Positions 1 through 37,533 of a DNA stretch of 37,533 nt are shown here, in pieces. The stretch spans positions 1-37,533 of the IMG/VR virus record IMGVR_UViG_3300048687_000098; one strand, written 5' to 3'. Position 1 is the first letter of the stretch. Every line of letters begins with the position of its first letter. A model generated the notes under the pieces. It ran no database searches. It worked only from the letters and a program-made list of their open reading frames with translations, and was not told the origin of the DNA. The DNA is from a virus. A program made the position numbers and the translations under genes.

Positions 1-361
1 AGATGTCGTTGACCCGTTCGTAGCGCCATACCAGCGAGGGTGAACCGTCAGTTAAGCGGTTGCCGTGAACTTCTGTGACTGAGATACCGGCGCCATGAAG
101 CTCTCGTGCTGACACCGCCAGTCGGATGCGCTGGGTAGGACGCCGGCCTTCTGGTGCGTAGTCCGCAGTGGCTTCGGACTGGTCGATCCACAGAACAGGG
201 ATCGGGATGCCGGGGTGATACCGACGATAGCCCTCGTCGTACACACCGTCGTAGCCGCTGCTCTCAGCGTTAAAGAGGAAGTAGATGATACTTTCCCCGA
301 TATCTGTGTGATACCTGGCAAAGTGCCGCCAGATCTCACGGGCTTCTCTACGGGGATCCAT
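1..361 (-). CDS. Phage structural/connector-like protein, N-terminal part (runs off window)
   Basis: An open frame begins with ATG at 361, overlapping the TGA of the preceding ParB-like gene by one base (TGATG), and stays open to base 1, so 120 codons are visible and the C-terminus is missing. The translation begins MDPRREAREIWRHFARY and contains a compact block with VYDEGYRRYHPGIPIPVLW near residues 43-61, followed by strand-like segments. Codon third positions are GC-rich, as in neighbouring genes. I do not recognise the family with certainty. The position after the fibre block and the folded look suggest a head-completion, connector or minor tail protein. This is inference from context; the existence of the gene is well supported. 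Confidence 0.7.
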   Translation of the reverse strand, partial: MDPRREAREIWRHFARYHTDIGESIIYFLFNAESSGYDGVYDEGYRRYHPGIPIPVLWIDQSEATADYAPEGRRPTQRIRLAVSARELHGAGISVTEVHGNRLTDGSPSLVWRYERVNDI

Positions 362-906
362 CACAACCCCAATGTCTTGGCTTCCACCACGTGGGCCACC
401 GGCACCACTGGAAGCAATTGGTCGGGACTGAGATGCGCCATCACCGCCACACGGTGGTGACCACCAGCAATCATCTTCTTGCCCCCCGCATTACGAAGTT
501 CCCCGAGAGCGATGGGGTTGAGCACACCTTGGCTCTTGATGCGGTCTTGAAGAGAAGGCTGCCCTGAGTTGCGGCGCTGAGATTCCCCGAGCTTGCGTTG
601 ATACACCTGATCGTCCGTCTCCGGATGGGCGTAGTCACCTTGCAGAGGGTGACTCGGCCGGGAGTACACCCCCGGCTCTCCTGCCCGCATGTAGTTGGGC
701 GACTGATCCGTACGAGAGGTACGCGCCGTCTGCTCGCCGGCTCTTGGATCGGGGTGCATGAGACGCACACCAGTTGCCCTCGCCACACTGATGTCGGTGC
801 CGTGGTAGAGACGATCAGGTTGGTTCGGGGCATACTCCGACTGGATCTCCCGAGCGCTCATGAAGAGCTTGCCCTGAGCCGGGTTGAGCTTGTTCCGAGC
901 GCTCAT
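361..906 (-). CDS. ParB-like (ParB/Srx-fold) domain protein
   Basis: 181 residues. The C-terminal half looks like a ParB/sulfiredoxin-fold domain. A helix (SLQDRIKSQGVLNPI, about residues 118-132) is followed by a strand and then the signature IAGGHHRVAVM at about 147-156, equivalent to the G-H/E-x-R motif of ParB. The N-terminus carries AQGKLF (residues 10-15), a short tag shared with two other proteins of this window, and LYHGT at 33-37, reminiscent of but not proof of an ADP-ribosyltransferase-like strand. Phage proteins with isolated ParB-like domains can have nuclease or nucleotide-dependent functions; which applies here cannot be told. The start at 906 has a G-rich Shine-Dalgarno right behind a hairpin. 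A second ATG at residue 16 is an alternative start. Confidence 0.75.
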   Translation of the reverse strand: MSARNKLNPAQGKLFMSAREIQSEYAPNQPDRLYHGTDISVARATGVRLMHPDPRAGEQTARTSRTDQSPNYMRAGEPGVYSRPSHPLQGDYAHPETDDQVYQRKLGESQRRNSGQPSLQDRIKSQGVLNPIALGELRNAGGKKMIAGGHHRVAVMAHLSPDQLLPVVPVAHVVEAKTLGL

Positions 907-916
907 GATCGTCCCC

Positions 917-953
917 CATCTTCTCCGGTACCAGTGTGATACCGGAGAAGATG
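917..953. promoter_or_regulatory. Perfect 14-bp inverted repeat (hairpin) ahead of ParB-like gene
   Basis: Bases 917-930 and 940-953 are perfect reverse complements (CATCTTCTCCGGTA / TACCGGAGAAGATG) with a 9-base loop. No T-run follows on either strand. On the minus transcript it ends only about 11 bases from the ATG at 906, so it abuts the ribosome-binding site. The loop side contains TGTGATACCGG, a motif that recurs between genes here. It could be an attenuating terminator between the upstream structural operon and the ParB-like gene, a translation-control hairpin, or an operator. Confidence 0.7.
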
Positions 954-1033
954 CCTCGTTACGTCAGGGTGGGCCAGACGCGGGTCGAGACGGGGGGTGA
1001 AGGGTCGGATAGTCGCTTGCACGGTATCACACA

Positions 1034-1198
1034 TCACGACCTCGGATACCACGAGTCGCAGACCTGACTGGCGTCGGTCGGGTAGTCATACATCGTGCAG
1101 ATGCCCCGGAAGAACTTGCAGTTGGCACACAGGCGCGTGCTGACCGAAGGGCGCAGATTGGGCGGCTGTTCACGGCCGGTGCGGCGAGGACCAAGCAT
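1034..1198 (-). CDS. Small four-cysteine protein (CxxC...C...C)
   Basis: 54 residues, starting at the ATG at 1198 that overlaps the upstream TGA (TGATG). A longer in-frame opening to 1309 exists but would run through the preceding gene. The C-terminal half has CANCKFF, then C six residues on, and CDSWYP near the end. The C-x2-C-x6-C-x12-C-x-x-W spacing is typical of small phage metal-binding (zinc or iron-sulfur-like) proteins. Function unknown. It is translationally coupled to both upstream neighbours. Confidence 0.75.
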   Translation of the reverse strand: MLGPRRTGREQPPNLRPSVSTRLCANCKFFRGICTMYDYPTDASQVCDSWYPRS

Positions 1199-1392
1199 CA
1201 CCAACTGCCCTTCGTACCGAGCACGTACCAACCACCAAAACCCCCTGCGCTCTGGCCTTCCCAGTAGATCTCTTCCCGGGTAGCACGACGTGGCGCTTCT
1301 TTCACCCACGGTGGTAGCTGACTACGACGCTCGGCCGGCACCGTGGACCAGGTCGGTCCCCATTGGTCCGGGTAGGTGTAGGGCGGGAACAT
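1198..1392 (-). CDS. Small protein of unknown function, Trp/Pro-rich
   Basis: 64 residues beginning MFPPYTYPDQWGP. The ATG overlaps the stop of the 1392-2168 gene and its own stop overlaps the next ATG, so it forms part of an unbroken chain of coupled genes. It is rich in Trp, Pro, Gly and Arg, with no membrane segment or known motif. The coupling on both sides and GC-rich third positions favour it over the overlapping longer frame. It may be a virion minor component, but no family is recognised. Confidence 0.65.
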   Translation of the reverse strand: MFPPYTYPDQWGPTWSTVPAERRSQLPPWVKEAPRRATREEIYWEGQSAGGFGGWYVLGTKGSW

Positions 1393-2168
1393 CAGGACTC
1401 GTAGAGCAGGGCGGTGAGATCACTGACATCGGTGGCTACAGCCGGCAGCGCACCGTCAGGGATGGGTGGGTAGAGACGATGGGGCGCCCGAGGATCATCG
1501 AACTCCCGCTCCAAGTACACCGGGACGTAGCGATTGGTCATGTAGGACACCCTGCGGAGCCGGAAGACTTCCAGCGAACCAAGGCCGATGTTGAGAGCGT
1601 TGGCCCTGGTGGAGTACTCACTCTCCCAGTACTGCATCATCTGCACGACCTGGGCGAAGCGCTGACGGGCCGGGATGTACATGCCCTCAGGCGTTGATAC
1701 ATCGATATCGAGGCTCAACTCCAGCGCCAGAGACCAGAGCGCCCTGACCACGGCGCCCATCGCTGTGACCTCGGTGTAGATGCCGTTGATGTCGTTGACA
1801 TCACCACCCGTCGAGTACACGGTCTCCTCGGCGGACTGCTCGGCGTGTAGCTCCAGATCGGAGTCAGCGAACCAGGTGTAGTGGTAGCCCGATATCAGCG
1901 CTCGCTTGTTGAGCATGGTCACATCGGTGAACTTGAGCAACCCGTTGCGGTCATCCAACTGCCAGTCATCGGTGAGTGTTGAGACAAGGTCCGTGGAAGG
2001 AGGTGCGGCCGGCGTGGCCGAGAACACCTGCAGTGAGGCGGGTGCGATCAGAGGATGGGGAAGGCGCACCGTCAACACGTTGAGCGGCCCGACTTCGATC
2101 TCGAAGAACTTGGGGTAGTCGCGCAGGAAGGAGCGTGAGGTGGAGGCGATGTCAACGACGCTGCTCAT
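1392..2168 (-). CDS. Putative head-tail connector/structural protein
   Basis: 258 residues. The start MSSVVDIAS at 2168 is chosen because its ATG overlaps the upstream TGA; the in-frame opening five codons earlier lacks this coupling. The protein opens with strand-like segments (FFEIEVGPLNVLTVRLPHP) and has a helical C-terminal half (ARQRFAQVVQMMQYWESEY), and it ends in an acidic tail. This mix and its place after the fibre genes and before other small structural genes suggest a head-tail adaptor or minor virion protein. No catalytic motif is visible and the family is not certain. Confidence 0.65.
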   Translation of the reverse strand: MSSVVDIASTSRSFLRDYPKFFEIEVGPLNVLTVRLPHPLIAPASLQVFSATPAAPPSTDLVSTLTDDWQLDDRNGLLKFTDVTMLNKRALISGYHYTWFADSDLELHAEQSAEETVYSTGGDVNDINGIYTEVTAMGAVVRALWSLALELSLDIDVSTPEGMYIPARQRFAQVVQMMQYWESEYSTRANALNIGLGSLEVFRLRRVSYMTNRYVPVYLEREFDDPRAPHRLYPPIPDGALPAVATDVSDLTALLYES

Positions 2169-2590
2169 CACACCACCATCCACACACGAGCATCAGGGTT
2201 GTACACGTCTGTGTTCGGCAGACCAGGGCGCACCACGAAGGTGCCGTCGTTCTGAGCGATCAGTTCGCCCCCGTTCTCATCTTCATCGAAGAAGCCGATG
2301 AGATTGGGATCGCCCGACCCCAGGTCCTGTACCAGGACGACCTGGAACGGTGTGTCACCAGAGACGGCTGAGAAGAAGGCTGGATAGCCCAGACACTGTC
2401 CACCCGGCCCCACGTCACGGCCCTGGATGGGTACTTGGGAGACCACCGATCCGTCGAGGTCAGAGACCACCGTGTCCGCAGCGTCGAACGTCACATTGGT
2501 GCAGAGTAGGCCGAGGATGCGATCGGTGCGCCAGTTGAATCTCCCTGCTAGCAGGAGATCTGACACTTGGGTGTACTTGCTGTTGGCCAT
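2168..2590 (-). CDS. Minor structural protein, fibre-associated
   Basis: 140 residues from MANSKYTQVSDLL at 2590. A longer frame to 2647 exists, but GCGAGG precedes this ATG at normal Shine-Dalgarno distance and the upstream extension overlaps the preceding gene's end. The sequence has alternating strands and loops with a DEDENGGEL stretch, and a layout (KYTQ...LLLAGRFNWRTDRILGLL) I associate with small phage virion proteins next to fibres. No enzyme motif is seen. It is coupled to the following gene by TGATG. Confidence 0.65.
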   Translation of the reverse strand: MANSKYTQVSDLLLAGRFNWRTDRILGLLCTNVTFDAADTVVSDLDGSVVSQVPIQGRDVGPGGQCLGYPAFFSAVSGDTPFQVVLVQDLGSGDPNLIGFFDEDENGGELIAQNDGTFVVRPGLPNTDVYNPDARVWMVV

Positions 2591-2618
2591 GCGATACCTC
2601 GCTATGAAGAGTAGATGA

Positions 2619-4826
2619 TCACGGCCAGACGAGGACTGACCCCGCATAGACCTTCACGGCTGCGGTGTTACCGAGGTACACAGCGAGCGCTGCATTGAGG
2701 ACAACGGACCCACTGAAGTTGGGGGTGGTCGCCGTGTGGGCATGCAGTGCTGACTGCACGGCGAGGTTGATGACGAGGGCGACGTTGGCGGCAACATGGG
2801 TGTGCTGCGCCGAATCGATGGCGAGGACGTAGACCAGTGCCGGCTGTTCGGCGGTGTGTGCATGGACCGCACTCTGCGGCACCAGGACGACATCGAGAGC
2901 AACGTTGGATGCCGTGGGCGTGTGCAGTGCGTTCTGGACAGCAGCGAGGTTGTACTCGACAACGACGTTGTTGGCGGTGGCCGCATGAAGAGCGTTCTGG
3001 ACGCCATCCATGTTGATGTTGAGCGGTCCAACGTTGTCGGTGACCTGATTGTGCAGGGCGTTCTGGATGGCGAGATCACCCTGCAACTGCAGGGTGACGA
3101 TTTCGGCGGATTGAGTGTGAAGGGCGTTCTGCGGTACCAGATCGACAACGAGAGCGACATCGGTCGAGGTGACGGCGTGTGCTGCGTTCTGTACGGCTGG
3201 ATCGACACCAAGAACTGGAGCCTGCGCTGTAGAGGCATGAGCCGCATCGGCAGGTGCCAGGACGACGTAGTTGAGTGTGACACTGTCGGCCGTATGAGGA
3301 TGAGCGGCATTCTGAGTGATGATGTCGACGCCAAGAACGACGTTGTCAACTACCTGGGCGTGTAGCGCATCCTGGACGACGAGCACGACATTGACGGCAA
3401 CGTTGTCCGCAGTATGTGCGTGGACGGCGCTCTGGGGGATGAGGACAACATCGAGCGCCACAGTGGCAACGGTGTGAGCATGTGTGGCGTCCTGGACGAA
3501 GAGGTTGACGCCAAGAGCGATGTTGGCAACGGTCTGGGCATGGTTGGCACCCTGGACAACAAGAGTGCTGATCTCGGCCAGCTTGAGATCCGAGATGATC
3601 GATGCTGGGTTACTCAGTGTCCAGGTGCGGCCACGAGCGTCAGTCCAGGCCGATCCATTGACATACTCGGCAACGTCCATCCGCCATTGGACAGTGCCTG
3701 CGTTGGGGTTGGTGCCCGAGCGCATCTCAACCCAGTAGAACGACCCCTTGGGGGTGTTGTACGGAGGGTCGAACGACTGGGTCGGGCCGATGGTGATCGG
3801 GTAGTTCGTCACCCACGGTGTCTTGGCGCCGTAGCCGTCATTGTTGTAAGCCGCCGCTACCCAGTTGGTCCCGTCCACGGACCAGTACAGGTGCAGGGTG
3901 TAGTTCGGCGTCAATGTGACAACGAACGCCCAGTATGGAACCGTGGCCGTCAGGTTCTGATCATAGGTGCCAGTGTTGATGACATCGTTGCCGCTGTAGA
4001 CGGGGTCACCGATGGTGAACCATGGCAGGGTCCAGTTCGTGGCTGGGTCGACTCGCAGGTTCGCCATGAAGGTGAACGGGTTGTAGTCGTTCCACCAGTC
4101 ACCAACACCGGATGCTGCGCTCTGGTAGGCGATGTAGACATCACGGAGGTTGGTGATCTTGGCAACGATGGTGAACGAAGGTGACGGCACTGCCCCCGGA
4201 TCGGGCGTGGTGATCTTTCCGAGAAGTGGTTCGTGGTACGGGCCAGCTACCGGTGTGATGGTGTGATAACAGGAGTTGACAACGAGTGTGATAACGCCAA
4301 CGAACTCAGTGAGCGTGACGTTGTCGGATAGAGGGGTATGGAGTGTGCTTTGTACGACCAGCACCACCCCCAACGCCACGTTGTCCACGGTCGAGGCGTG
4401 TGTGGCTGATTGGACAGCGAGGTCAACGACCAGCGCAACGTTGTTGGCGGTAGAAGCGTGGGTTGCATCAGCCACCACCAACGTCGGGACTGGGTAGAGC
4501 GTCGCAACGTCAGAGGTAACGGCATGAGTCGCATTCTGAACGGCCAGGTCGATGACCAGATTGACGTTGTTGGCAGTTTGAGCATGAGTAGCGTCCTGGA
4601 CCGCGAGGACGACAACAAGGGCAACATTGTCAGCGGTCTGGGCATGCGTGGCATTGGCCACGACAAGGTTGATGGCGGCAACGGCGCCGATCGTCCACTG
4701 TGGAGTGACGGCGTAGGTGTCAAGCGGCGTCGAGCCGGCGTAGACCCGGAACTCGTAGATGTCGGTGTTGACGGCCGGGGCCTGTGCTTGCAGGTCCCAT
4801 TCCAGTTCGGTGTACTTGTCGGCCAT
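2619..4826 (-). CDS. Tail fibre protein with about 21 histidine-containing ~20-residue repeats
   Basis: 735 residues. After a short N-terminal strand region (about 1-50) come about seven repeats of roughly 20 residues (pattern LxVQxAtHAxTAdNVaL). A central domain (about 210-410) follows, rich in Trp, Tyr and Asn, that resembles a concanavalin/lectin-like jelly roll (DVYIAYQSAASGVGDWW, YWSVDGTNW). About fourteen more repeats follow, then a short hydrophobic C-terminus. Each unit has a conserved His, often HAHT, HAQT or HPHT. Such repeats are known in phage tail fibres and presumably form an elongated trimeric shaft. The central domain may bind a surface glycan. It lies between other fibre genes and its ATG follows the upstream stop directly. 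Fibre role is likely; the receptor is unknown. Confidence 0.8.
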   Translation of the reverse strand: MADKYTELEWDLQAQAPAVNTDIYEFRVYAGSTPLDTYAVTPQWTIGAVAAINLVVANATHAQTADNVALVVVLAVQDATHAQTANNVNLVIDLAVQNATHAVTSDVATLYPVPTLVVADATHASTANNVALVVDLAVQSATHASTVDNVALGVVLVVQSTLHTPLSDNVTLTEFVGVITLVVNSCYHTITPVAGPYHEPLLGKITTPDPGAVPSPSFTIVAKITNLRDVYIAYQSAASGVGDWWNDYNPFTFMANLRVDPATNWTLPWFTIGDPVYSGNDVINTGTYDQNLTATVPYWAFVVTLTPNYTLHLYWSVDGTNWVAAAYNNDGYGAKTPWVTNYPITIGPTQSFDPPYNTPKGSFYWVEMRSGTNPNAGTVQWRMDVAEYVNGSAWTDARGRTWTLSNPASIISDLKLAEISTLVVQGANHAQTVANIALGVNLFVQDATHAHTVATVALDVVLIPQSAVHAHTADNVAVNVVLVVQDALHAQVVDNVVLGVDIITQNAAHPHTADSVTLNYVVLAPADAAHASTAQAPVLGVDPAVQNAAHAVTSTDVALVVDLVPQNALHTQSAEIVTLQLQGDLAIQNALHNQVTDNVGPLNINMDGVQNALHAATANNVVVEYNLAAVQNALHTPTASNVALDVVLVPQSAVHAHTAEQPALVYVLAIDSAQHTHVAANVALVINLAVQSALHAHTATTPNFSGSVVLNAALAVYLGNTAAVKVYAGSVLVWP
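2681..3569 (-). repeat. C-terminal array of about 14 coding repeats (~60 bp)
   Basis: On the protein level about 14 units of 19-22 residues succeed each other, for example VLVVQDALHAQVVDNVVLGV and NLAVQSALHAHTATTPNF. At the DNA level the units are diverged but recognisable every ~60 bases. They encode a fibre shaft and are not an interspersed array. Confidence 0.8.
4215..4670 (-). repeat. N-terminal array of about 7 coding repeats (~60 bp)
   Basis: Seven units of the same family, for example VLAVQDATHAQTANNVNLVI and DLAVQSATHASTVDNVALGV, with the last one degenerate (VNSCYHTIT). They are separated from the second array by the lectin-like central domain. Confidence 0.75.
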
Positions 4827-6094
4827 CAGATGTCCACCGAGTCAGTGCCGTTCTCGTCGTCCCACATGCGTCCCACCGAGAAGTCGGCCGTTGTCTTACC
4901 GGACGGCGGGGTGAGTTGCGCCGTCGTCGCCTCACCACCAGCGGTGATGTTGGGTGACGTAGCCACATAGACCGGACTGGCAGCAGCGGCCGCAGACTTG
5001 ATCTCGATCGCCGCCCCGGCAAACGTGTAGGTAGTTGCTGTCGTCGTCGCCGGTTTGATGTCGTCCCAGCGCACCCTGGTCAACGACGGAGAGGTCTTGC
5101 GTTGCGCCTGCCACGCACCCCACATGTTGGCCCCAGTCATCGACGGGCCGAAGTCGAAGTCCTCGGTCCAGCCATCCGAGGTGCCGTGGTCGATCTTCTT
5201 GGTGGCGTTGTTGTCGTCCATGTTCTCGAAGGCGACGGCGAGGACGACCGAGGACGATGCCGGGGTGGCGGAGAGAGTGATGTCCTTCTGACCATCCGTC
5301 GAGAAATCAGCCAGTGCCGCCGTCGCTCCGATCGGCGTGGCATGCATTCCGGTCACCCGCCATCTTGCGTACATCACTTGGAGCACGCTGGACCCCAGAG
5401 CGGCAAGGTTCGTGATCGATGTCGTGGTGGTTGCGATAGCGGAGTAGAAGGCGACCGTTGCACAGAAGCTGGATGTCTGGCACACATCGACGTGCTCGGT
5501 CCACGCCAGTCCTCCACCGGACAATGTCCACTGCGATGTCAACCCGGTGGAGCCAGAGCCGCACCCACCGACAGCGACGACGAGCAATTCGCCTGCTGTC
5601 ACCGACCACGACGGCATCGTGAGGGCTGTTGCGTTGCCGCTACTGATGTAGTTGCCGCCGCCGCTGTCGCTGTAGGTGACGGTGAGTGCGCTGCCGCCAC
5701 CGGCACCGACCGGGACCGGCGCCCACGTCGAGTCGGTCGTCTTCTTGTAGTACAGCGTGTACGGAGCAGTGGGCGGATCAGCGGCTGCATCAACGAGGAC
5801 ACGTAGACGGACGTTTGTCGCCAATGGCAACGTGGTGTTGGTGTCCTGCGCCGCTGCCCACGTCGCCGTCGTCTCGGAGCCGTCGTCGTTACGGAAACGA
5901 AATCCCTCCTGAGTGAGGGTGTACGGAACCGTCAGTGTGATAGCACCAGCGGTCTGTGAATGCACTGCATTGGCGACAAACAGGTCGTAGACGATTGGCG
6001 CCAGCAACGGCCCGACGAGCATCGACCGTGGTGGTGCCAGCTTCGGGCGGTCGATCGACGGGGCGACTGCCGGGGAGGCGCGAAGAACAGCCAT
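4826..6094 (-). CDS. Modular virion/fibre protein (beta-sandwich modules)
   Basis: 422 residues. Residues about 35-55 hold one copy of the histidine repeat (FVANAVHSQTAGAITL) seen in the next gene. Then comes a module of the type GFRFRNDDGSETTATWAAAQ...VRLRVLV...YTLYYKK, and from about residue 150 a Gly/Ser/Thr-rich beta domain (LLVVAVGGCGSGSTG, MYARWRVTG) of a kind frequent in phage adhesins. The N-terminus MAVLRASPAVAPS resembles that of the upstream gene (MAVLF). No catalytic motif. It probably is a tail fibre or decoration protein. Its stop and start overlap both neighbours, suggesting coordinated production with the other fibres. Confidence 0.65.
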   Translation of the reverse strand: MAVLRASPAVAPSIDRPKLAPPRSMLVGPLLAPIVYDLFVANAVHSQTAGAITLTVPYTLTQEGFRFRNDDGSETTATWAAAQDTNTTLPLATNVRLRVLVDAAADPPTAPYTLYYKKTTDSTWAPVPVGAGGGSALTVTYSDSGGGNYISSGNATALTMPSWSVTAGELLVVAVGGCGSGSTGLTSQWTLSGGGLAWTEHVDVCQTSSFCATVAFYSAIATTTTSITNLAALGSSVLQVMYARWRVTGMHATPIGATAALADFSTDGQKDITLSATPASSSVVLAVAFENMDDNNATKKIDHGTSDGWTEDFDFGPSMTGANMWGAWQAQRKTSPSLTRVRWDDIKPATTTATTYTFAGAAIEIKSAAAAASPVYVATSPNITAGGEATTAQLTPPSGKTTADFSVGRMWDDENGTDSVDI

Positions 6095-8877
6095 CAGTAC
6101 GCCACTGTCGCCATGATCGGAACGGTCGGCACCATGAACAGGATGTTGACGGTCGGTACCGACGTATACGTCATCCCGGTGGTCGCCCCGTTACGGACGA
6201 CACGGAAGCGCAGGGTGTCGCCGTGAGCCAACTGTGAAGCGACCACCCGCACCGAGAAGACGAGTTCGGTGTAGTTGTTGGCGGTCCAGCCCACGTCGTC
6301 AACGACGGAGTCCTCGGTCACCTTGCCGGCGACGAACGTGCCGGTCCCCCCGGTCAGACGGGCCGTCGTCGTGTCCGCTTCTGCAATGGCCGGCGAGTCG
6401 AAGCCGACGACGGCGCCCGTTGTGGCGTTCGTCCAGGTGCCCGAAGCGTTGCGCTCCCACTGCAACGTGAAGTCGTCGGTCGAGGTGATATCAACAGCCG
6501 TCGTGGACTGTAACCGCACTCTGATATGGCCATATCCATCGCCGTTCGCCAGGTTGGCAAGGAACGCCGTGTTCTGTGGTCCGAGTGCCGTCGAAGAGAC
6601 TTCGTTGCCCTGCCAGGCGAAGAACTGATAAGCGGCTTGCGTGATCGCCACGGAGGCGGTCTGCGTGATGTTGACGGTCGGCGTGACCGAGTAGGTGATC
6701 AACGACGTGTAGACGGCGAAGGCAACGTCAGCCCCCGTCCCTACCGACCAGGTGCCACTCAGGCTGAGTATTTGACGAATACCGGCGTGGGTCGGAAGGT
6801 TCTGGTCGTGGGCGACCCGGATAAGGTTGGAGGCGTCACCGATACCGGGGGCGTAGGCGATGATGACGTAGTTGGTGCCGTTGACGAGCGTGTACGTACC
6901 GTCAAACGTGAAGTCATACGGATACAGCGGGAAAGTGCTGTCCGCTTTCGTCGGGACCGTGGACGATTCCACCGAGTTGATGGAGATCGCCAACGGTGAC
7001 CCAGTCCCGAGTCCGGTGCTTCCGTACGTGCCGGTATGAGCATAGAGATGGGCGACGATCGGACCGGATGGGTTGAGCACCCTCGACAGCCAGAACCTCG
7101 CCTTCGACAGCCGTCCTCCGTTGCCGGTGAACGACTGTCCGATGCCAGCGGTTAGGAGCGTCCCGATGTTGCCGTAGTTCTCTTGCTGTGTGTCATCGGC
7201 GTAGTTGTCGGCAAGGGCGTCGGGGGTGGCGTTGCGGACCACCCGGAACCGCAGCACGTCACTGTTGGCGAGTTGAGCGGCGAGCAGCTTTACCGAGTAG
7301 AGGATCTCGGTGTAGTTGTTGCCGCTCCAGCCGACGTTCTGGACGTGGCCCGCCTCCGACACCTTGCCCGCTACGAAGGAACCGGTGCCCGCACCGAGGC
7401 GGTTGGTGGTGGCCTGGCCCTCGGTCAGGTTGGGGTTGTCATAGGGCACGACCACATCAGTGGCAGAGTCCGTGTAGACCTGGAAGATCATGTCGGTACC
7501 GGCGATGGCCGACCATGTCGAGATGAGGGACGCAGCATTCCCGGCATGGGTAGGCGAGGTGTTATCCATACCCCAGTTGACGTAGCCAGCGGCGATCCCG
7601 TTTGCTTCCAGAGCGATGAAGTACGGAGTGCCGTTCGTCAGCGTGGTCGTTCCCGAGAAGTCGAAGTAGTACCAGCCAAGCGTCGTAGAGATCGCTGTCC
7701 CAGCAATCGTGGTTCCCGACTCCAACAGCGTCCCCGGCACACCCGTCGAGCCGTACGTTCCGGTGTGGGTGTACAGCCGAGCGGTGAAGTTGAGCGTCTG
7801 TGTGCTTACAGACTGGAGGTACATCCCGACACGGGTGAGCTTCTGCCCATTGCCCAGGAATGACTGTGCCTGCCGCACGTAGTTCGTTCCCGACTGCCCA
7901 AGCCCAAGCGTGGAGCTTTGGTTCGTCTCGCTGTAGGAGTCGAGAAGCGTTGCATTGGAGGCGTTCGTCCAGGTGCCGTTGGCGTTCTTCTCCCACTGGA
8001 GGGTGAAGTCATCCTGGACAGAAATGGCCTGGGAGGTCGTGGACTGCAACCGCACCCGGATCATGCCGTAGCCGTCGCCGTTGGAGATGTTGCCGACGAC
8101 TGGTGTGTTCAGTGCGGCGAGCGATGCAGCACCGGACTCGGTGCCGGCGTCATCGAAGAACTGGTACGCCGCTTGTGTGATAGCAGGTTCTGGCGTCGCC
8201 TGGAGGGCGACAGACTGGCACACCCACTCGCTGGCGACAGTGCCGACGTTGTACGCGAACCCTGATGCCAGTGCGCTGTTGACCACCTTCCACTGACCAC
8301 CGACTGTGACGCTGGTCGCATCCTGGCCGCTGGTACCGCCACCGGCAACAGTCACCATGGTCGACCACGTACCGCCAGAAGAAGTGGCGGTGGAGGTGAG
8401 GGCGGATCTCGTCTCGTTGGCGACGTGGCCGAGCCACAGGTTGCCGATGGAAAAAGCACCCAGAGTGGCCGTCGCTCCTGCCGTAGAAGTGCCTGTACCA
8501 CCAACCGCCGTCGTAGCAACCGTGATGTCACAGCCGGTGAACGACTCGGCATAGGCCGCCTTACCGGTGATCGCCCCAGAGAATGTCAGTGTGATCGTGC
8601 TGCCGCTGGCCTTGGCGACGGTGGCCTTGGTGACAAGCATGCCCCCTGCCACACCGGCTGCGGCGGTGGCGTTGACTGCCGCCTGACGGATGAGGGTGTA
8701 GGTGTTGGAGCCGTCCGAACACGTCGCCGTGGGCGTCGTGGCGCTCAGGTTGTCCGAAGCCCATCGGACGACAACGAGGTCATCGATGTCGATGGCTGCC
8801 GTCGTGGTGATGACGAGCGTCGTGCCCGACGTGTTGTTGAAGTTGTTGCCAAGTGCCGTCTTGAAGAGGACCGCCAT
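6094..8877 (-). CDS. Large modular fibre/adhesin with duplicated beta domains
   Basis: 927 residues built from repeated modules. Type A (ITQAAYQFF...RVRLQST...FTLQWE) appears at about 233 and again near 760. Type B (QSFLGNGQKL / QSFTGNGGRL ... LYxHTGTYGSTG) appears twice; it resembles anchor-associated beta modules common in bacterial surface and phage proteins. Type C (FVAGKV...VGW...NYTE...LRFRVVRN) also appears twice. The N-terminal ~200 residues form a separate Thr/Ala/Gly-rich beta domain similar to the C-terminal domain of the 4826-6094 product. No enzyme motifs. A large receptor-binding or shaft protein of the tail is the likely role. Confidence 0.7.
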   Translation of the reverse strand: MAVLFKTALGNNFNNTSGTTLVITTTAAIDIDDLVVVRWASDNLSATTPTATCSDGSNTYTLIRQAAVNATAAAGVAGGMLVTKATVAKASGSTITLTFSGAITGKAAYAESFTGCDITVATTAVGGTGTSTAGATATLGAFSIGNLWLGHVANETRSALTSTATSSGGTWSTMVTVAGGGTSGQDATSVTVGGQWKVVNSALASGFAYNVGTVASEWVCQSVALQATPEPAITQAAYQFFDDAGTESGAASLAALNTPVVGNISNGDGYGMIRVRLQSTTSQAISVQDDFTLQWEKNANGTWTNASNATLLDSYSETNQSSTLGLGQSGTNYVRQAQSFLGNGQKLTRVGMYLQSVSTQTLNFTARLYTHTGTYGSTGVPGTLLESGTTIAGTAISTTLGWYYFDFSGTTTLTNGTPYFIALEANGIAAGYVNWGMDNTSPTHAGNAASLISTWSAIAGTDMIFQVYTDSATDVVVPYDNPNLTEGQATTNRLGAGTGSFVAGKVSEAGHVQNVGWSGNNYTEILYSVKLLAAQLANSDVLRFRVVRNATPDALADNYADDTQQENYGNIGTLLTAGIGQSFTGNGGRLSKARFWLSRVLNPSGPIVAHLYAHTGTYGSTGLGTGSPLAISINSVESSTVPTKADSTFPLYPYDFTFDGTYTLVNGTNYVIIAYAPGIGDASNLIRVAHDQNLPTHAGIRQILSLSGTWSVGTGADVAFAVYTSLITYSVTPTVNITQTASVAITQAAYQFFAWQGNEVSSTALGPQNTAFLANLANGDGYGHIRVRLQSTTAVDITSTDDFTLQWERNASGTWTNATTGAVVGFDSPAIAEADTTTARLTGGTGTFVAGKVTEDSVVDDVGWTANNYTELVFSVRVVASQLAHGDTLRFRVVRNGATTGMTYTSVPTVNILFMVPTVPIMATVAY

Positions 8878-8880
8878 AGG

Positions 8881-9309
8881 TCATTCATCCCATACGAAGT
8901 AGACCTCGCACACCTGGCCGGTACCGACAGGAATGAGGGCTAGGGAGGCGCTGAACGCACACGACACGCCGTCCGCTCCGAACGTGAGGATCGCCCCGGA
9001 TCCGATCGCTGCACCCAACACCATTCGGTACCCAGTCTTCACCGCTGTCGACGTGCCCGTGTACAACTGCTTGGCGAGACACGTCGGTGTGGCGAGTTGG
9101 TTGGTGCGATGCGGGTAGGCGGTGACCGTTGCTCCCGGTGTACCTCCGGTGACCGACACCAGTTCGTACGTGCAGGCGGTGACGGTCGAGTTGAACAGAC
9201 CGACCTCCCGCAACTGGGGGACGACAGATGCCGTTGCCAGAAGCCCGAAGATCGGCGTCGTGGCCGTTCCGGCCGCTGTCGCTGTCATGCCTGCTGAATA
9301 TCGGGCCAT
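8881..9309 (-). CDS. Small virion-associated beta protein
   Basis: 142 residues, mostly short strands rich in Thr, Ala, Gly and Val (VVPQLREVGLFNST, GYRMVLGAAIGSGAILTFG). The ATG is preceded by a very good Shine-Dalgarno (AAGGAGATATCC). The same leader style occurs before the 10797-11189 gene and the capsid gene, suggesting strong expression. Length and composition fit a fibre accessory, chaperone or head/tail decoration protein. It lies between an adhesin and a glycoside hydrolase-like gene. Family not recognised. Confidence 0.6.
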   Translation of the reverse strand: MARYSAGMTATAAGTATTPIFGLLATASVVPQLREVGLFNSTVTACTYELVSVTGGTPGATVTAYPHRTNQLATPTCLAKQLYTGTSTAVKTGYRMVLGAAIGSGAILTFGADGVSCAFSASLALIPVGTGQVCEVYFVWDE

Positions 9310-9321
9310 GGGGATATCTCC

Positions 9322-10668
9322 TTATCGCAAGGTTAGAGCAGAGCGGGTGGCGCCCCGAGACATGGTGGTCAAACCGATGTTGTCGGCAACAAGCACCCAG
9401 TCCTGTGATCCGTCACCGCGGGCGGCCGGCAGGGTGACGGCTCGGCCGGTCTGCTTCGCCTCGGACGTGGTGATCAACGAGTAGCTGCCATCCTGCGGGT
9501 TCAGCCAACGCAGCCGAACAGGGACACTGCCCGGGATGATCGTCGTGTCGACGGTGATGGCACGGTTGTTCGGGAAGTAGGCAGCCGCCGCCGTGTTCGA
9601 GACGCCAGCCGATGCCCGCGAGCCGCCCGAGGATTCGCTGGCCACCTCTACGAACTGACCGGGCGCCCAACTGGTGTTCTTGCAGTAGGTGTCGATGAAC
9701 GACCAGCAGTACGCCGCTTCGGCAACCTCGGGAGAGTTACTGACTACCTGATCCCAGGTGAGGCCCACCGTGTAGTTCGCACCGTAGCCGAACGACCAGT
9801 AGTCCTCATGGCCAAAGTTGATGAGGCAGCCGCCTTCGAGGAACGTCGCCCAGTTGCGGTTGCGGATCTGCTGGCGACTGAAAGCCGTCCAGGCTCCACC
9901 GACCCCGTAGCCCCCAGAGATGTTGCCGACATAGACCGGTTCGCAGTCGAGGGTCGGGCCGGTCGTCTCGATCCACGCCGACTCAAAGATGTCTGCGGCT
10001 GAAGTCGTCCAGTGGTAGAGCGAGTTGGTCGAGCAGTTGAACGCGCCGACCTGATACCAGCCCTGGTGGAAGGTGCTCTCGCCGTTGTTCGGTTCCATCC
10101 ACCTGACCGGGCGGGCCGACCCTCCTGTCTCGACGCTGTTGATCCCGGTGAAGATCGACATCAACCGTTGGCCGACCGTGCCGCTCGGTAGGTTCGCGCT
10201 GTCTTCCATGTCGTGCCAGACGATGTTCGGGGACGACAGGTAACGGGTGGCGATGGCCACGCCACAGTTCTGCACTTGGGTGGCTGTCGCTGCTATCCAT
10301 GCGGAACCGGCGACACCACCAGCGATCGACAGGTGGGCGACCATGCCGAGGCGGTCACATTCGGAGACGATCCAGTCGACAGTTGCCCAGGCGGCGCCAA
10401 GCGGGTCGGTCGGAGCGTTGAGTTGCCAGTTGTTGCCCACCCAGAAGTTCTGGCCAGCCTTGTTCGTCCAGCCGGCCCACCCACCGCCGATCCACACAAC
10501 GACACCCTTGAACCCGACCGCAGCGAGCTTCGTCAACTCGGTCGTGATCTCGGTGTTCGACAATCCTTCGGCCATCATCCACGACGACATGATCGGCGCC
10601 AGGATCACGTTGCCGTTCTGGTCGAGCAGTTTGCGACCCGAGATCGACTTCGGGTAGAGCGCCGCCAT
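9322..10668 (-). CDS. Glycoside hydrolase (DUF4038/GH140 apiosidase-like), tail depolymerase candidate
   Basis: 448 residues. The N-terminal ~330 residues look like the TIM-barrel family often annotated DUF4038 or apiosidase-like. An opening LLDQNGNVILAPIMSSWMM is followed by ELTKLAAVGFKGVVVWIGGG, a helix (WATVDWIVSECDRLGMVAHL) and the acidic segment WHDMEDS near 180. The C-terminal ~100 residues (AAAYFPNNRAITVD...VRLRWLNPQDGSYSLI) match the beta domain called putative collagen-binding domain that usually follows this barrel. There is no signal peptide, and the gene sits in the fibre block, so a virion-borne enzyme trimming host surface glycans is the likely role. The substrate cannot be told; catalytic residues are not assigned with confidence. 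Confidence 0.75.
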   Translation of the reverse strand: MAALYPKSISGRKLLDQNGNVILAPIMSSWMMAEGLSNTEITTELTKLAAVGFKGVVVWIGGGWAGWTNKAGQNFWVGNNWQLNAPTDPLGAAWATVDWIVSECDRLGMVAHLSIAGGVAGSAWIAATATQVQNCGVAIATRYLSSPNIVWHDMEDSANLPSGTVGQRLMSIFTGINSVETGGSARPVRWMEPNNGESTFHQGWYQVGAFNCSTNSLYHWTTSAADIFESAWIETTGPTLDCEPVYVGNISGGYGVGGAWTAFSRQQIRNRNWATFLEGGCLINFGHEDYWSFGYGANYTVGLTWDQVVSNSPEVAEAAYCWSFIDTYCKNTSWAPGQFVEVASESSGGSRASAGVSNTAAAAYFPNNRAITVDTTIIPGSVPVRLRWLNPQDGSYSLITTSEAKQTGRAVTLPAARGDGSQDWVLVADNIGLTTMSRGATRSALTLR

Positions 10669-10683
10669 CAGCCGTTACGACGA

Positions 10684-10800
10684 CTACTCAGACGGAAAGT
10701 CGTTAGTTGACCCTATGGTGCCGTTTTGCACGTCCAGAGTGATGGAGCCATCGTCGTCGTCCTCTGGCTCTTCGTCGGGATCGACGGGTTCGTCGCTCAC
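10684..10800 (-). CDS. Acidic 38-residue peptide
   Basis: A short frame starts at the GTG at 10800, overlapping the TGA of the 10797-11189 gene (GTGA), and ends at a TAG at 10684. It reads SDEPVDPDEEPEDDDDGS, then a short strand-like tail. Extreme acidity and stop/start coupling argue for a real gene; the acidic peptide upstream of the endolysin is similar in style. Function unknown. Confidence 0.5.
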   Translation of the reverse strand: MSDEPVDPDEEPEDDDDGSITLDVQNGTIGSTNDFPSE

Positions 10801-11189
10801 GTCGGATCTGCGATCTCAATCGTCCACAACGGGATGTTGACCGTGTTGCCCGAGGTCAACGCCTGGCTGGTGCAGGTGGTGACATAGAGGCCGGTAGTGC
10901 CGTTGTCGATGTAGATGTGAGTGGCGGTACCCGACGCCGAGATGCTGACACCAGCGATAGCGTTGACGCTGAGCTTGCGCCCGCTGGTGGTTCCATCGGC
11001 AGGGCCGGTGTAGCTGGCACCGGTCAAGCCCGTCGATTGGGCGAGCTTGATGGCGTCGATCTGCGCCGCCGTGGGCGGCGTGGCGCTCCCGGAGTTGGCG
11101 TGGACTCCTGAGGTCACCGTCACGCGGGTTCCTGCCTTGATGGCGTTGAGCGCTGCGTCGAGCACAGAGTTTTCTGCGAACTTGGGCAT
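10797..11189 (-). CDS. Small virion protein upstream of glycoside hydrolase
   Basis: 130 residues from MPKFAENSVLDAALNAIK with an excellent Shine-Dalgarno (AAGGAGATATC). The first 60 residues (helix, then RVTVTSGVHANSG...PPTAAQIDAIKLA) and the strand-rich remainder (SVNAIAGVSISASGTATHIYID) resemble small phage structural proteins of fibre operons. No cysteine pair or enzyme motif is conserved. It is translationally coupled to the acidic peptide. Confidence 0.6.
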   Translation of the reverse strand: MPKFAENSVLDAALNAIKAGTRVTVTSGVHANSGSATPPTAAQIDAIKLAQSTGLTGASYTGPADGTTSGRKLSVNAIAGVSISASGTATHIYIDNGTTGLYVTTCTSQALTSGNTVNIPLWTIEIADPT

Positions 11190-11199
11190 TGATATCTCC

Positions 11200-11664
11200 T
11201 TATGGTCCTGTAATGACGTACAGGGTGTTGGGGTCTTTGACTGCCAGGGCGTTGTAGGCAGTTTGGGTCATCCCCGCCCACTTGGCCTGGAGCGAGGTTC
11301 CTGTTCCCCAACCACCAGTCGTCTTCGGGCCGTAGATCAGCCAGGTAGCGGAGTTGAGGTAGAAGTCGCCGTTGTACCCCAATCCCGCTGCCGGCGCCGT
11401 GGTACCCGAGAGCATCACGCCGCCCTCGTCGGTGATGATGTACACCGTGTTCGGGTTGGGCGGGCTGAGGGCCAGCCAGGCGGCACGGGTTAGTGAGACA
11501 ACAGTTGGGGGCGGGCCTATAGGACCAGTTGGTCCAGTTGCCCCGGGGGGACCAGGCACCGTCGAAGCTGGCCCAGCCGGCCCAGTAGCGCCGACGAAGA
11601 TCGTGTCCCAGTTGGCCGGGTCAGTGACGGTGCCGGTCCCCTTGTACTGCTTGAGCACGGTCAT
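11200..11664 (-). CDS. Short collagen-like tail fibre protein
   Basis: 154 residues. Residues about 25-52 form a collagen-like Gly-x-y stretch (GATGPAGPASTVPGPPGATG and onward). Two phage-fibre motifs follow: LTRAAWLALSPPNPNTVYIIT and MTQTAYNALAVKDPNTLYVIT, which mark short trimerising units near the tip of many fibres. It ends four bases into the start of nothing else and is preceded by a gene overlapping its ATG. The role is a trimeric side or accessory fibre. Confidence 0.75.
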   Translation of the reverse strand: MTVLKQYKGTGTVTDPANWDTIFVGATGPAGPASTVPGPPGATGPTGPIGPPPTVVSLTRAAWLALSPPNPNTVYIITDEGGVMLSGTTAPAAGLGYNGDFYLNSATWLIYGPKTTGGWGTGTSLQAKWAGMTQTAYNALAVKDPNTLYVITGP

Positions 11665-12731
11665 GGCAGTGGCAATCCTCTCCAGACACTGTCGTACCTA
11701 TCGCCCAGGTACATGATTCCGTCCAGAACGTAGATCGAGTACGACTGCTCAGGGAACTGGGCTACAACCTTCCAGGTCACCAGATCGGAAGATCTACGGA
11801 CGGTGCTGGTAGAGGCGTTGCCTTCAACCAGCCACACGTTGTTGCTGGCGTCAACGCAGAAGTCGTTGACCCCACCAGTGGAAGACGAGTATTTCAAAGT
11901 CGCCGTTGTCCCGTTGAAGCTGTACAACGCGCCGTTCATGACCATCAACACCACCGAACCCCACGGCACGATCGGGTCGACAGAGCCGTAGTTCAGGTTG
12001 ATGCTGGTGACAACCCAGGACTTCGTCGCCTCCACCCAGTACCGCAGGAAGGTAGGAGTGACATTGTTGTCGCCGTAGTACTCCTGGAACCAGAGCTTGC
12101 CCTGGTAGGAGAACAAGCAGGTGTTGAACCAGCCGAACTCAGACCCCAAGACGAACTCACCGTCGTTGCCGGTGATGTGCTTGCCCCGCCAGACCGATCC
12201 GAATGGGGGTCCGAGGGTGCCACCCCCGCAGACCCACACGTAGCCGTCGTGCTCGACCAACGCCAACGGGTGCTTGTAACCAGCCGGGGAACACCAACCA
12301 TCGATCCAGGTCGGCGGGCTACCAGGAATGGCCCGGACCCAGTCCGATGGCCCGTCGATCCCAGTGGCGAGCATCTCCCCGGTGGAGAAGTGGACGAACC
12401 GCTGGAGGGCGAAAGCGTTGAAGTCCCACACGATCGGATCCCAGGTGCCGTTGAGGTTGAGCGGGACGATGTGGATGGGAGCGAGGTTGGCCGAGATCGA
12501 CCCGTACCCCATATACAGCTTTGTGGTGCCATCACCGTCCCATGAGGTGATACCACGGATGTAGTGGGTCAAAGGGTCGGCCACCGTGGCCCTGGACGCC
12601 GGGTTGATAGCGAACAACTCGAACTCACCGATCGGTGGCAGGGGCCAGCGATGCGCGGCGCCGTACTTCAGCGCTCCGCCCTGGTTGGCCCCTTGAGCCA
12701 CCCGGTCGCGTCGAGTCAGCGTCGGACTCAC
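11661..12731 (-). CDS. Beta-propeller-like tail protein
   Basis: 356 residues with repeated blade-like segments, each a few short strands with Trp, Gly and aromatic residues (KLYMGYGSISANLAP, YVWVCGGGTLG, GKLWFQEYYGDN, GALYSFNGTTATLKYSS, NVWLVEGNAS, GIMYLGDRYDSVWRG). The spacing of about 40-50 residues fits a six- or seven-bladed propeller of the kind found in phage receptor-binding proteins. No catalytic motif can be pointed out. It overlaps both neighbours by four bases. Likely an adhesin of the tail. Confidence 0.6.
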   Translation of the reverse strand: MSPTLTRRDRVAQGANQGGALKYGAAHRWPLPPIGEFELFAINPASRATVADPLTHYIRGITSWDGDGTTKLYMGYGSISANLAPIHIVPLNLNGTWDPIVWDFNAFALQRFVHFSTGEMLATGIDGPSDWVRAIPGSPPTWIDGWCSPAGYKHPLALVEHDGYVWVCGGGTLGPPFGSVWRGKHITGNDGEFVLGSEFGWFNTCLFSYQGKLWFQEYYGDNNVTPTFLRYWVEATKSWVVTSINLNYGSVDPIVPWGSVVLMVMNGALYSFNGTTATLKYSSSTGGVNDFCVDASNNVWLVEGNASTSTVRRSSDLVTWKVVAQFPEQSYSIYVLDGIMYLGDRYDSVWRGLPLP

Positions 12732-13909
12732 GGTATGTCACCGAGCCGCACGATGGTGAACGTCCAATAGACCTTCACGGTGCCTGTAGCCCCCGAGGGA
12801 CGGCTGATCGAGCCGAACATGTAGGGACCGTCACCACCGTTTGCCGCTACCGGGACAATCGCTGACATGACGACCTGACGGTTGAGGGAGTCGGGAGAGG
12901 GGGCAGGCGCATCCAAGTAGATGGTTTGACCCCATGTGATCCCGGCGAGATAACGGATCTGCAAGGACGGACCGAACCTCACGTCGTCCCCGCTCCAGTT
13001 GAAGGTGAAGGAGTAGACACCTTCCGGGAAGATGAGTTGAGTTCCGCCGAAGGCTGTCGACCACCCGGCCGGAAGAGGCTGCAACGACGTTGCCACCGCT
13101 GTATCGATGAAGTTCATGTTGTAGATCCCACCGGGAGCGAGGGATTTCCCAATGTCAGCGCTGAACGACCAGGTGGCGCTGACGCCGCCCCCACCACCGG
13201 CACCACCCGTGCCCGCCTCATCGGTGTCAGCCCACAACAGGTTGGTGACCGGTGGTGGGTTGGGCGACATGTACATGCCGGGAGGCCCGGTCAGGTTGCC
13301 CCGCAGAGTCCACGTCGTCGTGGCGGTCTTCTCGTAGTAGTCACCGTTGGTGGTGTTGAGCGACCAGTCACCGACGATGCCGGTACCGGTGGCAGGGACG
13401 CCGGCCTGGCTGGACCACTTCTCGCCAGGAGTGCCTTGTGGGCCGGTAGCTCCAGTTGGACCTTGGGGTCCAGGCACCGTCGAGGCAGCGCCCTGGATGC
13501 CCTGCGGACCAGTGGCTCCCGTAGCTCCAGTGTTTCCAGTATCACCCTTGTCGCCCTTGGGTCCCTGGATGGCGCCGACGTTGTTCCACGTCGTGCCATC
13601 CCAAACCATGCCGTCGCCGGCCAGGGCGGGGGATGGGCCGGGTCGAGGAGGTGCCGCTGCCGGTATCGGGGTACCGATGATCCACATATCTCCGGTATGC
13701 GGTGCTGTCGGTAGTGGGGTAACGGTGCCGGCATAGGTGCCTTTGACCGTGACGCCGCTTCCTGGATCACCCTTCTCACCGGGAGGCCCCTCAACCCCCT
13801 GCGGACCAGGAGGTCCCTGCTTGCCCATAGTGGCTGTGACAATGACCTGCTTGGCCGGATCAGTCGTAGTGATGGACTGCTTGGACGGGTCGTTCGTAGT
13901 GATGATCAC
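12728..13909 (-). CDS. Collagen-like tail fibre protein
   Basis: 393 residues, starting with the GTG at 13909 that overlaps the TGA of the upstream gene (GTGA). A longer frame reaching 14077 is rejected because its first 56 residues are a shadow of that gene. After a Thr-rich head (IITTNDPSKQSITTTDPAKQ) comes a collagen-like Gly-x-y run (GKQGPPGPQGVEGPPGEKG), a globular piece with DMWIIGTP and MVWDGTTWNNVG, and a second Gly-x-y run (GPKGDKGDTGNTGATG and onward). A C-terminal beta domain (about 245-393) probably binds the receptor. Collagen-like runs in phages form thin trimeric stalks. Fibre role confident. Confidence 0.8.
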   Translation of the reverse strand: MIITTNDPSKQSITTTDPAKQVIVTATMGKQGPPGPQGVEGPPGEKGDPGSGVTVKGTYAGTVTPLPTAPHTGDMWIIGTPIPAAAPPRPGPSPALAGDGMVWDGTTWNNVGAIQGPKGDKGDTGNTGATGATGPQGIQGAASTVPGPQGPTGATGPQGTPGEKWSSQAGVPATGTGIVGDWSLNTTNGDYYEKTATTTWTLRGNLTGPPGMYMSPNPPPVTNLLWADTDEAGTGGAGGGGGVSATWSFSADIGKSLAPGGIYNMNFIDTAVATSLQPLPAGWSTAFGGTQLIFPEGVYSFTFNWSGDDVRFGPSLQIRYLAGITWGQTIYLDAPAPSPDSLNRQVVMSAIVPVAANGGDGPYMFGSISRPSGATGTVKVYWTFTIVRLGDIP

Positions 13910-14631
13910 GGCACACGCCCGTTCGGCCCGAAGAGACCTGCTGGTGTCACAGTCACTAGTTGCCCAGCCGCAACGGCCGTAGCAGGAACCACTGGTAGGT
14001 AGTCCGTAGAGGTGACCCGAGGAACGATGTAGAAGTGGCCGAAGATCCACGTCTTGAGTTGATCGGTGGGCGGCCAATCAGCCGCAAGGATCTCCGGTGG
14101 TCGTGGATAGCTCGGTCCCACAAACGGACTGACCGACTGCAGATCCCACTCGTACGTGCCGATGATGGTGTTGAGCGATCGGGGCAGGAACAACGTCACC
14201 AGGGTGTAGCCCACCGTCTCTGGAGGGCCAACCTCTGGAGGAACGTACGTGGCGTTGATCGTGAACTGATGGATCAACGTGCTCCAGTAGCGGTGGAGCA
14301 ATCGGGTCTGTCCCTTCCAGGTGTAGCCGGTGGCGAAGTCAGGTGAAGCGTCAGCCGAATCCTGGAAGAACAGCGGGATCTGGATGTCATCACCCTGGTA
14401 GGCGTACAGATCGAGACGATCCGGGAACACCTTCCAGGTTGGCGTGGTGTCGGTCGAGGACGACGAGCTACTGGATGAGAAGCTGCTATCAGCCGGCACG
14501 AAGGGCACCAACGACTGATAGGTAGGTACCGGCGCTAGTTCGGAGGCTTCCGAGAGCATGGTCGCCGTGGTCGCGATGCGAGGCGCCGTGTCTTGCCCGA
14601 ACCGTTGGGAAGGAGAGAAGCCCATCGTCAC
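13906..14631 (-). CDS. Fibre-associated structural protein with poly-Ser linker
   Basis: 241 residues. Residues about 50-60 are a serine run (SSFSSSSSSSS) that looks like a flexible linker. Before it lies a Thr/Ala-rich N-terminus; after it a beta domain (WKVFPDRLDLYAYQGDDIQIPLFF, GTYEWDLQSV) and a C-terminal YIVPRVTS segment. The start is GTG at 14631 overlapping the upstream TGA, or ATG two codons later. A domain of this kind, between a collar protein and a collagen fibre, may attach fibres. Function is not established. Confidence 0.6.
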   Translation of the reverse strand: MTMGFSPSQRFGQDTAPRIATTATMLSEASELAPVPTYQSLVPFVPADSSFSSSSSSSSTDTTPTWKVFPDRLDLYAYQGDDIQIPLFFQDSADASPDFATGYTWKGQTRLLHRYWSTLIHQFTINATYVPPEVGPPETVGYTLVTLFLPRSLNTIIGTYEWDLQSVSPFVGPSYPRPPEILAADWPPTDQLKTWIFGHFYIVPRVTSTDYLPVVPATAVAAGQLVTVTPAGLFGPNGRVP

Positions 14632-16187
14632 GTCCTGATGTAGGCGTACATAGTGATATATGCCGGTGTTATATCAATATCAGCGTTGGACCCCTTGGCT
14701 GTCTCCCCCACACCGTGGTCGTGGGATGGAGAAGGATTGATCGTCAGTGCGTGGGTGTGACTGCCCGCCGTATTCAGGATGTGCGTGTGTTGAGAACCTT
14801 CTGGCAGCACGTCCACTTCACCAACGGCGTTTGCCGTCATCGAGAAGGCGTCCACCTTGTGGGTGTGGTTGCGGTCGTTGAACAGAGCATCGATTGTGTT
14901 ACGCCCACCAGTGATCTCACAGATGGCCTGCAGAGCGTTGCCGGCTCCGTCCTGGAACCCGTGGTGAGCATGTGGATGTTCGTTCACCCAGTGAACGTGG
15001 TTACCACCAGGATCCATCTCGTGCGTGTGACCAGGCACCGTGGTCATCGACCCCGTGAGTTGCATCCCACTGTTGGTCTTCACGTCCACGTCGTGCTTGT
15101 GGTTAGCCAACTGGGCTTCGGTCAACTTGATGACATTGTTGGTCGCCCCACCCGTCACTCCTGGGTTCCGCCCGAAGTCCGACATGATGACCCGCTTGGT
15201 CAGATCCGGCAGAACCATCGTGCGGGCCGGCGACGTTCCGGAGATCGTGCCCAGGTTGGGGATGTTGAACAGTTGACCGAACTCAGTCTCGTTGATCGTG
15301 TTGCCCTTGAGTGCAACCCACCCCAGCGCCCGCATCTCAGCCTCAGGCCGAGCGTTCCAGATGACCGTGCCGTAGGGCACGGCGCCGGCTTGGGTGGCCA
15401 ACTCCTGCCACACACCCTGCTGGCGCAGGTACACCTTGCCGGTGGTCTCGTTCTGGAAGATCGCCCCGGGCACGATGATGCCTGTTGGCTGCACCGTTCC
15501 GGTGAAGAGGTTCTGGCCCTGCACCCGTTCGGTGACGGTGATCGATAGCCCGGTTAGCGCTCCACCAGCGACCAGAGTCCCATCGAGGTTGAGGTTGTCC
15601 CGCAAACGCAGCGTCTTGGCCGACACCCGTGACATGAAGGTGTCGCTCTCCCACGAGAGATCGCCGCCACCGGTTGCGAGGAAGTGGTTCCCGCTGCCGT
15701 TGCGGTTCTGCACCAGCGGCGCCGTGGGATCGATCTTGGTGAGCAGCGCCTTGGCCACAAACTTGCGCTTGTCGATGACGTTATTGGAGAGGTTCGACAC
15801 TCCGGTGGGGACGAAGACCGCGGCCAACACGGTGTTGTCCACCGGTACAGGCGGAAACACCGGGTCAGCCGAAGCGGTTCCCGTGATGATCCTCATCGCC
15901 CCGCCCGTATCCACCACCACGAGATCGAAGCGGTCGAGCGTGCCGCCTGTGCCAAGACTCTGCGATGTGCCGGCCACGGTCACCAGTTGCCCGTTGACGA
16001 GGGCAGTGCCACCGAGCGTGGTGACCGTGGACAGCGAGCATGACACGAAGCAGCCCTCTACGACTCCCCACTGGGAGTGCGCGATCGTATTGAAGTCGAC
16101 CTGATCCGGTTCGGCCATCCTCGGGTCAGAGACCAGCGAAGCGTTGGGGATCAAGAACCCATCATGTGGCAGGGTGGCCGAGGCCAT
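14628..16187 (-). CDS. Tail-collar/short-tail-fibre-like protein with HxH metal motifs
   Basis: 519 residues. The N-terminal ~150 residues form a conserved phage fibre base (LPHDGFLIPNASL, ALVNGQLVTVAG, FDLVVVDTGG). Residues about 230-330 resemble the tail-collar fold (TGTVQPTGIIVPGAIFQNET, KVYLRQQGVWQELA, PDLTKRVIMSDFG). The last ~150 residues carry many HxH motifs (NHKHD, GHTHE, NHVHW, HPHAHH, NHTHK, QHTHI, SHTHA, SHDHG) and end PAYITMYAYIRT, as in short tail fibres. By analogy with T4 gp12 and gp37 these His pairs probably coordinate metal ions in a knitted trimer. Receptor-binding role is likely. Confidence 0.85.
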   Translation of the reverse strand: MASATLPHDGFLIPNASLVSDPRMAEPDQVDFNTIAHSQWGVVEGCFVSCSLSTVTTLGGTALVNGQLVTVAGTSQSLGTGGTLDRFDLVVVDTGGAMRIITGTASADPVFPPVPVDNTVLAAVFVPTGVSNLSNNVIDKRKFVAKALLTKIDPTAPLVQNRNGSGNHFLATGGGDLSWESDTFMSRVSAKTLRLRDNLNLDGTLVAGGALTGLSITVTERVQGQNLFTGTVQPTGIIVPGAIFQNETTGKVYLRQQGVWQELATQAGAVPYGTVIWNARPEAEMRALGWVALKGNTINETEFGQLFNIPNLGTISGTSPARTMVLPDLTKRVIMSDFGRNPGVTGGATNNVIKLTEAQLANHKHDVDVKTNSGMQLTGSMTTVPGHTHEMDPGGNHVHWVNEHPHAHHGFQDGAGNALQAICEITGGRNTIDALFNDRNHTHKVDAFSMTANAVGEVDVLPEGSQHTHILNTAGSHTHALTINPSPSHDHGVGETAKGSNADIDITPAYITMYAYIRT

Positions 16188-16199
16188 GGACTGGCGCTC

Positions 16200-16496
16200 C
16201 TATCGGTGGTAGACGTACCCCAGGCTGTCGAGGTAAACGGCAACGTCGTAGGGCAGGCGATACCGCTTGCCCTCTTCCAACCGCCACGATCGGTGAGGGT
16301 TCCCATAGGTGAACTCCTCGATCGTTTGGGCGATGCGGACCTCCACCAGACCATGGACATCTGGTTGGACGGGTGGAGACGCCAGGGCCTCAACTTCGAT
16401 CTCACGATGTGCTTGCGGGAAGCCCAGATCAGACGGACGTGTGACCTGGTTCTCTTCCTCTTCTACTTCGACCTCAGCGGTCGGACGGGTTGCCAC
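16200..16496 (-). CDS. Small head/virion protein of unknown function
   Basis: 98 residues from a GTG at 16496 preceded by AGGAG. The first 40 residues are acidic and probably disordered (VEVEEEENQ), while the C-terminal half (EVRIAQTIEEFTYGNPH...LEEGKRYRLPYDVAVYLDSLG) is a compact block often found in small phage proteins encoded just after capsid genes. It may be a head decoration or head-tail joining protein. It lies between the decoration-type gene and the tail-collar gene. Confidence 0.6.
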   Translation of the reverse strand: MATRPTAEVEVEEEENQVTRPSDLGFPQAHREIEVEALASPPVQPDVHGLVEVRIAQTIEEFTYGNPHRSWRLEEGKRYRLPYDVAVYLDSLGYVYHR

Positions 16497-16510
16497 GATG
16501 GGTTCTCCTG

Positions 16511-17479
16511 TTACTCGGCGGTCTCAACCAGCATCGTCTCTAGGAAGGCGACGAGGGTGGACCGGTTCTTACCTGCTGCTTCAGCGTCGATCAGATCTTC
16601 GATCTGGTCGGGATTGGCCTGGGCGTAGGACTTGACCTCATCGATGGTGTAATCACCGGGGTCGTACGGCATCTGCTCTTCCAGCCAGGACATGAGGGTG
16701 GCCCGGTTCTTGCCGGCCTCTTCAGCGTCGTAGATGGCCTGGGCCTCATCGGGATGCTCGGTGACGAACTGCTTGACATCATCCACACTGTGGGCGGCAG
16801 GGTCGTAGCCCACCTCCACCTCTGTTTCGGACTGGGTCTCGTCTTCCGCCTGGTCCTCTGGAGAAGCCGACAGCAAGCCGGCTGAAGGGCCAGTGCCGGT
16901 CGCCACCGGAACAACGACGGTGTAGGTCCCAGCGGCCGGGTACTGAGTCGACGCCGAAGTGACGGTGCCGGTCGTGGCTCCCGACGAGACATCGGCTCCG
17001 GTGCAGGCGTAGGTCAGCGTGGTGCCGCTGGCCGTCAGCAAGGTGAACGTTCCGGTAAAGGGGGCGCCGACAGCGCCCGAGACAGTGACCACCTGGCCAG
17101 GGATGAACCCATGGGCCGCCGAGAACGACAGGGTGGCGACGTTGTTGGTCAGCGCCCGGTTGTTGACGGTGGCCTTGGCCGTATTGGTGACGACACACTG
17201 GGCCGTCTTGGTCGGCTGAGTCGGTCGGGTGGGATCACCAAAGACTGCGCCCACGGCGGCATAGGTGACTTCCGAAGGATCAGCCACGTTCTGTGGTGTA
17301 GGCGTACCGTCAGGCGGGAACGTCCAGGCGAAGTCCTGGTTCGAGCGCGACGTGTAGTTATCGAGCTTGAAGTCCCACTTCAACCCGTTGGTCGGGTTGA
17401 CGTTGCCCATCAAGGGACCTGTGTCAACAACACCTCTCGATCCAAAGGTGGCGGGGCCGTGTACGGCAACGATCGACAT
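16511..17479 (-). CDS. Capsid decoration-type protein with Ig-like domain and C-terminal helical repeats
   Basis: 322 residues. The N-terminal ~90 residues (GLKWDFKLDNYTSRSNQDFAW) are a virion-type domain. Residues about 95-200 look like an immunoglobulin-like or adhesive beta module (ATLSFSAAHGFIPGQVVTVSG, TGTFTLLTASGTTLTYACTG). After an acidic linker come two similar ~40-residue helical repeats, SVDDVKQFVTEHPDEAQ...GKNRATLMSWLEEQ and TIDEVKSYAQANPDQIE...GKNRSTLVAFLETM, of a helix-extended-loop-helix kind seen at the ends of phage head proteins. Its start has a strong CGGAGGTATCACC leader. Position right after the major capsid gene supports a surface decoration role. Confidence 0.65.
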   Translation of the reverse strand: MSIVAVHGPATFGSRGVVDTGPLMGNVNPTNGLKWDFKLDNYTSRSNQDFAWTFPPDGTPTPQNVADPSEVTYAAVGAVFGDPTRPTQPTKTAQCVVTNTAKATVNNRALTNNVATLSFSAAHGFIPGQVVTVSGAVGAPFTGTFTLLTASGTTLTYACTGADVSSGATTGTVTSASTQYPAAGTYTVVVPVATGTGPSAGLLSASPEDQAEDETQSETEVEVGYDPAAHSVDDVKQFVTEHPDEAQAIYDAEEAGKNRATLMSWLEEQMPYDPGDYTIDEVKSYAQANPDQIEDLIDAEAAGKNRSTLVAFLETMLVETAE

Positions 17480-17504
17480 GGTGATACCTCCGTATCGAGA
17501 CAGC

Positions 17505-17535
17505 GTGGGTGAGGGGGAGCAACCCCCCCACCCAC
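17505..17535 (-). terminator. Strong hairpin between capsid and decoration genes
   Basis: Bases 17505-17517 and 17523-17535 pair over 13 positions with a 5-base loop. The single non-Watson-Crick position is G-U on the minus transcript, so the hairpin fits minus-strand RNA. No T-run follows. A stable stem here could terminate part of the transcripts after the major capsid gene, or stabilise its mRNA, giving more capsid than decoration protein. Confidence 0.6.
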
Positions 17536-17551
17536 TTGCATAAGCTCTTGG

Positions 17552-18922
17552 TCAGTTAGTAACGATCTTGCAGACCGAGCTATCGGTCACGACGCCCCAA
17601 CCCCAGATTGAGTACCACGCCAGAGCGTGCTCACGGCCGAAGTCGAGCACCCCGCCATCGCGGAGTTCGACCGGCAGCGAGATGGCATGCCCGAAGGCGT
17701 TGTCGCCCAGCATGATCGCCTCGTAGACACCGTTGGTCGGACCCCACGGCTCACCCCAGCCGGGGAGGCTGGTCTCACCAGTGGGAAGGTCATCGATGGC
17801 AGTACCGGTGGCGTCCACGATGTCGGTGAACGGTGACGGGTCGTTGACACCCTGAACGTCACCACCAACGATGCCGAGGTTGTTGCCGCGCCAGTCCGGG
17901 TTGGACGGGTTCGGTGTGACCACCTGGCCACCAGGCAGACCCTGGTACATCTTGTTGACGACCGGGGAACCAGCGGCGTAGTCAACAGCACCCGTCAGAG
18001 GGTTGGTGACCTGCGTGGTCTCGATGAAGACCACGTCGTTGAGCCGGCCGATCTCACCGAGCATGAAGTTGCCGGGGGCGGCGTACTTCGTGACCTCGAT
18101 CCATTCCGGGGTATCACGCAGTCGACGTGACTGGTGCGGGTGCACGAAGCAGACGTACGTCTCACCAAGGCGAGGCACGTTCTTGGACGAGAGCACCTCG
18201 ACGGCATCCTTCACCGAGTGAGCGGTGAGATAGAAGTCGTCAGAAGCAGCGCCCGTGCCACCAGAGGTGACGACCTGGGCCATACCGGTTGCCGGGGTGC
18301 CCGGTTCGTACACGCCATAACCGGTGTTGATGGCACCCGGCTTCTGATAGCCAAAGACCACCGACGTGGAGCGGGCGAGCGTCGAGCGCGCCTGGCTATC
18401 CATGTAGAGGGCCATGTTCCGGCCGAGCAGACGGGAGGCCGAAGCCATGATGTCATCGAAGCTGGCGTTGAGCAGCAGTTCAGAGACCGCTACGGCGAAA
18501 CCTTGCTCCTGCACCGTGATGGCGTACTGGTTCGCCGTGATCGCATGCGTCTTCATCCTCACGCCTTCGATCAAAGGACCGGAGGGCATGGGGAGGTTAT
18601 TATAACGCATGAAGTTGACAGTCAAACCGGGCATAGTTCCCAGTTCAGTCTTCTTTACTGCGAATTGCTCGAACCGAAGAACGGGCATTGACTGGAACAA
18701 GATCTCCTTGGACCAGATGGTTTGGATGGCTGGTCCCAACATGGTCGAGCCGGTGGCAACAGACCCCGAGTATCCGACCGGGGTGTTGTCCATCGTGGCG
18801 AGGCCCTTGTAGCCGATCGCCGTGTCGTAGTTGGAGTAGGGACCTCCAGGGGCGACCCGAGGCGTGCCGGTAATACCGGATACAACGGGAAGTTCGCCAC
18901 CGAGTGAGCCGCCTGCGGGCAT
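17552..18922 (-). CDS. Major capsid protein (N4-gp56-like)
   Basis: 456 residues, forming the icosahedral shell. The overall pattern fits N4-gp56-family coat proteins with a HK97-like core: a flexible N-terminus, IQTIWSKEILFQSMPVLRFEQF near 87-108, strand MPGLTVNFMRY, the helix-strand middle (ITVQEQGFAVAVSELLLNASFDDIMA), RLGETYVCFVHPHQSRRLRD near 250, NDVVFIETTQV, and the late YEAIMLGDNAFGHAI. It follows the scaffold gene, has an optimal AAGGAG leader with an 18922 ATG, and is bounded by hairpin 17505-17535. Confidence in the role is high; the exact family assignment is from memory of its motifs. Confidence 0.9.
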   Translation of the reverse strand: MPAGGSLGGELPVVSGITGTPRVAPGGPYSNYDTAIGYKGLATMDNTPVGYSGSVATGSTMLGPAIQTIWSKEILFQSMPVLRFEQFAVKKTELGTMPGLTVNFMRYNNLPMPSGPLIEGVRMKTHAITANQYAITVQEQGFAVAVSELLLNASFDDIMASASRLLGRNMALYMDSQARSTLARSTSVVFGYQKPGAINTGYGVYEPGTPATGMAQVVTSGGTGAASDDFYLTAHSVKDAVEVLSSKNVPRLGETYVCFVHPHQSRRLRDTPEWIEVTKYAAPGNFMLGEIGRLNDVVFIETTQVTNPLTGAVDYAAGSPVVNKMYQGLPGGQVVTPNPSNPDWRGNNLGIVGGDVQGVNDPSPFTDIVDATGTAIDDLPTGETSLPGWGEPWGPTNGVYEAIMLGDNAFGHAISLPVELRDGGVLDFGREHALAWYSIWGWGVVTDSSVCKIVTN

Positions 18923-18989
18923 GGTGGTATCTCCTTATGGAGCGAGGGTACGCCTAGACGCCCCTTATATGGGTGTTGCTGTTACCCGT

Positions 18990-19817
18990 TCAGCCCCGTC
19001 GATTGGAGGGGCTGGTCGCTTGTAGGAGTTGCGTTCGGTATCGCTTGTAATCATCCATGCTCATGCCACGAATATCTTCGGGCGTCAACGTTTCGTACGA
19101 CGGCAGTTGCTCCATTGGTCCTACAGGGGGAACCGTGGGTGCGGCCCCCCTTGGCTGGTACGGAACCTGGGGAGGTTCCGCGGCCACGAGATTGGCGAGA
19201 ACTGAAGCAGTGCGCTGCTTCATGGTCTCAATCGACGCATCGACTTCTTCTGGCGTGGCGCCCGTGATGAAGTCACGAAGTTCGGGCAAGATCTCATTCG
19301 CCTCTTGGGCGATGCGATCACGGCGGTAGGTCTCGGCTTCCTGAAGCTCTCGCTCCTTTTGGAAGACCGCCCGGTCTGCGTCATACCGAGCGTTGATCTC
19401 GTTGATCTGGGCCTGGAACTCCTTCTCACGGCGTTCCAGGAGTTCCCTCGTCTCCATCTGCTTCTCTTCCTCGGACCGACGAAGAGCTTCAGCTTCATCG
19501 GCCAACCGCTGACGTTCGGCCTTCTCGGCCTCCCGTTCGTCGGAAAGCTGGCGAAGCTGAGTGGTCATGTCTTCGATCCGGGGATACAGCTTCTCCTTCT
19601 CCTGGCGGCGAGCGTTCTCGATGTCCTCATCGGTCCATCGGTAGGCCGGCCGCTGTTCCGCAGGAAGCTGCTGCTGCGTAACGGGTTGTGACACTTGTTG
19701 ATCCGGTCGCAAGCTGGTTCCAGTCCAGTCAGCGGAAGTCCGTGGCTGGGCAGGTTCGACGCCGACGAGAAAACCGTTGTTGGTACTCGTGGCGTTGTCA
19801 GTCTGTGCATTCGACAT
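18990..19817 (-). CDS. Capsid scaffolding protein
   Basis: 275 residues. A Gln/Pro-rich N-terminus is followed by a long charged coiled coil (about residues 65-170: RRQEKEKLYPRIEDM, REAEKAERQRLADEAEALRR, ERREKEFQAQINEI). After this come an acidic helix region and a Pro-rich linker, and the C-terminal helix EDIRGMSMDDYKRYRTQLL probably docks on the coat protein. Size, coiled coil and position between portal and major capsid genes are classic for scaffolding proteins, which shape the procapsid and leave or are degraded. No protease motif is seen in it or beside it. Confidence 0.85.
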   Translation of the reverse strand: MSNAQTDNATSTNNGFLVGVEPAQPRTSADWTGTSLRPDQQVSQPVTQQQLPAEQRPAYRWTDEDIENARRQEKEKLYPRIEDMTTQLRQLSDEREAEKAERQRLADEAEALRRSEEEKQMETRELLERREKEFQAQINEINARYDADRAVFQKERELQEAETYRRDRIAQEANEILPELRDFITGATPEEVDASIETMKQRTASVLANLVAAEPPQVPYQPRGAAPTVPPVGPMEQLPSYETLTPEDIRGMSMDDYKRYRTQLLQATSPSNRRG

Positions 19818-19855
19818 GTGGTGGTCCCTGGGTGTTCTCCATGTTGGCGGTACTA

Positions 19856-19864
19856 GTTATAGCA
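19856..19864 (-). promoter_or_regulatory. Extended -10 promoter candidate before scaffold and capsid genes
   Basis: On the minus strand the 87-base gap between portal and scaffold contains TGCTATAAC, one mismatch from the extended -10 consensus TGnTATAAT, about 40 bases before the scaffold ATG. There is no good -35. An added promoter here would raise scaffold and capsid expression. The assignment is by motif only. Confidence 0.4.
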
Positions 19865-19904
19865 CCGATGCGGGTGATAGGGGGGTATCTCAGCGCTTAG
19901 GGCG

Positions 19905-21563
19905 CTATGTGAGGTCATCACTTTCGAAGTCAGCGAGTTGCGGTGGCATCAACCCATACGCAAGCTGCTGAACTTCTTGAGCGATGGCGGGATCGATCGG
20001 TGGAGAGGCCGGAACGGGCTTTCCTTCCTCGTCTTGGCCCATCAAGGGCTGGCCATCGGGGGTCATGCCGGTGGCGGCCATGTTGAAAGCAGCGATCTGG
20101 CTCTGGATGAGGTTGAGTGCGCCGGCTTCCTTGGCGTCCTCCATGACCTCTTCGAAGATCTCCCTGATCTTCTGGTCGGGGAACTGAACCCCCAGGTCAC
20201 GCAAGGCGCCACGACGGGATTCAAGCTGCATCGCCATCAGCGCCTGGATCTCGTTGATCTTGAGCAGCCGGTCGATGGGCATCGGGCTGGGCCAGTCCAC
20301 GTAGGTGCGGTAGCTGACCGGCAGCGAAGGATCCAGTTGTGGCATCTGCTCGGGCTTGAGGTACGCCGACGACAACAGCGGGTTGTAGTAGGTGAGTTCA
20401 GGGGCGAACACGAAGGCATGGCGGATGATCAACTCGTTGACCCGCTCCAGCAGCCGGGTGAAGTTCACCTTCTTGCGGTCATGCTTGAGCATGAGCGGTT
20501 GGTACTGGATGGCCAGGGCGACGCCCGAGGTGTTGGAGATCGGCTGCATCGTGCCCAGGGCCGCGGCCGGCACGCCCGTGATCTCGTGCATCGACTGTTT
20601 CAGAAGCTCCATGTAGCCGAGCGGCCCGGTGAAGTTGGTCTGTAGCTCCAACTGCTGGATCTTGGCGTCCTTGTTGTTGACAGCCCAGACCTTGCGCGGA
20701 CCCTTCTCCAGGTTGGAGGCCTTGGCCCCTGTTATCACAGTGACCGGAGCAGCGTGGTAGTTGATGATGTCGCTGATCTCAGTGGCCTTCTCGTTGTACT
20801 CACGGTTCAGCGAGATCAGGTCGTTGATGTCACCGAGACCCCACGGGCTGGACGCCACCTCGATGTTGGGAGCGAAGGCGACTGTTATCTCACCGACAGG
20901 ATTGGGCCGCTGGTCGATCAACTCATCATTTATGTACTCTTCTATGCTGTCCTCTGTCATAAGCTCTACATAAGTCATCACCTGACGGGAGCCGTCCTGC
21001 GCTGTGCCCCAGAACTTGTACTTGGTTTTGAAGCGGATCATCCGCTGGCGATCGTGAGGATGCCACTCGGGGAAGCAGAAGGCCGGGTTGATCGGCAGGA
21101 TGCGGATGCGGCCCTCCTTGGGCACGCCGGCAGCGTCAACGTAGGGCGGCTCGTACGCCACCTTGATGAAGATGTCTCCAGAGACAGAGCCAAGCTGCGC
21201 CGCTTCCATCAGGATCTGCTGCTTGGAGTTGTGGACTTCCCACACCTCCTTCAGGAGATACGGTGTGATAGCAGCGGTCGCCTCGGGGCTGTGGAAGTTC
21301 ACGCCCTTGGAGAAACTGAAGTTGACCAGGTAGTCCGAGAAGGCCTTGATCCAGTTGAAGGTGAGTTGCGGCTCACCGATCTCACGCTTGTAGGCCCAGT
21401 GGTGACCCAAGTACCAGGCCCAGTTGGTGGCGTAACGAGATAAGCGTGGGCCATGCACCTCGAACTCTTCGTCGGCTAGCTCGACCAGACCCAGTGGTGA
21501 GATAGCGATAGTGAGGTCAGAGGCCGCAGCACGGTAGCTACCCCCATAGAACGAGACGGTCAT
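19905..21563 (-). CDS. Portal protein
   Basis: 552 residues. The dodecameric portal forms the head vertex for DNA entry and tail joining. Features match SPP1-type portals: an N-terminal WAWYLGHHWAYKREIGEPQ block near 49-67, the wing segments (FIKVAYEPPYVD, RIRILPINPAFCFPEWHPHD), the long central helix region (DINDLISLNREYNEKATEISDIINYH) and the crown part MHEITGVPAAALGTM...SGVALAIQYQPL. The C-terminus is Pro/Gln-rich and disordered. Its ATG overlaps the upstream stop. It lies between terminase and scaffold genes in normal order, though with a block of about eleven extra genes before it. Confidence 0.9.
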   Translation of the reverse strand: MTVSFYGGSYRAAASDLTIAISPLGLVELADEEFEVHGPRLSRYATNWAWYLGHHWAYKREIGEPQLTFNWIKAFSDYLVNFSFSKGVNFHSPEATAAITPYLLKEVWEVHNSKQQILMEAAQLGSVSGDIFIKVAYEPPYVDAAGVPKEGRIRILPINPAFCFPEWHPHDRQRMIRFKTKYKFWGTAQDGSRQVMTYVELMTEDSIEEYINDELIDQRPNPVGEITVAFAPNIEVASSPWGLGDINDLISLNREYNEKATEISDIINYHAAPVTVITGAKASNLEKGPRKVWAVNNKDAKIQQLELQTNFTGPLGYMELLKQSMHEITGVPAAALGTMQPISNTSGVALAIQYQPLMLKHDRKKVNFTRLLERVNELIIRHAFVFAPELTYYNPLLSSAYLKPEQMPQLDPSLPVSYRTYVDWPSPMPIDRLLKINEIQALMAMQLESRRGALRDLGVQFPDQKIREIFEEVMEDAKEAGALNLIQSQIAAFNMAATGMTPDGQPLMGQDEEGKPVPASPPIDPAIAQEVQQLAYGLMPPQLADFESDDLT

Positions 21564-21778
21564 CTGCGGGCCTTCTGATAGGGGGACTTCTGCCGCATGT
21601 AGTTGCGGTACTGGTTCTTCACGGGACTACGCACGTATAGCGCCGGGAACTCCTTGCTGGAGATCGGCGGGAAGGGATCTGTGACATCGTGGAGCCGGTG
21701 TGAAGCCGCGGACATCTGAATGTGATGCCGCGTTGGTTGACGCCGGGGGCGAGCTTCACCTCGATACTCGTTAGTCAT
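21560..21778 (-). CDS. Small basic protein upstream of portal
   Basis: 72 residues, rich in Arg, His and Tyr, beginning MTNEYRGEARPRRQPTRHH and ending KSPYQKARR. It overlaps the upstream gene by eight bases and the portal start by four, so it is translated in series with them. No domain is recognised. Basic, unstructured proteins in this place may bind DNA inside the head, but that is a guess. Confidence 0.55.
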   Translation of the reverse strand: MTNEYRGEARPRRQPTRHHIQMSAASHRLHDVTDPFPPISSKEFPALYVRSPVKNQYRNYMRQKSPYQKARR

Positions 21779-21968
21779 CAGGGTCCCGTAGACGTTCAGC
21801 CAGGGTCATCTGACTGCGGGGTATCGAACTGCCCTGCTGCAGAGGTGCGTTGATGCGCCCTCGGGCCGCTGCTTCGCGCAACTCGGCACCGCTATAGGTG
21901 TGACCCAAGGTGGCACGAAGCCGGCTGACCTGACGATTGGGATGATTCTCCCGGCGTTCCTGTGTCAC
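21771..21968 (-). CDS. Small protein of unknown function
   Basis: 65 residues from a GTG at 21968 with leader AGGGAGATACCA. It starts TQERRENHPNRQVSRLRATLG and contains a short helix SGAELREAAARGRI. No motif or membrane segment. It is part of the chain of small coupled genes between terminase and portal. Confidence 0.5.
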   Translation of the reverse strand: MTQERRENHPNRQVSRLRATLGHTYSGAELREAAARGRINAPLQQGSSIPRSQMTLAERLRDPDD

Positions 21969-21978
21969 TGGTATCTCC

Positions 21979-22395
21979 CTATGCCAACGTCGGCTGACGA
22001 CGGTTGAGGATGTCAGCTACTGGTCCGTAACTGTTGGTGTATCGAGGACCGATCTCGTAGGTGGCCGCAGTGCCGTCCCGATTGGGTGCGGCCACCGTAC
22101 GAGGGATCGTTGGACCATGCATGGAAGCATTGTTGGGCGCCGTTGGCATCTGTTGTGAGTTCAGCCAGGACGGACTCGTCCCTTCAGCCGGTGCACGGTG
22201 AGAAGAGGTACTGACAGTCGGAGTTAACGTGTGCAGCCTGGTGGTGGCTTCCGTGGCACTCATCCCTGAGTCGCGCAAACGCTCCCAGTTGGCCTGGATA
22301 ATCGGCCCAGCGGTGTCGGGGTCGGCCCCGCCGTCAGGCGTCGGGGTGTTGACCACGCGAGCCGGGTGGAATGCGGTGTTAACTCCTCGTGGCAT
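21979..22395 (-). CDS. Unknown, Pro/Thr-rich virion-type protein
   Basis: 138 residues with low-complexity Pro, Thr, Ala and Asn stretches and one helix (IIQANWERLRDSGMSATEATTRLHTL). Its ATG overlaps the TAA of the upstream small basic gene. The C-terminus has YEIGPRYTNSYGPVADIL. It resembles the neighbours at 25513-25875 in composition. These may be proteins packaged in the head, judged by position only. Confidence 0.5.
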   Translation of the reverse strand: MPRGVNTAFHPARVVNTPTPDGGADPDTAGPIIQANWERLRDSGMSATEATTRLHTLTPTVSTSSHRAPAEGTSPSWLNSQQMPTAPNNASMHGPTIPRTVAAPNRDGTAATYEIGPRYTNSYGPVADILNRRQPTLA

Positions 22396-22550
22396 TACTT
22401 CTTCTTAGCCTCTCGTTTCAGCACACCACTGGCCTTCTTGATGGCCTTCCCTGGTGAGTCGCCAGACTTCTCAGCCGACTCGCGCACGTGCTGCCACTGA
22501 CGGGACTTCTTGGCCGTGTCAGCCTTCTTCGTGTGCTCGCTGGCGGGCAT
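22395..22550 (-). CDS. Small Lys-rich protein
   Basis: 51 residues, too short for many gene callers. It reads PASEHTKKADTAKKSRQWQ at the start and ends VLKREAKKK, with the stop TAA overlapping the next ATG. The helical, strongly basic sequence with a Trp recalls small DNA-associated proteins common in actinophage genomes. The role is not known. Confidence 0.6.
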   Translation of the reverse strand: MPASEHTKKADTAKKSRQWQHVRESAEKSGDSPGKAIKKASGVLKREAKKK

Positions 22551-22551
22551 G

Positions 22552-22722
22552 TCAGATCTTGGCGCCCAACTCGTCCAGGAACTGATCCAGGCGCTGGGAG
22601 AGTTCGGCCTTGAGGTTCTGCACGGCCGTGGTGATGTTGGCCTTCATCTGCTCACGACCACTGGCGTCACCCTGAGCCTGAGCCTGGGTGGCGGTATCGG
22701 GATCGGTAGATGGGTTTGACAT
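22552..22722 (-). CDS. Small Gln/Ala-rich helical protein
   Basis: 56 residues, with AAAGGAG before the ATG at 22722. It begins SNPSTDPDTATQAQAQGD, followed by an amphipathic helix (REQMKANITTAVQNLKAELSQ) and RLDQFLDELGAKI. The helix may form a short coiled coil. Its stop lies two bases from the next ATG. Function unknown. Confidence 0.6.
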   Translation of the reverse strand: MSNPSTDPDTATQAQAQGDASGREQMKANITTAVQNLKAELSQRLDQFLDELGAKI

Positions 22723-22748
22723 TGGATTCTCCTTTGTTGTGTTACTTA

Positions 22749-22901
22749 TCAGCTACGTTCACGGCCGCCCTTGGAGGCTTTCGCCTCCCGGGTCTTGGCG
22801 TTATCTTTCACCGTGCGGGTCCGCTTCTTCGGGGCCTCTTTCTTGCCCCTACCGAAAGACCCCTTGTCCTTGGGATCGTTGTGTTGTGCGCGCTCAACCA
22901 T
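22749..22901 (-). CDS. Small very basic protein
   Basis: 50 residues with an excellent GAGGAGGTAACACA leader. The sequence is Lys/Arg-rich throughout (DPKDKGSFGRGKKEAPKKRT, TREAKASKGGRERS). Such peptides may bind nucleic acid; there is no fold signal. It belongs to the string of small genes between terminase and portal. Confidence 0.6.
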   Translation of the reverse strand: MVERAQHNDPKDKGSFGRGKKEAPKKRTRTVKDNAKTREAKASKGGRERS

Positions 22902-22913
22902 TGTGTTACCTCC

Positions 22914-23690
22914 TCAGAACAGACTCAACTGTTCACCATCAGAACGCTTGGTGATCTTCTTCGACGTGGGCTTGTACGGACTACGAGGTGCCGCACGTTG
23001 ACCCTTACGGGAGGCCCAGTTTGGAAGCCCCACCAGGCGCCCTTCTTGAGAAGCGAACTCGTTCTGGGGTGAGTAGTTGAGATACGAGTTCTGGCCCCGT
23101 GTCTCAGAGGCCAGAGCGGCATGAGCTTCCGGTGGGAACATCTGGCGGTGCGCCAGAAAGGCCGCTTCTTCACCGTGACGAGAGAACCCGCGCCCGGTAG
23201 CACCGTGACCGAACACGTCGTGCACGGCCCGAAACTTGTCGTTCTCCTCGTTGGAGAAGACTTCATGGCTGCCGGTGGTGGCGGTGGCGAGCGTCTTGAT
23301 GTGACCACGCTTGAGGTCTTCAGCCAGAGCGGTCGGTGAGTCATAGGGATCGTGGGGGGTCACCGTGTGGGTGAAACCCATGCCGCCCTTCTCCTTGGGT
23401 GTGGTGAGGTGCTCGTACTGCTTGCCCATGTGCTCAGCCATGGCGCTGTAGCTCTGGCGTAGGCCTGACTTCTCCGGTGCGTTCATGGCGTCGCGGTACG
23501 CCAGGTAAGTGGCGTGACCGTGCTCGGGGTTACGTCGAGTATCACCTAAGCCGGCCGTATTCCAGGCTTTGCCCTGCGTAGCCTGATATGCCTCGGCGCC
23601 CTTCTCGATATCGGCAACCGGCGTGAACTGCCGTGCCAGGTTGGAGATCTCAGAGAGCTTGAACAGCTTCCCTTGACGAGGGGCGCTCAT
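22914..23690 (-). CDS. Conserved phage protein with HDxFGH...GEE...ETRGQN block and C-terminal clamp motif
   Basis: 258 residues from MSAPRQGKLF at 23690, whose ATG overlaps the upstream stop (ATGA); a longer frame to 23729 is rejected. Residues 157-162 are HDVFGH, followed by a GEEAAFLAHRQMF helix (173-185) and ETRGQNS (196-202). This block recurs in phage and polyvalent proteins of unknown function. The H-x4-H plus downstream Glu arrangement resembles the non-haem metal site of aromatic amino acid hydroxylases, so a metal-binding active site is plausible but unproven. The protein ends GEQLSLF, which matches the bacterial sliding-clamp-binding consensus QL[S/D]LF. It may be an internal virion protein or an enzyme. 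Confidence 0.65.
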   Translation of the reverse strand: MSAPRQGKLFKLSEISNLARQFTPVADIEKGAEAYQATQGKAWNTAGLGDTRRNPEHGHATYLAYRDAMNAPEKSGLRQSYSAMAEHMGKQYEHLTTPKEKGGMGFTHTVTPHDPYDSPTALAEDLKRGHIKTLATATTGSHEVFSNEENDKFRAVHDVFGHGATGRGFSRHGEEAAFLAHRQMFPPEAHAALASETRGQNSYLNYSPQNEFASQEGRLVGLPNWASRKGQRAAPRSPYKPTSKKITKRSDGEQLSLF

Positions 23691-23881
23691 GTCCAGTCCC
23701 CCGTGGTCTGGCGGTTGGCCATGTTCCACTGCAGGCGTTGGAGGTTGTTGGCGGCAGCCATCGGGCGCTTGTCACCAACGATCCCGGTACCACTTGACAG
23801 TTGTGATATGGGCCGGATAACGGCGCGCTTCGCCACCTTCTTGGAGAGCGATAGCGAGGAACGCTTGGGGCCGACAGGCAT
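23687..23881 (-). CDS. Small basic protein of unknown function
   Basis: 64 residues beginning MPVGPKRSSLSLSKKVAKR at the ATG at 23881, which overlaps the upstream TGA (TGATG). A longer frame to 24004 runs through the upstream gene and is not used. It is basic, with a helix AAANNLQRLQWNMAN, and its stop overlaps the next start. Unknown role, coupled to both neighbours. Confidence 0.55.
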   Translation of the reverse strand: MPVGPKRSSLSLSKKVAKRAVIRPISQLSSGTGIVGDKRPMAAANNLQRLQWNMANRQTTGDWT

Positions 23882-25158
23882 CAGAACTGCTCCGCCAGAT
23901 GGCCCGGGGGAGTCACCCGAGCACGGATCTTGCCACCACGCATCGTCTCCAGAAGAGAATGCTCGCCCATCGGCTCGGGGGTCTTGGAGCGTTGACCTTC
24001 CCATACCGCTGACTGGTGCATCGGTGGTAGCTCGCTATGCCGTAACGCCGAACGCCGGCCGGTCATCCGAGCGGCCGCCATACCTCCGGTGGTCTTCAAC
24101 AAATCAGGATCAGCACCCAGCGAGGTCACGTCGTGGGTGTCCACGGTGTAGGACATCGCCGCCTGCTTGCGCACCGCCTGGGAAGGGTGAGAGAGCAACA
24201 GGCTCTGGTTGAAGTTGGGCACCTTCTGGGACTGCAACTCAGCGATGGGGATGGGCCGAGATGGATCACCCTTGGCGTAGTCGGCGCCGGCCTTGCCCAT
24301 GTGCTCTTGCAACGCACCAGCACTGGCGGCATGCCGGCCGATCTCGTGATAGTCCACGTCCAGATCGAGTTCGCTGGCCACACCCTTGGCATGCTTCACA
24401 TCACGCACCACATTGCGAGCCGACTCCACGTTGGGTGCCGAGAAGTCATCGGTTCCTGGTGTTCCCTTGGTCCAGCGAGTACGTGGGCTGGTGATCGCCG
24501 TGGCCCGGGACATCTCATCGTGGCTGACACCTTCACGATGCGCCGCCGTCTCCACTAGATGGGTGGCGCTTCCAGGGCCAAGATCGAAGCTGCCCTGGTT
24601 GGGGTTCTCCGGTGGAGTAGCTCGCTTGGTGACCTTGGCGTACCACGGAGCATCTCCATGTTGACGAGCACGGGTGTCGGCTCGATTCGATAGCGCCGTA
24701 CCAACCGGTCCACGGCCGGAATCAGGATCCACATCCACGAACTGGCCCAAGCGCTCGATCCCCGCCGTCATGCGCTTGTGCGCCTGGGCGGTCGAGACGG
24801 TGCCACCACCCTTCTTCTCGTACAACTCGGGCATGAACCCAGGCCGGCTACCGGTCAACGGCGGCGCAACACCATGTGTTGCGGCCAACTCCTGTGGTGG
24901 TGTCGTCGGTGGAACGAACAGTTGGCCCTGACGGGGGTTGGCCGCACCTCGATCGGTCAGACCATGAGTGGCCAACATCTGCTCATGGCGGGGTACACGA
25001 CCCTCTACACCCATTGGCCGAGGAGCAGGACGGCCCGTCTTGCGGCCAACAAGTCCCTGGTAGAAGCCCTCACCAGACGTTCCCGGAGTGCCCGACCCGA
25101 TAGCGCTACCGGTGGGGTTCGACAGAGGACTCGCTTCTTGGCGCTTGGTGATTGCCAT
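23881..25158 (-). CDS. Putative internal virion protein with SP-W-N-A type domain
   Basis: 425 residues. The N-terminal ~130 residues are Pro/Gly-rich and probably disordered, and include NPRQGQLF (74-81), the tag shared with the 22914 and 361 products. From about residue 170 there is a folded domain. WYAKVTKRATPP comes first, then a helix with AITSPRTRW, an acidic loop, NVESARNVVRDVKHAKG, IPIAELQSQKVPNFNQSL, and SYTVDTHDVTSLG near 330. This order (AxxSPxxxW, NxxxA, KVxxF, TxDTH) recurs in phage proteins of unknown function. The disordered N-terminus and place next to head genes suggest a packaged protein. Confidence 0.55.
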   Translation of the reverse strand: MAITKRQEASPLSNPTGSAIGSGTPGTSGEGFYQGLVGRKTGRPAPRPMGVEGRVPRHEQMLATHGLTDRGAANPRQGQLFVPPTTPPQELAATHGVAPPLTGSRPGFMPELYEKKGGGTVSTAQAHKRMTAGIERLGQFVDVDPDSGRGPVGTALSNRADTRARQHGDAPWYAKVTKRATPPENPNQGSFDLGPGSATHLVETAAHREGVSHDEMSRATAITSPRTRWTKGTPGTDDFSAPNVESARNVVRDVKHAKGVASELDLDVDYHEIGRHAASAGALQEHMGKAGADYAKGDPSRPIPIAELQSQKVPNFNQSLLLSHPSQAVRKQAAMSYTVDTHDVTSLGADPDLLKTTGGMAAARMTGRRSALRHSELPPMHQSAVWEGQRSKTPEPMGEHSLLETMRGGKIRARVTPPGHLAEQF

Positions 25159-25161
25159 ACC

Positions 25162-25509
25162 TCATCCCTGCTGACTTCTGGGCTTGCGCCACCCCTTGGA
25201 GATGTTCTTGGCCCGGGCAGAATCCAACACCTCTGGCTTACGGAGGTACTTCGGCTGGAGAGCCGGTGGTAGCTGGCCCGCCTTGAGGTAGGTCTGGTGG
25301 ACCTTCTTGATCATGTCTGGCTCGAAGTTGACCATCTCGAACCCAGAGTCCAACTCGGCCGTGGGCTTGATCAGGTACTTGCCGATGTTGGAGACGGGGC
25401 GACCAGGACCAGGGGTGGGGAGTCCCGGTACCGCCGGATTGGTGCTGACGGTACCCTTACGCGCCGGCAGGGGCTTGAGATAGCCCCCTTTGGGCGCCGA
25501 CCGGGCCAC
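25162..25509 (-). CDS. Small Pro/Lys-rich protein, unknown
   Basis: 115 residues starting at a GTG at 25509, shortly after the upstream stop. Residues 1-50 are Pro/Gly-rich (GTVSTNPAVPGLPTPGPGRP) and the rest basic with short helices (MIKKVHQTYLKAGQLPPALQ, ARAKNISKGWRKPRS). No known motif. Like its neighbours it may be a head-associated protein. Confidence 0.5.
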   Translation of the reverse strand: MARSAPKGGYLKPLPARKGTVSTNPAVPGLPTPGPGRPVSNIGKYLIKPTAELDSGFEMVNFEPDMIKKVHQTYLKAGQLPPALQPKYLRKPEVLDSARAKNISKGWRKPRSQQG

Positions 25510-25512
25510 CGG

Positions 25513-25875
25513 TCAGTCGGAAACTTGGGCCGGGTTGATGCGACGGATGCGGGCCTCGGAACCGAGTTCCCGTTCGAAGCTGGCCGGCCCTTGGCCGATG
25601 CTGGCCCCGATGACGAAGTCCGAGAGCATGGTCGGAGCCTCGATCCATGAAGCACTGCCGACATGGGCACGCTCACGCATCGTCTCACCAGGAGACTTCA
25701 CGTTGGTGAACGCACGTCCACGGTTGTCACCGGACGTATCACCATAGGCGCCTTGACCGAAGTCGTTGGGAACATCCGTGTCTGTAGCTACTCCCTCTTC
25801 GAAGCGAAGCGGACCACGACGAGCGGTGTTCTGGGCAACCACGGTCTCGTATCCGGATGCCGGGCGGTAAGACAT
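25513..25875 (-). CDS. Small Gly/Arg-rich protein, unknown
   Basis: 120 residues from MSYRPASGYETVVAQNTARR, with AAGGAGG before the ATG. It is rich in Gly, Asp and Arg without a clear domain (DFGQGAYGDTSGDNRGRAF). It is the first gene after terminase on the minus transcript, about 190 bases from the terminase stop. Position suggests a virion or assembly role. Confidence 0.5.
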   Translation of the reverse strand: MSYRPASGYETVVAQNTARRGPLRFEEGVATDTDVPNDFGQGAYGDTSGDNRGRAFTNVKSPGETMRERAHVGSASWIEAPTMLSDFVIGASIGQGPASFERELGSEARIRRINPAQVSD

Positions 25876-25956
25876 TGCATCCCTCCTTAGTGGGGTATCG
25901 ACTGGATCATAGCCCTATCAGTCTGCAGGGATGATGACCTGGGGTACTGTCCCAGC

Positions 25957-26070
25957 ATGAACCCAACTCTCGCTGCGCTACTGGCAGGTGGTCTGTACAT
26001 CGGCGGCGGGGTGATCCTGTTGATCCTCATCATCCTGCTGGTCATCTTCCTGCTGCGCGGCCGGATCTAA
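25957..26070 (+). CDS. 37-residue single-pass membrane peptide
   Basis: A plus-strand frame within the minus-strand block. It reads MNPTLAALLAGGLYIGGG followed by an uninterrupted hydrophobic segment of Val, Ile and Leu, then FLLRGRI and TAA. This is a clear transmembrane helix with a positive C-terminus. Its stop overlaps the terminase stop tail-to-tail. No Shine-Dalgarno precedes the ATG, but TACTGT lies six bases before it, as at other possible leaderless starts here. It might be a holin-like or lysis-timing peptide, or a membrane anchor. The helix itself is certain if it is translated; translation is not proven. Confidence 0.5.
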   Translation: MNPTLAALLAGGLYIGGGVILLILIILLVIFLLRGRI

Positions 26071-27692
26071 CGCCGGAAGAACGGCGAGTCCATCACCTCA
26101 ACTTGGGGGACGCTGTCGCCCATCGAACAGGCGCAAGCAAGGGCCAAGCTGTCCGGATAGTCGTCGTGGGCTTCCCGCTCGTTGGGTGCCTCTACCAGGA
26201 GATATTGGCCCTTCATCACCTTCTCCACGTCGACCATCTGTTGGCGGAACCTGCGCCAGACCCTGGTACGGCGAGCCTTGGAGTGACCGGGGTAGATCAA
26301 CATGCGGCGCTGGATCAACTGAATGAGGTGCTTCCAGCGTTCGGACTGGGTCTTGGCATCTGACGAGTAGGCGGTCACCTCACAGCGGGACCCCATCAGG
26401 CGCTGCATCCGATCGGCCACCGCTGACCCCATACCCTGGGCATCGACACCCATGAAGGCGATGTCATACGGGTCAAGGAAATCCATGATTTCGAAGTACT
26501 GCTCCTCCCATGCCGTGTTATGGATCTCCAGCCAGTTGAGGATGCGGTGCTCCCGGTAGCCAGCCGGGTCGGGGAAGTCCCAGTCCACCCAGCACACCGT
26601 GACCACGGTGGAGTCCTTGACCCGGGCCGGGTCGATGCCTACCACGACCGGCGTGCGGTGCCAACCCTTGACCAGGGCCATCGACTTGTCGGCCAACTCA
26701 TCGAGATCGTCCTCGGTGATGAGCATGCCTCGCTCAAGCATCCACTTGAGCCGGTATGACATCTGGAACTCTTCGGAGTCCTCTCCGAGGCGCAGCTTCT
26801 CCTTGTCGATGAACTTCTTGTAGTACGGGTTGTACTTGCTGACGACCCTGTCGTCATACTCGAAGTGGTTGGTGCGCTTACCACGAGCACGGCGCTTGTT
26901 GAGGTTGATGGCCTTGTAGAAGTCGCCCTTGGTGAAGCCCGGGGTGCCGATCTTCACCATCGTGCCGGCGTTGGCGGCGAGCATCGGGTGGACGCTCTTG
27001 CGGACCACTTGCTCGTCGGCCTCCTGGGCTTCATCGATCACGATGACGTGATACGTGGAGCCTTCGATCTTGGCTCTCGGGTTGGCCGTCTGGCGCCGGC
27101 AGTAGGAACCGTTGGAGAGCTTGATGATGCGACTCTTGCCGTCGACCTTCTCATCGATCTCCGGGTCCGAGAGGATGTCCAGCGCACGGTCCGAGGTGAG
27201 CCGTGTGACAATACGACTGAACACCAGTTCCGACTGTTCTTCCACTGGGGCGAAGAGGCCAACCCACATCCCGTCCGTGTAGCGCTCCAGGATCGGGTAC
27301 GTCTTGGCCAGGATCGGGAACAGGATCATGCAACCCGACAGGGTGACGGCCAGCGTCTCTGACTTGCCCGACTGGCGGGACCACAGGCCGGTGATCTCTT
27401 CAGCGTCGTTCAGAATCAAGCTCTCGATGATGCGATAGGACATCGAGCGTTGGTACGGGCGCAGTTCGTGGCCCCATAACTCCTCACAGAACAGGATCGT
27501 GCGCCGCACCACCTGATCAACGAAGTCGGCCATCTCGGTGTCGAGGTCACCGAGGAAGTCCGCTTCGACTTCGTTCTCGGAATCCTCTAGAAGAGCTTCA
27601 CGGGCCTCTTCGTCATCAAGCTCGGCCTGTTCCTCGATGGTGAGGTCGTAACCAAGATCGGTGATGGTCACGTCTGCCACCAGGATGACCAT
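26067..27692 (-). CDS. terL: Terminase large subunit
   Basis: 541 residues, the packaging motor ATPase and nuclease. An acidic ~60-residue N-terminal extension precedes the ATPase domain: Walker A WSRQSGKS at 104-111, Walker B VIVIDEA at 216-222 with catalytic Glu221, and coupling motif GTP at 249-251. The RNase H-like nuclease has Asp354 (VVGIDPA), Asp417 (FMGVDAQG) and Asp514 (HDDYPDSLALA). All expected acidic residues are present, so the enzyme should be active. The ATG at 27692 lies just 13 bases from the 3' end of the tRNA-Gly gene. No small terminase subunit is recognised nearby. Confidence 0.93.
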   Translation of the reverse strand: MVILVADVTITDLGYDLTIEEQAELDDEEAREALLEDSENEVEADFLGDLDTEMADFVDQVVRRTILFCEELWGHELRPYQRSMSYRIIESLILNDAEEITGLWSRQSGKSETLAVTLSGCMILFPILAKTYPILERYTDGMWVGLFAPVEEQSELVFSRIVTRLTSDRALDILSDPEIDEKVDGKSRIIKLSNGSYCRRQTANPRAKIEGSTYHVIVIDEAQEADEQVVRKSVHPMLAANAGTMVKIGTPGFTKGDFYKAINLNKRRARGKRTNHFEYDDRVVSKYNPYYKKFIDKEKLRLGEDSEEFQMSYRLKWMLERGMLITEDDLDELADKSMALVKGWHRTPVVVGIDPARVKDSTVVTVCWVDWDFPDPAGYREHRILNWLEIHNTAWEEQYFEIMDFLDPYDIAFMGVDAQGMGSAVADRMQRLMGSRCEVTAYSSDAKTQSERWKHLIQLIQRRMLIYPGHSKARRTRVWRRFRQQMVDVEKVMKGQYLLVEAPNEREAHDDYPDSLALACACSMGDSVPQVEVMDSPFFRR

Positions 27693-27705
27693 AGCCCGGT
27701 ATCAG

Positions 27706-27776
27706 AGCGGACGGAGGGAGTCGAACCCTCATGTCCTCCTCGGCAAGGAGGTGCACTGCCGTTGTGCTACGCCCGC
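27706..27776 (-). tRNA. tRNA-Gly (anticodon GCC)
   Basis: 71 bases on the minus strand fold as a full cloverleaf. The acceptor GCGGGCG pairs with CGTCCGC (one G-U), D-stem GCAC/GTGC, anticodon stem CCTCC/GGAGG around TTGCCGA (anticodon GCC), a four-base variable loop, and T-arm GAGGG-TTCGACT-CCCTC. The discriminator is T and no CCA is encoded. It reads GGC, a frequent Gly codon here. It lies directly in front of terminase and behind a UUCG hairpin. Whether it comes from the host or serves as an attachment site is unknown; no integrase is in the window. Confidence 0.93.
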
Positions 27777-27787
27777 CAGATAGACGA

Positions 27788-27813
27788 AAGGCCCGATCCG
27801 AAGACCGAGCCTT
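27788..27813 (-). terminator. Hairpin with UUCG loop, terminator-like
   Basis: On the minus strand an 11-bp stem (AAGGCTCGGTC / GATCGGGCCTT, two G-U pairs) closes a UUCG tetraloop and is followed by TTTCG. It lies between the 27881 gene and the tRNA, so it could end transcripts of the upstream small-gene block or mark tRNA processing. The T-run is short. Confidence 0.65.
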
Positions 27814-27880
27814 ACGCCTCACTACCGTCGAAGTAGGTCTCCACACCTGCTGATCGACACCTCTACAGTACCAGACTATC

Positions 27881-28153
27881 TCAACGCTTTCTACTCCGGG
27901 AGGCTGGTTTCTTGGACCGGGGCAGGACCTTCTTGGTCGGCCGCTCATCCTCGGGGATGAGCGCACGCTGGGCGTCATCGAAGGCCCGCAAGGTGCGTCG
28001 GACCAGGTTCTGATATGGCTTGAGCCAAACCTGCGTCTTGGTCTTCGACTGGATGATCTCGTAGAGCCAGGCGTACGCCCCGGCGTCCAGATAGACGGTG
28101 TAGATCGGGCCGTCGTTCAGACGCTCCAGAGCAGCACGACTGCGTTCACCCAC
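27881..28153 (-). CDS. Small protein with basic C-terminus, unknown
   Basis: 90 residues from a GTG at 28153 that overlaps the upstream gene by eight bases. The centre has a helix-strand-helix look (YTVYLDAGAYAWLYEIIQSK, YQNLVRRTLRAFDDA). The last 20 residues are strongly basic (TKKVLPRSKKPASRSRKR). A nucleic-acid-binding role would fit the tail but no family is recognised. It is the last gene before the UUCG hairpin. Confidence 0.55.
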   Translation of the reverse strand: MGERSRAALERLNDGPIYTVYLDAGAYAWLYEIIQSKTKTQVWLKPYQNLVRRTLRAFDDAQRALIPEDERPTKKVLPRSKKPASRSRKR

Positions 28154-28412
28154 GTAGCTGCGCTCGTCGGGTGTGATAATAGGACTTGGTGAAGTTCACG
28201 CAGCCATCTCCCAGGCAACCGATACGCCGTCGATAAATCGAAGCGTACGGACAAACCGCCGAGTCGCTGTCGGGGTCAACGCCACACACTCCCTGACGAG
28301 AGACGACGATGGGCCGACGTTTACGGCCGGGACGATGACCTTCCAGAAGGATGACCCGAGCGGCGAGGTCATCAACCTTCGCTACTAGGTCATCCCACGT
28401 CTGCTCGTCCAT
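28146..28412 (-). CDS. Cysteine-containing small protein (zinc-ribbon-like)
   Basis: 88 residues. An N-terminal coiled-coil-like helix (WDDLVAKVDDLAARVILLEG) is followed by a basic linker and four cysteines: GVCG, AVCPY, IGCLG and DGCVN. The cysteine set could bind zinc, and a helix plus zinc site suggests a small DNA-binding or adaptor protein. Its ATG follows the preceding stop by a few bases, with GGATGAGG in front. Function unknown. Confidence 0.6.
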   Translation of the reverse strand: MDEQTWDDLVAKVDDLAARVILLEGHRPGRKRRPIVVSRQGVCGVDPDSDSAVCPYASIYRRRIGCLGDGCVNFTKSYYHTRRAQLRG

Positions 28413-28415
28413 GCC

Positions 28416-28715
28416 TCATCCGAGAGGTGTGTTGAGGTCAGGGACGACCTGGATCTGCCAGGTCAGACCCTCAGCCAGCCCGAACAGCGAGCCGGTGCCG
28501 TCCACCTCGTTGGCGACCCACTTCACGTGATCCTTGAAGCTGGAACGGCTTCGGAAGGAATCGATGATGCTGATGGCGTTCTCCAGGGACTCCGCCGTGG
28601 CTGAACGCTGCACCTCCATGTTGTCAGGTGGGGTGCCTTTGCGTAGTTCGATGGTGTAGTGGTCGTACACAGGGTGCTCCAGATCGAGGGTCAGTTGTTC
28701 GTCAGGTATTGTCAT
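28416..28715 (-). CDS. Small protein with clamp-binding-like N-terminus
   Basis: 99 residues from MTIPDEQLTLDLEHP at 28715. A longer frame to 28751 is rejected because a good promoter ends seven bases before this ATG. QLTLDL at residues 7-12 fits the hexapeptide sliding-clamp-binding pattern QLxLxL, as in DinB polymerases. The rest is a mixed fold (YDHYTIELRKGTPPD, AISIIDSFRSRSSFKDHVKW, GLTWQIQVV). The gene appears to be a leaderless first gene of a transcript toward 27881. Function unknown. Confidence 0.6.
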   Translation of the reverse strand: MTIPDEQLTLDLEHPVYDHYTIELRKGTPPDNMEVQRSATAESLENAISIIDSFRSRSSFKDHVKWVANEVDGTGSLFGLAEGLTWQIQVVPDLNTPLG

Positions 28716-28722
28716 ACTGCCA

Positions 28723-28751
28723 ACCATACCGAATGTTTGCCTACCCTTCAA
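28723..28751 (-). promoter_or_regulatory. Promoter for a leaderless start at 28715
   Basis: On the minus strand TTGAAG (28746-28751), a 17-base spacer and TATGGT (28723-28728) lie seven bases before the ATG at 28715. Spacing is ideal for a housekeeping sigma factor, and the start site would fall at or next to the ATG. The plus-strand site at 35463-35491 has the same design. Confidence 0.6.
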
Positions 28752-28971
28752 CCCTGGCCAGCAGAACTTGCACGATCTGGTCTGCCTGATCGATCTCCGT
28801 GGCCATTTGCGCGAGCAGCCACCTGGTGTCGATCTCCTTGTGCATCATCCCCCGGAACAGTTCCGCCGTCCGCTGCAAGCTGGTCTCCAACGCCGTTTCC
28901 AGATCCGGGGTCCCCAGCCTCGTGAAGCGGCTCGACTGCTTCGCCGGCTGAGTCGTTCTCCTTCTGATCAC
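28741..28971 (-). CDS. Small helical protein overlapping the previous frame
   Basis: 76 residues from a GTG at 28971, preceded by AGGAAG. It is helical and charged (PDLETALETSLQRTAELFRG, EIDTRWLLAQMATEIDQADQ). Its third codon positions are GC-rich, while those of the competing longer frame are not, so this frame is the coding one in 28741-28970. It may be a separate gene with a long overlap or the C-terminal part of the upstream protein reached by a +1 frame change. Function unknown. Confidence 0.6.
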   Translation of the reverse strand: MIRRRTTQPAKQSSRFTRLGTPDLETALETSLQRTAELFRGMMHKEIDTRWLLAQMATEIDQADQIVQVLLARVEG

Positions 28972-29209
28972 GGCCCCATCTTCCTATCTCGGTCGGCCGG
29001 AACATCAGCCCTGAGTGGAGGGCCTCCCGGTTGTAGCGGAAGGTGCCCAGGTGCAGCCAGTGCTTGTGTGATATGCGGATACGAAAGGCGCGTATGGATT
29101 GACGAAACGGCGGCAAGTCCTCGACCAACCAGGTTCTGGAGATCAACGATCGGTCAGGAGCATCTCGCTCGACACCCCAGTAGATAGGGATGCCCCGGAT
29201 GATGATCAC
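28748..29209 (-). CDS. Unknown protein; only the N-terminal half looks coding
   Basis: 153 codons from a GTG at 29209 overlapping the upstream TGA. Residues 1 to about 80 look real (IPIYWGVERDAPDRSLISRT, FRIRISHKHWLHLGTFRYNR). Beyond this the frame becomes Gly/Asp/Ala-rich with poor third-position GC and is overlaid by the coding frame of the next gene. Either the C-terminus is unusual, or a +1 frameshift (natural or from sequencing) joins the two frames. No domain is recognised. Confidence 0.5.
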   Translation of the reverse strand: MIIIRGIPIYWGVERDAPDRSLISRTWLVEDLPPFRQSIRAFRIRISHKHWLHLGTFRYNREALHSGLMFRPTEIGRWGRDQKENDSAGEAVEPLHEAGDPGSGNGVGDQLAADGGTVPGDDAQGDRHQVAARANGHGDRSGRPDRASSAGQG

Positions 29210-29649
29210 GTACGCACCCGGGAGTTGATGCCCCGGCGCTTCTCGTTGGAGGGAAGCTCCTCCTCACCCATCATCGGGCGGTAGGAGTAGTTGTTCAGCG
29301 TGGAGTTAACGTGGCGCCCCTTCGACGCCACCCGCCCAAACGCCCTGTAGCCCTCGTAGTCGACGTTCTCGTAGATGTAGCCGTGGTTCTTGTTGTTGGT
29401 CCACTGCACCTGCAACTGGCGCTGGAGGTGGTCGTATCGGAAGCGTGACACCCGGGTAGAGCTTGGTGTTTCAATCCAAGGACCCAGATCATGCGCTCCA
29501 CCGGCTTCAACGCCCGAGTAGATCTCTTCCGCGGAGAGAGCGGTAGCGCCCTTACGGGTCGGCTGTTCAGCCATCGCCGCAGCAGCCGCAGCAAGGTCTC
29601 TACGAACACGGGTCTGGCCCCACTCACCCATTCCAGCCTTACGTGCCAT
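29206..29649 (-). CDS. KTSC-domain protein
   Basis: 147 residues. The C-terminal half (about 62-130) matches the KTSC domain: SSTRVSRFRYDHLQRQLQVQW, YIYENVDYEGYRAF and ASKGRHVNSTL in order. KTSC domains are small, found in phages and often fused to nucleic-acid enzymes, and their role is unclear. The N-terminus is Ala-rich and helical. The ATG at 29649 has no Shine-Dalgarno but TATGAT ends six bases before it, so it is probably leaderless and transcribed from a promoter shared with the divergent gene at 29670. Confidence 0.7.
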   Translation of the reverse strand: MARKAGMGEWGQTRVRRDLAAAAAAMAEQPTRKGATALSAEEIYSGVEAGGAHDLGPWIETPSSTRVSRFRYDHLQRQLQVQWTNNKNHGYIYENVDYEGYRAFGRVASKGRHVNSTLNNYSYRPMMGEEELPSNEKRRGINSRVRT

Positions 29650-29654
29650 GCCAG

Positions 29655-29661
29655 TATCATA
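29655..29661. promoter_or_regulatory. Symmetric bidirectional -10 element TATCATA
   Basis: Bases 29655-29661 read TATCATA, the TATNATA symmetry that lets one element act as -10 on both strands (TATCAT on plus, TATGAT on minus). It lies between two divergent starts only 20 bases apart: 29649 (minus) and 29670 (plus). Typical start positions would be near 29649 and 29667, that is about 18 bases apart, as known for such promoters. No strong -35 on either side. Confidence 0.5.
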
Positions 29662-29669
29662 GGAGAATC

Positions 29670-29945
29670 ATGGTTACCGAGTGCCACAGCCTGAACGTCG
29701 GACTGCACATCGACACCGAAGTAGGCGCCGCCTACGGCTTGTTGACGATGACGCCATCACCAGATGACCCTGACAGCTACGTGATCAAGATGCCGTTAGC
29801 TGACATGCGCCAGGTGATGATGGCGATCATGATGGCGGGGGCGCAGCTAGAGAAGATCGAAACTGAGCTTGACGGTCTGGAAGAAGACAAGCGTCAGCAA
29901 GTGGCGATGGACATCTCTGCTCGCTACTCAGCCGACTTCAACTAG
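29670..29945 (+). CDS. Small acidic protein, plus strand
   Basis: 91 residues from the ATG at 29670, with AGGAG eight bases before it; a longer frame from 29643 starts inside the promoter. It has two mixed halves: strands (VGLHIDTEVGAAYGLLTM) then helices rich in Met and Glu (MRQVMMAIMMAGAQLEKIET). It is divergent from the KTSC gene and convergent with the next, overlapping its end by eight bases. This isolated plus-strand gene could be expressed at another time than its neighbours. Function unknown. Confidence 0.65.
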   Translation: MVTECHSLNVGLHIDTEVGAAYGLLTMTPSPDDPDSYVIKMPLADMRQVMMAIMMAGAQLEKIETELDGLEEDKRQQVAMDISARYSADFN

Positions 29946-30315
29946 CCCCCGAGAAGCCTTCCTTGAAGGCCTTGCGGTTGGCGGCAGTCGATCCTCGTAC
30001 CTGCACCTTCGGCGCTCGTGGCGCCGTGGCCTTCCGAGCCGGCGCCACCTTCTTCACCTTGGGCTTGGCTGGTGACTTGCGCGCCGGCAGTTGCTTGCGA
30101 ACGGTGGCCACCATCAGCGCTTGACGGAGAGCGGCATTCTCCTGGCGTAACTCCATCACCGGCTGCAAGGTGTTGTACACAGCCGGGTCGGTCAGGATCT
30201 TGATCAACGTAGAGACGATGACCTCGACAACACGATCTTGCTGATCTTCAGGGATCTTGACCAGACGGACCTCGTGCTGGATACGAGCCAGCAGCATGTC
30301 TCCGATCCTGTTCAT
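29938..30315 (-). CDS. Coiled-coil protein with histone-like Lys/Ala/Pro tail
   Basis: 125 residues. Residues 1-70 are helical (MLLARIQHEVRLVKIPEDQQ, MELRQENAALRQALM), the last part a leucine-zipper-like coil. From about residue 75 the chain is a basic Lys/Pro/Ala/Arg tail (ARKSPAKPKVKKVAPARKAT), similar to histone H1-like and actinobacterial nucleoid-protein tails. DNA binding is therefore plausible. The start overlaps the stop of the upstream gene. Confidence 0.6.
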   Translation of the reverse strand: MNRIGDMLLARIQHEVRLVKIPEDQQDRVVEVIVSTLIKILTDPAVYNTLQPVMELRQENAALRQALMVATVRKQLPARKSPAKPKVKKVAPARKATAPRAPKVQVRGSTAANRKAFKEGFSGAS

Positions 30316-30539
30316 CCGATGATGAGGTTACGTTCCGGAGGTTTCGGTGACTGACCAGGAAGGGCCAGAACCTTGGAACTCACCCAGGCGTAGCCCAATC
30401 CGCCGTACATCAACGGCTCATCGAAGATCACCATGACCCGATCATCTTGCACTCGGGCGACAGTAGCCAAGTGCACTGACATACCGTCCTCTCCGAACGG
30501 CAGCGACACCTGCACCCTCTCACCACGTTCCCAGGTCAC
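30312..30539 (-). CDS. Small beta-barrel-like protein, unknown
   Basis: 75 residues from a GTG at 30539, with AAGGAGC before it and overlapping the upstream TGA. The sequence (GERVQVSLPFG, HLATVARVQDDRVMVIFDEP, YAWVSSKVLAL) alternates strands like an SH3-type small barrel. There is no further clue to function. Confidence 0.6.
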   Translation of the reverse strand: MTWERGERVQVSLPFGEDGMSVHLATVARVQDDRVMVIFDEPLMYGGLGYAWVSSKVLALPGQSPKPPERNLIIG

Positions 30540-30700
30540 AGTATGTGCTCCTTCTTACGCTCCATCTTGGCGAGGCAATCAGGACAGGTCACGTCCGAGG
30601 CCCAGAACGATGCCCAGTCGGTGTTGATCCCACACAGAGTGACAACGCCGTTCTTGCCGGGGCGCCGCTCCTTCATCAGGTGGGTGACATTGTCGGCCAT
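30536..30700 (-). CDS. Small CxxC protein
   Basis: 54 residues from the ATG at 30700. It contains LCGIN, then VTCPDCLAKM, giving one C-x2-C pair and an extra Cys, and ends ERKKEHIL, a layout like a half zinc ribbon. It has no Shine-Dalgarno, but TACAGT lies six bases before the ATG with TTGCAC 17 bases further up. It heads a run of coupled genes down to 29938. Confidence 0.65.
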   Translation of the reverse strand: MADNVTHLMKERRPGKNGVVTLCGINTDWASFWASDVTCPDCLAKMERKKEHIL

Positions 30701-30706
30701 GGCGCC

Positions 30707-30735
30707 ACTGTAGCACCAGTATCACAACTGTGCAA
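30707..30735 (-). promoter_or_regulatory. Promoter candidate for start at 30700
   Basis: On the minus strand TTGCAC (30730-30735), a 17-base spacer and TACAGT (30707-30712) lie six bases before the ATG at 30700. The spacer contains GTGATACTGG, the recurring intergenic motif, which could be an operator. The -35 is weak. Confidence 0.45.
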
Positions 30736-30754
30736 CCAAACCGAATCTTTGCGC

Positions 30755-30964
30755 CTACTCAGGTGAAGCGTCGGGTACCGGGCTATGGGCCGGCTCTATG
30801 GTGATACGCCAGGTGGCGACACCCTGGTCACGGTAGGCAACGTCGAGTTCTTCGAACACGATGCCCGTGAACGGCTGTCTACTCCGGGAACCCAGATCGA
30901 GGAGGTCATGGACGACCGCCTGCAGATCCTCCTGCACCTTGACGAGGTTGAGCGACCGACTCAC
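30755..30964 (-). CDS. Small protein of unknown function
   Basis: 69 residues (MSRSLNLVKVQEDLQAVVHD, then LLDLGSRSRQPFTGIVFEEL and RITIEPAHSPVPD). It has one helix followed by strands. Its start overlaps the stop of the 30961 gene. No family is recognised and no metal or membrane motif is seen. Confidence 0.55.
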   Translation of the reverse strand: MSRSLNLVKVQEDLQAVVHDLLDLGSRSRQPFTGIVFEELDVAYRDQGVATWRITIEPAHSPVPDASPE

Positions 30965-31185
30965 GCCACTTGACCGGTACGAGCGAAGCGGAGCCGGTCG
31001 TTGATCTCGGCAGTCGAGAGGCCCAGGATGCTGAGCACCCGACGTGCGGTGTACTCACTGTCCACGTAGGCGGTGTTGCCCAGTTCGATCCAGTCGGCGC
31101 CTTGAACAGCTTCGACGGAAGTCAAGACCTCGGGCATCTCGCCTCGGTTGCAGATCGCCAATGTTGGCGTGACCCACGTAATCAT
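30961..31185 (-). CDS. Small protein of unknown function
   Basis: 74 residues from the ATG at 31185, with GAGGAA in front; the longer frame to 31332 runs through the ParB-like gene. The sequence (VEAVQGADWIELGNTAYVDS, RRVLSILGLSTAEINDRLRF) is mixed, with a C-terminal helical hairpin. It follows the ParB-like gene by four bases, and may be co-expressed with it. Function unknown. Confidence 0.55.
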   Translation of the reverse strand: MITWVTPTLAICNRGEMPEVLTSVEAVQGADWIELGNTAYVDSEYTARRVLSILGLSTAEINDRLRFARTGQVA

Positions 31186-31189
31186 TGTG

Positions 31190-31669
31190 TTATTCCTCGA
31201 TGTGGATTGCTCGAAGCTGCTTGCCGTTGAGCAGAGCAGCGGTAGCCCGATGGTGCCCGGAGAGGATCTGGTTCCTGCCCTGGGTGTCCGTGTACACGAT
31301 AGGGAAGCGGTTGGTCGGTTGCTCCATGTCACGGAAGGTTCGACCAGTATTATGATACTCGCTACCCATGTAGTAGTTCGTACCCTCGCTGGTCACCCAG
31401 GGTTGGGTGGCGTGGAGGTTCCGGGGGTCCATGTCCCGGATGTGCGCCGAGGGGTTGGTCAACGCCTGGTTGACCCGTTCCTGGTCGTACCCACGAGGGT
31501 TCGACTTGGTCCGTCCCGCCGATGGCCATGGTGACATCGTCTTGGGTGCGCCCTTGAACAGCGCCTGTGTGTCACCAGCCCCATGGATGCGGTGCGCTTC
31601 CTCCCAGCGTGAACCGATTACTTCTTCGGCTGACTTGGGGTAGGGCGAGCGTTGAGGGCCGATGGCCAT
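31190..31669 (-). CDS. ParB-like domain protein
   Basis: 159 residues. The C-terminal third has the ParB/Srx signature: FPIVYTDTQGRNQILSGHHR (122-141), helix ATAALLNG and a closing strand LRAIHIEE. The N-terminal part (AEEVIGSRWEEAHRIHG, NQALTNPSAHIRDMDPRN) is helical. Compared with full ParB it lacks the helix-turn-helix domain. It is the second such protein in the window; the other, at 361-906, shares only the GHHR motif region. TAGAGT lies six bases before the ATG, so a leaderless start is possible. Role unknown. Confidence 0.7.
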   Translation of the reverse strand: MAIGPQRSPYPKSAEEVIGSRWEEAHRIHGAGDTQALFKGAPKTMSPWPSAGRTKSNPRGYDQERVNQALTNPSAHIRDMDPRNLHATQPWVTSEGTNYYMGSEYHNTGRTFRDMEQPTNRFPIVYTDTQGRNQILSGHHRATAALLNGKQLRAIHIEE

Positions 31670-31683
31670 GGCAGCACTCTAGG

Positions 31684-31812
31684 TCAGTCCTCTGGACACA
31701 ACACGCCTCGCCACTCCTCGCCCTCGAAGATGCCGTAGGGACGATCGGTAGGTGCTTCTCGATCGTTGATCTCGTGCTCTGACAGGAGCGCCCCACAAAC
31801 TTCACACGTCAT
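31684..31812 (-). CDS. 42-residue CxxC peptide
   Basis: The frame starts with ATG at 31812, one base after the holin stop, with GTGGAG in front. It begins MTCEVCGALLSEHEIND and ends WRGVLCPED, so it has one C-x2-C pair and a third Cys close to the end, a pattern of small zinc-binding peptides. It ends the lysis cassette. Function unknown. Confidence 0.6.
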   Translation of the reverse strand: MTCEVCGALLSEHEINDREAPTDRPYGIFEGEEWRGVLCPED

Positions 31813-31813
31813 A

Positions 31814-32068
31814 TCATTCTCCACGAGTCTCCTCCCGTGTGATAGTGGGCGAATCCACACGCCGCCAGTGAAAGAAGTTCTCGATTGGCAGGACGCCGAC
31901 CATGATCATCCCGATGATGAGTTGGGTGGCCCGTTCCTCGGGGTTGAGCAGCGCATTGCCGATGGTCCAGCACCCGAGGCCGAAAACAACGAACCGTCGA
32001 ACGAACGTGAAGACGATCTCAACTGTCGTCACCCGTTGAGCAGGCTCGTCCATGTCTTCTGCCCGCAC
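31814..32068 (-). CDS. Holin candidate, two membrane segments
   Basis: 84 residues from GTG at 32068 (ATG at 32053 is an alternative start). Two hydrophobic segments, about residues 17-41 (IVFTFVRRFVVFGLGCWTIG) and 49-65 (QLIIGMIMVGVLPI), are followed by a charged C-terminal tail (REETRGE). The gene overlaps the end of the endolysin gene by 40 bases. Two-segment small membrane proteins next to the endolysin are usually holins, which form membrane holes for lysin release. No experimental support; another membrane role is possible. Confidence 0.7.
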   Translation of the reverse strand: MRAEDMDEPAQRVTTVEIVFTFVRRFVVFGLGCWTIGNALLNPEERATQLIIGMIMVGVLPIENFFHWRRVDSPTITREETRGE

Positions 32069-33063
32069 TGCCCATCGGCACCCAGTCCTCGGGCGGTTTG
32101 GAAGTTCTTGAGCGTCGTCTCGGTGCCGCTGCCGAACACACCGTCGAAGTTGGCCTGGTTGGCCGGGTTCATGGCTCCGTTGGCGCCGAGCATGCGCTGC
32201 ATCCGCTTCACGTCCATACCCGTGTTTCCCTTGACCAGGGAGGGGATGCCGTTGCCCGCCTCCATGAACCAGTCCCAGCAGTCACGGTCACAGATGCCAT
32301 CCTGCGTCGCCCCTTTGGTGGCCAGGAACCGGTTGAGCGCAGCCTCGGTACCCGAGCCGAAGATGCCGTCGAAGTTCCCCATGTTGTTCGGGTCCATCTG
32401 GCCGGCGAGAGCGAGGAAGTGCTGCAGTCGCTTGACCGGCGTGCCCTGGTTGCCCCTCTTCAGGATGGGCATCTTGTTCATCAGGTCAGTGGCCCAGTTG
32501 GTGGTCGGCGGTGGTGTCGTGGTGGGAGGTGGCGTCGTGGTCGGTGGCGGCTCGCTGGGGAGCACCCACTTCATCGGCGGCGGCGATCCGGCCCTGATCC
32601 ATGCGCTGACGCTGTGCGGGAACTCGGTGAACTGGAAGTGCCACACCTCGCCGCCCCAGGTGGCCTGCTCCAGCCCGTACTCCTCGCAGTGCGCTGCAGC
32701 CCACTTCAGGTCACCGATGGCGTCGACCGCTGCCGCACCACCATGCACGATGTCCTCATGGAACGAGCGACCAGGTGGCGCAGCGTGGGCCGCACCCTTC
32801 TTCAACTGGTAGCGCTGGCCTTGGTAGAAGCAGCAACCACCCGAGGACACGACATAGTGGCGGTCGAGGAAGACGCGCTGCTGCTGGGCCGTCGAGCGAC
32901 CGGCCCCACCGATGCCGAGCTTGCCCTCGCTGGCGATCTGGAATGCCTTCCAACGCCGCTGGTACTCGACGTGGAGCATCTGCACCGACGAGCGGGCGAA
33001 GACCTCTTCGATGGTCTTCTGCGCTGGCGGGCTGTTGTAGCCGTCCGGGTAAGTGACAGCCAT
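32029..33063 (-). CDS. Endolysin: M15/VanY-type peptidase with two peptidoglycan-binding domains
   Basis: 344 residues. The catalytic part (about 1-155) carries SFH at 100-102, a following Asp114 (GGAAAVDA) and GGEVWHFQF (137-145, Glu139 and His142), the zinc ligands and catalytic Glu of D-Ala-D-Ala carboxypeptidase/L-Ala-D-Glu peptidase-like M15 enzymes. The SxH to Asp interval is longer than usual. A Pro/Thr linker (171-188) leads to two peptidoglycan-binding modules (about 198-270 and 275-344), each with FDGxFGSGTE. It cleaves host cell-wall peptide crosslinks from inside at lysis. No signal peptide, so a holin is needed; one is adjacent. Confidence 0.85.
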   Translation of the reverse strand: MAVTYPDGYNSPPAQKTIEEVFARSSVQMLHVEYQRRWKAFQIASEGKLGIGGAGRSTAQQQRVFLDRHYVVSSGGCCFYQGQRYQLKKGAAHAAPPGRSFHEDIVHGGAAAVDAIGDLKWAAAHCEEYGLEQATWGGEVWHFQFTEFPHSVSAWIRAGSPPPMKWVLPSEPPPTTTPPPTTTPPPTTNWATDLMNKMPILKRGNQGTPVKRLQHFLALAGQMDPNNMGNFDGIFGSGTEAALNRFLATKGATQDGICDRDCWDWFMEAGNGIPSLVKGNTGMDVKRMQRMLGANGAMNPANQANFDGVFGSGTETTLKNFQTARGLGADGQCGQKTWTSLLNG

Positions 33064-33170
33064 CAGACCTCGTCGGGTTCCTTGGGGTCGTAGGGGTCCG
33101 TGACGTTCTCGTCGGGGATCTCGTCCTCGTCTTCATCCTCGTCTTCGTAGAACGGATCAGTCGTGGTCAT
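33063..33170 (-). CDS. 35-residue acidic peptide upstream of endolysin
   Basis: It starts with ATG at 33170 and its TGA overlaps the endolysin ATG (TGATG). It reads MTTTDPFYEDEDEDEDE and ends DPKEPDEV. Extreme acidity and stop/start coupling suggest a real leader gene that ensures endolysin translation. A second acidic peptide occurs at 10684-10800. Confidence 0.55.
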   Translation of the reverse strand: MTTTDPFYEDEDEDEDEIPDENVTDPYDPKEPDEV

Positions 33171-33199
33171 ACCCACGGAGAATAGACCATAGAGGCCTA

Positions 33200-33228
33200 A
33201 GAGATGCGGACGCTGTACTCTGTGTCAA
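33200..33228 (-). promoter_or_regulatory. Weak promoter candidate for lysis genes
   Basis: On the minus strand a perfect TTGACA (33223-33228) lies in the divergent gap between the lysis cassette and the secreted-protein gene. Seventeen bases on comes ATCTCT, a poor -10. The -35 alone stands out, so the call is tentative. Confidence 0.25.
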
Positions 33229-33270
33229 CTCGACGGCAGTGGAGCCGTTAACACACGGAAAGAAGCCAGA

Positions 33271-35280
33271 ATGTCCAGACGGTGGGTCCCAGCGATTGCG
33301 CTAGCTGTAACGAGCATCTTCTCGACGGCGAGCCTGGCGACTGCTTTAAACGCTCATCCGGAAACGGTTGACGACGATGAGACGACAACGACGCAACCGT
33401 CTCAAGAAGAGCAGCCCCAACAGCAGGAAGAGCAGCCCCAGGAGCAGGCCCAAGTAGAGAACCAAGCTCAGGCCCAGGTCGAGGATCAGTCCGACGACCA
33501 GGACCAGGCTGACGATCAGGACGAGCAACAGTCTGACGACGATCAGCAGGTCGTACAGGAGCAGCAGGTTGTGCAGCAGCCTGACGAGCAATTGCTCCCG
33601 ATTGGCGGTGGTGACAACGAACCAACCACGACCCACGTCCACTACACCACCACCACCCATGCCGCCACGACGACCACCCAGCCCCATGGTGACGACGATG
33701 GCACGACGACCACCACCTCAGGTGGCGCAACGACCACTACCAGTGGTAACACAACGACTACCGCTGGCGCGACGACCACGACTGAGGGCAAGAAGGTCTT
33801 CGTCTGCAAGTACGTCGGCACGCCAGGTGTCGATGAGCGGCTCCAGACGGGCAACAACCCGATCAGCGTCGACTACAAGCCCGGACGCGAACCCGGCAGC
33901 TACTTCAACGACTCCCAGGGCCGCAGCTACTCGCTGGCCTACGACGTTGGCCAGGACGAGCCTGACGTAGACGAGTGTCCCCCACCCGATACCGGTGGTA
34001 CAACCACGACATCAAGCTCCACGTCCTCTACCACCACCTCTTCGGTCCCCGGTACAACTACGACGACGACATCACCGTCGAGTACTACCTCCACAACCTC
34101 GCCAAGCTCGACCACTACGACCACGACGCCGGGATCAACCACTACGATCCCCCGGCCCAGCCTGTTCGCCGTCCCCGCCGTACCGTTGTGCCTCGAAGGC
34201 CAGGCGTTCGTGTCGATCACGTTTGGCCTGCGCCCCGACCTGGCTGGCCAGACCGGCCTCCTGAGCTTTAGTCCCCAGGGCACCTCGGTCAACCTGGTCT
34301 TCAATTCGGGCGGCACGACCAACGTCCCCTGGCCGGCAGGCGGCGGCAACATCACGCTGCTGACCTACACGCTGGGCGCCGAGACGGCCACGGCCGGCCC
34401 GTTGACATTCCCCGAGGGCTGTGTGGCGGTGACGACTACCACAACGACGACGCCGGGTACTACAACTACATCCTCGACCACTTCGACTACCGCGCCGAGC
34501 ACGACGACCTCCACCACGTCGCCTACGAGCACGTCTACGTCCACCACGACGGTGGCCCCGACGACGAGCACCTCGACTACCACTACCCTGCCCCAAGGAA
34601 CGACAACGACGACGGGGGTGACGACATCAACGACAAGTACCACGACCACGGTCCCGGCCACTACCACGTCCACTACGACCCCGACGAGTACGAGTTCGAC
34701 ATCCCTCCCCGGCCAGTCAACGACGACGACTTCCTCGACCTCCCCATCCTCGACCTCGACCAGTTCGACCGTCGCCACGACGAGCACAACGCTTCCTGAG
34801 GAGTTCGAGTTCGGAGCGGCGGCGTCGGTCTGCGTGGGTGAGGTTCCGGTTATCCGCATCGCCTTCGAGAACACATTCCCGGAGTTGGCCGGCCAGATGG
34901 GCACGTTGACGATGCGTGACATCAATGGCAACGTGGTGGGCACCGTCCCGCTCGTCTACACACCGGGGACCACGGCCGACGTGCTCTACCCGGGCAGCGT
35001 GATCAACGCTGATGGGTCGATCGCAGACGTGCCGGGTTGGATCCTGACCGGCGACGGCTTCTGGATCCGTGACCCCAGTGACGAGTTCCTCCGTGAGGGC
35101 ATCGCCCTGGAGTACACGGTCAACCCGACCGCCACGGCCTTCGTGACCTACCCACCGGAGTCGGCGGCTTGCGCCAACCCCAACGGGCCGTTCCCGCCAG
35201 GTGCACCGGTTGTTCCTCCGGGTGGCCCGTTCGAGCCGATCCCCGTGGGGCCGGCGCCAGTATTGCCACCAACCCGATGA
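33271..35280 (+). CDS. Secreted mucin-like Thr-rich protein with duplicated beta domains
   Basis: 669 residues, preceded by GGAAAG. A signal peptide (MSRRWVPAIALAVTSIFSTA, to about 25) is followed by a Gln/Glu/Asp-rich stretch (about 45-115) and a Thr-rich linker. Next comes a small Cys domain (KVFVCKYVGTPGVDERLQTG) ending near 235, then further Thr/Ser linkers. These separate two related domains, CLEGQAFVSITFGLRPDLAG near 305 and CVGEVPVIRIAFENTFPELA near 525, followed by a Pro/Gly-rich end. There is no sortase motif or C-terminal membrane anchor. Such architecture is typical of actinobacterial, especially acidimicrobial, surface proteins, so host origin is likely. Possible roles are a cell-surface decoy, superinfection exclusion or a virion attachment; none is proven. 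Confidence 0.75.
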   Translation: MSRRWVPAIALAVTSIFSTASLATALNAHPETVDDDETTTTQPSQEEQPQQQEEQPQEQAQVENQAQAQVEDQSDDQDQADDQDEQQSDDDQQVVQEQQVVQQPDEQLLPIGGGDNEPTTTHVHYTTTTHAATTTTQPHGDDDGTTTTTSGGATTTTSGNTTTTAGATTTTEGKKVFVCKYVGTPGVDERLQTGNNPISVDYKPGREPGSYFNDSQGRSYSLAYDVGQDEPDVDECPPPDTGGTTTTSSSTSSTTTSSVPGTTTTTTSPSSTTSTTSPSSTTTTTTPGSTTTIPRPSLFAVPAVPLCLEGQAFVSITFGLRPDLAGQTGLLSFSPQGTSVNLVFNSGGTTNVPWPAGGGNITLLTYTLGAETATAGPLTFPEGCVAVTTTTTTTPGTTTTSSTTSTTAPSTTTSTTSPTSTSTSTTTVAPTTSTSTTTTLPQGTTTTTGVTTSTTSTTTTVPATTTSTTTPTSTSSTSLPGQSTTTTSSTSPSSTSTSSTVATTSTTLPEEFEFGAAASVCVGEVPVIRIAFENTFPELAGQMGTLTMRDINGNVVGTVPLVYTPGTTADVLYPGSVINADGSIADVPGWILTGDGFWIRDPSDEFLREGIALEYTVNPTATAFVTYPPESAACANPNGPFPPGAPVVPPGGPFEPIPVGPAPVLPPTR

Positions 35281-35353
35281 TGTGATGAGATAACATCTGA
35301 CAAACGGCATCGGGCCGGCACGCAGCAACGCGACGCCCTTTGGTGCCCGTTAC

Positions 35354-35389
35354 GAAGGGGCTGCGGTGGGTGACTCCCGCAGCCCCTTC
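35354..35389 (+). terminator. First of two tandem hairpins after secreted-protein gene
   Basis: Bases 35354-35366 and 35377-35389 pair perfectly over 13 positions (GAAGGGGCTGCGG / CCGCAGCCCCTTC) with a 10-base loop. It lies about 75 bases after the stop at 35280. TCT follows but no T-run, so it may be a terminator without U-tract, as is common in Actinobacteria. Confidence 0.65.
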
Positions 35390-35397
35390 TCCATACG

Positions 35398-35439
35398 CCC
35401 AGCCGCACCAGGACTCAGGGGTGTCATGGTGCGGCTGGG
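35398..35439 (+). terminator. Second tandem hairpin
   Basis: Bases 35398-35410 and 35427-35439 pair perfectly over 13 positions (CCCAGCCGCACCA / TGGTGCGGCTGGG), with a 16-base loop. It starts nine bases after the first hairpin and sits just before the promoter at 35463, insulating the next transcription unit. TTCAAGTTTCT follows. Confidence 0.65.
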
Positions 35440-35462
35440 TTCAAGTTTCTAGCAACTAGGTC

Positions 35463-35491
35463 TTGTCATACTGATGTTGTTGAGATATGGT
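35463..35491 (+). promoter_or_regulatory. Promoter for leaderless start at 35499
   Basis: TTGTCA (35463-35468, 5/6 consensus), a 17-base spacer and TATGGT (35486-35491) are followed after seven bases by ATG at 35499. The design is the same as at 28723-28751. An ATG at 35487 lies inside the -10 and cannot be the start if this promoter is used. Confidence 0.65.
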
Positions 35492-35498
35492 GGCGGCC

Positions 35499-36194
35499 AT
35501 GACAGCCACCGCTGACGACCACCACGACCCCTCCGTGATCAACGAACTGCTGATCGACTTCCACCAGAAGCTCCTCAACCAGTGGAACGCCGAAGCCGAG
35601 GCTGACCAGTTCATCGCTGAGATGCGTACCTCACACCCAGAGGCCTTCGCCCTGTGGGTTGAGGATCACGTCGTGGACATCGTGGTGCGCTTCCTGCGTG
35701 ACCTGGAGCGTCGAGATCGTGACGCCGCCCGCAGTCTGCGCAAGAAGCAACTGATCAAGACCCGTGCCATGCAGCACCTGCGTGAAGAGCGGCGCCGTGA
35801 AGCCGAAGCTCGTGGCGAGACCTGGGATGAGACCGAGGATCTGAACGATGAGGCCAACGAGGTGCAGTCGATCTTCGAGCTTGTCGTCAACGCCACCGTC
35901 GATGGTGTGACCAAGCGCATCGGTGCCTGGACCGCCGAAGACATGAAGTACATCAGCCGCCAGTACTTCAAGGTTGGCGCCGGCTTCATCCGTCAAGGTG
36001 AAGTGGTGAACACCCTGGCCGAAGTGTTCGACACCAAGCGCCAGTTGCTGTTCCGGAAGGCCATCGCCGTTGGTAACACACGTGACGCCCAGAAGTACAG
36101 CGATCCCACGCTGACAGTGGCGGAAGTTCTGACCGAAGAAGAGGTCACAGAGATCTGGGTCGACAACGACTCAGAAGCACAAGCAACACCATAA
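35499..36194 (+). CDS. Charged helical protein of unknown function
   Basis: 231 residues from MTATADDHHDPSVINELL at 35499; the frame also opens at 35487, within the promoter. The N-terminal ~120 residues are helical and charged (DIVVRFLRDLERRDRDAARS, MQHLREERRREAEARGE), the middle (SIFELVVNATVDGVTKRIGA) and C-terminal parts (YISRQYFKVGAGFIRQGEVV, VAEVLTEEEVTEIWVDND) mixed. There is no recognised domain. It is followed after 15 bases by the next gene, and the two form one unit between promoter and terminal hairpin. Probably an early or regulatory gene pair, by location. Confidence 0.65.
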   Translation: MTATADDHHDPSVINELLIDFHQKLLNQWNAEAEADQFIAEMRTSHPEAFALWVEDHVVDIVVRFLRDLERRDRDAARSLRKKQLIKTRAMQHLREERRREAEARGETWDETEDLNDEANEVQSIFELVVNATVDGVTKRIGAWTAEDMKYISRQYFKVGAGFIRQGEVVNTLAEVFDTKRQLLFRKAIAVGNTRDAQKYSDPTLTVAEVLTEEEVTEIWVDNDSEAQATP

Positions 36195-36209
36195 CGGAGT
36201 ATCACAATC

Positions 36210-36986
36210 ATGACCATGGAACAGGAACAGACCAAGCGACACTTGGAGCGTGACACCAGCCGCTCTGTGTTTGCCAAAGAGCGGGAGAAGGTGTGGGGAT
36301 ACTGCTTCGATGTCGAGGTCGAGGTTCACTCGATGCTCGGCGGCGTTCCGTCCGATCCCAACGTGCGCCGGGGCTGGCTGATGCAGCGCCTCTCCCCTGA
36401 GGGTGAGCGCAACAACGCCAAGGACCAGCGCCTGCTGGAACTCATCGAGAAGGCCGTGGCTGAAGGCAAGACGGCCGATGAAGCTGCAGACAGCCTCTCG
36501 GTGAACGGCTTCGTGCGCGATGCCAACGGCGGTCTCAACTTTGAGGGCCGCTGCGTGAAGGCTGGGATCAAGGAAAGCTTCAGCATCGCCCTCGGCGGCG
36601 GTCACCTCAAGGCCCGTGGTTGGGGTGCAACGAATAAGGGGCTGAGCGGCTTCGTTGCCGAGCACATCCAGATTCCGGTTGACCTCGTACCGTTGTATCA
36701 AGCTGACGGAGTAACACAATATACTCAGCCCGATGGCATCGAGCAGCGGTTCGTCTCAACCTTCCGTGGCCAGAGCATCAGCTATTCCGAACGGTTGGAC
36801 CTCGCCGTGATGAAGTTCCTCGTATTGAGCGACTGGGACTTCGGTGACAACTGGGCAACCATTTGGGCCTTGGGCGAGGAGAACGGCATCGGCAGCATGA
36901 GGAGCCAAGGGGCGGGAAGATTCATCGTCACGAAATGGGAACCTCGCAAGCCGGTTAAGTCCACCGTGGTAGAGCGCCCGATCTGA
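36210..36986 (+). CDS. Unknown protein with Gly-rich C-terminal loop (RAMP-like feature)
   Basis: 258 residues, with CGGAG before the ATG. The N-terminus is charged, then FDVEVEVHSMLGGVPSDPNV and a strand-helix pattern. Central residues read GFVRDANGGLNFEGRCVKAG and GHLKARGWGATNK. Near the C-terminus GIGSMRSQGAGRFIVTKWEP has the G-x-x-R-x-x-G-x-G-R-F layout of Gly-rich loops in RNA-binding repeat-associated (RAMP-like) folds. This is only a local likeness; nothing else points to CRISPR. It is co-transcribed with the 35499 gene and ends ten bases before a strong hairpin. Function unknown. Confidence 0.6.
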   Translation: MTMEQEQTKRHLERDTSRSVFAKEREKVWGYCFDVEVEVHSMLGGVPSDPNVRRGWLMQRLSPEGERNNAKDQRLLELIEKAVAEGKTADEAADSLSVNGFVRDANGGLNFEGRCVKAGIKESFSIALGGGHLKARGWGATNKGLSGFVAEHIQIPVDLVPLYQADGVTQYTQPDGIEQRFVSTFRGQSISYSERLDLAVMKFLVLSDWDFGDNWATIWALGEENGIGSMRSQGAGRFIVTKWEPRKPVKSTVVERPI

Positions 36987-36996
36987 CGACATGATG

Positions 36997-37037
36997 TGAT
37001 ACCACCCTTTGCTTGGCGGAAGCAGGGGGTGGTATCA
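36997..37037 (+). terminator. 18-bp hairpin after the 35499-36986 unit
   Basis: Bases 36997-37014 pair with 37020-37037 over 18 positions, with two G-U pairs, and a GGCGG loop. The outer arms are TGATACCACCC and its complement, which contain the recurring GTGATACC motif. There is no T-run after it. Its place ten bases behind the stop supports a terminator. The outer dyad might also be a protein-binding site. Confidence 0.7.
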
Positions 37038-37080
37038 TGCTACGAACGGACTGACAAAGGTGAGACCTAGTCCATCTCAC

Positions 37081-37533
37081 AGCGACAACACGACTTCCCG
37101 CCTCGCCCCGACCCCGTACGACACAAGTCGTCCCTGATCCGACTTGCCTCGCCCCCTCTTCTCTTAACGTGCCCCTCCTGACGAGCCAACCCCAACCCGG
37201 CCGCGTCCCCTCGGCTCCGACTGGTCTACCCGTCTCTTGCTCAGTCCGACCCGCAACGACTTGCCAGGCCTCGCCCGCTCCAACACATCTCTGCCCCGCT
37301 CCGACGAGCCGTCACATCTCGGCACGGCCCTGGTCGCCCTGACCCCACCCCGCTCATAGCCGACTTCCCTCGTCAGCACGCCTCTGCTCTACTCGTAACC
37401 GACCAGCCTCGCTCGCCCCGGGCCTGCCCATTTCCGCCCCATTCTGACTACTCTCCCCTGGCCCAACCTGATCTTCTCGCACCTTCACGACTACCCCCCT
37501 CAGCCCCCGCCGCCTCAGTCCCCGTCTCCCCCG
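37081..37533. other. C-rich, G-poor stretch without convincing gene, to window end
   Basis: About 450 bases with strong strand asymmetry. In 37141-37200, for example, C makes up about half and G about one sixth. Plus-strand frames are broken by stops or lack a start; a 71-codon minus-strand frame (37164-37379) is Arg/Gly/Ser-rich and looks like a shadow of composition. Short words recur irregularly (CCGACTT, CCTCGCCCC, TCCGAC), but no exact repeat of useful length or regular period is visible. Possible meanings are a Rho-utilisation region, a replication or packaging region, a structured RNA, or a poorly assembled end. Confidence 0.5.

Follow-up and report, generated by a model that had tools for sequence, protein, structure and literature searches.

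The gene-free, C-rich region that closes the window, the whole 37,533-base virus record analyzed here, is very probably the guide-RNA array of a VIPR-like system, located just behind a gene for a RAMP protein and most likely read from the same strand, as judged from its sequence, a predicted protein fold and analogy with a published system. VIPR (Viral Interference Programmable Repeat), described in 2026 (PMC13142463, bioRxiv 10.64898/2026.04.26.720920), combines a phage-borne RAMP protein with guides, the vrRNAs, in which GGY and NN alternate, according to the main text of that report (PMC13142463). The corresponding parts of the window are arranged as follows.

35487-36194, plus strand: gene for a 235-aa protein, candidate accessory protein (vap) by position only
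36210-36986, plus strand: gene for a 258-aa protein, predicted RAMP (Cas7-like) and Vipr-like, with the glycine-rich loop NGIGSMRSQGAGRF
36997-37037, plus strand: hairpin between the RAMP gene and the array, -32.5 kcal/mol, z -5.9 as plus-strand RNA
37083-37533, plus strand: guide-RNA-like array of NN-S-H-C pentanucleotides, open at the contig end, supported by autocorrelation, a cyclic model and Viterbi decoding
37083, 37140, 37218, 37247, 37257, 37302, 37361 and 37400: CGAC separators
37179 and 37445: TGAC separators

An earlier note on this DNA had described an abrupt change behind the hairpin to a plus strand of about half C and little G, unlike anything else in the window, and both observations stand. 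Positions 37081-37533 have base fractions of A 0.141, C 0.492, G 0.181 and T 0.185, and the best-fitting change point in composition is 37094. With a GC skew of about -0.47, it exceeds every other 450-nt segment of the window; next comes -0.27, within a Thr-rich gene at 34.3 kb. RNA folding, which the note had also proposed, showed that the plus strand of this terminal region is the most weakly folded in the window, with folds no better than those of shuffled sequences. According to the note, a conserved coding frame in relatives would make the region a gene; codon models in six frames, 3-base periodicity and protein searches all indicate that it is non-coding. The codon models were trained on the genes of the window itself and on genes of relatives that are rich in G. 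The possibility that the minus strand carries a G-rich gene was considered and rejected, as no open frame, periodicity or homologue was found. G-quadruplexes are not in excess over composition in the region, and Rfam gave no match in it or in four of the other loci described below (L253, L256, L258 and L263).

The region is repetitive in a specific manner. The earlier note had reported recurring words at irregular intervals; the recurrence is real, with four copies of CGACTT (0.22 expected from dinucleotide shuffles) and 18 14-nt near-repeats (4.1 expected), and the intervals turn out to follow a five-base register. The unit has a period of 5, NN-S-H-C, in which N is free, S is C or G, H is any base except G, and the final C is nearly invariant. 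The autocorrelation of C reaches z 4.1 at lag 5 and z 3.5 at lag 10, a cyclic five-state model gains 58.8 nats (at most 18.1 in shuffles), and among periods 3-9 only 5 stands out. In a pentamer scan of the window, the 12 best plus-strand stretches all fall within the terminal region, while the highest-scoring stretches listed for the minus strand are all below 0. Viterbi decoding places the starts of tracts after 37083, 37140, 37179, 37218, 37257, 37302, 37361, 37400 and 37445; the well-formed tracts contain 5, 7, 8 or 11 pentamers, with 11 in the one after 37302, and the last continues to the contig end, so that the array is visible only up to 37533. An exact-word scan of viral contigs with the 26-mer at the contig end gave no match. 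CGACTT..GCCTCGCCCC was rejected as a word shared across viral contigs, its matches being scattered and the two most C-rich of them coding.

The 258-aa protein is predicted to adopt a Cas7-like RAMP fold. Its AlphaFold2 model is of moderate quality (pLDDT 71.6, pTM 0.67, nine sequences), and all of the top 50 Foldseek matches in the PDB are CRISPR RAMP-containing complexes or RAMP proteins, including type VII Cas7, Csm3, Cmr and Cas7-11 subunits, with 8z4j_J as the best match (E 1.2e-5, prob 1.0). The BFVD match is annotated as "Cas system-associated RAMP superfamily protein" (E 6e-9). Sequence profile searches of the family gave weak matches, several of them to Cas5, Cas6, Csx10 and Csm4. The alignment of the homologues contains a glycine-rich loop near the C-terminus, G-x-G-x-x-R-S-x-x-x-G, kept in all of them, as well as a GGVPxDP motif.

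Scans with the 258-aa or the 235-aa protein alone as the query found no relatives, and the 258-aa gene has no relative within the phage group of the window. One named phage, Microcystis phage Mae-JY09, encodes a homologue of the 258-aa protein, and a two-sequence profile built from this pair matched eleven further viral contigs. The same profile detected no homologue, at that sensitivity, in 84,980 bacterial and archaeal species genomes; every homologue found is in a viral record, and the proteins are 235-310 aa long. Ten loci were examined, namely nine other viral contigs, of which L259 and L262 are near-identical copies, and Mae-JY09. The 500 bases that follow the RAMP gene are C-rich and G-poor (skew -0.33 to -0.47) in nine of these loci, and in the tenth, L255, the array precedes the gene. 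Since C-rich, G-poor and gene-free DNA adjoins the homologues, on their own strand, in all ten loci, whose GC content spans 46-72%, the terminal region travels with the RAMP gene. An assembly artefact, another option in the earlier note, is very unlikely because the same element recurs in independent contigs. Upstream arrays on the strand of the RAMP gene are located at L253:3541-3920, L254:3551-3870 and L255:3401-4040, the last with separators of the TTCGAC type.

The register also recurs. Lag-5 autocorrelation of C is present in all nine arrays tested, and in most arrays the cyclic model gives one position that is C at 0.93-0.99, two following positions that are near random, then a C/G-leaning and a G-avoiding position. 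L254 and L259 are poorer fits to the cyclic unit, and the arrays differ in how strongly the leaning and avoiding positions are biased. Tracts are about 5-16 pentamers long, with CGAC and sometimes TGAC between them. Because CGAC or TGAC separates tracts of pentamers, most CGAC spacings are 4+5m, or 3+5m in some arrays; pooled over the arrays, the spacing modulo 5 departs from uniform with p 1.8e-17, and the other frequent words in the arrays show no such departure. C-rich controls without a RAMP-like gene were negative in the pentamer scan.

These properties can be compared directly with those of VIPR as given in the main text of PMC13142463. In both, a phage RAMP protein with a glycine-rich loop adjoins non-coding pentanucleotide tandem repeats of three fixed and two hypervariable bases on the strand of the protein gene. 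The tract lengths are similar (9-16 pentamers in PMC13142463, 5-16 here), and the homologues found here are all in viral records, as VIPR systems are mainly in viruses and proviruses (PMC13142463). Applied to the locus of Escherichia phage SUSP1, which represents type II of the seven VIPR types (PMC13142463), our five-state method recovered G-G-T-N-N on the vipr strand; the vipr gene was placed at 28474-29061 from its size, position and glycine-rich loop, an assignment made in this analysis. An hhalign comparison of the 258-aa family with the SUSP1 protein aligned the loop region, at a probability of 2% and an E-value of 0.022, which is not significant.

The differences concern the triplet, the packing and the protein. 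The held triplet is S-H-C here and G-G-Y in VIPR, and literal GGY is absent here. The arrays are densely packed, with many short tracts joined by CGAC or TGAC. Viterbi decoding and folding revealed no structured 3' tail between tracts, whereas the characterized type II systems have a constant structured 3' tail after the repeats, a feature that the main text does not state as defining all seven types (PMC13142463). The proteins are 235-310 aa long, compared with 195 aa in SUSP1. Since the main text allows for the fixed triplet "or a related consensus" beside GGY, and for staggered arrays and several architectures (PMC13142463), the system is here called VIPR-like and treated as a C-rich variant, with no type assigned. 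A C-rich variant of VIPR, cut by the contig end, is the best label, its newness being judged against the main text of PMC13142463. Whether it forms a separate noncontiguous RNA-guided type, with a Cas7-like RAMP protein of 235-310 aa, a C-rich NN-S-H-C code and dense arrays joined by CGAC alone, is in our estimate an evenly balanced question.

Other known systems resemble the locus in fewer respects. The RAMPs of class 1 CRISPR-Cas (Cas7, Csm3, Cmr) share the predicted fold and the glycine-rich loop, but here the repeats are five bases long with two-base variable parts, and there is no CRISPR repeat array. Identical direct repeats of about 20-40 nt with longer spacers, as in CRISPR, were not found in the terminal region, where repeats are short and imperfect, and no other cas genes were seen within the window. 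TIGR-Tas, in its published outline, likewise places short interspersed guides, in an array carried by a phage, next to a single protein gene; here, however, the PDB search links the protein to RAMPs, and the array follows a pentamer register. Tas proteins have a Nop domain, and their arrays are built of dual-spacer units of about 36 nt.

VIPR function has been demonstrated for SUSP1, and RNA expression for the SUSP1 and P. fulva systems; its guides bind double-stranded DNA via the NN pairs, with one base skipped, and competing phages are repressed (PMC13142463). If the array of the window works as the published VIPR does, it would be transcribed together with the upstream plus-strand genes and then cut into tracts. 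The RAMP protein would coat the RNA of each tract and keep the three fixed bases of every pentamer from pairing, so that the free NN pairs would face double-stranded DNA, skipping one base for each pair, and genes of competing phages or mobile elements would be silenced. The fixed triplet of this variant would be the C-rich S-H-C in place of GGY. A target search of 6.2 million bases (both strands together) under skip rules of 0-2 nt gave no match clearly above control, and exact matches with a skip of 3 were rejected as arrays matching themselves. With a 1-nt skip, one tract of L257 (L257:4781-4825) matches 16 of 18 NN positions in the RAMP gene of L258 (L258:4328-4353), a match that is not significant alone (expected 0.42). 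Some VIPR guides are reported to be directed against other VIPR systems (PMC13142463).

The minimal VIPR locus includes an accessory gene, vap (PMC13142463), and the 235-aa gene may encode such a protein, on its position alone: it shares the strand of the 258-aa gene and lies 16 bases ahead of it. The 235-aa protein matches no family, searches of phages, viral contigs and the RAMP homologue loci gave no homologue of it, and its single-sequence structure model is all-helical and poor (pLDDT 55.5). The hairpin at 36997-37037, already indicated in the earlier note, is confirmed by its plus-strand stability and is weaker on the minus strand (-25.4 kcal/mol). No terminator-like T run or U-tract was found at it, and a processing site or a partial termination site is possible.

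An alternative, which we regard as unlikely, keeps the guide array and takes the working RNA from the opposite strand, as G-D-S-NN units whose separate promoter would be located past the contig end. The G-rich backbone of such an RNA would resemble the published ones, and the unit of L256, read in this direction, is GG-N-NN (nearly GG-NNN), closer to the published GGY/NN. Against this, the SUSP1 repeats are on the vipr strand, and the C-rich strand is the gene strand in all the other loci, where genes often continue along that strand past the array. The third fixed base on the plus strand is moreover a pyrimidine, as in GGY.

That the region is a degenerate pentanucleotide satellite with no role as a guide is highly improbable. 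Slippage can expand short tandem units, and the units here are degenerate; decay, however, would be even over the unit, whereas here the nearly fixed C is followed by two almost random positions. The same pattern also recurs in phages that differ widely in composition, and the arrays are tied to a single gene family.

The reading put forward in the earlier note, a large Rho-dependent terminator in which the hairpin is followed by C-rich, unstructured RNA that loads Rho and ends plus-strand transcription, has even less probability in our estimate. Its compositional part holds: like rut sites, the terminal region is C-rich, G-poor and weakly folded plus-strand RNA, untranslated and behind the end of a gene, and C/G exceeds 2 in 93% of its 78-nt windows, compared with 1.5% elsewhere. 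What Rho loading does not predict is the pentamer register, the CGAC spacing, the freedom of the NN positions and the linkage to the RAMP gene; period, tract structure and gene linkage are absent from rut sites, and the L255 array is upstream of its RAMP gene. For an actinobacterial host, it would also count that mycobacterial Rho reportedly prefers purine-rich RNA (PMC12288462). Rho may still be bound by the array incidentally; the region is probably an array of small guide RNAs rather than a transcription stop. The long noncoding RNA also listed in the note comes close to this, guide RNAs in an array being the most likely identity of the region. Least probable of all is the replication origin, for which the region would be the flank of a skew-switching intergenic region beside the helicase gene of relatives: the distance from the terminase gene is similar and ten relatives switch from C-rich to G-rich, but the region lacks the conserved core motif, nothing aligns, the helicase-linked regions are negative in the pentamer scan, and the loci of the RAMP homologues are in other phages.

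The guide-array reading has consequences beyond this record. A different fixed triplet in phages of 46-72% GC would be a natural experiment on how RAMP proteins recognize an RNA scaffold. Dense arrays would provide many guides per phage, from which targets, and hence the opponents of these phages, could be predicted. On this reading, a C-rich, gene-free stretch of a phage genome can be a guide array even though it is easily mistaken for a terminator or for assembly noise. If the separate type is real, the triplet of VIPR would not be tied to GG, and protein and triplet would have co-evolved.

The record contains tail, capsid, portal, terminase and endolysin genes. Among named phages, Streptomyces phages such as BRock have the closest terminases (48-49% identity), and the terminase relatives lead to several contigs of about 100-118 kb that form one phage group with the window. 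Adjoining the terminase gene, a tRNA-Gly(gcc) is located at 27705-27776 on the minus strand. The 669-aa product of the gene at 33271-35280 combines a conserved C-terminal domain with long low-complexity stretches rich in Thr, and the position and strand of this gene vary in related phages.

The helicase-linked region of these relatives is a separate element. In L115-L124, it is a non-coding region, about 0.6-1.1 kb long in most, downstream of a phrog_62 helicase gene (for example, L098:4457-5397), and its composition turns from C-rich to G-rich at a conserved core (CCATTAAGA, a GC hairpin, GTAGCACCC and GTAGTG). Ordinary codon preference explains some of its upstream skew, and it may be an origin-like or a control region. 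The similar distance from the terminase gene is why the terminal region was first taken for its flank; this was rejected, as the core is missing, the comparison with related genomes suggested in the earlier note yielded no alignment, and the helicase-linked region has no pentamer register.

In a close relative (G001, L086:7834-8033), the contig ends about 40 bases beyond a hairpin that follows a small plus-strand gene, and this end, too, is located upstream of the terminase gene, at a distance of about 13.6 kb. The palindrome TTGCTAGCAA, with at most one mismatch, is scattered over records G001-G004 (loci L083-L105) at about 0.06-0.17 per kb and is clustered in the helicase-linked region of G004, for example at L101:3085-3757; it is possibly a repressor or stoperator-like site.
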